Assembly: GCF_025490915.1 (NCBI RefSeq)
Contig: NZ_JANQBA010000009.1
Span: 1-64,000 of the forward strand
Length of the DNA: 64,000 nt
Source: Lacticaseibacillus parakribbianus
Lineage (GTDB): Bacteria; Bacillota; Bacilli; Lactobacillales; Lactobacillaceae
Direction: 5' to 3'
Below, one piece after another: positions 1-64,000 of this stretch. Positions within the stretch are counted from its first letter, which is position 1; every line of letters begins with the position of its first letter. The notes beneath the pieces were generated by a model. That model had not been told where the DNA came from and ran no database searches. It saw only the letters and a program-made list of their open reading frames with translations. Made by a program: the position numbers and the translations under genes.

Positions 1-180
1 TCAGATCAAACGAATCAAAAACACAGCATACGGGTATAAGAACTGGATGAACTTCATCAACCGCATTTTCTTGGAACGCGTCTGGTTCAAACCAAATGGC
101 ACTAATAAAAGAGCACCCAGACCGATTAAGGCCCAGGCACTCTCATAAATCTGTATCAACTCCACTTGACGAAGAGCCAA
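1..180 (-). CDS. possible small hydrophobic protein, unrecognised
   Basis: Reading the minus strand, the frame is open from about position 180 to a TGA at 1-3 and encodes about 59 residues: a hydrophobic stretch containing WALIGLGALLLVPFGL, a basic segment (RSKKMRLMKF) and a second short hydrophobic stretch at the C-terminus. That would suit a tiny membrane protein. There is no clear ribosome binding site; the only starts are TTG or GTG and they sit next to the ptsI terminator. It may therefore be the tail of a longer reading frame or not coding at all. Confidence 0.25.
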   Translation of the reverse strand: MALRQVELIQIYESAWALIGLGALLLVPFGLNQTRSKKMRLMKFIQFLYPYAVFLIRLI

Positions 181-206
181 AAAAAGAGCCCGTCTCCGGG
201 CTCTTA
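178..206 (-). terminator. Rho-independent terminator of ptsHI
   Basis: On the minus strand AAGAGCCCG, a short loop and CGGGCTCTT are followed by a run of T. It lies just past the ptsI stop codon and ends the ptsHI transcript. Confidence 0.85.
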
Positions 207-213
207 CCGCGAC

Positions 214-1935
214 CTACTTGGTGTAGGCCTCGACTAATTTTTTGTTGTCGTCGTTGGAAATGGAATCGTTGATCGCCTTGTCGGCCAACTCCGCCATGTC
301 CGCGGTAGACAGCCGCTTCATCAGGCTGCGAATCTTAAGTACAGAGGTCGCAGACATCGAGTACTCGTCCAGGCCCATCCCCAAGAGGATTGGGACCATG
401 ATCGGGTCACCGGCGGCTTCCCCACACATGCCGGCCCACTTGCCTTCCTTGTGTGCCGCGTCAATGACGTTCTTGATCAGGCGCAGGATGGATGGGTTGT
501 AAGGCTGGTAGAGGTAGGACACGTGCTCGTTCCCGCGGTCAGCGGCCATGGTGTATTGGATCAGGTCGTTGGTGCCGATGGAGAAGAAGTCGACGTGCTT
601 GGCGAATTGGTCAGCCAGGACCGCGGCGGCCGGGATTTCGATCATCATCCCCAGTTGGATGCTATCGGAAACCTTGACGCCGTCGGCCTCCAGCTTGCCC
701 TTTTCTTCGAGGAAAATGGCCTTGGCGGCTTCGAATTCCTGAATCGTGGCGATCATCGGGAACATGATGCGCAGTTCACCAAACGCGGAGGCACGCAGCA
801 AGGCGCGCAACTGGGTGCGGAAGATGTCCTGCTTATCAAGCGAAATCCGAATCGCGCGGTAACCCAGGAATGGGTTTTGCTCCTCTGGCAGCGGCAGGTA
901 CGGCAGGTGCTTGTCCCCACCGATATCCATGGTGCGCACCACAACCGGCTTCGGGCTCATCGTTTCGAGAACCTTCTTGTAGGCCTCGAACTGATCGTCT
1001 TCCGTCGGCAGTTCTGCGGAGTCCATGTACAGGAATTCGGTGCGGTACAAGCCGATCGCCTCGGCGCCGTTGGCCAAGACCCCATCGAGGTCCTTGGGCG
1101 TGCCGATGTTGGCGGCGATGTCGAAGTGCTTGCCATCGGCGGTGACGGACTTGGCGGTTTTGAGCAGCGCCCATTCGGCCTTTTGATCCGCGTAAGCCTT
1201 GGCTTCCTTCTGGGATGCCACGACCTGCGCCTCGCTTGGGTCGATGGTGATGTCGCCGGTCAAGCCGTCAACGGTTAAGAGCTGCCCTTCCTTGACGCTG
1301 GTCGTGATCTCTTGGGTCCCAACAACGGCTGGGATCTCAAGGGAGCGGGCCATAATCGCGGAGTGGGCGGTGCGGCCACCGATGTCGGTGACGAACGCCT
1401 TAACGTACTTCTTGTTGAGCTGCGCCGTGTCGGACGGGGTCAGGTCGTGGGCAACCACGATGACCTCGGAGTCGATCAGCGCCGGGTTCGGCAGCGGCCG
1501 GCCAAGCAAGTGGGCCAAAATGCGGGTGGCCACGTCGCGGATGTCCGCGGCGCGTTCTTGCATGTACGGGTTGTCGACCATCGCCTCGAAGGTGGCGATG
1601 AACATATCGGAAACCGACTTCAGTGCGGTTTCAGCATTGACCTTGTCGTCTTTGATTTTCGATTCGATCGCGCCGGTGAACTCCGGATCTGCCAGAATCA
1701 TCATGTGTGCGTCGAAGACTTGCGCCTCTTCCTCACCCAGTGACTCCGCCGCCTTTTCGCGGATAATCTTCAGCTCGCCGTTGCTTTGGTCCAGTGCGTC
1801 GTGCAAACGGTCGATTTCTTTTTCTGGATCTTCAATTGTAGACTGAGAAAATGACAAATCGGGTTGCACTAACATGTAGGCCTTCGCAGTTGCGATGCCG
1901 TCACTAGCAGCGATCCCTTTGAGTTGCTTTGTCAT
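214..1935 (-). CDS. ptsI: phosphoenolpyruvate-protein phosphotransferase (PTS enzyme I)
   Basis: Cytoplasmic enzyme I of the sugar phosphotransferase system; it takes phosphate from phosphoenolpyruvate on a histidine and passes it to HPr. The 573 residues match the family length. The phosphohistidine domain carries [17 protein letters not shown] with the active His at residue 191, and the C-terminal PEP-binding barrel carries the GMCGEA motif with the conserved cysteine near residue 500. Its ATG overlaps the last base of the HPr stop codon (TAATG), so translation of the two genes is coupled. It is the second gene of a two-gene operon closed by the terminator at 178-206. Confidence 0.97.
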
Positions 1936-2201
1936 TAGTCAGACAGACCTTCCTTTTTCATCGTTTCTTCGATGGCGTTGATGGCATCGGCTTCGTCGGC
2001 ACCTTCAGCGGAGATGGTCACGTCGGCACCTTGGCCAACGCCCAGGGACATCACGCCCATGATGGACTTCAAGTTGACGCTCTTCCCCTTGTATTCCAAG
2101 TTGATGTCGGAGTTGAACTTGCTTGCGGCCTGAACCAAAAGGGTAGCCGGACGTGCGTGGATCCCTGTTTCTGCAATGACATTAAATTCGCGTTTTTCCA
2201 T
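1935..2201 (-). CDS. ptsH: phosphocarrier protein HPr
   Basis: HPr, 88 residues, relays phosphate from enzyme I to sugar-specific EIIA proteins and, in Firmicutes, acts with CcpA in catabolite repression when phosphorylated on serine. Both regulatory residues are at the canonical places: His15 in GIHARPAT and Ser46 in LKSIMGVMS. The frame continues upstream to 2279, but the start at 2201 is chosen because it has AAGGAG at the right distance and gives the family length. First gene of the ptsHI operon. Confidence 0.97.
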
Positions 2202-2238
2202 GAGTAATCTGCTCCTTCGCATAAAAAGTCTTTTCCGA

Positions 2239-2267
2239 ATAGAATGGACAATTCTATCTCTTGTAAA
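2239..2267 (-). promoter_or_regulatory. probable ptsHI promoter
   Basis: On the minus strand TTTACA (2262-2267) is followed after 17 bp by TTCTAT (2239-2244), about 40 bp upstream of the HPr start. The -10 hexamer is only a partial match. Confidence 0.5.
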
Positions 2268-2310
2268 CCTTACCATCATTCCGTTTTCACGGCAAGTCTG
2301 AAGTCGCTTT

Positions 2311-2502
2311 TTAATCTCCCGACCCGGATTTGTAACGGTAGACGATGTTACCGCCGCGTTTGGCCTGCCCCACGATCTCGTCGCGGTTGGGATAGTCGGT
2401 CCAAGCGGTCCGAAACGCCCCGAAAGTTTCCGGGGTCACCTCGATTTCGCTGCGCGACCCTGCGCGTAACTCGTCCATCAGCTGCTGGTAGTCCGGTGCC
2501 AT
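2311..2502 (-). CDS. conserved hypothetical protein, 63 aa
   Basis: A 63-residue soluble protein, slightly charged, with no membrane segment and no motif that I can assign. A strong AAAGGAGG lies 8 bp before the ATG, and the GC-rich codon use matches its neighbours, so it is probably real. It stands alone on the minus strand between the ptsH promoter and the divergent clpE control region. A small uncharacterised protein between clpE and ptsH would be in keeping with lactobacilli, but that is from memory and not proved here. Confidence 0.6.
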
Positions 2503-2625
2503 TCGCCTGCCTCCTTTAAAGCGCCAACCTTTGGAGTTGACGCGCTTTGACGTACAAGATTATGCTAGCATTATGCGAGTGAAACCGCAATCAAAACCGA
2601 TAAGAAAAGGGTTTCGTCAAATTTT

Positions 2626-2652
2626 TTAGCACTCTCGCATCCAGAGTGCTTG
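2626..2652 (+). promoter_or_regulatory. CIRCE operator (HrcA site) of clpE
   Basis: TTAGCACTC, 9 bp, GAGTGCTTG: seven of nine pairs of the CIRCE inverted repeat, with the canonical 9-bp spacer. It abuts and overlaps the -35 hexamer of the clpE promoter, so HrcA bound here would block RNA polymerase. Confidence 0.85.
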
Positions 2653-2677
2653 CAAATTTAACCCGCTGTTGTATACT
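2650..2677 (+). promoter_or_regulatory. clpE promoter
   Basis: TTGCAA at 2650-2655 and TATACT at 2672-2677 with a 16-bp spacer, sigma-A type. It lies between the CIRCE element and the CtsR box. Confidence 0.8.
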
Positions 2678-2684
2678 AGTCCTT

Positions 2685-2701
2685 GGTCAAGAAAGGTCAA
2701 A
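2685..2701 (+). promoter_or_regulatory. CtsR operator of clpE
   Basis: Direct heptads GGTCAAG-AAA-GGTCAAA, matching the CtsR consensus (A/G)GTCAAA-NAN-(A/G)GTCAAA in all but one base. Located just downstream of the -10 hexamer, the usual place for CtsR repression. Confidence 0.88.
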
Positions 2702-2750
2702 GCTTTTTTTGACAAGGGGGTCTCCCCCACAAAGAAAGGTCGTGATCGCG

Positions 2751-4946
<2,196 letters not shown>

Positions 4947-4954
4947 CGCCACGC

Positions 4955-4994
4955 AAAAGCCGACAACCGTCATCAGACGGCTGCCGGCTTTTTT
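4955..4994 (+). terminator. Rho-independent terminator of clpE
   Basis: AAAGCCG.. stem closed by CGGCTTTTTT, directly after the clpE stop codon. Confidence 0.85.
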
Positions 4995-5074
4995 GGCGTT
5001 CAGACGTATTCGACCAACGACTACCGGCCGCTGCGCCAAGTCCCGCTAACCCGCTCGCGTTGCCGAGCGGTCTG

Positions 5075-5932
5075 TCACCTGCTGCCGTGACGGGCGACTC
5101 GGTGTGACCGCCGCCCCACCCAGGCGCTGGCGCCGAGGTAGGCGATCAACAGCGTCCACAAAACAGCGACCAACCACCCCGCCTGCCCAGACGTCATGGC
5201 CGCACCGCGGTTCTGGTTGAACTGCCGCACCAGCGCGTTGATGGCAAACATCACCAGCAACAGCATCTCGGGCGCAAGCACCCCCAGCATGTGATGGCGA
5301 ACGGCCACCCACCCGAGCCATCCCAGCGCCACCGCGCAGCTGCCGGCAATCAGCACCAGGTTCCAAGGCGCCGGGACGGCCACCGCTGGCCCCGGCTGCC
5401 ACACGATCAGGGCCACGACCACAGCGAGCCAGCCGCCGCCAAGCGCCGCCAGCGAGGCGCCCGTTTCCCACCAGCCGTGGCCCGGCGTGAAGGCGACGGC
5501 CGCGGCCCAACGCGCAAGCAGGGCGACGACGGCCACCGTGATGGCGATCATCCCGCCGGCCGCCCCCAGGTGCAGCGCGAGCACCGACTGGCGGCCGGCG
5601 GCCCCCAGCAGCATCATCAGCCACCCCAGCCCGGTAACCACCGCCCCACCGCGTAACCAAAACCGCCAGGGCCGCAGCGGTAGCTCGCGCAGAATTGCCT
5701 TGGTCATCCCCTGTGGATCCTGGCCGAAGTAGGCTTCGGCCGACTCGCCGGCGGCCTCAGCGGACTGCAGGTCCTGCGCCAGCGCCAGCAGCTGGGCCAC
5801 CACCGCGGCCCGGTCGCGGGTCCACCCCAGCGCCTGCATGGCCAGCCGCACCCGGCTGAACCACACGCGGTCGCTTGGGTGCAGCGTGTTTTGCAGCGCA
5901 TCGAGTTGCGCTTCGTCATCTCGTCTTGTCAT
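5075..5932 (-). CDS. PadR-associated membrane protein (HAAS/DUF1129-like)
   Basis: About 285 residues. The first 90 form a soluble helical region with an AEAYFGQDPQGMTKAILREL segment, typical of the small domain found next to PadR regulators. The remainder holds six or seven hydrophobic segments, so the protein sits in the membrane. The start codon lies 17 bp inside the end of the upstream padR gene, so the two are translated as a pair. Such PadR/membrane pairs often sense envelope stress or antimicrobials; the actual stimulus is unknown. No catalytic motif is visible. Confidence 0.6.
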   Translation of the reverse strand: MTRRDDEAQLDALQNTLHPSDRVWFSRVRLAMQALGWTRDRAAVVAQLLALAQDLQSAEAAGESAEAYFGQDPQGMTKAILRELPLRPWRFWLRGGAVVTGLGWLMMLLGAAGRQSVLALHLGAAGGMIAITVAVVALLARWAAAVAFTPGHGWWETGASLAALGGGWLAVVVALIVWQPGPAVAVPAPWNLVLIAGSCAVALGWLGWVAVRHHMLGVLAPEMLLLVMFAINALVRQFNQNRGAAMTSGQAGWLVAVLWTLLIAYLGASAWVGRRSHRVARHGSR

Positions 5933-6263
5933 CTTGCCCCTCCTTGGTGTCGGCCATCACCCGGGCCACCTGGGCCCCAAAGCTGGCCCAATCCGCCTGA
6001 AAAGCCGCCAGCGTCTTTGCGCCTTGCGTCGTCAGCGTGAAGTACTTGCGCATCGGGCCGTCCGGTGAGGCCTGCTGAACCCCACGCAAGTCACCGCTGG
6101 CCTCGAGCTTAGCCAACATGGGGTACAGCGTTCCGCCGACAATCGAGGTGAACCCATAGTCGTGCAGCGCCTGCATCAGCTCGTAACCGTAAGTCGCTCG
6201 CCTGGCGATAATGGCCAACACACAGCCTTCTAAAACCCCACGCAGCAGTTGTGTCTGTTTCAT
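5916..6263 (-). CDS. PadR-family transcriptional regulator
   Basis: 115 residues, with the PadR winged helix: a helical start (LRGVLEGCVLAIIA), the signature YGYELMQAL, then GGTLYPMLAKLEASG for the recognition helix and wing, and a C-terminal dimerisation helix. AGGAGG precedes the ATG. It is the first gene of a two-gene operon and very likely autoregulated, because two perfect 15-bp palindromes flank its promoter. Confidence 0.92.
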   Translation of the reverse strand: MKQTQLLRGVLEGCVLAIIARRATYGYELMQALHDYGFTSIVGGTLYPMLAKLEASGDLRGVQQASPDGPMRKYFTLTTQGAKTLAAFQADWASFGAQVARVMADTKEGQDDKTR

Positions 6264-6276
6264 GTTGCCTCCTAGT

Positions 6277-6328
6277 TAGTCAGCCTGACTAGTGCAGCAT
6301 ACGCCCGTCCCGCTAGTTTGTCAAACTA
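6277..6328 (-). promoter_or_regulatory. padR promoter with two palindromic operators
   Basis: On the minus strand TTGACA (6319-6324), 17 bp, TATGCT (6296-6301). TAGTTTG-T-CAAACTA (6314-6328) covers the -35 and TAGTCAG-C-CTGACTA (6277-6291) lies just downstream of the -10. Both are perfect, both share the outer TAGT...ACTA, and their centres are 37 bp apart. Confidence 0.75.
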
Positions 6329-6437
6329 AATAGTGGTTGGCTTACGGCCACCTGCCAGGAACCGATGCGACGCCCTTGTCGCGGGCTCTAAGACGTGCGA
6401 CAATCGAAATGGAAGCCAATTCAAAGGGGTGTTCATC

Positions 6438-7013
6438 ATGACCAAATCCGAGAAAGAAAAGTCCTTTGCCGGTGAGCTGTACCAGCCCAACGACGCCGCA
6501 CTGACGGCCGAACGCGCGGAGACGACCCGCCGGTTGTACGATTACAACCACCTCCACCCGCTGCAAAAGGCCGAACGCACCGCGGCCTTGCGTGGGCTTT
6601 TGGGCCACGTCGGCGCCAATTGCGTGATCGAGCAGCCGCTGTTCACCACCTATGGCACCAACACCGTGGTCGGCGACAACTTCTTCATGAACGTGAACGG
6701 CCGGCTGATGGACAGCGGCAAGATCACCATCGGCGACAACGTGTTCATCGCCCCGGACGTCGCCTTGATCACCGAGACCCACTCGCAAAACGTACCGGAA
6801 CGCATCCAGGGGCTGGAGTACACCCACCCGATCACCATCGAAGACAACGTGTGGCTTTGCACCGGCGTCAAGGTGCTGCCCGGCGTCACCATCGGCCGCA
6901 ACACGGTGATCGGCGCCGGCAGCGTGGTCACCAAGGACGTCCCGGCCAACGTGATGGCCGCTGGCGTCCCCTGCAAGGTGATCCGCGCAGTTGCCCCAGA
7001 GGACCGCGCCTGA
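6438..7013 (+). CDS. maltose/galactoside O-acetyltransferase family protein
   Basis: 191 residues. An N-terminal Mac-type cap helix region (around residues 5-55, with ELYQPND and TTRRLYDYNH) is followed by left-handed beta-helix hexapeptide repeats such as ITIGDNV, ITIEDNV and VTIGRNTVIGAGSVVTKDVP. The presumed catalytic His is in TETHSQN. These enzymes transfer acetyl from acetyl-CoA to sugars; which sugar cannot be read from sequence. The ATG at 6438 is preferred over upstream in-frame codons because AAAGGGG precedes it and the cap domain begins there. A single gene with no obvious operon partner. Confidence 0.9.
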   Translation: MTKSEKEKSFAGELYQPNDAALTAERAETTRRLYDYNHLHPLQKAERTAALRGLLGHVGANCVIEQPLFTTYGTNTVVGDNFFMNVNGRLMDSGKITIGDNVFIAPDVALITETHSQNVPERIQGLEYTHPITIEDNVWLCTGVKVLPGVTIGRNTVIGAGSVVTKDVPANVMAAGVPCKVIRAVAPEDRA

Positions 7014-7158
7014 GCCGCCAAAATAACGCCGCCGAGCGGCGCAACCCAGCGTCCCGCCACCAACCGCGACAGAAACTGTCCGGCTGGCGCCGCAGATGTA
7101 GTATTTCGCGGCGAAGTCTTTTATAATGAAAGTAGATAAAAGAACGGGGGTACACGAT

Positions 7159-7440
7159 ATGCGTTTGATCGACATCACCAACAGTTACCCGCACTTAGTC
7201 ACCCAACAGCTTGCCCACACCGATGCGACCTACATTAAGGTCTACTCGCTGGGCAACGTGACGGTCATTTTCACCAAGGCCCCCACGCATGACGAGCTGC
7301 TGTTCACAAGCGACACCCGCAACATCAAGGACGCCGAGATTGCCTTTGCGCTTGAGAAGCTTTGCGGCGTCGCGTTCAACGACGCCACGGTGATTCGCGG
7401 CGATAAGCTGGCCGAAGTCACGCTGCGGCCGAAGCACTAA
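7159..7440 (+). CDS. DUF1827-like small protein
   Basis: 93 residues beginning MRLIDITNSYPHLVTQQL, with the stretch APTHDELLFTSDTRNIKDAEI. This resembles the DUF1827 family of lactic acid bacteria as I remember it; the function is unknown. An ATG at 7126 is in frame but overlaps a TATAAT -10 hexamer (7122-7127), so it cannot be translated from that promoter. The ATG at 7159 has GGGGG 9 bp upstream. No membrane segment or signal peptide. Confidence 0.72.
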   Translation: MRLIDITNSYPHLVTQQLAHTDATYIKVYSLGNVTVIFTKAPTHDELLFTSDTRNIKDAEIAFALEKLCGVAFNDATVIRGDKLAEVTLRPKH

Positions 7441-7485
7441 CGACGTCGGCTGCGGCCGGCGTTGTTTGTTCTCAAGGAGGGTAGC

Positions 7486-8529
7486 ATGGGATTATTCGCC
7501 AAGTTACGGGCCTGGCTGCGCCCGACGCCGGTTTTGGCCCCGACGCAAAAGCCCAAACTGCCACGGCGGCAACCGACCGCACCCGCGCCGGCGGCCCCAG
7601 TGACGCCACGACCGACGGTGCCGGCGGTGACCGGCCCCACCGCGGCGCGGGTGCGGCTGACCGTGCGGTTTGAAGATCGCGAGGGACGCACGCTTGCGCC
7701 GCAGCAGGTGCTGTACGGCGCCATCGGCCAGCCCGTCGCTATCGACGTACCGCTGATTCCAGGCTTCGTGCTGACTGGCATCGACGGCTTCACCGCCCAG
7801 TTTCCCGCCGCGCCGCATGTCATCTGCTACCGCTACCTGCCCCGCGTCGCGGCCCCGGTGGTGGTCTACCACCGAGACGAGGGCGGTCGGCTTTTGGCCA
7901 ACCCAGAGATCCTGATCGGCAAGCTGAACGCGGCCTTCACCACTCAGGCCCTAGCCGAGCTCGCGGCCCACGCCGCTGTCCAGACCCAAACCGGCCACTT
8001 CACCGAAACCAGCCAGCAGGTGACCTTCACCTACGACCTCGCCCGGCTGACGCCCGGCACCCCGCCGGCCGCGGCCTTCATCGAGCTGCTCACGGCCAAG
8101 GCCACCTTCGCCCAACCCGACTTCAACCAGCCGCTGGCCACGAAGCTGCCGGCCCACACCTTCTGGCGCGTGTTCGCGATGGCCAGAGAAAGCAGCGGCC
8201 AGGTGTGGCTCAACATCGGAGGCGCCCAGTGGCTGACCGCCGCAGACACCAGGCCGCAAAGCGCCGACCCCTACCGCCTGGCTCAGGCCCCCGTACCGCA
8301 ACCCGACGCGCAGTTCGCCTACACCGAAACGGCCCTGCGCCAAGGCGTGACCATCACCTGCGGCCCCCATGGAATCACCCAGTGGCTGGCGCCGTACGGT
8401 GACGTCGCGCCGCTGCGACTGGCGAACGGCGACCGGGTGATGGCCGTTGCCAGCGTGACTGCAGCCAACGGCAGCCGCTGGCTGCGCCTGCAAGGCGACC
8501 TGTTCATCCAGGCGCGTTACGCCGACTGA
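7486..8529 (+). CDS. MucBP-like repeat protein without export signal
   Basis: 347 residues. After a basic start (MGLFAKLRAWLRP) and a Pro/Ala/Thr-rich linker to about residue 50, two domains of about 70 residues resemble MucBP repeats (VRLTVRFEDREGRTL; then VVVYHRDEGGRLL), each ending in a YRYL/FTYDL strand. The last 120 residues form a beta-rich domain with SGQVWLNIGGAQWL and a second copy-like element ending in WLRLQGDLFI, similar to SH3-type surface domains. Unlike mucin-binding proteins it has no signal peptide and no LPxTG anchor. AAGGAGG before the ATG fixes the start. Function unknown. Confidence 0.65.
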   Translation: MGLFAKLRAWLRPTPVLAPTQKPKLPRRQPTAPAPAAPVTPRPTVPAVTGPTAARVRLTVRFEDREGRTLAPQQVLYGAIGQPVAIDVPLIPGFVLTGIDGFTAQFPAAPHVICYRYLPRVAAPVVVYHRDEGGRLLANPEILIGKLNAAFTTQALAELAAHAAVQTQTGHFTETSQQVTFTYDLARLTPGTPPAAAFIELLTAKATFAQPDFNQPLATKLPAHTFWRVFAMARESSGQVWLNIGGAQWLTAADTRPQSADPYRLAQAPVPQPDAQFAYTETALRQGVTITCGPHGITQWLAPYGDVAPLRLANGDRVMAVASVTAANGSRWLRLQGDLFIQARYAD

Positions 8530-8542
8530 GCGCCCAGACGGC

Positions 8543-8581
8543 AAAAAAGCACTTCCCAATTGTTGCGGGAAGTGCTTTTTT
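8543..8581. terminator. bidirectional terminator
   Basis: AAAAAAGCACTTCCC and GGGAAGTGCTTTTTT around a 9-base loop. It serves the gene on the left (+) and the prfC-sseB pair on the right (-). Confidence 0.88.
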
Positions 8582-8592
8582 GGCCAGCTTGC

Positions 8593-9423
8593 TTAAGCCT
8601 GGTAAGCTGGGGTCGACCCCTGCACCAGCGGCGTGGAATCCTTGTCCAACGGCGCCGCGGTCATGCCGAGCTTGGCGTCTTCGCCCAACACGCCGACCGC
8701 CGCCGCGTTCAGCGCATCGATCAGCGCCTGGGTGGCGGCCTCGTCTTGGTCCGGCGCGTCGATGATCAGCAACAGGTGGGACTGATCGGCGAAGTCCAGC
8801 TGCCGCAGCCAGGCGCGTTTGATCTCGGCGTGTTCCGCCAGCTCGGTTTCAACCGCCAGCCACAGCCCGGCAGGTACCGTGCTGGGCTCGGATACGGCCA
8901 CCTGGGTCTGATCCGGGTGCTCCTGCCGCGCGTCGGCCTGCTTACCTAAATCGGCCAGCGCCTCGCGGTCGAAGTTGATGTTGTCCTCGAAGGGATTGAT
9001 CACCATGCCGGCCACGTCCTCGTTGTCCGTGATCAGCTTGGCGATGTCCAAGAAGCCGACCGGAATCACCGCCGACTTCTTGACGTTGTCGGCCAGGCCG
9101 TTGTCGTTCCAGTTGTCGTACAGCTGGTTGACGGACAGCCAGTCGGTGAACAGCGGCTGGATTTTCTCGTCCTTGGTGGTGGTCAGAAGCGGGAACTCGA
9201 GCTCCGCGTCGGCCGGCACGGTGGTGTCGCCGTTAGCTGCGATCTCAAGCGGGGCCTCGGACATCACCACCATCAGCAGCGTGGACCGCTCGATCAGCTC
9301 CTCCAAGAAGGCGCTCATGTTGTCTTCGGTGTTGTCGAGCGAAAACGAGCGCCACTTGGCGAGCAGGTCGTCGTTGGTGATTGCATGCACGGAGCGGGTG
9401 TTGTCGTCGTTAGATTCTGTCAT
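8593..9423 (-). CDS. SseB-family protein
   Basis: 276 residues with the two-part SseB layout. The N-terminal domain contains STLLMVVMSEAP, FPLLTTTKDEKIQPLFTDW and the signature MVINPFEDNINFDREAL. After an acidic linker the C-terminal domain includes AWLRQLDFADQSHLLLIIDA. The family is named from enhanced serine sensitivity in E. coli but its biochemical role is not known. It lies 19 bp behind prfC and shares its terminator, so the two are almost certainly co-transcribed. Confidence 0.8.
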   Translation of the reverse strand: MTESNDDNTRSVHAITNDDLLAKWRSFSLDNTEDNMSAFLEELIERSTLLMVVMSEAPLEIAANGDTTVPADAELEFPLLTTTKDEKIQPLFTDWLSVNQLYDNWNDNGLADNVKKSAVIPVGFLDIAKLITDNEDVAGMVINPFEDNINFDREALADLGKQADARQEHPDQTQVAVSEPSTVPAGLWLAVETELAEHAEIKRAWLRQLDFADQSHLLLIIDAPDQDEAATQALIDALNAAAVGVLGEDAKLGMTAAPLDKDSTPLVQGSTPAYQA

Positions 9424-9442
9424 GAGGAACTTCCTTTCTGCA

Positions 9443-11017
9443 TTACAGCTTGGCGGTTAGCGTGACATCGGGGTACTTATCGGCGAACCAGCGCAGGGCG
9501 TACTGATTCTCGAACAAAAACAGCGGCGCGTCATGAACGTCTTTGACCAGCAGGTTGCGCGAGCTGGACATCCGCTCGTCCAGCTGGGTGGGGTCGATCC
9601 ACCGGGCCACCCGGCTGCCGATCGGGGTCATCACGACCTCGGAGTTGTACTCGTTTTGCATCCGGAACTTAAACACTTCAAACTGCAGCTGACCGACCGC
9701 CCCGAGGATGTACTCACCGGTCGCATAGGTCTTGTAAAGCTGAACCGCGCCTTCTTGCACCAGCTGCTGCATCCCCTTGTGGAAGGACTTTTGTTTCATC
9801 ACGTTCTTGGCGGTCACGCGCATGAACAGCTCCGGGGTGAACTGCGGCAGCGCCTCGTACTCGACCGGTTGCTTGCCGGCGTAGATCGTGTCGCCGATCT
9901 GGAAGTTGCCGGTGTCGTACAGCCCGACGATGTCGCCGGCCACCGCCGTTGACACCTGCTCACGGGCATCCGACATGAACTCCGTCGCGTTGTTCAGCCG
10001 CAGCGGCTTGCCCGTGCGTTGCAGCGTCACGTCCATGCCGCGGTCGAACTCGCCGGCACCGATGCGGACAAAGGCGATGCGGTCGCGATGGTTGGGGTTC
10101 ATGTTAGCCTGAATCTTGAACACGAAGCCGGAAAAGTCCGGCGCGGTCGGCGCAAGCGTCCGGCCGTCTTGCAGGACGTGCTCGCCCGGCTCCGGCGCCA
10201 TTTCGACGAAGTGGTTCAAGAAGGTTGCGACCCCGAAGTTCGTCAGCGCGGAGCCGAAGAACACCGGCGTCTGGTCCCCCTTCATGACCTTTTTGAGGTC
10301 GAACTGGTTGCCTGCGTCATTGAGCAGCTCGATGTCGCTCAGCGTGTCTTGGTAGATTGATTCGTTGACCAAGGGTTCGCTTGGCGCCAACTTGCCGTCG
10401 GTCAGCGGCAGGTAGCGCTCGCCGGCCTCGTTCTCGCGGTACAGCTCGATGCGCGAGTCGACCCGGTCGTACAGGCCGACCAGCCCCTTGCCCATGCCGA
10501 TCGGCCAGTTCATCGCGTAGCCCTCAATGCCCAAAAGCTCCTCGAGTTCGGCAATCAGGTCCAGTGGTTCGCGCCCGTCGCGGTCCAGCTTGTTCATGAA
10601 GGTGAAAATCGGAATGCCGCGCTTTTTGACGACCTTGAACAGCTTTTTGGTCTGCGCCTCGATCCCCTTGGCGGAGTCGATCACCATGACCGCCGCGTCG
10701 ACGGCCATCAGGGTGCGGTAGGTGTCTTCCGAGAAATCCTCGTGCCCTGGGGTGTCCAAGATGTTGATGCGCTTGCCGTGGAAGCCGAACTGCATGACGG
10801 AGCTGGTGACGGAGATGCCGCGCTGCTTTTCAATCGCCATCCAGTCGGACTTGGCGAAGTGGCCGGTTTTTTTGGCCTTGACCGTGCCGGCCTCGCGGAT
10901 GACGCCACCGAACAGCAGCAGCTGCTCGGTGATTGTGGTTTTCCCGGCATCCGGGTGCGAGATGATCGCGAAGGTGCGTCGCTTGGCGACGGCGTCTTTT
11001 AATTCCTGTGGTTTCAT
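9443..11017 (-). CDS. prfC: peptide chain release factor 3
   Basis: RF3 is a GTPase that recycles RF1 and RF2 from the ribosome after termination. The 524 residues match the family. Visible GTPase motifs: SHPDAGKTT (P loop) near residue 20, GISVTSSV (switch I), [12 protein letters not shown] (G3) and NKLD (G4). The region after about 290 fits the elongation-factor-type domains II and III. AAAGGAAG precedes the ATG. First gene of a two-gene unit with the SseB-like protein. Confidence 0.97.
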
Positions 11018-11085
11018 TGGTACTTCCTTTCGTGGGTCCAGTCGTCGTTTACCGCTGCTGCTTTACATCCGCTTGCCTCCATGCC

Positions 11086-11112
11086 GAAAAAAAGCCCTGC
11101 GACGGCAGGGTC
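11086..11112 (-). terminator. terminator of the CBS-domain protein gene
   Basis: On the minus strand ACCCTGC-CGTC-GCAGGGC followed by seven T, about 70 bp past the end of the gene at 11178. Confidence 0.8.
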
Positions 11113-11177
11113 TTGTCTAGTACTCAATTATAATGAAAGAGCGGCTGCGTGTATAGAGGGCTGGCCAAACTTGCCGC

Positions 11178-12506
11178 TCAGGGGGTGGCCGCCTCGGTGG
11201 CCGCCGGCTGCGGCACGTGCAGCCGCAAGTCGACCAGCCGCGGCCCCACCATGCGGCCGGTGGTCAGCGTCATGCCGTTCTCAAGCGTCAGCGTGGTCGG
11301 CTTGACCGCGGAAGGCAAGGCGCCAAGCCGCGTGATCACAAAACCGGCGACCGTGTCGACGTCGGGCTCTTCAAGCGCCGTGTTGAACCGCGCGTTGAAG
11401 TCATTGAGCGTCATGCGCCCGGACACCAGGAAGTCGGCGTCGCCCAGCCGGGTGACCTCAACGGTGGCGGAGTCCGACTCGTCGTCGATGTCGCCGACAA
11501 TCTCTTCCACCAAGTCCTCGATGGTGGCCAGGCCGACCACCCCGCCGTACTCATCGAGCAGGACGGCCAGCTGCTGCTGCTGCTGGCGCATGGTGAGCAG
11601 AAGCGCCGGCACCGGAATGGTTTCGGGCACGAACAGCGGTGGGGTCATCACCTGTTCCAGCCGAACGTGATCGAAGCCGTCGCGCCGGGCGGCCTTCAGC
11701 AGGTTTTTGATGTGAACCACGCCGATCACCTTGTCCTTGTCGCCGGCGTAAACCGGAATGCGGGAGTAGATGTTGGCCAGAATCTGATCGATCGCGTCTT
11801 GATCGGGAATGTCGGCCGAGACCATGAACGCGTCGATGCGCGGCACCATCACGGCGCTGGCCAACGTGTCGTTCAGGCCGATGATGCCTTCGAGCATTTC
11901 GTACTCGCCGGCGTCGATCGCCCCGCTTTGCTTGCCGGATTCGATCACCGACACCATTTCGTCGCGCGTCACCTGGTTGGCGTCTTCGTGGTGCTTCAAC
12001 GGCGTCAGGCGCATCAGCAGGTTGGTCGAGGCCGCCAGCAGCCAGACGAAGGGCCGCAGCACCAGGCTCAACACGCTGATCGGCGTCACCGCCGCCTTGG
12101 CCACCGCCTCGGTCGAGGCCAGCGCCAGGCGCTTGGGGTAAAGCTCCCCGAACACCAAGGAGACGTAAGACAAGCCGACCGTGACCAGCACCACTGCCAC
12201 CTCCTTGGCCCCGGGCAGCGGCAAAAGCGGCGCCAGCCGGGCGGCGATGGTGGTCGCCGCCTGGGCCGAGGACAGGAAGCCAGCAAAGGTGATGCCGACT
12301 TGGATGGTCGCCAGGAAGTTGGTCGAGTCGTCCATGATGGCGACGAGGCGAGCGGCCTTGCGATCGCCGGCCTTGGCCTGGGCGGCCACCTTGCTGCGGC
12401 TCAAAGACACCACCGCGATTTCGGCGGCGGCAAAGCAGGCGTTCAGTACCGTCAGTAGCGCAATCAGCCCCAGCTGGGGCCACAGACTGGCAGGTGTGCT
12501 TTCCAT
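11178..12506 (-). CDS. CorC/HlyC-type transmembrane CBS-domain protein
   Basis: 442 residues. The N-terminal CNNM/DUF21 domain has four hydrophobic segments with the motifs AAAEIAVVSLSRSK and FGELYPKRLAL. Two CBS domains follow (VMVPRIDAFMV...; VMTPPLFVPETI... LLDEYGGVVGLATIEDLVEEIVGDI), then a C-terminal CorC_HlyC domain. Homologues take part in magnesium or other ion efflux or sensing. The long open frame upstream to 12758 is ignored because GGAGGACTT sits just before the ATG at 12506, and a strong promoter ends immediately upstream. Confidence 0.92.
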   Translation of the reverse strand: MESTPASLWPQLGLIALLTVLNACFAAAEIAVVSLSRSKVAAQAKAGDRKAARLVAIMDDSTNFLATIQVGITFAGFLSSAQAATTIAARLAPLLPLPGAKEVAVVLVTVGLSYVSLVFGELYPKRLALASTEAVAKAAVTPISVLSLVLRPFVWLLAASTNLLMRLTPLKHHEDANQVTRDEMVSVIESGKQSGAIDAGEYEMLEGIIGLNDTLASAVMVPRIDAFMVSADIPDQDAIDQILANIYSRIPVYAGDKDKVIGVVHIKNLLKAARRDGFDHVRLEQVMTPPLFVPETIPVPALLLTMRQQQQQLAVLLDEYGGVVGLATIEDLVEEIVGDIDDESDSATVEVTRLGDADFLVSGRMTLNDFNARFNTALEEPDVDTVAGFVITRLGALPSAVKPTTLTLENGMTLTTGRMVGPRLVDLRLHVPQPAATEAATP

Positions 12507-12560
12507 CTCACAAGTCCTCCAATTGTCGTTGCCGGCACAAAACCCGGCAAAGGTGCATTG

Positions 12561-12589
12561 AGTATAGCAAGCCCACCGCCGGATTTCAA
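12561..12589 (-). promoter_or_regulatory. promoter of the CBS-domain protein gene
   Basis: On the minus strand TTGAAA, 17 bp, TATACT. The -35 hexamer overlaps the stop codon of the upstream permease gene, so the CBS gene has its own start site as well as possible read-through. Confidence 0.75.
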
Positions 12590-13716
12590 GGCCGGTGCAG
12601 CTTGGCCCCCAGTAGCTGGGCCTTTTTGCGCTGGGTGCGGTGAAAGGCGTAAAGCTCCAGCGCGTAAGACACCACGGTCTTGGCGACGGCGTATACCGGC
12701 ACCGCCAAAATGGTCCCCATGATGCCGTACAAGTTGCCGGCGACCAGCAGCAAGACAATGATGGTCAGCGGGTGAATGTCCAGGCTGCGCCCGATCACGT
12801 TGGGGTAGATCAGGTTGCCGTCGGTTTGCTGCACGATCAGCACCACCACGATCACCAAGGCAACCTGCCCCCACCCAGTGGTCGCCGCCACCGCCAGGGC
12901 CGGGGCGATGCCCAAGTACGGCCCAAGGTACGGCACGATGGTGAAGACGCCGGCGACGAAGCCCAACAAAAAGGCGTAGGGTAGCCCGATCAGGAGGTAG
13001 CCGATGAAGGTGAAGGTACCGACGAACAGGCACTCGATCGCCTGCCCGGCGATGTAATGCGACAGCGTCTGGTTCATCCGGGAAAACACCGTGGCGACCT
13101 CTTGCTGGTAGCGCCCGGGCAAAAGGCGTTGTACCGCCGGCACCAAGCGGTCGCCGTCCTTGAGCATGTAAAATAGCACCACCGGCACCGTGATCACGTT
13201 GACCACCACGGCCGCGACGCTGCCGATCAGCCCGGGTAGCCCGGAGGAGAAGTTGCCCAGCACCTGGTTGAGCAAGGTGCTGGGTTGGACCTTGAGCTTG
13301 GCCACGACGCTTTCGACGTCGAATTGCTGGTACCACTGGTAACGCGCCAGCCGGTGAATGAAGGCCCGCAGCGTGACCAGAAAATCCGGCAGCCCGGTGA
13401 TCAGCTGCGTCACTTGGTTGACTAGGTTGGGAATGATGGCAGCGACGATCAGCACAAAGCCGGACAAAACCGCCACGAACACCAAGGCGATTGCGGCGCC
13501 TCGGGGAATGTGCAGCCGCCCCAAAAGCTTAACCAGCGGGTTGAACAGGTAGTACAAGAAGCCGGCGGTGATCAGCGGCACCAGAAGCGTCGAGAAGAAG
13601 GCCGCGATCGGCGCCACCAAAAAGCTCAGGTGCGACAGCGCAATCAGGAGCAGCGCGACGATCAGGGCCTCAAGCGACCAGTACATCAGCTTGGAGCGGC
13701 GCAGCTTTTCAAACAT
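12586..13716 (-). CDS. AI-2E family transporter (PerM/DUF20)
   Basis: 376 residues with about eight membrane segments: two pairs near the start, a soluble region around 110-150, then a C-terminal cluster carrying PYAFLLGFVAGVFTIVPYLGPYLG, the family hallmark. Members export diverse solutes, including sodium and possibly autoinducers, so the substrate is open. AAGGAGG precedes the ATG. Transcribed towards the CBS-domain gene, which follows after 79 bp. Confidence 0.9.
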   Translation of the reverse strand: MFEKLRRSKLMYWSLEALIVALLLIALSHLSFLVAPIAAFFSTLLVPLITAGFLYYLFNPLVKLLGRLHIPRGAAIALVFVAVLSGFVLIVAAIIPNLVNQVTQLITGLPDFLVTLRAFIHRLARYQWYQQFDVESVVAKLKVQPSTLLNQVLGNFSSGLPGLIGSVAAVVVNVITVPVVLFYMLKDGDRLVPAVQRLLPGRYQQEVATVFSRMNQTLSHYIAGQAIECLFVGTFTFIGYLLIGLPYAFLLGFVAGVFTIVPYLGPYLGIAPALAVAATTGWGQVALVIVVVLIVQQTDGNLIYPNVIGRSLDIHPLTIIVLLLVAGNLYGIMGTILAVPVYAVAKTVVSYALELYAFHRTQRKKAQLLGAKLHRP

Positions 13717-13793
13717 GTTTTTGCCTCCTTGGGGTGTGACGGTGGCTTGTGAATGCTATAATGGCGTCACTATTAATGAAAGCTGTGATTGTG

Positions 13794-14225
13794 ATGGAAT
13801 TCAACGTGACCCGTGACCTGACGTCTGCAACCTACCAAGACGCTTTGGCAATTCGCCAAACCGTCTTCGTGACGGAGCAAGGCGTCCCCCACGACCTGGA
13901 AGTCGATGCAAACGAGGCCAACGCGCTTCACTTCGTCGCCTACGAGAACGGCTTGGCCCTGGCCACCGCGCGGCTGTTGCCGGCCGAGTACGGCTACCAC
14001 GTCCAGCGCGTGGCGGTGCTTGCCCCTTACCGTCACCACGGCGTCGGCGAGGCGCTGTTGGCCCATCTGGCCGAGTTCGCCGCGGCTCACGGCGCAGCCG
14101 AGCTGCGCCTCGGGGCCCAAGTCCAGGCGGTCGGCTTTTACAAGCGCCTGGGCTACCACCTGACGGCTTTACCCGAGTTCACCGAGGCCGGCATTCAGCA
14201 CCGCGAAATGGCCCTCACCCTGTAG
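13794..14225 (+). CDS. GNAT acetyltransferase (ElaA-like)
   Basis: 143 residues with the GNAT fold. The start RQTVFVTEQGVP is typical of the ElaA type, the acetyl-CoA loop is VQRVAVLAPYRHHGVGEALL, and the C-terminal AVGFYKRLGYH is the closing motif. A TATAAT at 13757-13762 gives a short leader. Two upstream ATGs (13749 and 13776) are in frame; 13749 lies upstream of that -10, so 13776 or 13794 is likely. The ribosome binding site is weak in either case. Substrate unknown. Confidence 0.85.
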   Translation: MEFNVTRDLTSATYQDALAIRQTVFVTEQGVPHDLEVDANEANALHFVAYENGLALATARLLPAEYGYHVQRVAVLAPYRHHGVGEALLAHLAEFAAAHGAAELRLGAQVQAVGFYKRLGYHLTALPEFTEAGIQHREMALTL

Positions 14226-14226
14226 C

Positions 14227-14263
14227 ACAACGCCCCCGCCTAGCAATTAGGCGGGGGCGTTGT
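14227..14263. terminator. GC-rich hairpin between convergent genes
   Basis: ACAACGCCCCCGCCTA / TAGGCGGGGGCGTTGT, a perfect 16-bp stem between convergent reading frames. There is little T run, so termination may be inefficient or rely on the stem alone. Confidence 0.65.
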
Positions 14264-14265
14264 CG

Positions 14266-14781
14266 TCAATCGAACTCGTCGTAGCCTTCAAGCTCGTCTT
14301 CGTTGATGTACAAAATGTACTGCACGTCGCTCACGGCCCCGTTCGTCAGGTCGTAGCGCTCAAAGTAGTACGGGTGGCTGGTTTGGCCGATGTGCTGGGG
14401 AATCGGGAAGCCGGCCTTTTCAAGCATTTCCAGCCCTTTGTTGAAGCTGGTCTGAACCGGCAGCTGGTTCAACACACCCGAGGCCTTGGCCGCGGTCTTG
14501 CCGATGGTGCCGGCCGGCATCTGAAAACTTTCGAATCCGACCGGGGCCTTCGCGTCGTCTGGGACGATGCTGCCGATCCAGTACTGGAACTGCCCGTAAG
14601 GCGAGAAAATCACCATGTAGCTGCGGTTCGGCGCCGGCGTCAGGGCGTCGAGCTGATCAAACCAGTGGTTTTGGGCGAATTCTTCCCAGCAGGCGTAAAA
14701 CGTCCCCATCTGGTCGCTGTCGACCACGGTGTAAACCTTGCCGATGAACTTTTGTGGTACCTGATTCAGTAATGCTGTCAT
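14266..14781 (-). CDS. effector-binding-domain-like hypothetical protein
   Basis: 171 residues, soluble. The pattern of strands, with SYMVIFSPYGQFQYWIGS near residue 55 and HPYYFERYDL near 140, resembles the GyrI-like effector-binding fold, but the match is by eye. AAGGAG precedes the ATG. It follows the DUF402 gene by 13 bp and is probably co-transcribed. Role unknown. Confidence 0.5.
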   Translation of the reverse strand: MTALLNQVPQKFIGKVYTVVDSDQMGTFYACWEEFAQNHWFDQLDALTPAPNRSYMVIFSPYGQFQYWIGSIVPDDAKAPVGFESFQMPAGTIGKTAAKASGVLNQLPVQTSFNKGLEMLEKAGFPIPQHIGQTSHPYYFERYDLTNGAVSDVQYILYINEDELEGYDEFD

Positions 14782-14794
14782 GTTGTCTCCTTGC

Positions 14795-15331
14795 TCAGAC
14801 CCGGTGCGAAAGCTGCAGGTAGCGGTTGTACCACAAGTCGATGTAGGCCTGCGAGAACGGCCCTTTGCCGTGGTTGATCCAATCGACCAGCACCCGCACG
14901 TTGGCCTTCAAAATGCGGTCGGTAGTGGTCGGGTACTGCCACTTGCGGCGATGCGCCTCGTACTCGTCGACGTCCAGCAGGCGCTTTTCCCCATCCGGGA
15001 AGACCTTGACGTCCAGGTCGTAATCGATGTACTTGAGCGCCTCTTGGTCCATGGTCGCGGGGCTGGCCAGGTTGCAGTAATAAGACACCCCGCCCTCTCG
15101 AATCATCGCGATCACGTTGAACCAGTAATGCTTGTGGAAGTACACGATGGCCGGCTCCCGCGTCAGCCACCGCCGGCCGTCCGATTCGGTGACCAGCGTG
15201 TGGTCGTTGCAGCCGATTAAGGCGTCCTCGGAGGTCTTGAGCACCATGGTGTCGCGCCAGGTGCGGTGCAGCAGCCCGGGGTGCTTGTAGCTTTGAATGG
15301 CGATGTAGTCGCCTTCCTTGGGGATCCGCAT
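14795..15331 (-). CDS. DUF402 nucleoside tri-/diphosphate phosphatase (Ntdp type)
   Basis: 178 residues, the family length. The start [17 protein letters not shown] and the core [36 protein letters not shown] and YCNLASP match the Staphylococcus Ntdp family closely. These metal-dependent enzymes remove phosphate from nucleoside tri- and diphosphates. Conserved acidic metal ligands are kept in [17 protein letters not shown]. The frame extends 18 codons upstream, but the family begins at the chosen ATG. First gene of a two-gene unit. Confidence 0.92.
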
Positions 15332-15412
15332 AGTCAACCCGCTTTCAGTTTTTCTCACAGTCAGTATAACAAACTTTGCCCCCACCGCAAAATCGCGCCG
15401 CGGCGCCTGGCC

Positions 15413-16216
15413 TCAGTCGGCCTCGTGAGCCTCAAGCGCGGTTAGCACCGCATCGATGGCGTCCAGCTCATAGCCCTTGCGAAACAGCGCCTGCTTGACC
15501 CGGTTGCGCCGCTCGTAGCCCTCGTACTGGCGCTTGAGCCGCCACTGCTTGGCCGCGGCGGCCTCAAGCGCCGTTTGCTCCTGGGCAACGTCGCGCTCAA
15601 GCGCCAAGCCGGCCAGTGCCCCGGCACTTTGGTCGGTGTCAAACCCCTTTTGCATCAGCGCCAGCCGGATTTTTTGGCGCCGGTCGTTGAGCGGCTTTCT
15701 CGCGTTTTGCCGCGCGGCCTTGGCCGCCACGCGAGCGGCCACCGCGGCCCAATCGCTGGCCGGCACCGCCGCCAGCGCCTGCTCGCACAGCGCCTGGGAG
15801 ATCCCTTTTTGAACCAGCGCCGCCTTGGCGAGCTTGGGACCGCGGCTGCCCAGCAACAGGTTGTCGTGCAAAAAGGCCGCGGCGAACTTGGCGTCGTCCA
15901 GGTAATGCAAGTCGACCAGCCGGGCGATCACCGGGTCAATGGCGCTTTTGGGCAGGTCCTCTTTTTGCAGCCGCAGCCGCACCTCCTTGATGGATCGCAT
16001 CTGGTGGCTCAAATAGTCGAGCGCCACCGCGTTGGCCGCGGCGTTGACCTCCGCCGTTTTGATGGCGGCCTCAAGCTGGGCATCGACCGCCATCCCCTTG
16101 GCCAGCATGAACTGGATCAGCGTGCTTTCGCTGACGGGAAAGGCGTAGTGCCCATCCAGGAAAATGTTGTAGCGACCCGGCCGTTTCTGGGCGCTGATGC
16201 TGGTGATTGTCGGCAT
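15413..16216 (-). CDS. recX: regulatory protein RecX
   Basis: RecX binds RecA and limits filament growth. The 267 residues fit the longer Firmicutes form, with three-helix repeats: ALDYLSHQMRSIKEVRLRLQ, PVIARLVDLHYLDDAKFAAAF, RGPKLAKAALVQKGI and RQKIRLALMQKGF. The frame is open far upstream, but the ATG at 16216 has AAAGGA at a good distance and begins with MPTITSISAQKR, the usual start. Codon use is GC-rich like its neighbours. Confidence 0.93.
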   Translation of the reverse strand: MPTITSISAQKRPGRYNIFLDGHYAFPVSESTLIQFMLAKGMAVDAQLEAAIKTAEVNAAANAVALDYLSHQMRSIKEVRLRLQKEDLPKSAIDPVIARLVDLHYLDDAKFAAAFLHDNLLLGSRGPKLAKAALVQKGISQALCEQALAAVPASDWAAVAARVAAKAARQNARKPLNDRRQKIRLALMQKGFDTDQSAGALAGLALERDVAQEQTALEAAAAKQWRLKRQYEGYERRNRVKQALFRKGYELDAIDAVLTALEAHEAD

Positions 16217-16250
16217 GGCGAGTCCTTTCCAAGCAGCCGGCGAACCGGCG

Positions 16251-16272
16251 CTCACGTGAGTTATGTTATAAT
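16251..16272 (+). promoter_or_regulatory. promoter and palindrome of the Mga-like regulator
   Basis: CTCACGTGAG (16251-16260), a perfect 10-bp palindrome, lies just upstream of TATAAT (16267-16272). No good -35 is seen, so the gene may need an activator, or itself, at the palindrome. Confidence 0.5.
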
Positions 16273-16294
16273 ACAAGTAATTTGGAGTGACGGG

Positions 16295-17809
16295 GTGAAA
16301 CGCGTGTTTGAGGATAACTTTTTTGATAAGCGGGCCAGCACGAACTACCGGGTGTTCCGCTACCTGAAGGCCTTGCAGGACAGCGGCTTCACCATCAACC
16401 GCCTGGCCCACGAAAGCAAGCTCAGCTACTCGCAGACCTACAACGCCTTTCAAGACATCATGGTGGCGCTGCAGCTGATGCAGCACCGCGCCATCGCCGA
16501 CCTCAACGAAGCCGACTTTCGCGCGGTCGGCGGCGGCGTGTCGGTCGACACGTACCGCTACCACCTGCTGGCCGACACGGTCGCCTTTCGCTTCTTCGAC
16601 CAGCTGTTTCGCAGCGGCGGCTTCGATGTCCACGCCTTTTGCCAGCAGGAGGGCATCAGCCTGCCGACCCTGCGGCGCAAGATCGCCCCGTTCAAAGCCT
16701 ACATGGCGCAGTGCGGCGTGACCATGAACGCCGTCACCTGGGCGCTTGAAGGCAGCGAGCTGCGGGTGCGGCTGTTGCTTTTGACGTTTTATCAGCTGGC
16801 CTTTCGCGGCGTCGGCTGGCCCTTTGGCACCCGGCGCTTCCAGCAGGCCAAGGCGGATTTTGCCGCCATCACCGCCGCCGACCCGACGTGGTTTGCGCCC
16901 GGACGCGCGACCAAGCTCGACTTGATGGTGCTGGCGGTCCAGGCCCTGCGGCTCGATAACGGCCACGCGCTGGCGCCGAACAAGCGCTGGCAAGGCGTTG
17001 TCGCCGACGCCGGGATGACGCTTGCGCCTTTGATCTACACCCCGTCACGCTTTGCGACGCTGCCGCAGCCGATCAGGGCAGCCGAGCGCGACTTCTACTA
17101 CTTCTGCCGCGTTCACTTTCTGTCCTTTGACGCCGCGGTCAGCCCGGTGCAAGACCGCATCATGACCGCCTTTCGCGCCGGGGATCACGCGATTGGCCGC
17201 TTCGCTTCGGGGCTGTTGGACGCCATGATCGACGCCAGCGATCCGACCACCCGCGAGGCCGCCCCGTCACGCCACGCGGTGCTTTCAATCAACCTGCACC
17301 GCATGGCCCTGAGCTGCTACGTGGCCGACGGGGCCTTTGCCAAGCGGCTGGACTTCTTGCGGCGGCCCGAGCAAGACGCCGACAACGGCCGGCTGCCGCA
17401 GCTGATTCGCCGCTACTTCAACGGCCTGACGCCGGGCGACCCGGCCAGCGTGTTTCACCAGTACTACCCGTGCCTGCACCGCGACTTGTACAGCGTGATT
17501 GCCCCGGAGTTCCCGGTGCTCAACGCGGATCACATGCTCAACATCGCGGTCTTTGTGGACAGCGGCACCTTCGTCAACCGCGACTTGATGCAGTTTCTCA
17601 ACGGGCTCGACTTTGTGCGGCTGCTGGTTCCAGACCCCAAGCACCGCCCGGATCTCATCATCACGGCGCTGTCGGACACCGGCATCCTTCGCGCCTACTA
17701 CGGCGAGGCCGCCTTGGCCCACATCCAGCTGGTCCAGTGGGCGACCGACGCCGATGACAACGACTTTTTCCACCTGATGACCGTGCTGCAACACGCCCGT
17801 CGCACCTAA
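16295..17809 (+). CDS. Mga-like helix-turn-helix regulator
   Basis: 504 residues starting at GTG, with GGAG 8 bp upstream. The N-terminal 150 residues hold two winged-helix units: YRVFRYLKALQDSGFTINRLAHESKLSYSQTYNAF, then a region with QEGISLPTLRRKIAPFKAYM, whose recognition-helix layout is typical of Mga/M-protein regulators. A long helical middle (PRD-like) and a C-terminal domain resembling PTS EIIB (LVPDPKHRPDLIITAL) follow. Targets are unknown; it stands alone between recX and a small membrane protein gene. Confidence 0.7.
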   Translation: MKRVFEDNFFDKRASTNYRVFRYLKALQDSGFTINRLAHESKLSYSQTYNAFQDIMVALQLMQHRAIADLNEADFRAVGGGVSVDTYRYHLLADTVAFRFFDQLFRSGGFDVHAFCQQEGISLPTLRRKIAPFKAYMAQCGVTMNAVTWALEGSELRVRLLLLTFYQLAFRGVGWPFGTRRFQQAKADFAAITAADPTWFAPGRATKLDLMVLAVQALRLDNGHALAPNKRWQGVVADAGMTLAPLIYTPSRFATLPQPIRAAERDFYYFCRVHFLSFDAAVSPVQDRIMTAFRAGDHAIGRFASGLLDAMIDASDPTTREAAPSRHAVLSINLHRMALSCYVADGAFAKRLDFLRRPEQDADNGRLPQLIRRYFNGLTPGDPASVFHQYYPCLHRDLYSVIAPEFPVLNADHMLNIAVFVDSGTFVNRDLMQFLNGLDFVRLLVPDPKHRPDLIITALSDTGILRAYYGEAALAHIQLVQWATDADDNDFFHLMTVLQHARRT

Positions 17810-17815
17810 AAACAC

Positions 17816-17850
17816 GCGCCCCGCCCGGCTTACGCCAAGGCGGGGCGTTC
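17816..17850. terminator. hairpin between convergent genes
   Basis: CGCCCCGCC / GGCGGGGCG stem with a 13-base loop, shared by the Mga-like gene and the convergent gene at 17856. Confidence 0.7.
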
Positions 17851-17855
17851 GGCGT

Positions 17856-18245
17856 TCAGACCCGGCGACCGTGGTGGCTGGGCACCGCCTTGTAGCCGGT
17901 GAAGTAATTCATCAGCTCGTAGCCGCCAAGCGCGACGGCCACCAGCAGCGTCAGCCAACCGTTGTTCAACTGCTTGAACCAATACAAGGCCGCCGCCAGA
18001 ATCATCATCCCGGCGACAAAGGCGAGCTGCAACTGCTTGTTGGGCGTGATGGCAAAGCTGGCCTGCGGCGACTGGAACGCGATCTGGTGGGTCGCGGTGA
18101 AGCGGCCGACGCGAAACTTGACCACATCCCCGCGGCGAACCGTCAGCTCAAGGGTCTGGCCCGGGCTGAGCACATGGGTCTCGGCGTTGTGAAACACGAA
18201 CACCGGTGCTCTCATCTGGCCGTTTTGCGGGTACGTAATCTCCAT
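17856..18245 (-). CDS. small membrane protein, unrecognised
   Basis: 129 residues. The first 70 are strand-rich and soluble (LSPGQTLELTVRRGDVVKFR), the rest holds two membrane segments (LAFVAGMMILAAALYWF and WLTLLVAVALGGYEL) and a basic tail. AAAGGAG before the ATG at 18245 decides the start. Monocistronic, divergent from the methyltransferase gene. I do not recognise the family. Confidence 0.6.
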   Translation of the reverse strand: MEITYPQNGQMRAPVFVFHNAETHVLSPGQTLELTVRRGDVVKFRVGRFTATHQIAFQSPQASFAITPNKQLQLAFVAGMMILAAALYWFKQLNNGWLTLLVAVALGGYELMNYFTGYKAVPSHHGRRV

Positions 18246-18362
18246 GGGTCTGCTCCTTTGGTGAAACATTGTTGCTCCCATTATACGCGCAAGCCAAGTT
18301 TCCCGCCAGCCGCCGCGCCGGTGGATTATCGGGTATAATGGAGGCAACGCAAGGAGGACACC

Positions 18363-19730
18363 ATGGAAAATTCTGTCACAGTCGGCCAGCGCTTCCCGCT
18401 GACCATCAAGCGCCTGGACATCAACGGCGCCGGTATCGGTTACTACAAGCGCAAGATCACCTTCGTCACCGGCGCCTTGCCGGGGGAAGTGGTGGTGGCC
18501 ACGGTCACCGCGGTGCATGAGCGCTACCTTGAGGCCACCACACACCGCGTCAAAAGCGCGTCCAAGGACCGCGTCACGCCGGTCGACCCGCTGTACGGCA
18601 AGGTCGGGGGCATCGAGCTTGCGCATCTCGCCTACCCGGCACAGCTGGCCTTCAAGCGCGATGTCGTCGCCCAAAGCCTGGCCAAGTACAAGCCGGCCGG
18701 CTGGCAGCACTACGACTTGCGGCCGACCATCGCCGCACCCCAGCCACTGCACTACCGCAACAAGGCGCAGTTCCCGGTTCGCGTGATCGACGGCCACGTG
18801 GTCGCCGGGCTTTACGCCCCGCAGTCGCACACCCTGGTTCCACTGACGCGGTTTGCGACCCAGATGCCCCAAACAATGGCCGTCATCACCCGGCTTTGCC
18901 AGATTCTCGAGCGGCTCAACGTCCCGATTTACGACGAAAAGCACAACCGCGGCATCGTCAAGACCCTGGTGGTGCGTGAATCCGCCAGCACCGGTGAGGT
19001 CCAGGTAACCCTCATCACCCACACCGCCAAGCTGCCCCACCAGGCCGCGCTGCTCGCCGCCATTCAAGCCGAGCTACCGGCGGTGGTCACGGTGATGCAA
19101 AACGTCAACCCAGATCAAACCAGTCTGGTGTGGGGGCCGACCAGCACGCTGCTGGCCGGCCAGGCCACCATCACCGAGCGGCTGATGGGACTTGACTTCG
19201 CGCTGTCGCCGCAGGCCTTTTTGCAGCTGAACCCGTCCCAGACCCCAACGCTGTACCAAACCGCGCTCGAAGCGCTCTCGCTGGCTCCCAACGAAACGCT
19301 GGTCGACGCATACGCCGGCATCGGCACCATCGGCCTCAGCTTGGCGCAACACGCCAAGGAAGTTCGCGGCATGGACACGATTCCCGCGGCGGTGGCCGAC
19401 GCCAACCGCAACGCGGCGCAAAACGGCATTCAAAACGCGCATTACGAGGTCGGAACGGCCGAAACCGTGTTTCCCCAGTGGCTGCGGGCCGGCTTCAGGC
19501 CCGACGCCGTAGTGGTCGATCCACCGCGAGCGGGACTGGAGCCCGCCTTCATCACCGCCTTGCTCAAGGCGCGGCCCAAGAAGTTCGTCTACATCTCCTG
19601 CAACCCGTCGACGCTCGCCCGTGACCTGGTCAAGCTGACGGGGGCCTACCAAGTCGACTACATCCAATCGGTCGATATGTTCCCCCAGACCGCGCGGTGC
19701 GAGGCCGTGGTCAAGTTCACACGCAAATAA
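18363..19730 (+). CDS. rlmD: 23S rRNA (uracil-5-)-methyltransferase, RlmD/RlmCD type
   Basis: 455 residues: TRAM RNA-binding domain (about 5-60), a linker, then the class I methyltransferase with the AdoMet motif VDAYAGIGTIGLSL, DPPRAGL and the catalytic cysteine in FVYISCNPSTLARDL. It methylates uracil C5 in 23S rRNA. AAGGAGG precedes the ATG, and TATAAT is at 18334-18339. The cysteine cluster that holds an iron-sulfur centre in most family members is missing: the segment is PLYGKVGGIELAHLAYPAQL, where relatives have Cys before, within and after GG. Confidence 0.93.
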   Translation: MENSVTVGQRFPLTIKRLDINGAGIGYYKRKITFVTGALPGEVVVATVTAVHERYLEATTHRVKSASKDRVTPVDPLYGKVGGIELAHLAYPAQLAFKRDVVAQSLAKYKPAGWQHYDLRPTIAAPQPLHYRNKAQFPVRVIDGHVVAGLYAPQSHTLVPLTRFATQMPQTMAVITRLCQILERLNVPIYDEKHNRGIVKTLVVRESASTGEVQVTLITHTAKLPHQAALLAAIQAELPAVVTVMQNVNPDQTSLVWGPTSTLLAGQATITERLMGLDFALSPQAFLQLNPSQTPTLYQTALEALSLAPNETLVDAYAGIGTIGLSLAQHAKEVRGMDTIPAAVADANRNAAQNGIQNAHYEVGTAETVFPQWLRAGFRPDAVVVDPPRAGLEPAFITALLKARPKKFVYISCNPSTLARDLVKLTGAYQVDYIQSVDMFPQTARCEAVVKFTRK

Positions 19731-19739
19731 GCATGCCCC

Positions 19740-19777
19740 GCGGCGCCGGCTCTCCTTTTGGAGGCCGGCGCCGTTTT
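19740..19777 (+). terminator. terminator of rlmD
   Basis: CGGCGCCGGC / GCCGGCGCCG stem followed by TTTT. Confidence 0.8.
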
Positions 19778-19793
19778 GGCGTCAGTCGCGCCA

Positions 19794-19824
19794 CCAAAAA
19801 AGTCGAGGCACTCCCGCCTCGACC
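19794..19824 (-). terminator. terminator of the tetR gene
   Basis: On the minus strand GTCGAGGC, six bases, GCCTCGAC, then TTTTTT. Confidence 0.85.
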
Positions 19825-19840
19825 TTACGCTTACACTGAA

Positions 19841-20446
19841 TTAGGCTCGCCCCGCCACGGCTGCGGTGAGGTCGATGCCGACCGCCTGCTCACCGAAGCG
19901 GTCGTTTTTGATGAAGTCGCAGGTGACCGCCTTGAGCATGGCGATCATCTGCTCCGGTGAGATATCGATGAACCCCGGTGCAACCAGGTTGGCGATCCCC
20001 GTCGCCACAATCCAGACCCCGGTCACCGCGTTTTGCCGCTGGGTTCGCGAAAGCTTCGCGGCCGGCGGATAGCCGTCCAGCTTGGCGATGGCGTGATCCA
20101 GCGCGTAGGCCCGCATGGCGGCGATGCCGAAGTGATCTTCGACAAACACCGCGCGGTACAGCGCCTGATTATCAAGCGCAAAGTTAATGTAGGCAAGCCC
20201 CAGATCCACAATCGGGTCGGTGGTGTAGCGCCGACTCAGCTTGCTGGTCAGGGTCTGCTTGATCTGATCGACAACCGCCTGGCGCAGCTCGGCCATGTTG
20301 GCGAATTCAAGGTAAATCGGCTGCGTCGAACACGCCATGCGCCGGGCGATGTTCCGCGCCGTGAAGCGCTTGAACCCCTCCTCCACAACGAGCTCATAAG
20401 CGGCCGTCAGAATCTGATCGCGTGTGATCGTTTTCTTTCTAGCCAT
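19841..20446 (-). CDS. TetR-family transcriptional regulator
   Basis: 201 residues. The N-terminal DNA-binding helices are visible: TRDQILTAAYELVVEEGFKRFTARNIARRMACSTQPIYLEF, with the helix-turn-helix near residues 25-45. The C-terminal ligand domain carries no recognisable pocket. The ATG at 20446 has GGGGGAA before it and matches the family start. It has its own promoter and terminator. No target is evident; pepS is divergent, 270 bp away. Confidence 0.9.
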   Translation of the reverse strand: MARKKTITRDQILTAAYELVVEEGFKRFTARNIARRMACSTQPIYLEFANMAELRQAVVDQIKQTLTSKLSRRYTTDPIVDLGLAYINFALDNQALYRAVFVEDHFGIAAMRAYALDHAIAKLDGYPPAAKLSRTQRQNAVTGVWIVATGIANLVAPGFIDISPEQMIAMLKAVTCDFIKNDRFGEQAVGIDLTAAVAGRA

Positions 20447-20508
20447 AAAGTTCCCCCACTTCTGAATCACGACCCAGGCGATGCACACCTTTGCCTGATG
20501 TCATCGTT

Positions 20509-20536
20509 ATTTTACCAAAGCCTTAGGAAAACGCAA
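20509..20536 (-). promoter_or_regulatory. promoter of the tetR gene
   Basis: On the minus strand TTGCGT, 16 bp, TAAAAT, about 60 bp upstream of the start codon. Confidence 0.6.
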
Positions 20537-20715
20537 TCCTTATCGAAAAGTATTTTGGGGGTCGCCAAAACAAGACCGCGTCGTTCACAAATAACGCTTG
20601 AATGCGCCTTGTCGCCGGGTCGCGGTGCCGCCTCACCGTTATTCACCGCGCCGAGCGCCATTATGGTAAAATCAAGGCAGTGTGGCCACGCCGCACGCAA
20701 AAGGAGGCAACCAAA

Positions 20716-21951
20716 ATGACTTTACCCAACTTTGAGGCGAACCTGAAGAAGTACGCCGCACTGATCGTCGACCTCGGCGCCGGCGTCGGCCAAGGCGACA
20801 CGGTCTACCTGCAGATTGGCACCGACCAGACCGAGCTGGCCCACCTGATCGCCGAAACCGCCTACGCCCGCGGCGCCGCCGAGGTGTCGATGTGGTGGCA
20901 AGACGACGCGATTCGCCGCCTGGACATCGCCAACCTCGCCGACGACCGACTGGCAAACCAGCCGCCGCAAGTGCAGGCCCAGATGGACTACTGGCTGGCC
21001 CACAACGCCAAGCGCATCACCATCATGTCCAGCGACCCGGACAACCTGGCCGGCATCGACAACGCGCGAGTCGCCGGCTACCAGGCCGGTTTCCAAAAGG
21101 TCTACGCCAAACTGTCGGCGGCAATTTCCGCCGAGCGCATCTCCTGGACCATCGCCGGGGCGGCCGGTACCAAGTGGGCCCAAAAGGTCTTCCCAGAAGC
21201 GGCCACCGCCGCAGCGGCCGTCGACCAGCTGTGGGACGCGATTTTCAAAACCGTTCGCATCTACCAAGACGATCCTGAGGCCGCATGGGCCGCGCATGTC
21301 GCCAAGCTGAACGAAAAGGCGGCGTGGCTCAACCAGGAGAACTTCGATCACCTCGAGTACACTGCCCCCGGCACGAAGCTTTCCGTCGGCTTGCCGGCCA
21401 ACCACATCTGGACGGCCGCCGGCGCCCGCAATCCACGGGGTGAGGCCTTCATTCCCAACATGCCAACCGAAGAGGTCTTCACCGTACCGGACTGCCGGCG
21501 CATCGACGGCACGGTCACCTCGACCAAACCGCTGTCTTACGCGGGCAACATTTTGGAGGGCATGCAGTTTCGCTTCGAGCACGGCCAGGTCGTCGCGGCC
21601 CACGCCGAGCGCGGCGATGCCACCCTTCAGCACCTGCTGGCGATTCGCGGGGCGCGGTCGCTCGGCGAAGTGTCGCTGGTGCCGGATCCGTCCCCGATCA
21701 GCCAGTCGGGCATCATTTTCTTCAACACGCTGTACGACGAGAACGCCTCCGATCACATGGCGCTGGGCCAAGCCTACCCCTTCTGCATCAAGGGGGGCAC
21801 CGACATGACGACGGCGCAGCTGACCGAAGCCGGGCTCAACGACGCCGACACCCACGTCGACTTCATGATGGGCTCGGCGCAGATGGCCATCGACGGCGTC
21901 AAGGCCGATGGCACCCGCGTGGCGATTTTCAGAAACGGCGACTGGGCCTAG
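20716..21951 (+). CDS. pepS: M29 family metalloaminopeptidase (PepS type)
   Basis: 411 residues, the M29 length. Enzymes of this family release N-terminal residues from peptides in the cytoplasm and help lactic acid bacteria use casein or other peptides. Conserved features: PNMPTEEVFTVPDCRRIDGTV, with the first metal-binding glutamate, and further on GALR-like and DEN...HMALG segments with the histidine ligand, closing with DTHVDFMMGS. AAGGAGG sits 10 bp before the ATG. Monocistronic with its own terminator. Confidence 0.93.
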   Translation: MTLPNFEANLKKYAALIVDLGAGVGQGDTVYLQIGTDQTELAHLIAETAYARGAAEVSMWWQDDAIRRLDIANLADDRLANQPPQVQAQMDYWLAHNAKRITIMSSDPDNLAGIDNARVAGYQAGFQKVYAKLSAAISAERISWTIAGAAGTKWAQKVFPEAATAAAAVDQLWDAIFKTVRIYQDDPEAAWAAHVAKLNEKAAWLNQENFDHLEYTAPGTKLSVGLPANHIWTAAGARNPRGEAFIPNMPTEEVFTVPDCRRIDGTVTSTKPLSYAGNILEGMQFRFEHGQVVAAHAERGDATLQHLLAIRGARSLGEVSLVPDPSPISQSGIIFFNTLYDENASDHMALGQAYPFCIKGGTDMTTAQLTEAGLNDADTHVDFMMGSAQMAIDGVKADGTRVAIFRNGDWA

Positions 21952-21964
21952 GCCAGCCGCTGAC

Positions 21965-21991
21965 GCCTCGGCAGACCGCCGAGGCTTTTTT
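21965..21991 (+). terminator. terminator of pepS
   Basis: GCCTCGGC-AGACC-GCCGAGGC followed by TTTTTT. Confidence 0.88.
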
Positions 21992-22000
21992 GGTGCCATC

Positions 22001-22405
22001 AAAAAACGTCCGGCAACGATGTACCGGACGCGCCGAAGCCACCGTGGGTCCTAGAACCCCGGCAGCCTCGGTATTTTTGCTGCTTCGTTGCAATCTTGCG
22101 GTGTTGACCTCGCAGTGGTGCTGCGTTCAAGGCCGCTTGAAACAAGCCACGCGCCGAGCCCCTCCGCAGCTACCTCGCAAGCGAGTAGGAGAGACAGTCA
22201 GACTGCGCGTGGGTGTTGGCGTTCACCCTGGTATTCGGGCCCAGCGAGGGGCGCCGTAACGCGAAAACACGTGTGTTGAAAGCCAGGTTCGGCTTGGTAT
22301 GGGCGGGGGTACTGGAGATGCTTATGCTCCGGCCATTCCCTCTGGGGCAGTGGACGCGCAACGACCAAGGCCTTTGGCCGCCTCCCTGTCCTAGAATAAT
22401 CATCC
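22001..22405 (-). ncRNA. unidentified structured RNA, about 405 nt
   Basis: No credible reading frame covers this stretch, yet it has a complete transcription unit on the minus strand: promoter at 22412-22440, and a terminator at 22000-22031 (CGTCCGG / CCGGACG then TTTTTT). The predicted transcript contains many hairpins: GGCC-AAA-GGCC, AAGCC..GGCUU, AACAC..GUGUU, GGGUG..CACCC, CUCGC-UU-GCGAG within a longer stem, CUUG-UUU-CAAG and GCAG..CUGC. Long-range pairs GCCCCUC/GAGGGGC and CCACGCGC/GCGCGUGG are also possible. None of the signatures of RNase P RNA, tmRNA or SRP RNA is present. Identity unknown. Confidence 0.65.
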
Positions 22406-22411
22406 ACAATC

Positions 22412-22440
22412 AGTGTAAGCCCCGTTATTTCAACCGTCAA
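22412..22440 (-). promoter_or_regulatory. promoter of the 22-kb structured RNA
   Basis: On the minus strand TTGACG (22435-22440), 17 bp, TACACT (22412-22417). It lies downstream of the terminator of the neighbouring gene, so the RNA is an independent unit. Confidence 0.75.
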
Positions 22441-22464
22441 ATTTTGAGCTCGCCCAGGCGGCAT

Positions 22465-22490
22465 CAAAAAAGCCCCGGCACGGCCGAGGC
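22465..22490 (-). terminator. terminator of the secreted-protein gene
   Basis: On the minus strand GCCTCGGC-CGT-GCCGGGGC, then TTTTTT. Confidence 0.85.
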
Positions 22491-22497
22491 GGAAAGT

Positions 22498-23370
22498 CTA
22501 GTTGGCATAGTAGATGTTCAAAGGTGGCACGGCTTGCCCGTTCGGGACGCAGGTCTGAAACGAGATGCCACCGATCGCGCGTTTTTGCGCGAGCATGTTG
22601 GTGACGCTGGCCTGGTTGTTGGCCACGCTGTAGCTAATCTTACGGACATGGTAGACATGGCCGTTGACACTAACCGCGGAGCCGATGCCGACGCCGGCGA
22701 GGTAGGCATGCGCCGCACCGGTGTACTCGATCAGGTAGTGGTTGGCAACGGCGGTCCACTGATAGACGTAGCTGTCGCCCGGCACTTGGCCAACGCCGCT
22801 GAACGCGCGAATGCCAAAGCTGTGGCCCCCAACCGTGAACCCGGTTGCGGCCGCCGGCGCCGCGGTGCGGCGAACCGGCGTTGCCCGGCGCGCGACCGTT
22901 GCGGTGCGATGTGCAGGCGCTGCGGTCGCCGTCGTCTGGGCGGTTGCCTGCGCAGGGGCGGCCTGCGTGTGCGTCGCGGTCGTTGCGGCCCGCTCGGTGG
23001 TGCTTGAAGCCGCCGCAGTCGCCGTGGTCGCCGCCGCCGGCGACTTAGTCTTAGTCGCTGCGGTCGCCTTGGCCGCGGTGGTCGCTGCCGCCTGCTTACT
23101 TGAAGCAGGCGCCTTCGCGTCTTGAGCGGCCTTGGCCTGATCCGTCGCCTTGGCAGAGGCGGCGGCCTTGTGCTCAGCCGACGTTGTCTTGGTCTGGCTG
23201 ACCGGCTTGGCCGCGGTCGTCTCGTGCGAACGCTGAACAGAGACGGCCGAAACGTGCGTCGGCGTGGCTTCCGCGGCGGTTTCGTTGGAGGTCAAGGCAA
23301 AGACAACCCCACTTGCGACAACCAAAGTCGTCACGGTAGCAGTCAACACACGAACAAAAGATTTATTCAA
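22498..23370 (-). CDS. secreted protein with Ala/Thr-rich linker and sortase-like C-terminus
   Basis: 290 residues. A signal peptide (MNKSFVRVL then a hydrophobic run to about residue 26) is followed by a low-complexity Ala/Thr/Lys linker of about 150 residues, as in cell-wall-spanning proteins. The last 110 residues look like a sortase fold: SAVSVNGHVYHVRKISYSV resembles the Gd-V-xx-YxV strand, and ISFQTCVPNG matches the catalytic LxTC motif. The usual His lies in an I-x-GH segment; here the place reads YLIEYTG, and no Arg follows the Cys, so activity is doubtful. It has its own promoter, a leader of about 190 nt and a terminator. Confidence 0.65.
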   Translation of the reverse strand: MNKSFVRVLTATVTTLVVASGVVFALTSNETAAEATPTHVSAVSVQRSHETTAAKPVSQTKTTSAEHKAAASAKATDQAKAAQDAKAPASSKQAAATTAAKATAATKTKSPAAATTATAAASSTTERAATTATHTQAAPAQATAQTTATAAPAHRTATVARRATPVRRTAAPAAATGFTVGGHSFGIRAFSGVGQVPGDSYVYQWTAVANHYLIEYTGAAHAYLAGVGIGSAVSVNGHVYHVRKISYSVANNQASVTNMLAQKRAIGGISFQTCVPNGQAVPPLNIYYAN

Positions 23371-23560
23371 AAAGATAGTTCCCCCATGATTCTTTCACTG
23401 ACAAAAGTTGGTAATCCTCCTCGCACTGCCCCAAGCAGCCGAAGCCGATCCCACAGTGCAGGTGCGGGATCATCGCTTGCCCCAGTTCCCACGCCGGGTC
23501 AAGCGGGTGACAGTCACACAGCGGGCGGCCGCTCAAAGCCAGCCGCTATGTAACTTTCAT
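23371..23560 (-). promoter_or_regulatory. structured 5' leader of the secreted-protein gene
   Basis: Transcript from the promoter at 23567-23595 to the start codon. Three stems are visible on the minus strand: CGCTTG..CAAGCG, GATCCC..GGGATC and CACTG..CAGTG, with the ribosome binding region just after. No known riboswitch consensus fits; in particular the c-di-AMP class, which often precedes cell-wall genes, is not matched. Confidence 0.5.
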
Positions 23561-23566
23561 GTTGTA

Positions 23567-23595
23567 ACTATAACAGCTTCCAAAGCCTGTTGCAA
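23567..23595 (-). promoter_or_regulatory. promoter of the secreted-protein gene
   Basis: On the minus strand TTGCAA (23590-23595), 17 bp, TATAGT (23567-23572). Confidence 0.75.
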
Positions 23596-23599
23596 ACCA

Positions 23600-23868
23600 C
23601 ACCGGCCGCCGCTTCGCCCTGAGGCCGCTTACTTTAATTCGTTCACGGGGGTAATCATTAATTTAATTCCCGCTTTTGGCGGCCGCATGTCCGGTCTCAC
23701 CCCCTCGCGCCGCCGCAGCCATAAGCTTTATCATCGCCACGTCGCCGATTATAATTTTTCCAAAAATATTTTTTGAAATTCGTGTCTTGTCACAACCTAG
23801 CAGCCGCCAGCGGTGGGTGCCAGATCATTTATTCACAAGTATTTTGGGCTTTTTTTCAATTTAGCCGG
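23600..23868. other. AT-richer intergenic stretch, no gene seen
   Basis: About 270 bp between the secreted-protein promoter and the nrdI terminator. It contains AT-rich patches (around 23645-23665 and 23745-23780) and no plausible reading frame with a ribosome binding site. It may hold upstream control sites; I see nothing specific. Confidence 0.5.
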
Positions 23869-23899
23869 CAAAAAAGGACCGCTGCTTCGCAGTGGTCCT
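23869..23899 (-). terminator. terminator of nrdFI
   Basis: On the minus strand GGACCACTGC-GAA-GCAGCGGTCC then TTTTTT. Confidence 0.87.
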
Positions 23900-23908
23900 G
23901 CTGTTGAA

Positions 23909-24394
23909 TTAACGCGCCAATGCCCGTTTAACCCCGCGCCGGGCGAAGTCGACCTGGTACTTGCACAAGGCGGTATAGATGCGAGCGGCCTCCTCGTCGT
24001 TGCCGCGCAGCTCGAACAGCCCGATCACCGGGGAGTTGTAGCGCCGGGCGTAGTGCTTGGCGGTCAGGCCGAACTGGGCGTTGAAGTTGCGGTTGCCGGA
24101 ACCCACGATGCCCAGCAGGTTCGCCGGATCCGCCTGGTCCAGCTCGTCGCGAAAGTCCAGGGTCATCACCTCGCGAACGCCGTTGTTGATGCCGTCACCG
24201 CCGTCCAGGTAGGTCGGCACCATCGCAAAGAACGGGTGATCCATGATGTCCGAGTCCAAAGACTCGGTGTACTCGACGGCATGAATCTCGGGTTGGCTGG
24301 CGTCGGCCTGGTGAACCTTGCTCGCATAGGCCACCAGCCGCTTGACAAAGGCGCGGGTGTTGCCGGAAATCGACACGTAAAACAGGTTGATCAC
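23909..24394 (-). CDS. nrdI: NrdI flavoprotein
   Basis: 161-residue flavodoxin-like protein that supplies the oxidant for assembly of the NrdF metal-radical cofactor. FMN-binding loops are visible: the phosphate loop SISGNTRAFVKRL near residue 8, PTYLDGGDGINNGV near 60 and VGSGNRNFNAQFG near 97. The start codon overlaps the end of nrdF by 4 bp (ATGA), which couples the two. Confidence 0.95.
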   Translation of the reverse strand: MINLFYVSISGNTRAFVKRLVAYASKVHQADASQPEIHAVEYTESLDSDIMDHPFFAMVPTYLDGGDGINNGVREVMTLDFRDELDQADPANLLGIVGSGNRNFNAQFGLTAKHYARRYNSPVIGLFELRGNDEEAARIYTALCKYQVDFARRGVKRALAR

Positions 24395-25389
24395 TGGTTG
24401 TCACCGTCCTTGGGGTCGGCGATCACGTCGATGTTGTAGTCGTCATCGCTCATCGCCTCGACTTGCCCCAGCAGGTAGCCGTTGCCGACCTGGGAGAAGA
24501 AGTCGTGGTTGGAGGTCGTGGTGTTGATGCCGTTCATGATGATCGGGTTGACGTCGCTAGCCGTCGTCGGGAACAGCCCGTCCTTGCCCAGGTTCATCAG
24601 GGCCTTGTTGGCGTTGTACTCGACGAAGGTCATCACCTCTTGGGTCCAGCCGACCTGGTCGTAGCACAGCCCCGCGTACTTCTGCTCGTTTTCGTACAGC
24701 TTGTACAGCAGGTCGTAGGCCCAGTCGTCTTGCTTTTGCTTCTCGGCGGCACTCAGCTGGTTGTAGCCGATCTGGTACTTGTAGCCGATGTAAGTCCCGT
24801 GAACGGACTCGTCGCGCAGGATCAGCTTGATGATCTCGGCGACGTTGTTGAGCTTGTTATTGCCCAGGTAGTACAGCGGCGTGTAGAAGCCGGAGTAAAA
24901 CAGGCAGGTTTCCAAGAAGACGTTAGCGACCTTCTTGTGCAGCGGATCCGGATCGTTGCGGTACAAGTCCACGATCCACTTGGCCTTGTTTTGGAGGTAC
25001 TCCTCGGAGTCGGACCACTTGAAAATCTCATCGATTTCGCTTTGCGTGTTCAGCGTGGAGAAAATCGTCGAGTAAGACTTAGCGTGGACGCTTTCCATGA
25101 ACTGAATGTTGTTGAGCACGGCCTTTTCGTGCGGCGTGATGGCGCCTTGGGTCAAAGCCCGCATGCCGTCTTGGCTTTGCACCGTGTCCAGCAGGGTCAG
25201 GCCGCCGAAGACGTGGCCGACGACCCACTGGTGAACGTCGTCCAGCTCGCGCCAGTCGTCCATGTCGTTGGACACGGGAACGCGGGTGTCGAGCCAAAAC
25301 TGCTCGGTAAGCTTCTCCCAGGTCGCCTTGTCGACATCGTCGCTCACGCGGTCCCAGTTGATTGCCTGGTAATTGTCGGTGAATGTCAT
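24391..25389 (-). CDS. nrdF: ribonucleotide reductase class Ib, beta subunit
   Basis: 332 residues. NrdF carries the di-metal site and the tyrosyl radical that starts ribonucleotide reduction in NrdE. Metal ligands are kept: Asp in LTLLDTVQS, Glu and His in MESVHAKSYS, Glu in FLETCLFYSGFY, Glu and His in LRDESVHGTYIG. The radical Tyr is the one in AKSYS, seven residues after the Glu. The start at 25389 has AGAGGGAG; upstream in-frame codons are ignored. Operon nrdF-nrdI, divergent from nrdE with NrdR boxes between. Confidence 0.97.
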   Translation of the reverse strand: MTFTDNYQAINWDRVSDDVDKATWEKLTEQFWLDTRVPVSNDMDDWRELDDVHQWVVGHVFGGLTLLDTVQSQDGMRALTQGAITPHEKAVLNNIQFMESVHAKSYSTIFSTLNTQSEIDEIFKWSDSEEYLQNKAKWIVDLYRNDPDPLHKKVANVFLETCLFYSGFYTPLYYLGNNKLNNVAEIIKLILRDESVHGTYIGYKYQIGYNQLSAAEKQKQDDWAYDLLYKLYENEQKYAGLCYDQVGWTQEVMTFVEYNANKALMNLGKDGLFPTTASDVNPIIMNGINTTTSNHDFFSQVGNGYLLGQVEAMSDDDYNIDVIADPKDGDNQ

Positions 25390-25439
25390 GTTTAACTCCC
25401 TCTGCGTGCCGGCCGCGCGGCTGGCACGCACGCAATTGG

Positions 25440-25486
25440 TTTCAATATGTAGGTCATCAATTGACCGCAACCACAATATACAGTAT
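25440..25486. promoter_or_regulatory. pair of NrdR boxes
   Basis: CAATATGTAG core (box 25440-25455) and CAATATACAG core (box 25471-25486) fit the acaCwAtATaTwGtgt consensus. They start 31 bp apart, three helical turns, as is usual for the NrdR repressor. They lie between nrdF and nrdE and could control both. Confidence 0.8.
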
Positions 25487-25544
25487 TATACCGTTATCGG
25501 CAAGTTATAAAGCGCCGCTCACCCGGCGAAAAAGGAGCACGCAC

Positions 25545-27716
25545 ATGGGACTCAAAGACATCGACCCAGAGCAGGTCACTTACTTCAAATTAAACAACGA
25601 GATCAACATTCCCGTCAACGGGCAGATTCCCCTGAACAAGGACAAGGAGGCCTTGGCCGCCTTCTTCAAGGAGAACGTCGACCCCAACACCATGCAATTC
25701 CCGAACCTGGCCGCGCGGCTGAACTACCTGACGACGCATGACTACTATGAACAAGGCTTCTTGGCCAAGTACAGCCAGGCGTTCATGGATCAGCTCAACG
25801 ACAAGCTGCAGCACGCCGGCTTTGCCTTTCAGTCCTTCATGGCGGCCTACAAGTTCTACGCCCAGTACGCGCTGAAAACCGACGACAACCAGCAGTACCT
25901 CGAGAATTTCCCCGACCGGGTCTTCGCCAACGCCTTGTTTTTCGGCGACGGCGACGAGCAGCTGGCCGAAACGCTGGCCGACGAAATGATTCACCAGCGC
26001 TACCAACCGGCCACCCCGTCCTTTTTGAACGCGGGGCGGGCCCGGCGCGGCGAGCTGGTGTCCTGTTTCCTCCTTCAGATCACCGACGACATGAACGCGA
26101 TCGGCCGCGCCGTCAACTCCGCGCTTGAGCTGTCGCGCATCGGCGGTGGCGTCGGCATCACCTTGTCCAACCTGCGCGAAGCGGGGGCCCCGATCAAGGG
26201 CATCGAAGGCGCCGCCAGCGGCGTTTTGCCGGTGATGAAGCTGCTTGAAGACAGCTTCTCTTACTCCAACCAGCTGGGCCAGCGTCAAGGCGCCGGGGTC
26301 GTCTACCTCAACGTGTTCCACCCCGACATCATCTCATTTCTCGGGGCCAAGAAGGAAAACGCCGACGAAAAGTACCGCGTCAAGACCCTGAGCCTGGGCA
26401 CCATCGTTCCCGACAAGTTCTACGAGCTGGTGCGAGAAGACCGCGACATGTACCTGTTTTCGCCTTACTCCGTCGAGCGCGAGTACGGCCAGCCGTTCTC
26501 CTACCTGGACATCACCAAGGAGTACGACAACCTGGTCGCCAACCCGCGGATCAAGAAGACCAAGATTCGCGCCCGCGACCTTGAAACCGAAATCTCCAAG
26601 CTGCAACAGGAATCCGGCTACCCTTACATCCTCAACGTCGACACGGCCAACGCCGCCTCGCCGATCAAGGGCAAGATCATCATGAGCAACCTGTGCTCCG
26701 AGATCATGCAGGTGCAGACGCCAAGCCTGTTGAACAACCGCCAAGAATACGACATCATGGGCACCGACGTCTCCTGCAACCTGGGGTCGACCAACATTCC
26801 CAACCTGATGAAGAGTCCCGACTTCGAGCGCTCGGTCGACGCGATGGTTCGCGCCTTGACCTTCGTCACCGACCACTCCGAAATCGACGTGGTCCCAAGC
26901 GTTCAAAACGGCAACGACCTGGCCCACAGCATCGGGCTTGGCGCCATGGGCCTGCACACCTACTTCGCCAAGCACCACATGCACTACGGCTCGCCGGAGT
27001 CCTTGGACTTCACCAACCAGTACTTCCTGCTGTTGAACTACTACACGCTCAAGGCCTCCAACAAGATTGCCCAGGAGCGCGGCCAGGTGTTTGACAACTT
27101 CGCGGCCTCCAAGTACGCCGATGGCACCTACTTTGACAAGTACCTGAACCAAGATTGGGCCCCGAAGTTCCCCGAGGTGGCTTCGCAGTTCGCAGGCATT
27201 CACCTGCCGACCAAGGCCGACTGGCAGGCCCTGAAGGAGGCCGTGATGAAAGACGGCCTGTACCACCAAAACCGCATGGCGGTGGCGCCGAACGGCTCGA
27301 TTTCCTACATCAATGACACCAGCTCCAGCCTCCACCCGATTGTCAACCGCATCGAGGACCGCCAGGAGAAGACCATCGGCACCATTTACTACCCGGCCAG
27401 CGGCCTGGCCAACGACACCCTGCCGTACTACCAAAGCGCCTACGACACCAACATGTGCAAGGTGATCGACGTTTACGCCGCGGCCCAGCAGCACGTCGAC
27501 CAGGGCATGTCGATGACCCTGTTCATGCGCTCGACCATCCCCGCCGGCATCTACCCGTGGAAGGCCGGCCGCACCGACAAGATGACCACGCGCGACCTGA
27601 ACATCCTGCGCAACTACGCCCACGCCAAGGGCATCAAGTCGATCTACTACATCCGCACATTCACGGATGACGCCGACGAAATCGGCGCCAACGCGTGCGA
27701 AAGCTGCTCCATCTGA
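25545..27716 (+). CDS. nrdE: ribonucleotide reductase class Ib, alpha subunit
   Basis: 723 residues; the catalytic subunit that reduces ribonucleoside diphosphates to deoxy forms. Visible are the N-terminal domain, the substrate-site cysteine in GELVSCFLLQITDDM, the barrel with SRIGGGVGITLSNLR, NLCSEIMQ, the thiyl loop, and the C-terminal redox tail CESCSI that takes electrons from NrdH. AAAGGAG precedes the ATG at 25545, and the MGLKDIDPEQV start matches NrdE. No nrdH is next to it in this window. Confidence 0.97.
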   Translation: MGLKDIDPEQVTYFKLNNEINIPVNGQIPLNKDKEALAAFFKENVDPNTMQFPNLAARLNYLTTHDYYEQGFLAKYSQAFMDQLNDKLQHAGFAFQSFMAAYKFYAQYALKTDDNQQYLENFPDRVFANALFFGDGDEQLAETLADEMIHQRYQPATPSFLNAGRARRGELVSCFLLQITDDMNAIGRAVNSALELSRIGGGVGITLSNLREAGAPIKGIEGAASGVLPVMKLLEDSFSYSNQLGQRQGAGVVYLNVFHPDIISFLGAKKENADEKYRVKTLSLGTIVPDKFYELVREDRDMYLFSPYSVEREYGQPFSYLDITKEYDNLVANPRIKKTKIRARDLETEISKLQQESGYPYILNVDTANAASPIKGKIIMSNLCSEIMQVQTPSLLNNRQEYDIMGTDVSCNLGSTNIPNLMKSPDFERSVDAMVRALTFVTDHSEIDVVPSVQNGNDLAHSIGLGAMGLHTYFAKHHMHYGSPESLDFTNQYFLLLNYYTLKASNKIAQERGQVFDNFAASKYADGTYFDKYLNQDWAPKFPEVASQFAGIHLPTKADWQALKEAVMKDGLYHQNRMAVAPNGSISYINDTSSSLHPIVNRIEDRQEKTIGTIYYPASGLANDTLPYYQSAYDTNMCKVIDVYAAAQQHVDQGMSMTLFMRSTIPAGIYPWKAGRTDKMTTRDLNILRNYAHAKGIKSIYYIRTFTDDADEIGANACESCSI

Positions 27717-27722
27717 CCACCG

Positions 27723-27762
27723 CCAAAAACCCCGCTCGCGACGCTGCGAGCGGGGTTTTTGG
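27723..27762 (+). terminator. terminator of nrdE
   Basis: CCAAAAACCCCGCTCGC / GCGAGCGGGGTTTTTGG; works on both strands. Confidence 0.9.
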
Positions 27763-27878
27763 CGTGTTGGCGGTGTTCAGGGCAACCATGGCCGCTCAAC
27801 CCAACTGATGGCGCCACACCAAAAGGCTTGGATCAGCGCCTGAGCCCTGAATCGTCAGGCGCAATGACCCGGCGCCGC

Positions 27879-29624
27879 TCAGCTGAAGCGCGGCAACGCC
27901 GGGCGGTCGAAGTAGTACCCGCTGGCGAGGCGGCCACCACGCGCCGTGCCAAAGGCCTCAGCGGCCGCCGCGTTCTCAATCCCGGTGGCCACCAGCTCGC
28001 ACCCCTTGGCCCGAGCGGTGGCGATCAGGCGGTGGCACTCACTGGGCCCAAAGGCGGCGGCCAACCCCGCGTCATCGACCCACAGCGCGGCCAGCCCGAG
28101 GTGAAGCGCCGCCGGCACCGCCGTCGGCTCGCACACCGCCCCCACCCGAAAACCGGCGGCCTGAAGCGCGGCCCAGGCCTTGGGCTCGGGCAGCGCGGTC
28201 AGCCGCAGCTCGGGCCGCGGCAGCTTCGGATGCGCCGCGACGTGTGCCTCAAGGGCGGCCAGCACAGCCGGTGCCGCCAGGTTGCTGGCGCTGACGGTCA
28301 CCACCACCGGTGTCGCAATCGCGCAGGTGGCCGCAAAGGCGAGCTGGTTGGCCAGCGGCACGGGCTCGGGCAGCGTCAGCCAGCGCTCGACGTCGTAAGC
28401 GTAACGCCCCACCTCGATCACACTGGCCACCCGCCGCGCTTCGGCGGTGACGTCCACCACCGCTTGCGTGTAGAACGTGTAGGTCTCAATCGCTGGCCGC
28501 GTCGCCCGCCGCTCGGTTTGCCCATCGACGGTCACCGTGTCGCGGCCGGCGTGCTTGCTTTGGTACAGCGAATCGTCGGCCTTGGCGAACAGCGCATCGA
28601 CGCTTTGATCCGCCGCCTGCAGGCTGGCGACGCCGATGGACAGACTGAGCCGCACATCGGCGGTCGCGACCTGAAACGTGCGGCCTCGCACGGTGGCCCA
28701 GCAGGTGGTCGCAAGCGCCGCGGCGGCCGGCGCCAAAACGCCCGGCAGCAGCACGTTGAACTCCTCGCCGCCGGTGCGGTAAAGGGTGAACTCCCCCAAC
28801 ACCCCGCGCAGCGCGTCGGCCACCCCGGCCAACAGCGCGTTGCCGGCCAAGTGGCCGTAGTGATCGTTGAGCTGCTTGAAGTGATCCAAGTCGATGGCCA
28901 TCATCGCCAAAGGCTGCCCCGTGGCCTGGGCGTGCGCGAACGCCGTCACTAAGTCGCGCTGGAAGGTCGCGTAGTTCTTGGCGTTGGTCAGCGCGTCGTA
29001 GGTCGCCTGCCTGGCGTTGTCGGCGCTGATGCGGCGAAACAGGCGGTTGCGGCGCAGCGCCACGCCGGTCGCCACCACCGTCAGCGAATACAGCCCAAGC
29101 CCCACCCCAAGCTCGGTGAGCCGCCGCAGCGGCAGCAGCAAGAATGGCCAGTAAACAAGCCCCACCACGGAAAAGGCCAGGATGTGCCGTGCCACGTGGT
29201 AGCGGATCGCGTGGCCCAGCCGCCGCACCACAGCCAGCCACAAGACGATCAGCCCGGCGGCAAGCCAAAAAGCCGGTCCCTGAAGATTACCGGCGTGGTG
29301 GTAGGCCAGCATCGCCAGCAAGGCGGCGGCGCGGAGCCCAAATTCGCCGCTAGAAGTCCCCTCATCCAGCGTGATGAAGACCAAGATGAACAAGGCCATG
29401 TTGTGAAACATCAAGGCGCGGTCAACGCTGACCGTGTTGACCAAGTACAGGGCCGCGGCCAAGGCGATTGCGGCAATGGCCACCCCCCACCGCCGCAGCG
29501 GCTGACGCTCGGCCAGCAGGTGCTGCCAGTAGGCCGTGTAGCTGGCGACAAACCCCGTCGCAAAAAACAGCGTGACCCCGGCCGCGGCACCTAACGACCA
29601 AGCTTCTCCCCAAATCGTCTGCAT
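27879..29624 (-). CDS. diguanylate cyclase with degenerate EAL domain
   Basis: 581 residues. About seven membrane segments in the first 210 residues, then a GGDEF domain (about 225-390) with an intact active site YRTGGEEFNVLL and the metal aspartate in MMAIDLDHFKQLND, so it should make cyclic di-GMP. No RxxD inhibitory site precedes GGEEF. The C-terminal 200 residues keep the outline of an EAL domain but have lost the signature residues: N becomes S (VTVSASN), the DDFG motif is absent (VGAVCEPT), the K is gone, and QGY is SGYY. That part may bind the nucleotide or be structural. GGGGGAG fixes the start at 29624. Confidence 0.88.
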   Translation of the reverse strand: MQTIWGEAWSLGAAAGVTLFFATGFVASYTAYWQHLLAERQPLRRWGVAIAAIALAAALYLVNTVSVDRALMFHNMALFILVFITLDEGTSSGEFGLRAAALLAMLAYHHAGNLQGPAFWLAAGLIVLWLAVVRRLGHAIRYHVARHILAFSVVGLVYWPFLLLPLRRLTELGVGLGLYSLTVVATGVALRRNRLFRRISADNARQATYDALTNAKNYATFQRDLVTAFAHAQATGQPLAMMAIDLDHFKQLNDHYGHLAGNALLAGVADALRGVLGEFTLYRTGGEEFNVLLPGVLAPAAAALATTCWATVRGRTFQVATADVRLSLSIGVASLQAADQSVDALFAKADDSLYQSKHAGRDTVTVDGQTERRATRPAIETYTFYTQAVVDVTAEARRVASVIEVGRYAYDVERWLTLPEPVPLANQLAFAATCAIATPVVVTVSASNLAAPAVLAALEAHVAAHPKLPRPELRLTALPEPKAWAALQAAGFRVGAVCEPTAVPAALHLGLAALWVDDAGLAAAFGPSECHRLIATARAKGCELVATGIENAAAAEAFGTARGGRLASGYYFDRPALPRFS

Positions 29625-29672
29625 GAACGCTCCCCCAAGCTCACCGCGGCAGCCGCCGCGCAAGTTACCATT

Positions 29673-29701
29673 AGCGTACGCGACTTGCACGAGCGATACA
29701 A
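29673..29701 (-). promoter_or_regulatory. promoter of the diguanylate cyclase gene
   Basis: On the minus strand TTGTAT (29696-29701), 17 bp, TACGCT (29673-29678), about 50 bp before the start codon and just past the terminator at 29712-29736. Confidence 0.5.
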
Positions 29702-29711
29702 GCACAACACG

Positions 29712-29736
29712 CAAAAAGGCCATCAAAAAGATGGCC
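29712..29736 (-). terminator. terminator upstream of the diguanylate cyclase gene
   Basis: On the minus strand GGCCATC-TTTTT-GATGGCC then TTTTT. No gene ends just before it; it closes the hairpin-rich transcript 29737-29965. Confidence 0.75.
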
Positions 29737-29965
29737 AGCTGTCAGGATAACGGTCAACTCCCTTGCGGGCTGCACAGTTGACCTTGTCGGCTTGGGGAGC
29801 CGAGATTAATGTCAGTGAGTGGCGCCGGCAGTTTGGGGGAGAGCCGGTGCAACCGTTTCAAGAGCAAAAAAACCCGCCGCAACGGGGAAGTTCCCTTGCG
29901 TACGGGTCGTCCTTTCCTGCCAACAGGGCTTGCGGAAAGGTGAGCAGTTTTCGTCTTGAATACAG
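29737..29965 (-). ncRNA. hairpin-rich transcript before the diguanylate cyclase gene
   Basis: Starts at the promoter 29971-29999. Order on the minus strand: stem CCTTTCC..GGAAAGG enclosing GCC..GGC (29911-29940); an intrinsic terminator at 29865-29907; then stems CCGGC..GCCGG, TCGGCT..AGCCGA and the perfect GGTCAACT..AGTTGACC; then the second terminator at 29712-29736. It could be a small RNA of about 100 nt with a longer read-through form, or tandem leader regulators of the cyclase gene. It fits no cyclic-di-GMP riboswitch consensus that I know. Confidence 0.5.
29865..29907 (-). terminator. internal intrinsic terminator
   Basis: On the minus strand ACCCGTACGCAA / TTGCGGCGGGT followed by TTTTTTT, about 65 nt after the predicted transcript start. 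Confidence 0.78.
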
Positions 29966-29970
29966 AAATT

Positions 29971-29999
29971 AGAATACCATTCAGGGCGGCCTTGTGCAA
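29971..29999 (-). promoter_or_regulatory. promoter of the hairpin-rich transcript
   Basis: On the minus strand TTGCAC (29994-29999), 17 bp, TATTCT (29971-29976), placed just after the end of the EAL gene at 30034. Confidence 0.65.
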
Positions 30000-30033
30000 C
30001 CCTTTGCCAACTTTTTTTCAAAAAACCGATGGG

Positions 30034-30693
30034 TCAGCCGATGGCCATCAGCTCTGGCCGCCCGTAATGGTAGCCCTGCAGCACATCGGGGTGGTAGGCC
30101 TCGATCAGCGTGAGGTCGTGGTCATCCTCCAGCCCCTCGATGGCAAAGAGCTTGCCGTCCTTGGTCGCGCGTTGCCGCCAGGTCGCAAGCAGGGCCTGGG
30201 TACCCGGTGCCGTTTTTTGGCCCGGGAAGTTCTGCAAGGCGAACTTATACTCGCTGGTGTAAGGCATCAAGGCGGAGACCAGCGCGTCTTGATTGGCGCC
30301 GGTGCCGACATCGTCGAGCACCACCCGGATGCCGGCGGCGACGTAGGCATCCGCCGCCGTCTGCAGCGCCGCCAGCGTGATGCCCTCCTGCGCCTCGGTC
30401 AGCTCGACGAACAGGTTCATGTGCCGAAAGGCCTGAACCCGCCGCAACGCCTGAATGAAGGCGTCATCGACGAACTGGGTCTGACTGAGGTTGAACGAGA
30501 CCAAGTCCAGCGTGACCGGCATCGCCGCCAGCGTCTGCGCGAGCAGCCGCGCGATGTCGTCGGGCGGGTAGCTGTTGAAGTCCGCCGGCAGCTGCCAGCG
30601 GCCGCGCTTGAACTCCCGCAAAAGCAGCTCGTAGCCGATTTTGACCAGCGGCGCCGCGTTCTTGTACTTGGGTTGACCAAAATACCTGAGCAT
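30034..30693 (-). CDS. EAL-domain protein (cyclic-di-GMP phosphodiesterase candidate)
   Basis: 219 residues, a stand-alone EAL domain with no membrane segment. Residues needed for hydrolysis are mostly kept: GYELLLR in place of EAL, N in VSFNLSQTQF, E in LFVELTE, both D in VVLDDVGTG, K in EYKFALQNF, E in AIEGLED and Q in VLQGYHYGRP. Only the aspartate of the KxD pair is replaced. It therefore probably degrades or at least binds cyclic di-GMP. GGGAGGG decides the ATG at 30693. It lies between a second EAL gene and the cyclase gene, all on one strand. Confidence 0.85.
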   Translation of the reverse strand: MLRYFGQPKYKNAAPLVKIGYELLLREFKRGRWQLPADFNSYPPDDIARLLAQTLAAMPVTLDLVSFNLSQTQFVDDAFIQALRRVQAFRHMNLFVELTEAQEGITLAALQTAADAYVAAGIRVVLDDVGTGANQDALVSALMPYTSEYKFALQNFPGQKTAPGTQALLATWRQRATKDGKLFAIEGLEDDHDLTLIEAYHPDVLQGYHYGRPELMAIG

Positions 30694-30851
30694 CGTGTTC
30701 CCTCCCGAAACCAAAACGGCCCGCACGCATCTGGTATGCGAACGGGTCGTGCTGCCGATGGCAGTTGAGCATGTCTATTGATTACCTCTAATCTACCACG
30801 CCACCGGCGAGCGGTCAACGCCGCGCCGCGCCGCGGCGACCGGGTACCCGC

Positions 30852-31544
30852 TCACCGCCGCGTTCGCACCACCCGACTCACCGCCGGCACCGGCTCGCCC
30901 AGGTAGCGGCCTTGAAGCTGTGCCCCCGGCCACGCCGCACGCAATGCCGCAAGGTCGCCGGCGGACTCGACGCCCTCGATCACAAGCGTCACCCCCGCCG
31001 CCGCCGCGCGTTGGGCCCAAAACGTCAGGCGGTCCAGCACATCGGCCGGCGCAAGCACCGGTTGCAGATCCTGCAGCGCAAACTTGTAGGTGCTGGCGTA
31101 AGGCGTCAACCCCTCCACCAGCCCGGGCAAATTCTGCCCGGCCCCGACATCGTCGACCACGACGGCCACGCCGCTGGCGGCGAAGCGCTGCGCCGCGCCG
31201 ATCAGCTCGCGGTTAGGCACCAAGGCGTCGCGCTTGGACGTCAGCTCGACTTGAAGCTGCGGCTTGCAGCCGGCGTTCAGCGCCGCCACCGCCGCGGCGA
31301 ACGCCGGGCGAACGAACTGGCGCGGGTGCAGGTTGAGACTCAGGCTGGGCGTGGTCTCCCCAAGCGTTCGGATCACCGCCTGCGTCAAGGCCACCAGCTG
31401 GTCCGGTGACATCGCCTCGACGTTGAGCGGCAGCTCCCACGCCCCGCCGTAGCGGGTGCGGGCGAGCAGCTCGTAACCGGCGAGTCGGGCCTGGTCCCCT
31501 GTCCAGGCAAAAATCGGTTGCTTAAAAAACGTCATGGTTGGCAT
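30852..31544 (-). CDS. EAL-domain protein, second copy
   Basis: 230 residues, soluble, about as long as its neighbour and built the same way. Kept residues: GYELLARTR, N in LSLNLHPRQF, E in LQVELTS (the second Glu of ELTE is Ser), both D in VVVDDVGAG, K in TYKFALQDL, E in VIEGVES and Q in QLQGRYLGEP. Activity is plausible but less sure than for the neighbour. The start at 31544 has GGGGGAAC. The two genes are likely the result of an old duplication; they share the motif TYKFALQ / EYKFALQ. Confidence 0.8.
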   Translation of the reverse strand: MPTMTFFKQPIFAWTGDQARLAGYELLARTRYGGAWELPLNVEAMSPDQLVALTQAVIRTLGETTPSLSLNLHPRQFVRPAFAAAVAALNAGCKPQLQVELTSKRDALVPNRELIGAAQRFAASGVAVVVDDVGAGQNLPGLVEGLTPYASTYKFALQDLQPVLAPADVLDRLTFWAQRAAAAGVTLVIEGVESAGDLAALRAAWPGAQLQGRYLGEPVPAVSRVVRTRR

Positions 31545-31676
31545 GCGAGTTCCCCCAAACGCGCGTGAGCAAAACGGTGACAGGTCTACCTGTACGGTAT
31601 CAGTAAGCGGCGGGTTTTTCAATCATAATCTTCGAACAACCAGACAAGCGACCGCCTTTGCCCAGCCCGACCACGC

Positions 31677-31717
31677 CAAAAGCGCCGCAGCCCCCGGTAA
31701 GTGGGAGCTGCGGCGCC
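31677..31717 (-). terminator. terminator of the fused ABC transporter gene
   Basis: On the minus strand GCGCCGCAGC / GCTGCGGCGC followed by TTTT. Confidence 0.8.
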
Positions 31718-31727
31718 AGCAATTGGC

Positions 31728-34058
31728 CTATTCGGCTCGCAGCGCGATCGCCGCGTCTTTTTTGGCCGCCATCCGGGCCGGCACATGGCCGCCGAGAATG
31801 GTCAACACCGTGCTGATCAAGACCAGCACAATCGCGTGAACCGGGTTGAGCACCGCCACGCCGGAGAGGCTGGTGACGCTCAACAGCACCGCGTTAATCG
31901 GGAAGGTCAACGCCCAGGCCACGAAGATGCCGAACACCCCGGCACCAAAGCCCAGGATCAGGGTCTCGGCGTCGAACACCCGGGTGATGTCCTTCTTGCG
32001 GGCCCCCAGCGCCTTGAGTACCCCAATTTCCTTGGTTCGCTCCAAGACACTGGTGTAGGTGATGATGGCGATCATGATCATCGAGGTCACCAGGCTGATG
32101 CCGGCAAAGGCCACCAGCACGTAGGTGATCGCATCCATCAAGCCCCCGGTCATGTCGGACACCGTGCCGGCGAGATCGGTGTAGATCACGCGGTTGGCCT
32201 TGGTCTTACCCTTGTTGTACTTGTCCAGGTAGGTCAAAACCTTGTCCTTGAGCTTGAAGGTCGTCGGGTAAATCTGAATCGAGGTCGGCGTGTCGCTGCC
32301 GCCGAGGCTGGTCACCAGCGCCGTTTTGGTCGCGGCGTCCATGCTTTGGCCCGTGATCACGTTGGTCGCGGCCGCCTTTTGCGCCGTCACGATGGCCGAA
32401 TCGGCGTTGGCGGACAAAACCTGCTTGGTCAAGGCCGCGCTGTAGGCGATGCCGCTGGCCAACAGCCCGTCGGAGTTCTTCGACTTCACCCGGATGATGC
32501 CGCTGATGGTCAGGGTCTTGGTGCTTGCGGCGCTCGCCGCCTTGGCGAGGTCTTGCGTCGGCATGTAGGTCCCGGTCGGCAGCTTCTGGTAGTAATCGTC
32601 GTTGGCCACCAGCTTGACCTTGGTGCCGACGAGGTCGGTAAAATCAAGCTTTTGGTTCTCGCTGACGTCAAAGCCGAGGTTCTTTAGCGCGTTGATGTCC
32701 ACCGTGTTGTCCTTGTTGATCACCAACACGATGTCCGTCGCCTTGGTCGGGTACTTGCCGGCGATCACCTTGTAGTAGGTCTTCAGGAAGCTTTGGCCGC
32801 CGTCGCGGTCGATCGGGTACACCGTGCCGCCGATGCCGGTCGAGGCCGCCATCATCGCCTGGGCGTTGATCGTTTTGCTGTCCGGGTTAGTGGTGGAGAA
32901 GGTCACGCTTTGGTACTTGCCGTTGACCTGGCGCAGCAGGTTCAGCCCCGTGCCGTAGGTGACCGCGATGTTTTTGGCGTCGGCCTTGGGCAGCTTGTTG
33001 ACGTAGCTCAGGTAGCTGGCGGTCAGCTTGTTGACGTGCTGCGCCTTTTCGGCATCCGACTTGGCGGCCGTGACGGTTTTGGTCTTGGCGAAGGTCTTGG
33101 TCTTGGTGCCGGTCATCATCGCAGACGTGTCGGTACCGGTTTGCGAGATGGTCACCGGCATCGAGGCCATCGCCTCGCTTTGGGTCTTGTTGATCTGCTT
33201 TTGGAACCCGTTGGACAGGGCCAAGACCACCGCGATGCCGATGATGCCGATGCTTGAGGCGAACACGGTCAAAAACGTGCGGCCCTTCTTGGTGCGAATG
33301 TTGTTGAAAGACAGGCGCAGCGCCGTGAAGTAGCTCATCTTGGTGTGGTTGAGCTTGAACTGGTCGGTTTTTTCGTGCTCGACGTGCGGGTTGGAGTCGT
33401 GCTCGATCTTGCCATCCGCGAACTCGATCACGCGGTCGGCGTACTTGTGGGCCAGCTCCGGGTTGTGGGTGACCATGATGACCAACCGCTCGCGCGACAG
33501 GTCCTTGATCAGCTTCATAATCTCCTCGGAGGTCTCGGAGTCAAGCGCCCCGGTCGGCTCGTCGGCCAGCAAAATCTCGGGGTCGTTGGCAATCGCCCGG
33601 GCGATGGCGACGCGCTGCATCTGGCCGCCCGACAACTGCTGGGGGTTCTTGTGCATGTGGGCCTTGAGCCCGACGCGAATCAACGCATCTTCCGCCCGGT
33701 GCTTCTTCTCCGCCGCGGGAACGCCGGACAGGGTCATCCCCATCTCGACGTTTTCCATAATCGACAGGTGGGAAATCAGGTTGTAGGACTGGAAAATGAA
33801 GCCGACCGAGTTGTTGCGGTAGGCGTCCCAATCGGCGTCCTTGAAGTCTTTGGTCGACTTGCCCTTGATCAACAGGTCGCCTGAGTCGTAGCGGTCCAAG
33901 CCGCCGATAATGTTGAGCATCGTGGTTTTGCCTGAGCCACTGGGGCCCAGGATGGCCACGAACTCCTGCTGACGAAAGGCCACGGACACGTCGTCTTGCG
34001 CCTTGGTCAGGGTGTCGCCGACGTGGTAGTACTTCTTGATGTGTTTGAGTTCGAGCAC
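31728..34058 (-). CDS. ABC exporter with fused ATPase and MacB-like permease
   Basis: 776 residues starting at GTG. Residues 1-225 are the ATPase: Walker A GPSGSGKTT, Q loop, signature LSGGQMQRVAIARA and Walker B ILLADEPTGALD. The permease part has one membrane helix near 265, a large extracellular domain of about 330 residues, and three helices at the C-terminus containing SVLERTKEIGVLKALGARKKDI, as in MacB/FtsX exporters of peptides or antimicrobials. The promoter (TTGACT, 17 bp, TAACAT) is covered by the MarR operator, so the divergent MarR protein most likely represses it. Confidence 0.9.
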   Translation of the reverse strand: MLELKHIKKYYHVGDTLTKAQDDVSVAFRQQEFVAILGPSGSGKTTMLNIIGGLDRYDSGDLLIKGKSTKDFKDADWDAYRNNSVGFIFQSYNLISHLSIMENVEMGMTLSGVPAAEKKHRAEDALIRVGLKAHMHKNPQQLSGGQMQRVAIARAIANDPEILLADEPTGALDSETSEEIMKLIKDLSRERLVIMVTHNPELAHKYADRVIEFADGKIEHDSNPHVEHEKTDQFKLNHTKMSYFTALRLSFNNIRTKKGRTFLTVFASSIGIIGIAVVLALSNGFQKQINKTQSEAMASMPVTISQTGTDTSAMMTGTKTKTFAKTKTVTAAKSDAEKAQHVNKLTASYLSYVNKLPKADAKNIAVTYGTGLNLLRQVNGKYQSVTFSTTNPDSKTINAQAMMAASTGIGGTVYPIDRDGGQSFLKTYYKVIAGKYPTKATDIVLVINKDNTVDINALKNLGFDVSENQKLDFTDLVGTKVKLVANDDYYQKLPTGTYMPTQDLAKAASAASTKTLTISGIIRVKSKNSDGLLASGIAYSAALTKQVLSANADSAIVTAQKAAATNVITGQSMDAATKTALVTSLGGSDTPTSIQIYPTTFKLKDKVLTYLDKYNKGKTKANRVIYTDLAGTVSDMTGGLMDAITYVLVAFAGISLVTSMIMIAIITYTSVLERTKEIGVLKALGARKKDITRVFDAETLILGFGAGVFGIFVAWALTFPINAVLLSVTSLSGVAVLNPVHAIVLVLISTVLTILGGHVPARMAAKKDAAIALRAE

Positions 34059-34109
34059 GGTCTACACTTCTTTCTTCGCGAATCTGGGTTGGTATGCGTT
34101 CATGTTACT

Positions 34110-34137
34110 TGAACAGTTAACAAAAGTCAACTGTTCA
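34110..34137. promoter_or_regulatory. MarR operator between ABC exporter and marR
   Basis: TGAACAGTT, 10 bp, AACTGTTCA: a perfect 9-bp inverted repeat. It covers the -35 and spacer of the exporter promoter. Confidence 0.75.
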
Positions 34138-34140
34138 CGA

Positions 34141-34169
34141 TTGATAAATATCGGTGATGATGCTACACT
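34141..34169 (+). promoter_or_regulatory. marR promoter
   Basis: TTGATA (34141-34146), 17 bp, TACACT (34164-34169). The operator abuts the -35. Confidence 0.75.
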
Positions 34170-34193
34170 GGGGAAGACAAAGGAGCTGACGCA

Positions 34194-34676
34194 TTGAAAC
34201 CCGATCACCGATTCTCGGACACCGCGCTGTTCGCCAACTTATTCACCACCCTGGCCCAGGCCGTGATTCAAAGCCTGTCGCAGACCCCGCTGGGCCTCAG
34301 CGAGCTTGAGCTGATCACCGTCATCACCGTATACAGCCGCCCCGGCATCACCATGTCGGAGCTGGCCCACGAGCTTGGGGTCTCTGCCCCGCAGCTGTCC
34401 CGCACCGTCGGTCAGCTCGAGGCCCACGACCTGGTGCGGCGCGAGCACAACCAGGCCAACCGGCGCAAGGTCAACGTGATGCGCACCGCGGCCGGCAAGG
34501 CGCTGGCCGAAAAGCAGATGACCCTCGTTCAGGCCAAGCTGGCCGAGCGGTTGGCCGGCCTCTCGGCAGCCGACCACAAGGCGCTGGCCGATCACCTCGA
34601 GGCGACCATCGCGCTTTTGGCTAAGGTCGGCCTGGTGCAGCTGCCACCGCCAGGCGCCGACGGGTGCGACAACTAA
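34194..34676 (+). CDS. MarR-family transcriptional regulator
   Basis: 160 residues starting at TTG with AGGAG 8 bp upstream. The winged helix is clear: ITMSELAHELGVSAPQLSRTVGQLEAHDLVRREHNQANRRKVNVMRT, then a long C-terminal dimer helix. Divergent from the ABC exporter with a shared operator, so it is the likely local repressor, lifted by the exporter's substrate. TTG starts lower translation, in keeping with a repressor. Confidence 0.9.
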   Translation: MKPDHRFSDTALFANLFTTLAQAVIQSLSQTPLGLSELELITVITVYSRPGITMSELAHELGVSAPQLSRTVGQLEAHDLVRREHNQANRRKVNVMRTAAGKALAEKQMTLVQAKLAERLAGLSAADHKALADHLEATIALLAKVGLVQLPPPGADGCDN

Positions 34677-35024
34677 CGCATTGTCGCACACCGCCTGCAC
34701 CGTGCCATCGGACCAAAGGCGGATTGTGACAAGCCGTCATACACAGCGACCCCCTGCATCCTTTGCGCGATGCAGGGGGTCATTTGGGCTGTGCCGCCAC
34801 GCAGCGGTCCTTTGGTCGACCGGGGTGCGGCAGGCGCGGTGGGCAACCGAATGACGCATCGCCGCCGACACCGGTGAATCACCTCAACTTTGCCTAGTTG
34901 AGTGCGGTTTTCCGCCTTAATTCAAGCCTAACCGATTGACGCGCTGCAAGGCAAGGCAGACGCCTCGGGCAACGCGGCGCCGGCAAGGTTTGGCGCCGCG
35001 GGACCCCTCCCGCGGTAGCCCCAG
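34677..35024. other. intergenic region with hairpins, no gene seen
   Basis: Holds the perfect 13-bp hairpin GACCCCCTGCATC / GATGCAGGGGGTC (34748-34785), and around it a wider inverted pair GACCAAAGG / CCTTTGGTC. No reading frame with a ribosome binding site. It lies between convergent genes, so termination for both sides is the simplest role. Confidence 0.6.
34748..34785. terminator. hairpin terminator after marR
   Basis: 13-bp perfect stem with an 8-base loop followed by ATTT on the plus strand; the T run is weak. Confidence 0.65.
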
Positions 35025-35711
35025 TCAGCGCCGCGCAAACCCCGCGGTCAGCAGGCTCAAACCGGTGCTGAGCCCGGCCACCACGAGGCCAGCCACCGCC
35101 AGCAGCCCGTTGAGCCGCCGCCAGGCCGCAAGCCCCGTTGGCCAGGCCCAGGCCAGCACCGCAAACACCACCACTAGCAGCGCCGCCGCGGCCGGCGTTC
35201 CGCGCAGCAGCTGCCGCAAATCCGCCACGGACAACACCGCGCCCAGGCTCAGCGCCAGGCTCATCAGGCCCCAGGCGAGCACGCCGGGCCAGTTCGGGGC
35301 GAGCGTCGATTGGCCGATGGCGGCCCAGGCGACGCGCGGCCACCAAACCGCCTTGCCGACCAGCAAAATCGCACACGCGCTGGTCCACACCGGGGCCCCC
35401 GCCGCCAAAAACAGTCCGAGGTGCTGCCACCACGACCACCGCCGCAGCCGAAAGGTCACGTGCCCGGCCGTCTCGCCCCGGGCGCGCAGCGAGAATTCCG
35501 CGACCCGCAGCCCAAACAACGCCCCCACCAGCGCATGGGTGGTTTCGTGCCACCACAGCCCAGGCTTTGCCCACCAGACATGGGCGCTGTCTCTTTGGGC
35601 CAGGTTCACCAGCCGCTGCAGCGTCGTGTGGTTGATGCCGGTGAGCAGGGCCGCCAAGCCGCACCACAACACTAGCGTGGCGCCGGCCGTCGTCATCAGA
35701 TTCATTAACAT
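35025..35711 (-). CDS. membrane protein with HExxH (M50-like)
   Basis: 228 residues with about six membrane segments. WWHETTHALVGALFGLRV near residue 55 carries the HExxH zinc motif on the edge of a hydrophobic segment, as in M50-type membrane peptidases, and the rest is strongly hydrophobic. A third zinc ligand is not obvious, so enzymatic activity is not certain. AAAGGAG before the ATG at 35711. Monocistronic. Confidence 0.6.
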   Translation of the reverse strand: MLMNLMTTAGATLVLWCGLAALLTGINHTTLQRLVNLAQRDSAHVWWAKPGLWWHETTHALVGALFGLRVAEFSLRARGETAGHVTFRLRRWSWWQHLGLFLAAGAPVWTSACAILLVGKAVWWPRVAWAAIGQSTLAPNWPGVLAWGLMSLALSLGAVLSVADLRQLLRGTPAAAALLVVVFAVLAWAWPTGLAAWRRLNGLLAVAGLVVAGLSTGLSLLTAGFARR

Positions 35712-35881
35712 GCGTCTGCTCCTTTCGCTGGGTCTGAGATGACCTTCCAACGGACCGATTGGTGGCTAGGATCACCGCTCTAACCGCGCAATCCCCCTCT
35801 CGGCCCTTACTGCCAGTGTAAGGCCGGGGGTTGACGGTTGTAACCTTATTCGGCGCGTCTGAGTGAAACATAACCTTAACT

Positions 35882-35917
35882 CAAAAACGGATCACACTAG
35901 GCATTGTTGTGATCCGT
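35882..35917 (-). terminator. terminator downstream of the island genes
   Basis: On the minus strand ACGGATCACA / TGTGATCCGT (perfect 10 bp) followed by TTTTT. It would end the transcript of the island operon 36172-38085. Confidence 0.75.
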
Positions 35918-35922
35918 CTCGC

Positions 35923-35931
35923 TGCGACAGG
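35923..35931 (+). other. candidate attachment-site remnant
   Basis: TGCGACAGG, identical and in the same orientation to the 3' end of tRNA-Arg at 38742-38750. It lies at the composition break. Short, so provisional. Confidence 0.35.
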
Positions 35932-36171
35932 AGTTCTGTGTCCCGAGGATTATCTACTTATTCTTTTCGAACGCAACCCGGTGGGCTCGCTACCCGTTGT
36001 CCTCCACCCTACCACACTGTCACTTCCTTCACGTACCGATATCAATAATAAATTATGACATAGTCGCATATTCGCATCAGCTTTTCGCAAAAATTACTGA
36101 TACGTGGCAGATACTCGTAGGTGAATTACATTTTCGTTGTTGGAGAAGTCAGGGCCGCGGGTGTATGTTCT

Positions 36172-37149
36172 CTATTCTGCCTGCATACTACTCAGTACCA
36201 AATGAGCTAGAGCACCATTTTGAACAAATACTGCATGAAGTGCCTCATTCAAATTGACGTCACCAGACCATGCGTCCGACCCCTGACCTGCAGGGTGCAT
36301 AATCATCAAAGTGTCACCAGAAACCCTGTATTCCTCATAGGAGAGCGGCGTTCCCACAGAACTATTACCTGTAGTGTTGGTATCAGCTGAATAGGTGATT
36401 GTTGAATCTCGAAGACTGCTGAGCGTATCCTTTACGACAACGTCACTCCTATCCTGCTGTCCGAAAATCTGTGCCAACAAGGCCAGTTGTTGACTTGTAT
36501 ACTTCGCACTCTTTTGACTTCCAGACTCGTCATCAGCCTCATCACCAGATGCTACTTCTTCAGCCTCTCTATTGTGTTCAATCGCTTCTTTGTTCTTCAG
36601 GCTGTCAGAAGTACTACCATTTCCTTTAAATGCCATGTAGGTATAAGCAAGTGGGAATTCATTGCTTAAGTATATGAAGGTGCCGCCACCAACGAAGTAC
36701 TGTGGGTTCATATTGTCAAAGATGCGTTCGACCATTTTAGACTTCCCGGGTGCAATCGTTAGTATTTTTGAGACCGCCGGCTTTTCTGGGTCTTGTTGGG
36801 ACTCATAAAGGAGAATTTTACTGGTATCCAGAGTGACCTTCTTTTCTGTTTTATTGGTGATCTCCATATCCACAAAGCACGGAGAATCGCCTTGGCCATT
36901 CGTGCCAGATGTCGCCTCAGACGAATCTTGTGTGGCTTTAAAGCGGAAAAATACCTTATCCCTATCTACCTTGGACAGTTGATGATAAGACACTGCTTTG
37001 GTTTCCTTTTTTGCAGAGCTCCTCTTATGTACTAGTTTAGACTCAGAGCTGCGCGACGCCTGCTGTAGCTTCTCCGCATTACTAGCACGGTGGGCGCTAC
37101 ATCCCGCGATCAAGATGATCGACAATGCAAGCACAATTACTCTTTTCAA
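36172..37149 (-). CDS. lipoprotein of the island, unrecognised
   Basis: 325 residues. Signal peptide with lipobox LIAGC (Cys at residue 17), then a Ser/Lys-rich linker and a soluble domain with CFVDMEITNKTEKKVTLDTSKILLYES, which resembles the immunoglobulin-like DUF4352/telomeric-repeat-binding type fold found in Firmicutes lipoproteins. A second part around 230-325 is acidic with YSADTNTTGNSSVG. Base composition is clearly lower in GC than the flanking chromosome, which points to transfer. Last gene of the three-gene island operon; 11 bp behind the preceding gene. Confidence 0.75.
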   Translation of the reverse strand: MKRVIVLALSIILIAGCSAHRASNAEKLQQASRSSESKLVHKRSSAKKETKAVSYHQLSKVDRDKVFFRFKATQDSSEATSGTNGQGDSPCFVDMEITNKTEKKVTLDTSKILLYESQQDPEKPAVSKILTIAPGKSKMVERIFDNMNPQYFVGGGTFIYLSNEFPLAYTYMAFKGNGSTSDSLKNKEAIEHNREAEEVASGDEADDESGSQKSAKYTSQQLALLAQIFGQQDRSDVVVKDTLSSLRDSTITYSADTNTTGNSSVGTPLSYEEYRVSGDTLMIMHPAGQGSDAWSGDVNLNEALHAVFVQNGALAHLVLSSMQAE

Positions 37150-37160
37150 ACGGGCACCTC

Positions 37161-37745
37161 CTAGTTCTTAATCTTTGAATATTTGACCAAAACTGCATTG
37201 ACGGTTTCTGGTGGGAAATCGAAAGTAGTATCATGGAAGACACCAGTTAGTTTCTTAGTGAAAATACCAGAGATTTTAGATATCTCCATCGATGTGTCAT
37301 GAAAAGTCGCATCATCGGGGTCGGAGTCATCAGACATTCCGTTAGTCCATTTGAGATTTTTGGCATTACTCTCAATGTCCCAGAATCTGTTATAGTTACT
37401 TGACTGATAAGAAAGCATTTCCGCTAATTGACCTGAAGAGTTTAAGTCATCGACGTATGACTGCGAGTTCTTACTTATGAATAGCGCACCATACCCGTTT
37501 TCCTTACCGCCAAACACGAGATAACCGGTATCTTTCCACTCACCATTATGCTCTGTTTTCATCGCAAATATGTTGCCCTCAACGACGCTGCCTGTGCTTG
37601 TGGAGACACTTCTGTACCAGGTTGAGACAACCGTTACAAGCAGTGAAAGGATCAGAATTAACATGTATTTTCCTTTTACTTGTCTACTAGGCACTATTTT
37701 ATTGACTGCATCATTTCTTTCGGCCACATTATCGTTTCCTAACAT
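37161..37745 (-). CDS. single-pass membrane protein of the island, unrecognised
   Basis: 194 residues. A basic N-terminus, one membrane helix (LILILSLLVTVVSTWY, near residues 30-45), then an extracellular domain of about 150 residues with FAMKTEHNGEWKDTGYLVFGG. No family recognised. The ATG at 37745 lies 7 bp after the stop of the upstream zinc-ribbon gene and has no ribosome binding site of its own, so translation probably depends on coupling. An upstream TTG would overlap that gene. Confidence 0.7.
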   Translation of the reverse strand: MLGNDNVAERNDAVNKIVPSRQVKGKYMLILILSLLVTVVSTWYRSVSTSTGSVVEGNIFAMKTEHNGEWKDTGYLVFGGKENGYGALFISKNSQSYVDDLNSSGQLAEMLSYQSSNYNRFWDIESNAKNLKWTNGMSDDSDPDDATFHDTSMEISKISGIFTKKLTGVFHDTTFDFPPETVNAVLVKYSKIKN

Positions 37746-37752
37746 ATACAGA

Positions 37753-38085
37753 CTATTTTTTGGGCTTAAAAAAGATAAATCCAAGCACAAATGAAACTAC
37801 GTACGAAATTCGACCTATGAAAATAGACAAAAAGGATGCAATTGCGAGCGTCACGAAAAACTTTAGCCAATTGGGCCAGTTGTAGAAGTTGTCTACAGCG
37901 GTACGCGTATCCTGTGCAACTTCTGACACTGCGGTCACCTCAGTCTGCACCTCTGTGACAGGCGCGCTCTGAGTTTTTGGTTCTTGAGTTCCAAGGTTAT
38001 GACCGCACTTTACACAGAATTTCGCGTTTTCAGGTACCTTCGCTCCGCACTCAGGGCAATAGGCGATGCCCGATTCTTCAGTCAT
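37753..38085 (-). CDS. zinc-ribbon membrane protein of the island
   Basis: 110 residues. The N-terminal zinc ribbon has four cysteines in AYCPECGAKVPENAKFCVKCGHN, followed by a Thr/Gln-rich linker and two membrane segments (WLKFFVTLAIASFLSIFI and VVSFVLGFIFF). GGAGGAG precedes the ATG at 38085; a -10-like TACAAT is on the minus strand at 38121-38126. First gene of the island operon. Zinc-ribbon proteins with a lipoprotein partner recur in Firmicutes genomes, but their role is unknown. Confidence 0.75.
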   Translation of the reverse strand: MTEESGIAYCPECGAKVPENAKFCVKCGHNLGTQEPKTQSAPVTEVQTEVTAVSEVAQDTRTAVDNFYNWPNWLKFFVTLAIASFLSIFIGRISYVVSFVLGFIFFKPKK

Positions 38086-38310
38086 TTGAGCTCCTCCAAC
38101 ATTCCTCATATTCAATGCTTATTGTACCATTGAATTTGTTCGCATACTTAGTCAATCAATCGATACTTGCCAAGATTATTAACGGCCGCGAAGTTCTCAT
38201 CACTCACTTCAGGTTTCGAATTACTGCTTCCCTTACTCGGTCGTAGGCGAACATTGGGCGGGAATCAATCCTTTACAGCACCTGCTGATCTACGAGACTC
38301 CCGATGACGT

Positions 38311-38591
38311 TCACTAGCCTCCGCCAACACAACGCTGCGTGTCTTGAGCGAGCGGGCAAAGACACGAAACACCATCATAACGCATGGACTACGCCACACC
38401 CATGGTTCAATCCTGATCCATGCCGGCATCGACGTTCTGAGCGTCTCCAAACGACTCGGCCACAAGAACCTGCAAACGACCCTGACGATCTTGTCCATGA
38501 GATTGCGGAGGTAAAGGCACGTGACAACGACCGTGTGGCCGACTCACTGGATAAACTTCTATCACCGGCGCATCGCTTGTGCCGCAAGTAA
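38311..38591 (+). pseudogene. int: C-terminal remnant of a tyrosine integrase
   Basis: Open from 38311, the frame reads through THGLRHTHGSILIHAGIDVLSVSKRLGHKNLQ, in segments matching the integrase boxes HxLRH and LGHKN. After TLTI (ATC at 38488-38490) it shifts: TT GTC CAT GAG continues in the next frame as VHEIAEVKARDNDRVADSL. Restoring one base turns TT into a TAT or TAC codon and gives TLTIYVHE, the position of the catalytic tyrosine. The N-terminal two thirds of the gene are gone. Confidence 0.85.
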
Positions 38592-38600
38592 TTGCGTTTT

Positions 38601-38654
38601 CGTGTGGTTGCTTGTGTGGTTTCCGACCAAAGAAGACCACACCAAAACCACACG
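38601..38654. repeat. four GTGTGGT motifs, two direct and two inverted
   Basis: GTGTGGT at 38602 and 38614, ACCACAC at 38636 and 38647. Together they can fold into a long hairpin. Their place between the integrase end and the tRNA suits integrase arm-binding sites. Confidence 0.55.
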
Positions 38655-38680
38655 AGCTTCAATCCCCTACTTTTCCGCAA

Positions 38681-38708
38681 AACAAAAACGCCGATTTCTC
38701 GGCGTTTG
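38681..38708 (-). terminator. terminator downstream of tRNA-Arg
   Basis: On the minus strand AACGCCGA-GAAA-TCGGCGTT then TTTGTTTT. Confidence 0.85.
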
Positions 38709-38741
38709 GACTTCCTTCGCATTCCACAAAACTTATAAAAA

Positions 38742-38815
38742 TGCGACAGGGGGGACTCGAACCCTCTACCTATGGTTTAGGAAACCATTGCTCTATCCAG
38801 GTGAGCTACTATCGC
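38742..38815 (-). tRNA. tRNA-Arg (anticodon CCT)
   Basis: 74 nt, cloverleaf complete: acceptor GCGATAG / CTGTCGC with one G-T pair, D arm with AGCTC..GAGC, anticodon stem ATGGT / ACCAT with loop TTCCTAA, and T arm GAGGG-TTCGAGT-CCCCC with the usual small mismatch. CCA is not encoded. It is the probable integration site of the neighbouring element. Reads AGG codons. Confidence 0.95.
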
Positions 38816-38825
38816 GAACCCAACC

Positions 38826-38854
38826 ATTATAAATGTTTTGGCGAGTCAACGCAA
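38826..38854 (-). promoter_or_regulatory. tRNA-Arg promoter
   Basis: On the minus strand TTGCGT (38849-38854), 17 bp, TATAAT (38826-38831), ending 10 bp before the tRNA. Confidence 0.8.
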
Positions 38855-38930
38855 TTGCCAAAGCTGCTGGCACTGCCCTACCGCCCGGTGACTGGCCGCA
38901 GCTGGCGGCCATTCACGCGCCTGACGCGAC

Positions 38931-38969
38931 AAAAAAACAGCCCGGACTCAACGTTACCGTAAGTCCGGA
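38931..38969 (-). terminator. terminator of the DUF3284 gene
   Basis: On the minus strand CCGGACT, 13 bases, AGTCCGG, then GCTGTTTTTTT. Confidence 0.75.
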
Positions 38970-39095
38970 CCGCTCCTATGGCGTCAAACGCTAGACATGC
39001 AAAGACACCATATCCGATGCACCGCAATATGCCGGTTGCCGTGCAACTTAAATATACCACCGATTGGCGTGGCGCGAAAGTTTTTTTTCAGAAAG

Positions 39096-39521
39096 TTACG
39101 CGCCGGCCTGGTACTGCTGGGCCATCGTGTCCAGCATGTACTGGATGCGGCGCTTGCGGCGGTGGCCCAAGAAGATCATCACCAGCATCTGGTTCCACTC
39201 CCGCATTTTATCCGCGTAAAGCGTGTTTTCGTGGTAGGTCACCTTGGTCTCGTTGTCCTGGGTTTCCTGCAGGTCGTATTCGACGTAGTAGGTGCCGCGG
39301 CCGATGCGGGTTTCGAAGGCGTAGGCGCGATTCTTGTCGGCCTTGGTGATTTTGACGCGACCGCGCCCGTTCTTGCCCATTTTCTTCTGGTACTCGTAGC
39401 CGTTCAAGGCGCCCGGCGCCAGGCTGTTACCGGTTGACTGCTTGATGTCGTAAAGCACCGAATCGATGATGGTTTGGTAAATGTAGCTGGCCGGTGCGTT
39501 GACCGTGCGTTGCAATTCCAT
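39096..39521 (-). CDS. DUF3284 family protein
   Basis: 141 residues of a START/SRPBCC-like fold. The start MELQRTVNAPASYIYQTIIDSVLYDIKQ and the closing LGHRRKRRIQYMLDTM match the DUF3284 family of lactobacilli. Function unknown; a hydrophobic pocket protein is expected. GGGAGG precedes the ATG. Monocistronic. Confidence 0.8.
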   Translation of the reverse strand: MELQRTVNAPASYIYQTIIDSVLYDIKQSTGNSLAPGALNGYEYQKKMGKNGRGRVKITKADKNRAYAFETRIGRGTYYVEYDLQETQDNETKVTYHENTLYADKMREWNQMLVMIFLGHRRKRRIQYMLDTMAQQYQAGA

Positions 39522-39609
39522 GCGTAACCTCCCTCTGTGGTGCTGCCACCACCGGCCCCTGATGAGACCGCTTTAGTCTAGTGTACCCGTTTGGATTGGT
39601 GGGAACAAG

Positions 39610-40917
39610 TCAGTGCGGCTTGCGCTTGCCCTTGTTCTTTTGGTCACGGGCTCGCGCCTTCTTGTGCGGCTTGCGAACAGAGGCCACGGCCTCCCGCTTG
39701 CCGGAGGCCGGCTGCGCCTTGGCTGCAGGCCGCGACGGCCGAGTCGGCGCGGCGGCGGTGGCGGCCGCGGCGTCAGCGACAACACCGGCCGCCCCTGCCG
39801 CATTCTCGCGCGGCGGCGGGGTTAAACTGAGCTTGCCGTCGACCAAAAAGGCGCGGCGAATGTCGTATTGCGGCACCAGGTGGCGCAGGTTGCGCTTGTC
39901 GTGGTCATCGCCGATGGTGACCACGGTGCCGGGCTCGCCCATGCGGCCGGTACGACCGGCGCGGTGGATGTAGGCCTCCTTGCGCGTCGGCGTCTGGTAG
40001 TTGATCACCGCCGGGAGCTTGGGGATGTCCAGGCCACGGCCGGCCATGTCGGTGACCAAAAGCAGCGTCAGCCGGCCCTTGCGAAAATCGGTCAGCGCCT
40101 TGGCGCGGTTGGCCGCCCGGTCCGTTTTGGACAGCACGGCAAACTTGATCTGCTGGTGCGACAGGGTCCGGGCGACTTTTTCCATCACCGCGTTCTGGTT
40201 GAAAAACACCAGCGCCTGAAACTTGTCCAGATGCGCGAGGTGGCGCAACCAAGTCTCGCGATGCGCGTTGTCCGTCTGCACGAACAGGTGCCGCACCGCG
40301 CCTTGGGTGTGGTCGATGGCGCGAACGTCAATCACCCGCACGTCCTGGCCGAACCACTTGGCCAGGTCTTCAAACATCGGGCTCGGCGTGGCGGAGAAAA
40401 AGGCCAGCTGCACGTCACTTGGGGCCTCCATCGCCAGGTCCCGCACCTGCCCTAGCCCGGGGTCGCGCAAAAGCTCGTCGGCCTCGTCGACCACCAGCGT
40501 CGCCAACGTGTGCAGCCGCACCTTGCCGGCGGCCACCAGCTCCAGGAGCCGGCCGGCCGTGGCGACAATCACCTCGGGCTTTTTCTTCAGCTGCTCCAGC
40601 TGACGCTTGACGTTGGCGGAACCGGTGACCGCCACGATCGACAGGCCGACCGCCGCGGCGTAGGGCCGCAGCACGTCGCGCGTCTGCACGGCCAGCTCCT
40701 GGGACGGGGCCAAAATCACAATCTGAACGCCGGCTTGCGGCAGCGCTTTTTCAAGCAGCGGCAGGCCGAACGCTAGGGTCTTGCCCGAGCCGGTCGGCGC
40801 CAGGCCGACGATGGATTCGTCCTCGCGCAAGGGCTTGGCCACCGCCTGCTGGATGGGGGTCTCTTCTTTAAAGCCGGCCTGCTGCCACAGGGTCTGAAAC
40901 GGGGTTGCAATCGTCAT
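39610..40917 (-). CDS. DEAD-box RNA helicase
   Basis: 435 residues. Motifs in order: Q motif (TPIQQAVAKPL), I APTGSGKT, II VDEADELL, III FFSATPS, V TDMAGRGLDIP and VI HRAGRTGRMG. After about residue 355 comes a basic Ala/Lys-rich tail (KKARARDQKNKGKRK), typical of ribosome-assembly or cold-shock helicases. It is 9 bp downstream of the Gfo/Idh gene and probably co-transcribed with it. Confidence 0.95.
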   Translation of the reverse strand: MTIATPFQTLWQQAGFKEETPIQQAVAKPLREDESIVGLAPTGSGKTLAFGLPLLEKALPQAGVQIVILAPSQELAVQTRDVLRPYAAAVGLSIVAVTGSANVKRQLEQLKKKPEVIVATAGRLLELVAAGKVRLHTLATLVVDEADELLRDPGLGQVRDLAMEAPSDVQLAFFSATPSPMFEDLAKWFGQDVRVIDVRAIDHTQGAVRHLFVQTDNAHRETWLRHLAHLDKFQALVFFNQNAVMEKVARTLSHQQIKFAVLSKTDRAANRAKALTDFRKGRLTLLLVTDMAGRGLDIPKLPAVINYQTPTRKEAYIHRAGRTGRMGEPGTVVTIGDDHDKRNLRHLVPQYDIRRAFLVDGKLSLTPPPRENAAGAAGVVADAAAATAAAPTRPSRPAAKAQPASGKREAVASVRKPHKKARARDQKNKGKRKPH

Positions 40918-40926
40918 AATTTGCCT

Positions 40927-41904
40927 CTATTCTGGGTCGTTCGTGAAGTGAATGTCGCCGCTTTGGCGCAGCTGCGCCATCACGTGGTGAACCTTGGCCG
41001 CCAGCGCCATCGCCGCGCGAGCCCGGGCCGTGTCGCCTTGTTCGATGATCTCGGCGAAGGCGCGGGCCTCGTCTTGCATCGGGTTTTTGGCCTTGGCCAT
41101 CGTCAGGTCGTGGCTGCCACTGCCGTCTTGCAGCACCACGCGGTTCAGCTCGCCGGGCGAGTCGAAGACCAGCGTCTGCTTGCCGGTGTATATCTCGCTG
41201 GGTGCGGTACTGTTGTAGGTCTTGCCAGCGACCAGCGTCACGTCAAAGTCCGGGTAGGCCAGCCGCGCGATGCCGGCGCCGTCGATGCCGTTGGCCAGCT
41301 TGCGCGGCAGGTACTGGGCCGCCTCGGGCTCACCGAACCACGCGACGGCGGCGTAGACCAGGTAGACCCCCAGGTCCATCAGCGCCCCACCGGCAAAGGC
41401 CGGGGAGAAAATGTTGGGGTTCTCCCCGGCTAGGTAGGCGTCGTAGCGCGAGCTGTACTTGGCGTAGGCCAAGCTGGCGCCGCTGATGGGGTGGCTGGCC
41501 ACGAAGTCTTGAATCACCGTGAAGTTGGGGTCGTAGACGTGCCGCGCCGCCTCGAACACGAAGACGCCGGGATGCGCCGCCTGGGCCGCCTGAATCGCCG
41601 CCAGCTCGCCCACGGTTGTGACCATCGGCTTTTCGACGATCACGTGCTTGCCGGCCGCCACCGCCTGAAGCGTCTGGGTCGGGTGCAGGCTGTTGGGGCT
41701 GGCGATGTACACGACGTCCAAGTCGCTGGCCAAAAACGCGGCGAGGTCGGTGAAGGCCGCGGCCGGCGCCGTTTTTTCGATGAAGGCCGTGGCGGTGGCC
41801 AGGTGCCGCGAGTACACGGCCGCCAGCGTGTAGGCCCCGGTGGCCTGCGCCGCGGCGACGAACTGGGCCGTGATCCAATTGGTGCCGATAACTCCTAGCT
41901 TCAT
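40927..41904 (-). CDS. Gfo/Idh/MocA family oxidoreductase
   Basis: 325 residues. N-terminal Rossmann domain with KLGVIGTNWITAQF; the lysine of the EKPMVT motif near residue 95 is the usual catalytic/NAD-binding residue. The C-terminal domain has ALMDLGVYLVYAAVAWFGEP. The substrate, a sugar or sugar-like polyol, cannot be inferred. The start at 41904 has GGGAGG. A palindrome in the divergent region may control it. Confidence 0.9.
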   Translation of the reverse strand: MKLGVIGTNWITAQFVAAAQATGAYTLAAVYSRHLATATAFIEKTAPAAAFTDLAAFLASDLDVVYIASPNSLHPTQTLQAVAAGKHVIVEKPMVTTVGELAAIQAAQAAHPGVFVFEAARHVYDPNFTVIQDFVASHPISGASLAYAKYSSRYDAYLAGENPNIFSPAFAGGALMDLGVYLVYAAVAWFGEPEAAQYLPRKLANGIDGAGIARLAYPDFDVTLVAGKTYNSTAPSEIYTGKQTLVFDSPGELNRVVLQDGSGSHDLTMAKAKNPMQDEARAFAEIIEQGDTARARAAMALAAKVHHVMAQLRQSGDIHFTNDPE

Positions 41905-41942
41905 AATTGCCTCCCGAGTGGTTTTACTACATTGTAACAGGC

Positions 41943-41959
41943 CTGCAATGAAATTGCAG
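41943..41959. promoter_or_regulatory. palindrome between the Gfo/Idh gene and a small divergent gene
   Basis: CTGCAAT-GAA-ATTGCAG, perfect 7-bp arms. On the minus strand it overlaps TGCAAT, 16 bp upstream of TACAAT (41931-41936), the likely promoter of the oxidoreductase gene. Confidence 0.5.
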
Positions 41960-42027
41960 TGCAACTGATGACCGGTTATTGCATGCGCGTGTTATGATGG
42001 ACCTATAACTTGGAGGAGGCGTTCGGG

Positions 42028-42396
42028 ATGGCATTTCACAAACCACATCTATTGACCGGCTTGCTGCGCCTGGTGGGCAAGGGTGGCCCCAAAACGCAGC
42101 CGGCAAACCCGGTTTTGCAGCTCGCCCACCAGTACACGGGCAAGTTCGCCTTTCTTGACGAACAGACCAACAAGACCCACCAGCTGGCCGTCGACCCCGA
42201 CCTGACGATTAAAATCGACGGCCGCGCCTTGCCCGGCCAGGTCACCGGCATCACCACCGAGAAGCTGACCTTCCTCGATCACTACGGCTACTCTTTGATC
42301 ATCACCTCGGGGCCAACCGGACCGGCCACCGTGTACGATGAGGCCGAGGACGCGACCTACCAGGTGATCGACCCCAACGCCGACCCGCAGTCCTAA
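42028..42396 (+). CDS. DUF4828-like protein
   Basis: 122 residues. A basic start (MAFHKPHLLTGLLRLVGKG) is followed by a small beta-rich domain with YTGKFAFLDEQTNKTHQLAVD, KLTFLDHYGYSLII and VYDEAEDATYQV. From memory this matches a Lactobacillus-restricted family (DUF4828), often beside Gfo/Idh oxidoreductases as here. GGAGGAGG is 8 bp before the ATG. Function unknown. Confidence 0.65.
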   Translation: MAFHKPHLLTGLLRLVGKGGPKTQPANPVLQLAHQYTGKFAFLDEQTNKTHQLAVDPDLTIKIDGRALPGQVTGITTEKLTFLDHYGYSLIITSGPTGPATVYDEAEDATYQVIDPNADPQS

Positions 42397-42399
42397 TCA

Positions 42400-42457
42400 A
42401 ACCAGCGCAGCCCCGCGGCGACCACAATGTGATCGCCGCGGGGCTGCGCTGGTTTTT
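42400..42457. terminator. very strong bidirectional hairpin
   Basis: A perfect 22-bp stem, from AACCAGCGCAG to CTGCGCTGGTT, with an 11-base loop, then TTTTT on the plus strand. Confidence 0.9.
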
Positions 42458-42575
42458 GCGCTGGTGCCAGCGACCGTTGGCTGCCGCAGCACCGACCGCC
42501 GGCGCGGCGCCGCGCTTGGCTAGATGGCTCTGAGCACCGCAGGACTGGGGGCGTCTCGCATGCCGCAAGCGGCCC

Positions 42576-42932
42576 TCACGGTAGCTTGGCCAAGGCGGCC
42601 GCGGGAACCGCGCTTTTGGGCACCGCCGCCCAGCGGGTCACGCCTTTTTGGTCATTCACCGTCAGGCGCAGGTAGGCCCCTTGGCGCAGCGGCCGGGACT
42701 TGTTGCCGTTGAAGGTGATGGTTTTGGCCGCCCCATCCTTGGTGTAGGCCGACTGCCGGTAGCGGTAGTCGGTCCAGGTCGCCCCGTCGTCGGCGCGTTG
42801 CACGATTTTTTGGCCGGTAGTCACAACCTTCGTGTAGTACGTGGTGCCGCCGTAGCTGGTCACCTCGATGAACTTGTAGCCGCCAAAGGCCAGGGCCACC
42901 AGGACCACCAGGCCAATCAGGAGTTTTCTCAT
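42576..42932 (-). CDS. YxeA-family (DUF1093) small exported protein
   Basis: 118 residues. An N-terminal hydrophobic anchor (LLIGLVVLVALAFGGYKF) is followed by YYTKVV, YRYRQSAYTKDG, KTITFNGNKSRPLRQGAYLRL and KGVTRW, the pattern of the YxeA/DUF1093 family. These proteins are tethered or secreted and of unknown function. GAGGTGAGG precedes the ATG at 42932; an upstream GTG is also possible. Confidence 0.75.
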   Translation of the reverse strand: MRKLLIGLVVLVALAFGGYKFIEVTSYGGTTYYTKVVTTGQKIVQRADDGATWTDYRYRQSAYTKDGAAKTITFNGNKSRPLRQGAYLRLTVNDQKGVTRWAAVPKSAVPAAALAKLP

Positions 42933-43016
42933 CTGCCTCACCTCTTCTTCATTGTGCCATCACGGCGGCCGCGGCGCCAGCGCTTGGCGGCAGATTGAAC
43001 GAACGCTTTTGTCACC

Positions 43017-43045
43017 TTGCGTAAGGGAACACTTGTTCGTATAAT
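43017..43045 (+). promoter_or_regulatory. promoter of the 115-aa protein gene
   Basis: TTGCGT, 17 bp, TATAAT (43040-43045). GAACA-CT-TGTTC (43027-43038) lies in the spacer and may be an operator. Confidence 0.65.
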
Positions 43046-43062
43046 GGGGATGAGGTGAGGAC

Positions 43063-43410
43063 ATGAGTACCCAACAAGACATCAAGCTGATCAACGAACG
43101 CATCGACGCGCTGTTCACCCGGGCCCCGAAGACCCGCTACTGGCTGACGGCGGTGCATAACCCCTACGACCACGAGTTCAGCTTCTTCTTTTGGTCGCAA
43201 CGCCGCGGCGAGCGGCAAAAATCGCGGCCGCTGCACAGCCTGGAAACCGAGGACATCGACGTCTTCGCGGCGGTGATCGCAGGCATCAAGGCCCACACCC
43301 AGCTGACCATCGACTACTACGGCTTCACCAAGGAGCGCTGGCCGGCCACCGGTGACTTGATCGAGCGGCGCCCCCGCGACATCGAAACCAACGCCGGGCT
43401 GCCCTTTTAG
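43063..43410 (+). CDS. hypothetical protein, 115 aa
   Basis: Soluble, mixed charge, with an N-terminal helix (STQQDIKLINERIDALFTR) and a strand-rich middle (YWLTAVHNPYDHEFSFFFWSQ). I do not recognise the family. GAGGTGAGG precedes the ATG, and a good promoter lies upstream, so it is very likely expressed. Monocistronic. Confidence 0.7.
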   Translation: MSTQQDIKLINERIDALFTRAPKTRYWLTAVHNPYDHEFSFFFWSQRRGERQKSRPLHSLETEDIDVFAAVIAGIKAHTQLTIDYYGFTKERWPATGDLIERRPRDIETNAGLPF

Positions 43411-43417
43411 CGGCACC

Positions 43418-43452
43418 AAAAACGCGGCGAGGCCCAATGGGTCTCGCCGCGT
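43418..43452. terminator. hairpin terminator between convergent genes
   Basis: ACGCGGCGAG / CTCGCCGCGT stem. On the minus strand it is followed by TTTTT, so it serves mainly the ABC exporter operon. Confidence 0.8.
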
Positions 43453-43467
43453 CGTGGCCTGCGCAGG

Positions 43468-45138
43468 TCAGCCGCGCAGCAACAAGTCGTAGCGAATGCC
43501 TTGCGGATAGGCCCGCCACAGCAGCCAGCCGATCAAGGCGAACACCACGGCCAGCCCCAGGTCGAACCAGACGGTGAAAAGGAGCCCCCCGGCCACGACG
43601 ATCGCCATCATGATGATCATCCCGACCAAAACCGCGCCGACGCCGACGATGCCGTTGGTCGCCCCTTTTTGCGCGGTGAACTCGCTTGAAAACGGCAGGG
43701 TGCGGCCGACAATCATGCGCCCGAACAACAGCGCAAACATCCAAGTCATCGCCACCGTCAACACCCCGGCCGACAGCGCGTGAACGCCGGTGAACGGCAC
43801 GAAGACCACCAGCCACAAAAGCTCAAAGGGCAAAATCAGCTTGGCAAACAGCGCGGTGATCACGCCGCGCAGCAGCAGCCCGTGCGTGGCGAACGGCACG
43901 GTGCGAAAGATGCCCATCGCCTCGGGCTGGTGTGAAAACGACAGGTTGACGATCGCCGTCGGCAGCGCGATCACCAGGCCGATGCCCAGGTACGGCAGGA
44001 AATGGAGGATGGCCAGGTGATTGGCGCCGCGCAACAGCCCCGCCCCCAAGATCACCGGGATCATGAAGCCGTAAGCCAGCTGCGGGTAAACGCGCAGCTT
44101 GAAGTCGCGCTCGTATTGCATCATGCGCCAGCCCAGGGTGAAGTAGGTGGCCTCGGCGCCGCGGGTGGTCAACAGCCGCCTGGTGGTGGTGAACCACCAG
44201 GAGTGCTTGCGGTTTTGATTCGAGCTTTGCTCCAGTTTCTCAAGCGACTGCTCGAACTGCGCAGCGTGAGTGAAGTAGGCCGCGACCAAGGCCGCGGTGA
44301 CCCCCACCGCCAGGCCGGTCAACACCAGACTGACGGGCTTGAACACGCCGTCAAACAGCAGCGCCGGTCCGGCGAACCACACCGGGGCGGCCGGCACGTA
44401 CCACCACAAGAGGCGCGTCGGCATCGCCAGGTCGATTTTGGCCATGGTGTCGACGCCGACCAAGTTGGGCAGCTGACTGGCCGCGTACATCAAGACGATC
44501 AGCCCGATCTGCACGACGTTCAAGATGTTGCGCAGCCGCTCGCCGTCAAAGAAGCGCAGCACCAGTAGGTACAAAAACAGCGACAAGACAAAGGCGAACA
44601 CGGCCAGCATCACCGCGCCAAGCGCCGCGCCGACCAACACCAGCGGCCCGTGCTGCAGCGTCAGCACCACCAAGCTTGGCACCGCCAGCGCCACCAGCGT
44701 CACCGCCAGGAAGAACACGACCACCGCCAACCGCGCGGCATTGAGCGTCCGGTCGGCCACCCCCCGCACCGCAAAGATGCGCCGGTCCCGCGGATCCAAG
44801 ATCAGGCTGGAGTAGCCCGACAGCATTTGAAGGAAAAACATCACAAACAGCGTGGTGTAAAACGCGGTCAACTGCGTCATCAAGGGCAGCGGCAAAAACA
44901 GCGTGACGCCGATCACCACCCCGATCAGCAGGTTCAACAAGAAGGTGTTGCGCAACCCGTGATCCGGCGCGTCCGCCTTCTTCTTGCGGTAGGACACGCC
45001 GATGCCGCTTTTGCTGCGGGCGGCCAGCTTGAACTTGGCCGAGACGATCAGCGCGAACTGCTCGAAGTCGACCCCGCCGGCCGTGAGCGGCTTGCGCAGC
45101 GCGGTCAAAAAGCCCAATCCGCGTGGTAGCTCACTCAT
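43468..45138 (-). CDS. ABC transporter permease
   Basis: 556 residues with about twelve hydrophobic segments, arranged as two halves separated by a charged loop (EQSLEKLEQSSNQNRKHSWWF, about residue 305). No ATPase motif. Starts 8 bp inside the end of the ATPase gene, so the two form one exporter. Long ABC-2-like permeases of this shape occur in lactobacilli; the cargo is unknown. The neighbouring promoter carries a palindrome suggesting control by a repressor encoded elsewhere. Confidence 0.82.
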   Translation of the reverse strand: MSELPRGLGFLTALRKPLTAGGVDFEQFALIVSAKFKLAARSKSGIGVSYRKKKADAPDHGLRNTFLLNLLIGVVIGVTLFLPLPLMTQLTAFYTTLFVMFFLQMLSGYSSLILDPRDRRIFAVRGVADRTLNAARLAVVVFFLAVTLVALAVPSLVVLTLQHGPLVLVGAALGAVMLAVFAFVLSLFLYLLVLRFFDGERLRNILNVVQIGLIVLMYAASQLPNLVGVDTMAKIDLAMPTRLLWWYVPAAPVWFAGPALLFDGVFKPVSLVLTGLAVGVTAALVAAYFTHAAQFEQSLEKLEQSSNQNRKHSWWFTTTRRLLTTRGAEATYFTLGWRMMQYERDFKLRVYPQLAYGFMIPVILGAGLLRGANHLAILHFLPYLGIGLVIALPTAIVNLSFSHQPEAMGIFRTVPFATHGLLLRGVITALFAKLILPFELLWLVVFVPFTGVHALSAGVLTVAMTWMFALLFGRMIVGRTLPFSSEFTAQKGATNGIVGVGAVLVGMIIMMAIVVAGGLLFTVWFDLGLAVVFALIGWLLWRAYPQGIRYDLLLRG

Positions 45139-45916
45139 GGCCGACCCCTCCCGTCACGATGTCGACGAAGGCCTTGGCCTTTTCGCCGTGCTCGGCAAAG
45201 CCGGTCAGCTCGTTGAACAGCTCCTGCAGGTTGGTGTCGGCGCCGTTGGTGATCGCGCTGAAGGTCCCATCCGCCTGCACCTGCCCGTCGTTGAGCAAGA
45301 TGATGCGATCGGAGAGCTTTTGCACCACGTCCATGATGTGGCTGGAGTAAAAAATCGTCTTGCCGCGTTTTTTCAACTCGACCAAGATCTCCTCGATCAC
45401 CAGCACGGTGTTGGCGTCCAGCCCGTTGAGCGGCTCGTCCCAAAACAAGACGTCCGGGTCGTGCAAGAGGCTGGCGATGATCAACACCAGCTGGCGCATC
45501 CCCTTGGAGTAGGCGGTGATGCGCCGATCAAGCGCCGGGGCCAGGCCGACGATGCCGGCCAGGGCCACCGCTTTGTCCTCAGCGTCCTGCTCGCTCAGCC
45601 CGTACAGCTGGCCGATCAAGGTCAGGTACTCCCGCGCGGTCAAGGCATCGAACACGTCGGCGCTTTCCGGCACGTAGCCAATGTGCTGCTTGTAGCTGGG
45701 GTCATCCGGCCGCACCGGCTGGCCCATCAGCTCGATGGTGCCGGCGTCTTGGGTCAACAGGCCCAAGATAATCTTGACCGTCGTGCTTTTGCCCGCGCCG
45801 TTGGGGCCGATGTAGCCGACGATGGTGCCGGGTTCGATCGAAAACGAAACGTCCTTGAGTACCTGCTTGGCGCCGAATGATTTTTGAACATTGGTCAATG
45901 CAATCGCAACTGCCAT
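45131..45916 (-). CDS. ABC transporter ATP-binding protein
   Basis: 261 residues. Walker A GPNGAGKST near residue 40, Q loop YVPESADVFDALTAREYL, signature KGMRQLVLIIASLL (the usual LSGGQ is replaced by YSKGMRQ, as in CcmA/NatA-type ATPases), Walker B DVLFWDEPLNGLD and the H-loop histidine in FYSSHIMD. GGGAGG before the ATG. Pairs with the overlapping permease gene. Confidence 0.93.
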   Translation of the reverse strand: MAVAIALTNVQKSFGAKQVLKDVSFSIEPGTIVGYIGPNGAGKSTTVKIILGLLTQDAGTIELMGQPVRPDDPSYKQHIGYVPESADVFDALTAREYLTLIGQLYGLSEQDAEDKAVALAGIVGLAPALDRRITAYSKGMRQLVLIIASLLHDPDVLFWDEPLNGLDANTVLVIEEILVELKKRGKTIFYSSHIMDVVQKLSDRIILLNDGQVQADGTFSAITNGADTNLQELFNELTGFAEHGEKAKAFVDIVTGGVGHE

Positions 45917-46012
45917 GGTGTGCCTCCCTTTGCGGTCATCCCGCGGATACGCCAACTATACCCTAATTGAGGTCAAGCGCAAGCGCGAGGCTTGTGTTCG
46001 ATTCCACAAGGC

Positions 46013-46049
46013 AGTATACCCGTGGCCTGGTACTTTGTAAAGCAAAGTA
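46013..46049 (-). promoter_or_regulatory. promoter and operator of the ABC exporter operon
   Basis: On the minus strand TTTACA (46036-46041), 17 bp, TATACT (46013-46018). TACTTTG-TAAAG-CAAAGTA (46031-46049) is a perfect inverted repeat over the -35. Confidence 0.72.
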
Positions 46050-46074
46050 TGCGACCATCATCGGCACCAACGCG

Positions 46075-46130
46075 CAAAAAAACGCACCAAATCCGGCGCG
46101 GGGAAGCCCCGTACCGGACCTGATGCGTTG
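46075..46130 (-). terminator. terminator of the 46-kb structured RNA
   Basis: On the minus strand AACGCATCAGGTCCGG pairs with CCGGATTTGGTGCGTT around an inner CGGGG..CCCCG hairpin; seven T follow. Confidence 0.85.
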
Positions 46131-46605
46131 GGTGGTGCTACCGGCCAATCGTCGGCGGCCGGACCGCGGCCTGCCCCGCCTGCCGGGCGTCGGCCCACGG
46201 TGGGCGAAACGCTAAGCGTCGGTACAGGCGTGCGGTCGGGTCAACCACAACTGACCCAATACTGCCGGTGGTGCAAGGACGCGGCCTGTTGCCAGCACAC
46301 ACCACCCGGAACCGCCGGGCGACTTGCGGTGTGAGCGTGCTGGCCGGTGCGCGTGCCGGCCGTCTCTTGCGTCCGCAGCTGGCTCCGAGGAGTAGGACGC
46401 AAGGCGTGCGGCGACCGGGTCGAGAATCCGCTACCCTTAATGATTCCCGTCGGCGACTCGGCGGGTTCCGCTAATTCCATCAATGGAAGGGCTGGTGAAG
46501 CCTGGTCTGGGTGAGGCGACGTGGCGCTTGCCACCGGATCGTCTGCCGAAGTCCGCGGATTGCATCGACAACGCGTTTGCCGAACCACGGGCCTGATGTC
46601 CATCT
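46075..46605 (-). ncRNA. unidentified structured RNA, about 530 nt
   Basis: No credible reading frame. On the minus strand it has a strong promoter (46612-46640) and a long terminator (46075-46130). The predicted transcript contains CUUGCGUCC..GGACGCAAG (perfect, 46366-46403) enclosing CUCC-UC-GGAG, UUCCAU-UG-AUGGAA, GUGGC..GCCAC, GCCGG..CCGGC, GGGUCA..UGACCC, CCCA..UGGG and CGCU-U-AGCG. It lacks the conserved GAGGAAAGUC of RNase P RNA, the tmRNA ends and the SRP domain IV. Identity unknown. Confidence 0.68.
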
Positions 46606-46611
46606 GAGGCT

Positions 46612-46640
46612 ATCGTAACAGCTGCTGTGCTGGCCGTCAA
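46612..46640 (-). promoter_or_regulatory. promoter of the 46-kb structured RNA
   Basis: On the minus strand TTGACG (46635-46640), 17 bp, TACGAT (46612-46617). Confidence 0.78.
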
Positions 46641-46655
46641 TTTATCAGCTCGCAA

Positions 46656-47390
46656 TCAGCGCTGAGCGGTGAATTCCTGCTTCGTGCCCAAAAACGCCAC
46701 CGCCGCAAGTGTCTGGTCGTCGACGCTCAACGTGCCTTGCTGCCAGTACTCGGCCTGCTTGGGCCGGCTGCCGCCGATGGCAAGCCGGGGCCCCGGCACC
46801 GCCGCCACGGCCCGCAACACCCGGGGGCTTGCCATCACCAGGCAGGTTTTGCCGGTGGCGGCCTTGATCAGCGCGATGAAGCGCGTCAAGGCGGCGACAA
46901 GCTGCGCCTTAGCCGGCGGCCGGGCGGCGTAATCCCCGTAGTAGGTTAGGTAAACACCGATCGGCAAGCTCCCCCAGTCGCGCTTGGTCTGCTTGAGAAA
47001 CTGCTGGGCCTGGGCGTCCGGCGGTGAGTCGAAGCTGAAGTAGTGGTAGACGCCGATGCGCAGCTGGGCGCCGACGCTTCTGTCGTAATTGACGGTGAAG
47101 GCGTCGTCGAAGTAGCTGGCGCCTTGCGTGGCCTTGAGGTAGGCGAAGCCGACCCCGGCGTCTTGCAGCGCCGCAAAGTCTTGGTAGCCATCGTCGGCGT
47201 CGAGCATCACCCCTTGCACCGCCCCGCCTTGCGCCTGGTGGGTCGGCCAGTGCCGCACCCCCCACCAGGCGCCAAGCGCCACGAGCATCAAGGCGACCAA
47301 GATCAGGCTGCCGCGGATGCGGCGGTGTTTTTTATCGTATGTGTCTGCGTAGATCGGCCGCTTCCCTGCGATGGTGCTCACCTCCGTCAT
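46656..47390 (-). CDS. GH25 muramidase-like membrane protein, catalytic acids missing
   Basis: About 244 residues or slightly fewer. One membrane anchor (LILVALMLVALGAWWGV, near 30-46), then a GH25 lysozyme-like domain: VMLDADDGYQDFAAL, GVGFAYLKATQGASYFDDAF and GVYHYFSFDSPPDAQAQQFL. Active GH25 enzymes have LPP-V-DxE at the next strand; here it reads LPIGVYLTYYGD, so Asp and Glu are replaced by Tyr and Thr. Hydrolysis of peptidoglycan is unlikely; a binding role is possible. The start is unclear: the ATG at 47390 lies directly after a TATAAT, while GGAGGTGA lies ahead of an ATC codon at 47370-47372. Confidence 0.72.
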   Translation of the reverse strand: MTEVSTIAGKRPIYADTYDKKHRRIRGSLILVALMLVALGAWWGVRHWPTHQAQGGAVQGVMLDADDGYQDFAALQDAGVGFAYLKATQGASYFDDAFTVNYDRSVGAQLRIGVYHYFSFDSPPDAQAQQFLKQTKRDWGSLPIGVYLTYYGDYAARPPAKAQLVAALTRFIALIKAATGKTCLVMASPRVLRAVAAVPGPRLAIGGSRPKQAEYWQQGTLSVDDQTLAAVAFLGTKQEFTAQR

Positions 47391-47546
47391 TATTATACCG
47401 AATATCGCGGCGGCCGAAAGGCGGAATCAAAATCAGCCTCTGGACCGATTATCCTGCGCGGCCAGGGGTTATCATTGTCTCATCCTCGAGTAAGCCTTAT
47501 CATGGAGTTAGCGCGTGGTCGAATTCGGGTGCCGGGAGGTGGGGAC

Positions 47547-47735
47547 ATGCTAGATGAGCGTTTGATCGGTGACACGTTCACCCTGCCCGAGACGGGCGAC
47601 GTCGTGTGTCTGTACGGCATTCACTACCACTACCTAGTCCTCGATGGGTCGCGCCCCGGTGACTTGGTGGTCATCGTGGGGGTGACCCCGCTGGCGTTGC
47701 GGGTTCGCAACGCCGAACGGGACTTACAGTACTGA
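47547..47735 (+). CDS. hypothetical protein, 62 aa
   Basis: A small beta-rich protein (TFTLPETGDVVCLYGIHYHYLVLDG). GGGAGGTGG is 8 bp before the ATG and codon use is normal. It lies 36 bp upstream of the SPFH gene and may be co-transcribed. Not recognised. Confidence 0.6.
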   Translation: MLDERLIGDTFTLPETGDVVCLYGIHYHYLVLDGSRPGDLVVIVGVTPLALRVRNAERDLQY

Positions 47736-47770
47736 GGTGCGGGGCGACCCGCAAATAAGGAGGAGTTACT

Positions 47771-48688
47771 ATGGGACAGATTATTTTGTGGACGGTTGTT
47801 GGCATCGTTGTGGTCATCGCCGTCGTCATGTTACTGAGCAGTGTGGCCATCATTCACACCGGTGAGGTCGGCATCGTCGAACGCTTGGGGAAGTATGTTC
47901 AAACGCTGCAGCCGGGCTTTCACGTCGTGCCGCCGATCATCTACCGCATCACCGAAATCGTCAACATGAAGCAGATTCCGCTGAAGGTCGACGAGCAGGA
48001 AGTGATCACCAAGGATAACGTCGTGGTGCGGATTTCCGAGACCCTGAAGTACCACATCACCGACGTCAACGCGTACGTTTACCAGAACAAGGACTCCGTT
48101 TTGTCCATGGTCCAAGACACCCGCGCCAACCTGCGCGGCATCATCGGCAACATGGACCTCAACGACGTCTTGAACGGCACCGAAACCATCAACCAGACCC
48201 TGTTCCAGCAGATTGCCGCCACCACCGCCGGCTACGGGCTGAACGTGGACCGCGTCAACATCGATTCCATCCAGGTCGACAAGACCATCCAAGAGTCGAT
48301 GAACAAGCTGCTGCGGGCGTCGCGTGAGAAGGAAGCCAACATCATGGAGGCCGAGGGGCTCAAGCAAAGCGCGATTGCCAAGGCCGAAGGTGAAAAGCAG
48401 GCCGACATCCTGCAGGCCGAGGCCAACAAGCAGACCCAGATTCTCGAGGCCCAGGGCCGCGCGGAATCCCAGCGCCTGATCGCCGAGGCGGTCAAGGACC
48501 AGATCAACTCGATCAACGCCGGGCTGGCCAAGGACGGCGACATGTACCTGAAGTACAAGAACGTCGAGGCCCTGGAAGCGCTGGCCAAGGGCACGGCCAA
48601 CACCGTGGTGATGCCAAGCACCGCCGTCGACTCGCTGGGTCAGATTCCGGCGGTCGGCCAGGTTCTGACCGCCGCCGCCAAGAAGTAA
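47771..48688 (+). CDS. SPFH/stomatin-like membrane protein
   Basis: 305 residues. One N-terminal membrane helix (ILWTVVGIVVVIAVVMLLS), the SPFH domain (about 25-190) with EVGIVERLGKYVQTLQPGFHVVPP and VKVDEQEV-like strands, then a charged coiled coil rich in Glu/Ala/Lys (REKEANIMEAEGLKQSAIAK). Such proteins organise membrane microdomains and may control proteases. AAGGAGG precedes the ATG. A partner NfeD-type gene is not seen next to it. Confidence 0.93.
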   Translation: MGQIILWTVVGIVVVIAVVMLLSSVAIIHTGEVGIVERLGKYVQTLQPGFHVVPPIIYRITEIVNMKQIPLKVDEQEVITKDNVVVRISETLKYHITDVNAYVYQNKDSVLSMVQDTRANLRGIIGNMDLNDVLNGTETINQTLFQQIAATTAGYGLNVDRVNIDSIQVDKTIQESMNKLLRASREKEANIMEAEGLKQSAIAKAEGEKQADILQAEANKQTQILEAQGRAESQRLIAEAVKDQINSINAGLAKDGDMYLKYKNVEALEALAKGTANTVVMPSTAVDSLGQIPAVGQVLTAAAKK

Positions 48689-48695
48689 CACCCCG

Positions 48696-48726
48696 ACAGG
48701 ACCGCGCGTGGCGCGGCCCTGTTTTT
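48696..48726 (+). terminator. terminator of the SPFH gene
   Basis: ACAGGACCGCGC-GTG-GCGCGGCCCTGT then TTTT. Confidence 0.85.
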
Positions 48727-48746
48727 GTTTCGCGGATCGGCCACGC

Positions 48747-48789
48747 AAAATGGGACCACCGGCTTTGCCCAAGTCGGTGGTCCCATTTT
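48747..48789. terminator. bidirectional terminator
   Basis: AAAATGGGACCACCG / CGGTGGTCCCATTTT, perfect 15-bp stem. Serves the deoxynucleoside salvage operon on the minus strand. Confidence 0.88.
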
Positions 48790-48806
48790 GAATCTTAACG
48801 CTGCCC

Positions 48807-49514
48807 TCAGATGGCCCGGGCGGCGCGAATTTCGGCGAAGCGGCTCGGGGCGAGCTTGCCCAGCTCGACCAGCTTACCTTCGATCTGATCCAGCACCGCG
48901 TTGCGGTCTTTTGGGTTGTTGACGAAGTCATAGTGGTCGCGGTCAACCGTGATCAAAGTCGAGCGGGTGTAGCCCTTGGCCCAGTCGCGGTAGGCGGCGT
49001 TGACGCGGTTGTAGTAGGCCACAAGCTCCGGCTTCTCGCGGATGTCTTCCATCTCGCGACCGCGGCCTTGAATCTCTTCGATTTCGTGCTCCGGGTCGAT
49101 TTGGAGGTAAATGGCCAGGTCCGGCAGGCCGTTCCACGGGCTGCCGTTGACGTTGGCTTGCATCTCCTGGGACAGCGTGACGTAGATGTTGAAGTCGGCA
49201 TCGTCGATTTCGCCGTTCTTGTGCAGCTGCGAGGCCATCACGAAGTCGGATTCAAGCGAGGAGTCCATCACGGCGTTCTCCTGCATCACGGCCTTTTTGA
49301 GCTGCTGGTAGCGGAAGGTCAAAAAGGCAATCTGCAAAATCGTGCCGGTGGTCTTGCGGCTGTCGGCACCGGCGTCGTAGAACTTCTGGAGCATGTTGGC
49401 GATCATGCCATTGCCCTCGACGTCTTCGTAGTAAGCCGGGGCGGCGAGATCCGCCGACAATAGCCGAGTCAAAGACGTCTTGCCGGCGCCGATACTGCCG
49501 AGAATATAGATCAT
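48807..49514 (-). CDS. deoxynucleoside kinase
   Basis: 235 residues. Phosphorylates deoxynucleosides to monophosphates. P loop LGSIGAGKTSL at residue 5, the substrate-binding EDVEGN, the catalytic segment MDSSLESDFVMA with the ERS-like site, and the LID region GRGREMEDIREK. Lactobacilli use such kinases with deoxyribosyltransferases to make dNTPs from salvaged bases. Last gene of a three-gene operon. Confidence 0.93.
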   Translation of the reverse strand: MIYILGSIGAGKTSLTRLLSADLAAPAYYEDVEGNGMIANMLQKFYDAGADSRKTTGTILQIAFLTFRYQQLKKAVMQENAVMDSSLESDFVMASQLHKNGEIDDADFNIYVTLSQEMQANVNGSPWNGLPDLAIYLQIDPEHEIEEIQGRGREMEDIREKPELVAYYNRVNAAYRDWAKGYTRSTLITVDRDHYDFVNNPKDRNAVLDQIEGKLVELGKLAPSRFAEIRAARAI

Positions 49515-49539
49515 GTGTTACTCCTCCTATAATGTTGAA

Positions 49540-50031
49540 TCAAAATACCGGAAACGGATGGGCCGGCTCGCTGGGCAGGTGGTTGAAGTCGAAGGTCGAA
49601 AGCGCCGCGATGTCTTGGACGAAGGTCGTGACCCCGGCCGCCAGCATCAAGTTGAGCTTTTTGTCCGCCAGGTTGGCGGCCAGCGGCACCAAGATCACGG
49701 GCTTGTGCAGGGCCCTGAGGTAGCCGATTTCAAAGGCGCAGCCGGCATCCTCCGAATCCAGGTCGTAGAGAAACACCCCGGCGTCGGCGGTCGTCATGGC
49801 CGACAGGTCGTTGTTGTAGGTCGCATCGATCCACAGCCGCGACATCTGCGTGGCCGCGGCCGCCTGATCCTGGTACTCCCAGTCGAAGGGAAAATGCACC
49901 AAGGCCACCGTGTCGTTGTGATCAAGCGCCGCCTTGGCGTCGTTTACCCGGGCCTTTTGCGTGGCGTTGAACCACGGGCTGCCCAGGTAAAGCTTAGCCA
50001 GGGGCAACCGCGCCTTGCTTTTGTCTGTCAT
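49540..50031 (-). CDS. nucleoside 2-deoxyribosyltransferase
   Basis: 163 residues. Moves deoxyribose between bases, a reaction characteristic of lactobacilli. The nucleophile glutamate is in EDAGCAFEIGYLRAL; the nucleoside-binding ATYNNDLSAM and the start KLYLGSPWF match the family. It lies between the transporter and kinase genes and would exchange bases on imported deoxynucleosides before phosphorylation. Confidence 0.93.
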   Translation of the reverse strand: MTDKSKARLPLAKLYLGSPWFNATQKARVNDAKAALDHNDTVALVHFPFDWEYQDQAAAATQMSRLWIDATYNNDLSAMTTADAGVFLYDLDSEDAGCAFEIGYLRALHKPVILVPLAANLADKKLNLMLAAGVTTFVQDIAALSTFDFNHLPSEPAHPFPVF

Positions 50032-50086
50032 CTGATTCCTCCGTAAACCGGCGACTTCTACTATACCAGAAACACGCCGGGCATTC

Positions 50087-50818
50087 TCACTTGATTTCGT
50101 TCAGGCCCATTTTGCGGCGACCGGCGTTGAACCACGGGCTGATCGTGAAGGCCAAGATGTCGTTGATGACGTAGATGCTGGAGTTGATCGCCATGCCCAG
50201 GCTGGCGTCGCCTTGCGCGTAGGTGATGCCCCACAAAATCAGCTGGGCGATGCCGGAAAACAGCCACCAGAAGTACTGGTTGGAGTAGCGCAGGAAGCAG
50301 ACGATTCCGCCGGTCAAGGAAATCGCAAAGGCCATGCCGTCGTAAATCGGCCGCGGGTCGTTGGTGAAGTTGCCGATCAGGTAGGCCGACAGCGCCCAGA
50401 CCACCAGGGTGAAGCCCAAGGAAAGCGCCCACTCCTTGGCGCCGAACTTGCGCAGGTGGTTCTTGGTGTCGTCGTTCCAGCTGCGAACGCTGATCAACAC
50501 CGGCAGGTCGAGGGTCACCACGTAGGCGATTTGCTCAAAAATCGACAGGTAGTTCTTGGCGGTGAAGCCAACAAAAATAAAGCAGGCGGCCGAAATCAGC
50601 CCCAACCAGCCGTTGACGGCCTTGGTGGCGTTGATGGCCAGGACGCACAGCACCCCGATGGTCGTGCCGATGAAGGTGACCAAAGACACCGCCGTGATCG
50701 GCGCGTTCACCAGCGTCATGATCTGACAGCCCAGGGCGAACCAGAAGAGGTAGTAGTTCTGCTGCGGCCAGCCCTTGAGTTGATTCAGCAACCAAGTTCC
50801 GTAATTCTCATGCGTCAT
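50087..50818 (-). CDS. PnuC-family transporter (deoxynucleoside type by context)
   Basis: 243 residues with seven or eight membrane segments. The NQYFWWLFSGIAQLILW segment carries the WxxW-like motif of PnuC vitamin/nucleoside channels. Since the next genes are a deoxyribosyltransferase and a deoxynucleoside kinase, the substrate is more likely a deoxynucleoside than nicotinamide riboside. AAGGGGAC precedes the ATG. Confidence 0.85.
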   Translation of the reverse strand: MTHENYGTWLLNQLKGWPQQNYYLFWFALGCQIMTLVNAPITAVSLVTFIGTTIGVLCVLAINATKAVNGWLGLISAACFIFVGFTAKNYLSIFEQIAYVVTLDLPVLISVRSWNDDTKNHLRKFGAKEWALSLGFTLVVWALSAYLIGNFTNDPRPIYDGMAFAISLTGGIVCFLRYSNQYFWWLFSGIAQLILWGITYAQGDASLGMAINSSIYVINDILAFTISPWFNAGRRKMGLNEIK

Positions 50819-50868
50819 AATGAATAAGTCCCCTTTTTTGTCTCGTCTGCAAAAGCAGCATGGGGACC

Positions 50869-50897
50869 ATTATCGACCCGTCTCGGGCATTTGTAAA
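50869..50897 (-). promoter_or_regulatory. promoter of the deoxynucleoside salvage operon
   Basis: On the minus strand TTTACA (50892-50897), 17 bp, GATAAT (50869-50874). CCACATGTGG (50941-50950), a perfect palindrome, lies about 45 bp upstream of the -35. Confidence 0.65.
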
Positions 50898-50983
50898 GGC
50901 CGCAACCGCAAAATGTGGTGCTTGTTCAGCCGTGAACACCCCACATGTGGTGCCATGCGACCGCTTCCACCGCCCTGGCCCAC

Positions 50984-51011
50984 CAAAAAGGCGGCCTGGT
51001 TGGGCCGCCTT
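50984..51011 (-). terminator. terminator of the DUF1643 gene
   Basis: On the minus strand AAGGCGGCC-CAACCA-GGCCGCCTT then TTT. Confidence 0.75.
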
Positions 51012-51119
51012 GCTTGCGGGATGGTTGGGCCGCCCGACGCGGTGTGGTGGCGCTGCCTTGCGGAGTGGTGGGGCCGCCCGACGCGGTCGCGTCGTGCCGC
51101 CTTGCTTGCGGGATGGTTG
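51004..51119. repeat. GC-rich tandem repeat, about 2.5 copies
   Basis: A 24-base element starting GCCGCCTTGCTTGCGGG occurs at 51004-51027 and 51096-51119, and a 17-base element GGGCCGCCCGACGCGGT at 51027-51043 and 51071-51087. The period is about 46 bp, with a partly diverged middle copy. Intergenic, next to the DUF1643 terminator. Confidence 0.75.
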
Positions 51120-51214
51120 CGCAACGTCAACGGGGCGACGCTGCCCCACCCCGGCCCGGCGCCGTCGCGCTGGTGCGGTGGCGCCGCAGCGTGGATTTGC
51201 AGAGACGACCCTAT

Positions 51215-52129
51215 CTAGTCCTTTGGCACCAGCACCTGCCGGCGGCCGCAACGGCCAAGCGCCACGGGGTGCATGACCCAGGCCCCATCGACCAAAGGCA
51301 CCGCGTCGCGCGGGTTTTGCGGGCACGGGCTCTTGCCGTACTGGCGGTCGGCGCAGACCCCCAGCACGTAGAGCCGCTTAAGGTCGGCCAACGGCGCAAG
51401 CGTCGCCAGCAGGTGGCGGTAGGCCAGCCCCAGCGCCTGCCCCCCGGTTTCGATTGCGCAGCGCAAGGCGCCGGTGGCCAGCAGCACGTCGGCATCCGGC
51501 CGCAAAAGCAGGATCTGGCGAATCACCGCGGCGTTGCGCAGGCCGGGCACCGCGCAATCCCCGGTGGTTTGCGCGACCATTTTCGGGTTGTGGGCATCGC
51601 AGGCCCGCAGCTTGGCCGCGGTCAGCGGCCGGCGTTCGCCGGTTAGGCTGACCTGCTGCCAGTGGTTGGCCCCATAGGTGGCGGCGTCTTCCAAAAGCGC
51701 CTTGGGCCGCAAGTAACGGGCGTTGCCGCAGACCACCGGCACCACGTTGACCAGCACGATTCGGCCGTAGCAGGCCGGCGCGTCCAAGCAAACCCGCACC
51801 GCCGTGTCGTCCAACACGGTATCGGCGGTGCCGTTGGGGTGCTTCATCACCACCAAAAGCGTCTGGTGACCGACCAAAGGCAGCGGCCGCCCCGCGACCA
51901 CGCAGCTCTTGCGGTCGATTTCGGTGCCGTAACGCAGGAAGTTCACCACCCGCACCCCCCCGGCCAGCGACTCGACTCGGGCCAGCTGCAAGTCGCCTGC
52001 GATCACCACCGGATGATCCAGCACCCGCAGCCGCACCCTGACCTGGCAGGCGCGACGCGGCGGCGTTTGGGCCCAGTGCCACCCGTGATGCTCATCCCCG
52101 GTGCGTTCAAACAAGGACTGTTCCTCCAT
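51215..52129 (-). CDS. DUF1643-family protein
   Basis: 304 residues. An N-terminal domain of about 80 residues of unknown type, then a DUF1643 domain: LLVVMKHPNGTADTVLDDTAVRVCL and IVLVNVVPVVCGNARYL fit the MLNPSTAD..DPTxxR..VVNLFP pattern. The family is uncharacterised and common in mobile DNA, but this copy has normal GC-rich codon use. GGGAGA before the ATG at 52129 decides the start. Not in an operon. Confidence 0.72.
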   Translation of the reverse strand: MEEQSLFERTGDEHHGWHWAQTPPRRACQVRVRLRVLDHPVVIAGDLQLARVESLAGGVRVVNFLRYGTEIDRKSCVVAGRPLPLVGHQTLLVVMKHPNGTADTVLDDTAVRVCLDAPACYGRIVLVNVVPVVCGNARYLRPKALLEDAATYGANHWQQVSLTGERRPLTAAKLRACDAHNPKMVAQTTGDCAVPGLRNAAVIRQILLLRPDADVLLATGALRCAIETGGQALGLAYRHLLATLAPLADLKRLYVLGVCADRQYGKSPCPQNPRDAVPLVDGAWVMHPVALGRCGRRQVLVPKD

Positions 52130-52326
52130 CCGCGTCTCTCCCTTCGTCGGCTCACTTTTTCCACATTGTACCATCGTTCACAAAGTTCCGCCACGGGCGA
52201 CCGGCCGCGGTGGGAATGAGAATTTCGCCATGTAAGCCCCTCCAGCCGTGCAGTCGCTGGGCATTGGTGGTAGACTCTTCATTTGTCAGTTTTTTGCGGC
52301 CGCGGCCGCGCTTTGGAGGGAAAAAC

Positions 52327-52866
52327 ATGGGGATCACCATTCGGCCCTGCACCCTGGCCGACATCGATCAGCTGCAGGGGCTACAAGTCGAAATGACCGG
52401 CGAGAAGACGCCGGCCGGCCAGGCGCTGAGGGCGGCCTTGGCCACACCGAACACGGAATTCGCGTTCGTGTTCGCCGGCAGCCGGCTGGCCGGCTTCACG
52501 CGGCTGAACCTCGGCGACGCCCAATCCGAGCAGCTGGGGCCCGATCACCTCGAGGTCGCAAGCCTCTACATCCGCCCCGCCTTTCGCCGCCAGGGCCTGG
52601 GCCGCGCCCTGCTGGCCCATGCCGCGAAGGCCGCGACCGCCCAAGGCGCGACGCGGCTGTGGTGCGGCCTGAGCAACCCCGGTGCGGCGACGCTTGCCTT
52701 CTTGACCGCCGGCGGGTTTTGGCCGGACGCGACGAAGTGGCGCTTTGAATGCGCCGTCGGTCACCCGCGGCTGGCCCCCCACCCAAGGGTCGGCACGAGC
52801 TCACCGAGCGAAGCGGCGCGGCGCGCGTTTGCGCTGCGGGCCACCGCCGGGTTCGTTTTGAATTAA
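52327..52866 (+). CDS. GNAT acetyltransferase
   Basis: 179 residues. GNAT motifs: TIRPCTLADIDQLQGL at the start, acetyl-CoA loop YIRPAFRRQGLGRALL and a C-terminal LAFLTAGGFWPDATKW. About 25 extra residues at the C-terminus follow the usual domain. GGAGGG before the ATG at 52327; the frame is open upstream. Substrate unknown. Confidence 0.88.
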   Translation: MGITIRPCTLADIDQLQGLQVEMTGEKTPAGQALRAALATPNTEFAFVFAGSRLAGFTRLNLGDAQSEQLGPDHLEVASLYIRPAFRRQGLGRALLAHAAKAATAQGATRLWCGLSNPGAATLAFLTAGGFWPDATKWRFECAVGHPRLAPHPRVGTSSPSEAARRAFALRATAGFVLN

Positions 52867-52873
52867 CCAACAC

Positions 52874-52912
52874 CCAATCCCGATTGCCGCCCCGCGGTGA
52901 TCGGGATTTTTG
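52874..52912 (+). terminator. terminator of the acetyltransferase gene
   Basis: AATCCCGAT, 15 bases, ATCGGGATT, then TTT. Confidence 0.78.
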
Positions 52913-52990
52913 TGCGGCAGCATCAATGAGAAGCCGTGCCATCATCGAATGCGATTGCCGGCCACTTCCGGCCGTCATCATGAGAATATT

Positions 52991-53043
52991 AATAATCGAT
53001 TATAGAGATAATCGTTGACGGGGATAAATAATAGTCGATTAAT
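52991..53043 (+). promoter_or_regulatory. promoter of the polysaccharide operon with repeats
   Basis: TTGACG (53015-53020), 17 bp, ATTAAT (53038-53043). AATAATCGATTA (52991) and AATAGTCGATTA (53030) are near-identical direct repeats 39 bp apart; the first contains the palindrome TAATCGATTA. A third, shorter GATAATCG lies between. The block is sharply AT-rich against its surroundings. Confidence 0.6.
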
Positions 53044-53116
53044 TTTATTTTAGAGCGGGTACCATGCTAAGCTTTAGTGGTAGGCGATGCAACTAACTCA
53101 AAGGGAGGCTACGCTG

Positions 53117-54346
53117 ATGCTAACCAGTTTTATTCTGCTGTACCCGCTCACCATGACCTTGGTCTGGCTGATTGGGACCCTGTTTTACCGCTTAACGTCT
53201 CCGCGCCCGTCCCAGGCAACGCACACGGACCTCGTGAGCGTAATCGTGCCCTGCTACAACGAGGAGGCCACGCTTCACGAAACCGTCCAGGCGCTTTGCC
53301 AGCAGGGGCACCGCAACCTCGAGCTGATCTTGGTGGACGACTGCTCCACCGACAACACGCTGCTGGTGATGCGGGCCCTGAAGCAAAAGTTTCGCCGGGT
53401 GCCGATGACCATCGTGGCGCAGTCGCAAAACGGCGGCAAGGCGGCGGCCTTGAATGCCGGTGCCAAGGCGGCCAACGGTGAGTACATCCTGTGCGTCGAC
53501 TCGGATTCCCTGATCGACCCCAAGGCGATCGATCACCTGCTGAGCTCGCTCAAGGCCGACGACCGCGTTGGCGCGGTGACCGGCAAGCCGGTTGTGTTGA
53601 ACCGCGGCGTGATCGTCGAGAAGATGCAGACCATGGAGTACGTGGCGATCATCGACTTGATCAAACGCGCCCAGATGTTTTTCACCGCCAACATCCTGAC
53701 CTTGTCCGGTGTGCTGGTGCTCTACCGCAAGGCCGCGCTTCAAAGCGTGTCCGGCTGGAACGAAAACGTGCAAACCGAAGACATCGACATCACCTGGCGC
53801 ATGAAGCTGAAGAAGTGGCGCGTGGCCTACCAGCCCCAGGCCACGACCTGGATTCTGGTGCCGTCTACCATCAAGGCCCTGCTCAAGCAGCGCCAGCGCT
53901 GGGCATACGGCGGCCTGCAGGTGCTGGTGGCCAACTGGCGCCTGCTGTTTCGCCCGTGGCAGCCGAACACCTGGCTGCTGTACGAAATGCTGACCTCGAT
54001 TCTCTGGTCGTTCGGCACCCTGTTTTCCATGACCTTCTTCGTGGTTTCGACCTTCATGAACCAGGCCGTGCAGCTGGACGGCAACGTGATCTTGATGATC
54101 TTCTTCATCGGCCTGCTGCAGTTCTTCGCCGGCATGCTGATGTCGGTCAAAAAGGCGAAGCTGCGCCTGCGGATGTTCCTTTACACCCCGATGTACCTGT
54201 TCTTCTACTGGTTTTTGAACCTCTACTCACTGGTGACCGCGGTGCTGAAAATGGTGTACACCCCGATCGAACACGGTCGCTGGGAATCCGCCGACCGCAG
54301 CCGGTCGCTGGGCCAAATGAAAGGAAAGACAACCGATGCGCGTTAA
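53117..54346 (+). CDS. processive family 2 glycosyltransferase (PgaC/IcaA-like)
   Basis: 409 residues. Two membrane segments near the start, then a cytoplasmic GT2 domain: VIVPCYNEEATL, VDDCSTDN, the metal-binding CVDSDSLID, the acceptor TEDIDITW and QRQRWAYGG, the product-binding motif of processive synthases. Three or four further membrane segments follow. Close in layout to poly-beta-1,6-N-acetylglucosamine synthase, though hyaluronan-type synthases share the motifs. GGGAGG before the ATG at 53117. First gene of a three-gene operon with a PgaD-like protein and a deacetylase. Confidence 0.88.
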   Translation: MLTSFILLYPLTMTLVWLIGTLFYRLTSPRPSQATHTDLVSVIVPCYNEEATLHETVQALCQQGHRNLELILVDDCSTDNTLLVMRALKQKFRRVPMTIVAQSQNGGKAAALNAGAKAANGEYILCVDSDSLIDPKAIDHLLSSLKADDRVGAVTGKPVVLNRGVIVEKMQTMEYVAIIDLIKRAQMFFTANILTLSGVLVLYRKAALQSVSGWNENVQTEDIDITWRMKLKKWRVAYQPQATTWILVPSTIKALLKQRQRWAYGGLQVLVANWRLLFRPWQPNTWLLYEMLTSILWSFGTLFSMTFFVVSTFMNQAVQLDGNVILMIFFIGLLQFFAGMLMSVKKAKLRLRMFLYTPMYLFFYWFLNLYSLVTAVLKMVYTPIEHGRWESADRSRSLGQMKGKTTDAR

Positions 54347-54611
54347 AGTGATCTACGCCACCAACCGCTGGGCCACAAGCGTCAACGTGCTGTGGCTCAC
54401 CCTGATGTGGACCGCCATCGCCGGCCTGCTGGCGCTCAACGTGCTGTTCGACATCGGCTACTTCAACGACTTTGTCGCCCCGCTTTACAACCTCTTCAAC
54501 ATCGAGTGGCAACTTGGCGCCACAATCGTCAAGAGCCTGGGCTGGATCATCACCATCATCTCCGGCCTGGCGCTGATGCGGGTGCTTTGGACCCACGGAA
54601 AGGAGAATTAA
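54336..54611 (+). CDS. small PgaD/IcaD-like membrane protein
   Basis: 91 residues with two membrane segments (LWLTLMWTAIAGLLALNVLF and VKSLGWIITIISGLALMRVL), like the small accessory subunits of poly-N-acetylglucosamine synthases. Its start lies 11 bp inside the end of the glycosyltransferase gene and the next gene begins 1 bp after its stop. In the related Pga system the small subunit helps sense cyclic di-GMP. The assignment rests mainly on context and shape. Confidence 0.65.
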   Translation: MRVKVIYATNRWATSVNVLWLTLMWTAIAGLLALNVLFDIGYFNDFVAPLYNLFNIEWQLGATIVKSLGWIITIISGLALMRVLWTHGKEN

Positions 54612-54612
54612 C

Positions 54613-55503
54613 ATGACCAAGCGGATCAAACGCTGGGCCGTGATGATCATTTTCACGATTGCCCTGATTGCGGTCGGCTTCACCATCGGCACCCAGGAGC
54701 TGCGAGTTCACTCCGAGGTGGAATCGGGCTTTGAGATTCCAAGCGAGGAGACCCTCAAGGAGGACGGCATCGCCATTTTGTCCTACCACCGCATTTTGAG
54801 CGACCAAGTCAGCCTGCGCGTGGCGCGAGGCATGAGCAACAACAACCAACTGAGCGAGTACAACATCACCAAGCACGACTTCATCAAGCAGATTCAGGCG
54901 ATCGAGGAATCCGGCGCCGAGATTATCTCGATGGACCAGGCCCAAGACATGATGGCGTCTCAGATTCAGCCGATCGGCAAGTACGTCGTGTTGACCTTCG
55001 ACGACATCGCCGAAAGCGCCTTCAAAAACGCCTACCCGTACCTGCGCGACAACAACATCCCCTTCACCGCGTTCATCATCACCAGCAAGGTCGGCCAGTA
55101 CGACGCCGACCAAAAGCTCGCCACCTGGGCGCAGCTCAAGGAGATGCACGACTCGGGCCTGGCGACCATCGCCTTGCACACCGACGACATGCACTACCTG
55201 AGAAACGACAAGCCGGTCGGGGCACTGCCGGCCTACGAGCTCGACTTCCAGGAAGACTACGAACGCTCCCAGGAAACCTACCGGCGCCACTTCGGTGAGG
55301 ACGCGCGTTACTTCGCCTCCCCGTACGGCACGATCACCAAGAACAATGTGCGGTTCCTCAACCAGCAGATCGAAATGGACGGCGTGTTCAACCTCGCCCA
55401 GCGCGTGATCACCACGGCCAACCCGCACAAGGGTACCCTGGATCGCATCTTAATCACCAGCAAGAACTGGCACAGCTTCCAGGCCTGGCTGGACTTCAAA
55501 TAG
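54613..55503 (+). CDS. polysaccharide deacetylase (IcaB/PgaB-like)
   Basis: 296 residues. An N-terminal membrane anchor (VMIIFTIALIAVGFTIG) places the enzyme outside. The NodB domain has LSYHRIL near the start, TFDDIAESAF (family TFDDG; the second D binds metal) and ALHTDDMHYL, the HxxxxH zinc motif with HT. It would remove acetyl groups from a secreted amino-sugar polymer. Starts 1 bp after the preceding stop, with AAGGAG. Confidence 0.9.
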   Translation: MTKRIKRWAVMIIFTIALIAVGFTIGTQELRVHSEVESGFEIPSEETLKEDGIAILSYHRILSDQVSLRVARGMSNNNQLSEYNITKHDFIKQIQAIEESGAEIISMDQAQDMMASQIQPIGKYVVLTFDDIAESAFKNAYPYLRDNNIPFTAFIITSKVGQYDADQKLATWAQLKEMHDSGLATIALHTDDMHYLRNDKPVGALPAYELDFQEDYERSQETYRRHFGEDARYFASPYGTITKNNVRFLNQQIEMDGVFNLAQRVITTANPHKGTLDRILITSKNWHSFQAWLDFK

Positions 55504-55507
55504 CGCG

Positions 55508-55548
55508 ACAAAGCCCCTGCTCACGAAGTTGTGAGCAGGGGCTTTTGT
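55508..55548 (+). terminator. terminator of the polysaccharide operon
   Basis: ACAAAGCCCCTGCTCAC-GAAGTT-GTGAGCAGGGGCTTTTGT; strong on both strands. Confidence 0.9.
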
Positions 55549-55658
55549 GATGCCGGCGGTCCGGCCTGGTGATTGTGGGGTCTAGCTCGTGGTCCCGCGG
55601 TCGGCCGCTCATTGGCGGTCCGGCGGCGCCGCCGGTGAGCACCGCCGCGCGATTGCGT

Positions 55659-56549
55659 CTAGCCGAACACCGGCAGCATGTTGGCCTGCATGCCGCAGAC
55701 CTTGGCGGCCAGGCGGTTGGCGATGGCGATGGCATCCGGCACCGACAGGCCCTTGGCCAGCCCCGCCAGCATCCCGCCGCAGTGGGAGTCGCCGGCGCCG
55801 ACCGTGTTGACCACCCGCACCTTTTCACCCGGGACGATGCCTTGGGTGCTGTCGGAGACGTAGTAGTAGGTGCCACGGGCCCCGAGCGTCACCACCACCG
55901 GCTGGTGCGTCAAGTCGTGCAGGTAGGCGACCTGCGCCTCGAATGTGTCACCCTTGGCCACCTGAGGCAGCTCGACTTCGTTGCAGTGAACCATCACCCC
56001 GGACTTGAGCAGCGTCAGCAGCAGTGCGGGGTCGACGCTTTGAATCCGCGCGGCGACGTCGAACAGCACGGTGGCGTCTGTGCGGCGCTTGAGATAGGTT
56101 GCCACCACGTCTTCTGCGACGTGCGGCTGGGTCAGCTGAAACCCGCTGAGGTACAGCAGGTCGTAGCTCGGTATGTCGAGGCTGGCCAGCCAGTCTTTGC
56201 GAATCAATTTTTCCATGCCCGGCAGCACGATGAAGGTGCGTTCGCCATTGGGCTCGATCATCGCGACGGTCCAACCGTTGTCGGGGGCCCCGGCGATCAC
56301 GTGCGGCACCTCGCCGATGCGCTGAATGTGGGCGGCAATGCGGTCGGCGTTGGCGCCGTGACCCACCGGCACGAACAAGTCGGCGGTTTCACCGGCCGCT
56401 CGCATCGCGCAGTAGGCGTTGATCGCGCAACCGCCGACTTGGTACTCCAGGAAATCGCCGAGGGCGTTGCCGCCGGTGAGCGGGACGTTTGGGACATTCA
56501 TCAAGGCATCGACCAGCGCCGAGCCGAAGATCAGGGTTTTGTTCGTCAA
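55659..56549 (-). CDS. PfkB-family carbohydrate kinase
   Basis: 296 residues starting at TTG with AAAGGAAG before it. N-terminal GSALVDALM and GGCAINAYCAM (PfkB signature 1 region), C-terminal NTVGAGDSHCGGMLAG with the catalytic aspartate. Phosphorylates a sugar, nucleoside or related compound; the exact substrate is open. Convergent with the polysaccharide operon, divergent from the leader-peptide locus. Confidence 0.9.
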   Translation of the reverse strand: MTNKTLIFGSALVDALMNVPNVPLTGGNALGDFLEYQVGGCAINAYCAMRAAGETADLFVPVGHGANADRIAAHIQRIGEVPHVIAGAPDNGWTVAMIEPNGERTFIVLPGMEKLIRKDWLASLDIPSYDLLYLSGFQLTQPHVAEDVVATYLKRRTDATVLFDVAARIQSVDPALLLTLLKSGVMVHCNEVELPQVAKGDTFEAQVAYLHDLTHQPVVVTLGARGTYYYVSDSTQGIVPGEKVRVVNTVGAGDSHCGGMLAGLAKGLSVPDAIAIANRLAAKVCGMQANMLPVFG

Positions 56550-56617
56550 GGTTCTCTTCCTTTGTCGCAAATTTTAATGTCTGCGTCCATATTACCAGAT
56601 TTCGAACGCCATTGGCA

Positions 56618-56646
56618 TTGCATCGGTGAAATGTTTGCGGTATGCT
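56618..56646 (+). promoter_or_regulatory. promoter of the leader-peptide/MFS locus
   Basis: TTGCAT (56618-56623), 17 bp, TATGCT (56641-56646). Confidence 0.7.
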
Positions 56647-56673
56647 ACGCCTATCGATTTCGGAGGATGCATC

Positions 56674-56730
56674 ATGACCCATGCCTATCAAGTGATTATT
56701 TACACAATTACGTACATTTTGGCGGCCTAG
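56674..56730 (+). CDS. 18-residue leader peptide before the MFS exporter
   Basis: ATG with GGAGG 8 bp upstream, encoding MTHAYQVIIYTITYILAA and a TAG stop at 56728-56730. The peptide is rich in Ile, Tyr and Thr. A Rho-independent terminator (56762-56790) lies between it and the exporter gene. This is the layout of ribosome-mediated attenuation, as known for several antibiotic-resistance genes, where a stalled ribosome on the leader prevents the terminator from forming. It is too short to be judged by codon use; the ribosome binding site and position are the evidence. Confidence 0.65.
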   Translation: MTHAYQVIIYTITYILAA

Positions 56731-56761
56731 GGGCGAAGTCTACCCTTTTTTGGTCGCCGCT

Positions 56762-56790
56762 GGCGCAAGCGGTGTCGTTTGCGCCTTTTT
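56762..56790 (+). terminator. attenuator terminator before the MFS gene
   Basis: GGCGCAA, 10 bases, TTGCGCC, then TTTTT. It ends 3 bp before the exporter's ribosome binding site. An upstream GGCGA (56731 region) can pair with TCGCC (56754 region), possibly part of the alternative fold. Confidence 0.78.
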
Positions 56791-56801
56791 GATGGAGAAA
56801 A

Positions 56802-57953
56802 ATGATGCAACTGAAAACTCAATTACGCGCCGCTTACGCCTACAGCTTCTTCGCGTTTTGCGGCATCACCCAACTGTGGGTCATCTACCTGGGCCAGATG
56901 GGCCTGAGCCTAGTGGCCATCGGCCTGTGCGAAAGCCTGTTTCACGTCGCCTCGTTCCTGTTTGAGGTGCCATCCGGCGTGTTGGCCGACCGCTTCACCT
57001 ACCGCCGGATGCTGACCTTGAGCCGCGTCGCCGCCCTAGTGTCCGCCGCCATGATGCTTTTCAACGGCGGGTTTTGGTGGTTCGCCTTGAGCTTCGTGTT
57101 TTCGGCCTGGTCCTTCAACCTGCAGTCCGGAACGCTTGAGGCCCTGCTGTACGAATCGCTCAAGGCCGCTGGGGCCACCGCGCGTTGGCCGCAGGTGACC
57201 AGCCGCCTCAACACCGTGATCGAGCTGTCGTCAAGCGGCGGCCTGATGATCGCCGGGGCGATGACCCACTGGCACTTTGAGGCCACCTACGGGATCGCCA
57301 TCGCCTTGGCCATCGCCGCGATGGCGGCGGTGTGGCGGCTGGAGGAGCCGGCTAGCCACCAAGCCCCGGCGACGCGCCAGACCATCGCAAGCATCGTGAC
57401 GACGGCCTGGCAGGTCCTGCGCCACGACCGCCGGCTGCGGTCTTTGATGCTCTTTGACGCCAGCTTCAGCGCCGTGGCCACCGGCTATTACTACTACTTC
57501 CAAAACGTTATGACCACCCGCGGGTTTGCCAGCTGGGTGATCACGGCGCTGCTCGGCGCGGCGTCCTTGGTCGCCATCGCCGCCATTCAGTTCAGCCCCA
57601 AGCTGTTGCACCGGTCGCGCCAGCGCGTGCTTTTCGGGTTGACCGCGGGGCTAGCCGTCGCCTTGCTTGCGGCTTGGTCGACCGCCTCCTGGGTCCTGGC
57701 TGCGGTTTACTTGGCGGTTTACGCCTTGTCGGCCCTGCTACCGCCGGTGTTTGACGTCTACTACAACGCCTTGATTCCAAGCGCCCAACGCGCGACTTTG
57801 CTGTCGGTCGCCTCGCTGTTGTACTCGGTGTGCATGATCGTCTTGTTCCCGCTTTTGGGCTGGGCGGTCAGCCGCTTTGGCTTCAGCGCGACCTTCGCCT
57901 GCAGCGGCGGCCTGATCGCCGTGGCCGCGCTGGTGCTATCGCGCCGCAAGTAA
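56802..57953 (+). CDS. MFS exporter, probably drug efflux
   Basis: 383 residues with about eleven or twelve membrane segments. Motif A is FEVPSGVLADRFTYRRML near residue 55, typical of the major facilitator superfamily. It resembles drug-efflux members, without a specific match. GGAG lies 5 bp before the ATG; a second ATG follows at once. Expression is likely controlled by the leader peptide and terminator directly upstream, which supports a role in resistance to a ribosome-targeting drug. Confidence 0.85.
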   Translation: MMQLKTQLRAAYAYSFFAFCGITQLWVIYLGQMGLSLVAIGLCESLFHVASFLFEVPSGVLADRFTYRRMLTLSRVAALVSAAMMLFNGGFWWFALSFVFSAWSFNLQSGTLEALLYESLKAAGATARWPQVTSRLNTVIELSSSGGLMIAGAMTHWHFEATYGIAIALAIAAMAAVWRLEEPASHQAPATRQTIASIVTTAWQVLRHDRRLRSLMLFDASFSAVATGYYYYFQNVMTTRGFASWVITALLGAASLVAIAAIQFSPKLLHRSRQRVLFGLTAGLAVALLAAWSTASWVLAAVYLAVYALSALLPPVFDVYYNALIPSAQRATLLSVASLLYSVCMIVLFPLLGWAVSRFGFSATFACSGGLIAVAALVLSRRK

Positions 57954-57958
57954 TTTGG

Positions 57959-57990
57959 GCCGTCGCTGAGTTGCGGCGGTTTTTTTTTTG
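57959..57990 (+). terminator. terminator of the MFS gene
   Basis: CCGTCGC-TGAGTT-GCGGCGG then ten T. Confidence 0.88.
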
Positions 57991-58003
57991 CGGCAAAAAA
58001 CGT

Positions 58004-58049
58004 TTGCGAGCTAACCAACATTGCGCTACACTCGTCATTGTTAGCTAAC
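58004..58049 (+). promoter_or_regulatory. promoter and operator of the marR/DHA2 operon
   Basis: TTGCGA (58004-58009), 17 bp, TACACT (58027-58032). The perfect palindrome GTTAGCTAAC (58040-58049) is just downstream, and a half-site GCTAAC lies in the spacer. Confidence 0.75.
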
Positions 58050-58072
58050 TAGCAAAATTCAGGAGGTGCCAC

Positions 58073-58501
58073 ATGACCGATTACGGCAAGCTGATCAAAC
58101 ACGCCGCCAACCAAATGGCGCGAGGCATGGATGCCTACGCCAAGCGCTTCGACCTCACCGGGATGCAGATGTCCATCATCCATTTCCTGGCCAATCACCC
58201 CGCCGCTTTGCAGCGCGACATCGAAGCCGAGTTCAACATTCAGCGGTCGTCGGCGACGCTATTACTTCAGCGCATGGAACGGGCCGGGCTGATCACCCGC
58301 ACCCCCGCGGCGCATGACGCGCGGCAAAAGGCGGTGGTGCTGACCGCCAAGGCCAAGGGCGTCCAAGACGGGGTGTCGGCCTACATCGCGGCGCAGCAAG
58401 CCGCGATGACCACCGCCTTCACCCCGGCGCAACGCGCGTTGTTCGTGGAAATGCTGACCCAATTCACTCAAATTACAGGAAGCGATCTGACTCATGACTG
58501 A
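58073..58501 (+). CDS. MarR-family transcriptional regulator
   Basis: 142 residues. Winged helix: LTGMQMSIIHFLANHPAALQRDIEAEFNIQRSSATLLLQRMERAGLITR, then wing residues TPAAHDARQKAVVLT. AGGAGG precedes the ATG. The following exporter gene starts 8 bp inside its end, and its operator-like palindrome lies near the promoter, so it likely represses itself and the exporter. Confidence 0.92.
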   Translation: MTDYGKLIKHAANQMARGMDAYAKRFDLTGMQMSIIHFLANHPAALQRDIEAEFNIQRSSATLLLQRMERAGLITRTPAAHDARQKAVVLTAKAKGVQDGVSAYIAAQQAAMTTAFTPAQRALFVEMLTQFTQITGSDLTHD

Positions 58502-59882
58502 ACCAACAAAGCTCACCCGTTCTACAGTTCTCGCCATCGTCGCCACCGGGCTGATGTCCTTTTGCGGTGTGATTGTCGAAACGGCGATGAACATCACCTT
58601 TCCCACCCTGATGACCGAATTTCATGTCACCACCAGCACCGTGCAGTGGCTGACCACCGTATACCTGCTGGTGGTCGCCGCCTTGGTGCCGCTGTCGGCC
58701 ACCCTCAAGCGGCGCTTTGCCGCCAAGCACCTGTTTCTGGTCGCCATCAGCTTCTTCATCCTCGGCGTCGTGCTGGACGGCACCGCACCGAGCTTTTGGG
58801 TGCTGCTATTGGGCCGGGCCATTCAGGGCCTCGGCACCGGCATCGCGTTGCCCTTGATGTTCAACATCATTTTGGAGCAGGTGCCAAGACCCTTGATCGG
58901 CACCATGATGGGGGTCGGCACCATGATCACCGGCGTGGCGCCGGCGATCGGCCCGACCTTCGGCGGCGTGGTGGTCGCCACGCTGGGTTGGCGCTACGTC
59001 TTCGTCTTCCTGCTGCCGGTGCTTGTGCTTTCGCTGGTGCTTGGCGTCACCTGCATTCACCAGGTCACAAAGCCGGTGGCAACCCCGCTTGACCCGCTCA
59101 GCGTCGCGTTGATCAGCCTGACCTTCGCCGGGTTGATCTACGGCCTGGCCAACATGGGGGCCAGCGAATTTTGGCGCGTTCAAGTCGCCGGCGCCTTGCT
59201 GGTCGGCGTCTTGGCGCTTGTGGCCTTCGTCTGGCGCAGCGGCCGGGTTCAAGCGCCGATTTTGAACCTGCACCTGTTTGCCAACCGCCGCTTCACCGCG
59301 TGGCTGATTGCCTTTGCCTGCCTGCAAACCGCGGCGCTGAGCCTGTCCTTCCTGCTGCCCAACGCCATCCAGCTGGTCAACCACCACTCGGCGCTGATTG
59401 CCGGGCTGGTGGTGCTGCCCGGCGCGGCGCTGGGGGCGATCGCCGGGCCGCTGTCTGGGCGGCTGCTCGACCGCCTCGGGGCCCGGCTGCCGCTGCGCCT
59501 CGGCGCAATCATCGTCTTGGCCGGCGTGGTCGGCCTGCTGGCGACGCCGAGGCTCGGCGACTTCGCCATTTTGGTGTGGTACGCCGTGTTCATGCTGGGC
59601 ATGGGCCTGAGCTACGGCAACTTGATGACCAGCGGCCTGAACACGCTGGCCGCGCCCGATCATCCCGATGGCAACGCCATTTTCAACACCGCCCAGCAGT
59701 TCTTCGCCGCCGTCGGCACCAGCCTGGCCGCAAGCCTGGTGGCCGGGGCCCAGGCCCAGGCCGCAGTCGCCGTCGGCACGGCCGCCGGCACCCGCCAAAC
59801 GCTGGTGGTGCTGGTTATCTTGGCCGGGCTTGAAACCGCCCTGGCCTGGGTGCTGACGCGGCCCAAGCACCTGAGCGCCTGA
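58494..59882 (+). CDS. DHA2-type MFS multidrug exporter
   Basis: 462 residues with about fourteen membrane segments, the DHA2 (QacA/EmrB) class. Motif D1-like NITFPTLMTEF near the start, motif A region between helices 2 and 3, and motif C GVAPAIGPTFGG near residue 145, the antiporter signature. Translationally coupled to marR. Substrate unknown; probably toxic cations or drugs. Confidence 0.93.
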   Translation: MTEPTKLTRSTVLAIVATGLMSFCGVIVETAMNITFPTLMTEFHVTTSTVQWLTTVYLLVVAALVPLSATLKRRFAAKHLFLVAISFFILGVVLDGTAPSFWVLLLGRAIQGLGTGIALPLMFNIILEQVPRPLIGTMMGVGTMITGVAPAIGPTFGGVVVATLGWRYVFVFLLPVLVLSLVLGVTCIHQVTKPVATPLDPLSVALISLTFAGLIYGLANMGASEFWRVQVAGALLVGVLALVAFVWRSGRVQAPILNLHLFANRRFTAWLIAFACLQTAALSLSFLLPNAIQLVNHHSALIAGLVVLPGAALGAIAGPLSGRLLDRLGARLPLRLGAIIVLAGVVGLLATPRLGDFAILVWYAVFMLGMGLSYGNLMTSGLNTLAAPDHPDGNAIFNTAQQFFAAVGTSLAASLVAGAQAQAAVAVGTAAGTRQTLVVLVILAGLETALAWVLTRPKHLSA

Positions 59883-59930
59883 CGTGGTAGACTGGCCTTG
59901 CAGGCACCACCTGCACCAAGGAGCGAGCCA

Positions 59931-60905
59931 ATGTCTACGACAACCTTACCTACCAACATGCAAGCCGCCTACATCACCGCGTTCGGGGGGCCTGACCGGA
60001 TTCACGTCGGCGAACTGCCGCTGCCGCCGGTGACCCCAGGCACCGTCTTGATTCGCGTCAAGGCCGCGGCGGTCGACCGCGTCGACGCCTACGTTCGCGC
60101 CGGCACCTTCCGCACCGAGACCCATTTTCCACTGATTCTAAGCCGCGACGCCTGGGGAACCGTGGTCGCGCTTGGGCCCGGCGTCACCGGCTTCACCCTA
60201 GGTCAGCGGGTCTGGACCAACAGCGCCGGTTACGCCGGGCGCCAGGGCGTCGCCGCCCAATACGCGGTGGTGGCCGCAAACCGGCTGTGGCCGCTGCCGG
60301 CGGTTGACCCCAACGGCTGGCTGGCGCTGGTACACCCTGGCGCCACGGCGGCGATCATCGTCAACCAGCTGCTCAACCTCCCGGCCGGCGCGACCCTGCT
60401 GGTGGCCGGCGGGGCCGGCCACGTCGGGCGGCTGCTGATTCAACTCGCCAAGCTGACCGGCTTAGCCGTGCTTGCGACCTGCCACCCGCGGGATTTTGCT
60501 ACCGTGGCGGCGCTTGGGGCCACCCCCAGCGACTACCACGAAGGCTGGGCAGACCACCTCAAAGCGCCCGTTGCCGCCGTGGTCGACACCTCGGGGCGGG
60601 TCCCGCTTCAGGCCGCCCTGGACGTGTTGGCCCCGGGCGGTCAGGTGATCGTGATGGCCACGCCGCCAACGCCCTTGGCGAGCTTTGACCTGCCGCGGTT
60701 TTACATGCAGCGCCAGCGCCTGACCGGCTTTGTCATCAGCCACGCCAGCCTGGCCGAGCTGACGGCAGCCAACGACTTTTTGACCGCCCACGCCGCGGCC
60801 TTGCAGCCGCTGGCCTACCGGACCCTGCCGCTGGGCCAGGCGCCGTTAGCCCACCGGCTGGTCGGGGACGCGACCGAAAAAAGGCGGCTGTTGCTGATAC
60901 CGTAG
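59931..60905 (+). CDS. zinc-independent quinone reductase-like dehydrogenase
   Basis: 324 residues of the medium-chain dehydrogenase/reductase family. GroES-like start AAYITAFGGPDRIHVGELPLPP, then the nucleotide-binding fold with LLVAGGAGHVGRLLIQLAKLTG. No structural-zinc cysteines, as in NADPH:quinone reductases. It lies 48 bp behind the exporter and may be co-transcribed, fitting a stress or detoxification unit. AAGGAG decides the ATG at 59931. Confidence 0.9.
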   Translation: MSTTTLPTNMQAAYITAFGGPDRIHVGELPLPPVTPGTVLIRVKAAAVDRVDAYVRAGTFRTETHFPLILSRDAWGTVVALGPGVTGFTLGQRVWTNSAGYAGRQGVAAQYAVVAANRLWPLPAVDPNGWLALVHPGATAAIIVNQLLNLPAGATLLVAGGAGHVGRLLIQLAKLTGLAVLATCHPRDFATVAALGATPSDYHEGWADHLKAPVAAVVDTSGRVPLQAALDVLAPGGQVIVMATPPTPLASFDLPRFYMQRQRLTGFVISHASLAELTAANDFLTAHAAALQPLAYRTLPLGQAPLAHRLVGDATEKRRLLLIP

Positions 60906-60910
60906 CCACG

Positions 60911-60944
60911 CAAAAATGCCTTCCGCAATCCGGAAGGCATTTTA
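60911..60944. terminator. bidirectional terminator
   Basis: AAAATGCCTTCCG / CGGAAGGCATTTT stem between convergent genes. Confidence 0.88.
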
Positions 60945-60948
60945 CGTC

Positions 60949-61725
60949 TCACGATAACATCTGCTCACCCAAGGGCAGGCTTGCCGGGCAGCTTCGTTGC
61001 GCGGCGCTGGCGTACAGCCTAGTCAAGGCGCCGACGTTGTTGCTCAGCTCGTACATCACAATGGTCATCAGCTCAAAGCGCGTGAACAACCGCGGCTGGC
61101 GCGGCTGCTGGTCCAACCAGGCGGAAAAGTGCATCTCAAAATCCGCCAAGGTCCACTCCAGCCGGCTCAACAGCGACTTGAGCATCTGCTTTTCAAACTG
61201 GGTCATTTTGGCCCAAGTGGTCTGGTAACTGAAGGTCGCAATGGTGACCGGGCCGCGCAGGTCGAGGTCCTGATCGATCAGCGCCATCAGGGTGCAGATG
61301 GCGGCGCGATCGTGCTGCGTGTCGTACTCCAGGCGCAGCTGGTGGCGCAAGATCACCGCCAGGTAGGCACTGTCGTCAAGGTGTCTGGCCGCGGCGGCCT
61401 CAAGCCCCGCGTGCAGCAGCGGGTAGCCGCTCAGCCTGGGCTGCCAGGCGTGGCGGCGCAGGCGAGTGAAATCGATCACGTCCGGCAGGTAATACTCGTG
61501 AATCCACAGCCAGTCGGCGATGTCTTGCAGCGCGGCTTGGCCCTTCGGCGTCAGCGTGTAGCCGTCCGGCACCTGGTGAATCAGCCCCCGGTGAATCAGG
61601 CGGCCGATCGTGCGGTGCGGATCCATGTGGTAACGCTCCTGCCACACCGGGTCGGTCGAAACCGCGTCCGTGCCGGACATGGTCAGCATGTACATGAACA
61701 CTTTGGTCGCTGGTGCGAGTCGCAT
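60949..61725 (-). CDS. hypothetical protein with N-terminal winged-helix look
   Basis: 258 residues. Residues 25-75 have the pattern of a winged helix (ERYHMDPHRTIGRLIHRGLIHQVPDGYTLTPKGQAAL), the rest is mainly helical, with YLAVILRHQLRLEY and RFELMTIVMYELSNNVGAL. Likely a DNA-binding or adaptor protein, but no family comes to mind. AAAGGGG before the ATG at 61725. Downstream of alsD on the same strand, 57 bp apart. Confidence 0.65.
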   Translation of the reverse strand: MRLAPATKVFMYMLTMSGTDAVSTDPVWQERYHMDPHRTIGRLIHRGLIHQVPDGYTLTPKGQAALQDIADWLWIHEYYLPDVIDFTRLRRHAWQPRLSGYPLLHAGLEAAAARHLDDSAYLAVILRHQLRLEYDTQHDRAAICTLMALIDQDLDLRGPVTIATFSYQTTWAKMTQFEKQMLKSLLSRLEWTLADFEMHFSAWLDQQPRQPRLFTRFELMTIVMYELSNNVGALTRLYASAAQRSCPASLPLGEQMLS

Positions 61726-61782
61726 AGAGATTCCCCTTTCCCCCAACGGCTCAATTCTAGCGTTGGCTGAAAACGCTGTCAA

Positions 61783-62493
61783 CTACTTTTGCGAGCCCTC
61801 GGCCTTGGCAATCTGCCCCAACACGTCGTCGCCGCCCAGGTCCCGGGCCAAAAACGCCGGCGCGTCGGGCAAGTGCAGCTGCACGTCTGCGAAGCGCTGA
61901 ACGGCCAAGGTCCCGCTGACGGCCCCGAAGTCCAGGACGTGGCCGCCAAACGTGTGGTCCGCCGCCAGAAAATGCAGGTGGAACCCGGGCACGGCCATGC
62001 CGCCGTATAGCGCCGGCGCAAAGTAGCCGATCAGGGTGCCGCTCACCGCTGAGCGGTCAAACACCGCCTGGTCGGCCGCGGTCGCAACCAGGCTTGGGTA
62101 AGGCGCGACCTGGGCCTTGACCGCCCGGGCCGACACCGTCTGGAAGCGGCCGGTCAGCTTGACGGCGGCGAAGCGGTTGACCGACCCAATCGCCGTTACG
62201 AACTGCCGCACGGCATCGGCCATGCCGCCGGCGGCGAAGGGCTGACCCGGCGCAAAGGCCGCCGGGTGAACGTTGGCGAAGGGCACCGTGGCGGTCGCCG
62301 GCGGCGTCAGCACCGCGCCTTTTGCCGTCACCTGATACACCGTGCCGTCAAGAATCACCAGCTCGCCGTCCAGCCCCTCAAGAGTACCGATTCCAGTATC
62401 GCCGTGGGTCAACAGCGCCTCAAGCGTCATCGTGCCTTCAAATCCCCCAGGCACCAGGTTCGCCAAGGTGCCGTGCTGATACATCACTGTCAT
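61783..62493 (-). CDS. alsD: alpha-acetolactate decarboxylase
   Basis: 236 residues. Converts acetolactate to acetoin, diverting pyruvate to a neutral product. The zinc site GFHLHFLAADHTFGGH is intact, and the starts MYQHGTLANLVPGGFEG and ILDGTVYQV match the family. GGAGG 6 bp before the ATG at 62493. Follows alsS in one operon. Confidence 0.96.
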   Translation of the reverse strand: MTVMYQHGTLANLVPGGFEGTMTLEALLTHGDTGIGTLEGLDGELVILDGTVYQVTAKGAVLTPPATATVPFANVHPAAFAPGQPFAAGGMADAVRQFVTAIGSVNRFAAVKLTGRFQTVSARAVKAQVAPYPSLVATAADQAVFDRSAVSGTLIGYFAPALYGGMAVPGFHLHFLAADHTFGGHVLDFGAVSGTLAVQRFADVQLHLPDAPAFLARDLGGDDVLGQIAKAEGSQK

Positions 62494-62521
62494 GTTTGCC
62501 TCCATGTTATAAGTTACGCGA

Positions 62522-62547
62522 AACCGCGCGAGTCCCCCCGCGCGGTT
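62522..62547 (-). other. hairpin between alsS and alsD
   Basis: AACCGCGCG / CGCGCGGTT with an 8-base loop and no T run. Not a clear terminator; it may set the alsS to alsD ratio by processing or partial termination. Confidence 0.5.
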
Positions 62548-62553
62548 CGTGGT

Positions 62554-64000
62554 TTAGTAGAATTGATCCTCGAGCATTGCGGCCCCAAGCGACGGGTTGT
62601 CGCTGTAATCCACCGGAATGTCCACGACCACCGGCCCGTCTGCGGCGAAGGCCTCATCCAGCACCGCGGCCAGGTCCTCTGGCCGGTTGACCCGCAGGCC
62701 CTTGGCGCCGAAGCTTTCGGCGTAGGCGACAAAATCGACCGGGCCGAAGCTGGTGCCAGCCGCGTGGCCGTACTTCATCTCCTCTTGGAACTTGACCATG
62801 TCGTAGTGACCGTCGTTCCAGATGATGTGAACCAGGTTGGCGTGAAGCCGCACGGCCGTTTCCAGCTCCTGTCCGGAAAACAGGAAGCCGCCGTCACCGG
62901 AGACGGACACGGCCTTTTCCCCCGGTCGCACCAGGGTGGCGGCAATCGCCCAAGGCAAGGCGACGCCAAGCGTCTGCATGCCGTTGGAAAACAGCAGCCG
63001 CCGCGGCTCGTAGCTGCGGAAGTGCCGCGCCATCCAGATGTAAAAGCTGCCGACATCGACGGCGACGGTCATGTGGTCGTCGACGCGCTGCTGGAGGGCG
63101 GCCACGATTGCCAGCGGGTGGACCAGCCCATCCTTGCCGGCGACCGGCGGGACGTCACGCTCAGCCAGCTTGGTCTGAAGCGACGCCAGGTAGTCCTTAG
63201 CCCCAGGGGCGACCTGATAGCCGCGCAAAAGCGGCGTCAGCACCGCCAGCGTCTGCGCGATGTCGCCGACCAGCTCGGTTTCCGGCTGGAAGTTGTGGTC
63301 GATTTCGGCGGCCAGCGAGTCGATCACGATCACCCGCGAGTCGCCGGCCGGGTTCCAGTTGCGCGGCTCGTATTCAATCGGGTCGTAGCCGATGGCCACC
63401 ACCAGGTCGCTGCGCTGCAGCAGCTGATCGCCCGGCTGGTTGCGAAACAGCCCGACGCGGCCGAAGAAGTTACGCTCAAGCGCCTGGGGAATGATGCCGG
63501 CGCCTTGGAAGGTTTCGACCACCGGCAGCTCGGTCACGGCCAACAGGTCGCGAATCGCCGCGGTCACTTCCTGCGAGGACGCCCGCATCCCCAAAAGCAG
63601 CACGGGCAGCTGGGCCTCCTTGATGGCCCGAGCCAGGTAGGTCATGTCCGTCGGGCTGGCCGGCCCGAGGCGCGGCGCGGCCAGCGGCCGAATCGCCTGC
63701 GTCGTGACCGGGCTGTCGGTCACGTCCTGTGGCACGGAGACGAAGCTCGCGCCTTGCTTGCCGGACTCGGCGGCGCGAAACGCGTTGGCGATGGTTTCGC
63801 TGACGTTGTCCGGGTCTTGAACCTCCACCGAGTACTTGGTGATTGGGGCGAACAGCTCCGCGTTTTTCATGCTCTGATGCGCGGCGCGTTGCAGATCCGC
63901 GCGGCGAACCTGGCCGGCGATGGCGACCACCGGATCGCCTTCCGCCGTTGCGGTCACCAGCCCGGTGGCGAGGTTCGAGGCCCCGGGGCCGGAGGTGGTG
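62554..64000 (-). CDS. alsS: acetolactate synthase, catabolic (5' end beyond window)
   Basis: The last 482 codons are present; the frame runs open through the window edge at 64000. The segment begins in [26 protein letters not shown], a TPP-enzyme signature, followed by [19 protein letters not shown]. The TPP-binding motif [19 protein letters not shown] and [14 protein letters not shown] are near the end. It condenses two pyruvates to acetolactate. Lack of an obvious regulatory-subunit gene and the following alsD point to the catabolic form. Confidence 0.95.

Follow-up and report, generated by a model that had tools for sequence, protein, structure and literature searches.

The RNA gene at about 46 kb in the stretch of Lacticaseibacillus parakribbianus DNA analysed here (contig NZ_JANQBA010000009.1, positions 1 to 64,000; hereafter the window) almost certainly belongs to a family of structured, non-coding RNAs that is present in many copies and whose members range in length from about 430 to 650 nt. 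Sequence comparison confirms some 60 related RNA genes in this genome (G000), and the family was found in this genome and in one close relative, Lacticaseibacillus kribbianus YH-lac21 (G011). The first-pass annotation had read the region as the gene of a structured RNA spanning about 530 nt, with a promoter and a terminator, and the comparison of copies supports this; it had also called this RNA an orphan, a description that must be dropped for one of about 60 paralogues. RNA families of this kind are known in outline; this one is absent from Rfam, narrowly distributed, present in very high copy number and evenly spaced.

The 46-kb RNA (type A, about 530 nt) lies on the minus strand at 46076–46605, with its start placed from the −10 element. 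Its promoter (46612–46652, minus strand) comprises a box, CGAGCTGATAAA (46652–46641), the −35 hexamer TTGACG (46640–46635), a 17-nt spacer and the −10 hexamer TACGAT (46617–46612), and the box with its −35 hexamer is also found in other copies. The promoter named at first pass, TTGACG-17-TACGAT, is thus present at 46640–46612. The 5′ domain (46435–46609) is homologous to that of a second RNA at about 22 kb, as judged by the covariance models R1 and R2 described below. It precedes a signature domain (46361–46407), in which the previously noted 9-bp helix CUUGCGUCC/GGACGCAAG encloses an inner stem, UACUCC..GGAG. The long terminator claimed earlier corresponds to the hairpin AACGCAUCAGGUCCGG..CCGGAUUUGGUGCGUUUUUUU (46076–46129), which is closed by seven T at 46082–46076 of the minus strand and ends at 46076; the 3′ ends of types A, B, and C are alike. 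Upstream lies a glycosyl hydrolase family 25 gene (46656–47390) and downstream an ABC transporter gene (45131–45955), both on the minus strand. A palindrome like TACTTTGTAAAGCAAAGTA, perhaps the operator of a PadR-type regulator, is located at 46031–46049, past the terminator and ahead of the next gene, and also occurs downstream of the RNA at loci L004, L009, and L011. The folding energy of the region (z-score of −2.65 on the RNA strand and −1.94 on the opposite strand) is by itself modest evidence for an RNA, and it is comparison that decides.

Consistent with the earlier statement that no known RNA signature is seen, the Rfam covariance search gave no family match for the 46-kb RNA. At the gathering score, the sole match in the whole window was a tRNA elsewhere, and a search of 45950–46720 at E up to 5 returned weak unrelated matches, the best being Yfr1, whose 23.1 bits (E 0.034) fall short of the gathering score of 38. 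Four further family loci (L085, L086, L089, and L005), scanned at E up to 1, gave three weak unrelated matches. OLE, ROOL, and GOLLD had no Rfam match in the window, in 45950–46720 or in these four loci at the same thresholds, and HEARO/omega RNA and group II introns had none in the window and in 45950–46720. The 46-kb RNA also matched neither the Rfam models nor ARAGORN for RNase P RNA, tmRNA, 6S RNA, and SRP RNA; the RNase P RNA of this genome sits at another place. Protein coding was likewise rejected: an open frame of 120 codons in the 46-kb copy has no Pfam match, and the longest frames are not conserved, as they vary among copies in position and in size, with L125 having no more than 16 codons. 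None of the outcomes that the first-pass annotation had named as counting against its proposal, namely a known family, a lack of conservation or a decayed gene, was found, as a second species has the family and no frame is conserved.

The copies can be grouped into several types. Type A comprises the window copy and L004; type B comprises L006, L008, L010, and L012 together with pieces at contig ends; and five L. kribbianus copies make up type C. Type D, of about 430 nt, includes the 22-kb RNA and was seen at loci found by a relaxed search for the promoter box, as was later type E; diverged type D copies are also present in L. kribbianus. A DNA search of 30 genomes of the genus with the 46-kb RNA gave matches in two, with one further place at 98% identity and four at 72–73% over about 215 nt in L. 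parakribbianus, and five places, one of them split in two pieces, in L. kribbianus. Covariance models reached much further. Model R1, for which 17 5′ domains of type D and no type A, B, or C sequence were used, identified 52 places in L. parakribbianus and 13 in L. kribbianus, where four were type C; the other 28 genomes of the genus gave none, at up to 88 candidates per genome. Applied to individual loci, it recovered each of the 11 complete copies of types A, B, and C included there (E no higher than 0.0013) and gave no match in the contig-end pieces L014 and L015 or in L090. Model R2, derived from types D and E, recovered these 11 as well, with E-values from 2e-10 to 1e-4 and the weakest match for type A. 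A pattern for the 9-bp-helix domain fits every copy scanned but L007. Model R3, a 49-nt model of this domain from 45 distinct copies of all types, found 59 places in L. parakribbianus, 13 in L. kribbianus and none in the 28 other genus genomes at E up to 0.05 (up to 150 candidates per genome), where the E-values of all models are rough, R3 was trained on the same copies and weak relatives could escape the candidate filters.

Beyond the genus, R3 matched these same two genomes out of 397 in the family (15 candidates per genome scored, strict filters). R2, run over 251 family genomes with 10 candidates per genome and strict filters, found L. parakribbianus alone among the matches listed, with L. 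kribbianus outside the rows listed. The true copy number in L. parakribbianus may be slightly higher than counted, because several contigs end in or next to family copies (C3, C4, C5, C12, and C32, the start of C6, and the end of C14) and the repeats probably broke the draft assembly. At L278:15891–15968 (C28, about 155.9 kb), an 83-bp type B-like terminator with 73% identity follows a promoter-like sequence and is perhaps a shortened relative.

A search of genome contigs with the type A–C pattern gave 20 stretches, five of which belong to L. kribbianus; the remaining 15 are spread over scattered taxa and were taken as chance. The phage and plasmid collections gave no match for the 46-kb or the 22-kb RNA, and three pattern searches of viral contigs yielded 0, 7, and 2 matches. 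R3 weakly matches two of these nine loci (L298 and L299, E 0.003) and R2 none; they were taken as chance, and L298 reads by eye as protein-coding. In 275 kb sampled from the near relative G007, there was a single R2 match at E 0.76. This genome carries dispersed palindromic repeats of 120–315 bp near genes (L233:11458–11777, L236:15800–16118, L237:1913–2219, and L237:15958–16424), which have no R2 match; they represent another class of repeat that may be comparable with cruciform supermotifs. A second G007 repeat of about 220 bp and 88% identity (L231:9851–10073 and L235:2148–2365) ends in a terminator-like GTCTCAGCC with a T-run and looks, from its sequence, like another RNA gene.

Compensatory changes across the copies indicate that the structural core of the RNA has been kept. 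In the signature domain, 88.4% of 585 alignment cells from the 45 distinct copies pair, compared with 66.4% after shuffling (0 of 500 shuffles reached the observed value) and 37–43% with the partners slid, figures in which related copies are not independent and the structure, drawn from the same alignment, has an advantage over slid versions. Eight of the nine pairs of the outer helix, the one singled out at first pass, have changed on both sides. In the 5′ domain, to which the caution about related copies applies as well, 97.4% of cells pair against 82.2% in shuffles (0 of 500) and 16 of 27 pairs are two-sided, a number reached by 7 of 500 shuffles. Two covariation measures are not decisive: the two-sided count of nine in the signature domain, which 34 of 500 shuffles reached, and the further pair types in the 5′ domain, whose observed value was reached by 402 of 500.

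The 22-kb RNA (type D, about 405 nt; 22001–22405, minus strand) is, by this comparison, a relative of the 46-kb RNA. Its promoter (22412–22452) contains the box CGAGCTCAAAAT, the −35 hexamer TTGACG, a 17-nt spacer and the −10 hexamer TACACT, and is followed by a 5′ domain (22226–22409), a signature domain (22152–22200) and a terminator (22001–22029), all on the minus strand. R1 matches the 46-kb RNA at 46435–46609 with 32.0 bits (E 4.9e-7), although it was built without types A, B, and C; R2 matches the same 5′ domain with 22 bits (E 1e-4), and R3 matches the signature domain with 34.1 bits (E 6.4e-6), the 46-kb sequence being part of its training set. The kinship that had been raised as a question is therefore borne out by the common promoter box, 5′ domain and 9-bp-helix domain, whereas the weak shared element put forward for it, CCCACCGUGGG / CCCACGGUGG, shows no homology by inspection.

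The promoters form a second conserved feature. Copies of types A, B, and C each start at a box consisting of CGAGC and an A-rich stretch that abuts the −35 hexamer. The exact box with its −35 hexamer occurs 13 times in L. parakribbianus (including the 22-kb RNA, at 22436–22452), five times in L. kribbianus and in none of the remaining 28 genomes of the genus; a reversed-box control gave one match, in G020. Twelve of the 13 boxes precede a family RNA. The remaining one (C29:28324, in L123) has no family RNA behind it by R1, R2, or R3, and this kind of promoter may serve another transcript there, with box and −35 at L123:425–540 (C29, about 28.3 kb). With up to two mismatches, the L. parakribbianus genome contains 88 matches, compared with 40 in the control. 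Outside the RNA family, a near-identical promoter-like stretch followed by conserved sequence is found in both species at L116:484–603 and L119 (minus strand, about 1097–1216).

The arrangement TTG[AC]C[AG]-17-T[AT]nnnT followed by the 5′ hairpin is present in 65 of 71 copies. Of the six others, four have the promoter hexamers, namely the two of type A and two of type C, with a hairpin that falls outside the search pattern; the remaining two are L182, which is cut by a contig end, and L148. Behind the conserved 3′ hairpin, a T-run was detected in 51 of 61 type D, type E, and L. kribbianus copies and was missing in 10, in a scan that is loose in both directions and picked a wrong place for L181. 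Judged by sequence, nearly every copy examined is preceded by a predicted vegetative-type promoter, and most are followed by a predicted terminator. The two type A copies have bodies that are 98% identical, with promoter spacers differing at about half of their positions, and type D spacers vary likewise. Because the bodies are far more alike than the spacers, we read the promoter elements as probably under selection and the bodies as homogenised within the genome, as in rRNA genes.

Despite bodies that look homogenised within each genome, the two species have ancestral loci in common. Six of the 14 L. kribbianus copies have flanks that clearly correspond to those of an L. parakribbianus copy (L011, L134, L136, L140, L146, and L148), and two more probably do (L009, and L007 through L068); the other six (L003, L005, L132, L138, L142, and L144) have no partner among the loci compared. 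The window locus is one of the clear cases, with a type A copy in L. parakribbianus, a type C copy (L011) in L. kribbianus and the same ABC transporter gene after both; an open frame upstream in L. kribbianus resembles the glycosyl hydrolase family 25 gene in length and start. The loci of this transporter gene in 20 other genus genomes gave no R1 match. Among the 13 with a readable layout, 11 have a frame of more than 100 codons within 300 nt upstream of the gene, and the other two (L215 and L219) have a gap of 650–695 nt.

Within L. parakribbianus, the copies are evenly spaced. The nearest neighbours on one contig are 19.1 kb apart, and 0 of 40 intervals are shorter than 19 kb, compared with 15.4 expected (0 of 20,000 simulations), under a uniform null and in a draft assembly that breaks at copies. 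Adding five contig-end fragments leaves the result unchanged, with 0 of 45 intervals against 18.2 expected. As a control, 394,595 contiguous bases were searched directly, and R3 and R2 found the same 12 copies. The next matches there were at E 0.69 (R3) and 0.0095 (R2), and BLAST gave one relative of 83 bp (C28:155.9 kb), which lies about 12.8 kb away from a copy; this R2 match and the 83-bp match are excluded from the copy count. Of 40 pairs of neighbouring copies, 29 are co-oriented (p 0.006), and in 25 of 37 cases the flanks show a positive GC skew on the strand that carries the RNA (p 0.047). In two contiguous stretches, the G-rich strand carries 10 of 12 copies, and both exceptions are type B. 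Candidate causes of the spacing are target immunity, the purging of close direct repeats by recombination and chromosome structure. An evenly spaced bacterial RNA gene family was not found in the literature searched, with queries that were not aimed at spacing and few subscription papers covered, and such spacing along a bacterial genome appears to be new.

A further feature concerns the apex of the second hairpin, which in type D is occupied at one aligned site by GGCC in 20 and by GAUC in 10 of 31 RNAs, in the contexts CGGCCG, AGGCCU, or UGAUCA; the remaining RNA, L110, carries UCCGGA in that loop. Among the 27 rows of the A3 alignment, 14 have a palindromic hexamer, seven GGCC alone and six no palindrome. 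These counts cover type D, and the idea of a kissing loop was formed after the data were seen; the chance of a palindrome of at least six in a random 12-mer is 11%. In OLE, a tetranucleotide that switches between GGCC and GAUC or AGCU has been cited in favour of a symmetric kissing loop (PMC12286853). By analogy with such homodimerising ornate RNAs, the switching palindrome may be a hint of self-assembly.

On balance, and with limited confidence, we favour the reading that the family supplies an abundant, trans-acting, self-assembling RNA. The copies would be transcribed and would together yield an abundant, stable RNA acting in trans, for which many copies would provide gene dosage, an arrangement that would fit the leading-strand tendency. 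Monomers would pair when the palindromic apices of their second hairpins form a symmetric kissing loop, as in OLE, ROOL, and GOLLD, and the product would be an RNA or RNA–protein particle, with the holding of a cellular component or the scaffolding of the nucleoid as favoured tasks. The narrow distribution argues against an essential role. To our knowledge, most large structured bacterial RNAs are without known function; here, about 60 natural variants in one genome and about 14 in the cultured L. kribbianus make structure, dosage and self-assembly directly testable.

Target immunity is known for the transposable elements Mu and Tn7, and the family could be a selfish, non-autonomous mobile element with its own promoter and terminator, whose RNA serves its spread and whose spacing reflects such immunity. 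We consider this unlikely, but it deserves serious attention: the copy number is high, the flanks are unrelated, type B copies lose their homology abruptly at the promoter box on one side and shortly beyond the terminator on the other, and near neighbours are missing. Against it stand the six to eight of 14 L. kribbianus copies at common loci and the strongly different spacers beside near-identical bodies, which are unlike block transposition; moreover, no target duplication was seen by eye at type B copies, and the phage, plasmid, and viral collections held no match. The copies could also act at the DNA level or co-transcriptionally, as evenly spaced strong transcription units or cruciform-prone DNA marking or separating nucleoid domains, with the RNA as a by-product. 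The lack of intervals below 19 kb and the co-stranded neighbours speak for this reading, which we nevertheless regard as improbable, since the compensatory changes are of the RNA type (G–U pairs and a branched fold), needless for a role of DNA, and recombination between close direct repeats could also give the spacing. A more speculative reading, to which we give little credence, is RNA-based chromosome organisation, in which some sixty evenly spaced, largely co-oriented genes would each make a kissing-loop RNA, and the nascent or released RNAs would join; if true, an RNA network would space or link nucleoid loops of about 20–50 kb. That the RNA regulates the downstream gene in cis, as a leader or attenuator, is highly improbable: the window copy precedes the ABC transporter gene in both species, but the copies have terminators and sit among many different genes, with no single gene class noticed among the neighbours looked at. 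Finally, a decayed protein gene, suggested by the 120-codon frame of the window copy and its modest folding z-score, is scarcely credible given the missing Pfam match, the varying frames and the extensive compensatory changes in both domains.

Among known systems, rRNA genes are multi-copy and show concerted evolution, strong vegetative promoters and a leading-strand tendency. The present family resembles them in its copy number, apparent concerted evolution, vegetative-type promoters and leading-strand tendency, and differs in its dispersed single units and even spacing, with no sequence kinship suggested. Within the lactobacilli, large supermotifs of Lactobacillus plantarum (LPSMs) were reportedly described by Wels et al. 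in 2009, in J Bacteriol 191:3420. In the available part of a later account, LPSMs are large, intergenic, stable transcribed structured RNAs of 800–1000 nt, cruciform-like and present in many copies in one lactobacillus lineage (PMC5643018). The present RNAs are similarly multi-copy, intergenic (as judged case by case) and confined to one lineage, with 59 and 13 places in two species and none in 28 other genus genomes. By description, the sole basis of this comparison, LPSMs are longer than the RNAs of about 430–650 nt found here, which have a branched rather than cruciform-like fold; the promoter box and even spacing are features that the available LPSM descriptions do not mention (PMC5643018). 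The same account describes a stable 520-nt RNA of Ligilactobacillus salivarius, megaplasmid-borne and more abundant than 16S rRNA (PMC5643018), which is treated elsewhere as ROOL (PMC12286853). As far as these partial descriptions go, it is similar in size and also has a lactobacillus host, whereas the present family has many copies on chromosomal contigs and no ROOL match. ROOL and GOLLD are described, in the part available, as phage- or prophage-borne and often near tRNAs (PMC12286853). From what is accessible there, the present family differs from OLE, ROOL, and GOLLD in its lack of an Rfam match in the regions scanned, its roughly 60 dispersed copies and its lack of a phage match, and is like them a large ornate non-coding RNA, with a palindrome-switching loop as in OLE (PMC12286853). 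On these descriptions, the L. plantarum supermotifs and OLE, ROOL, and GOLLD are the closest known kinds of RNA family.
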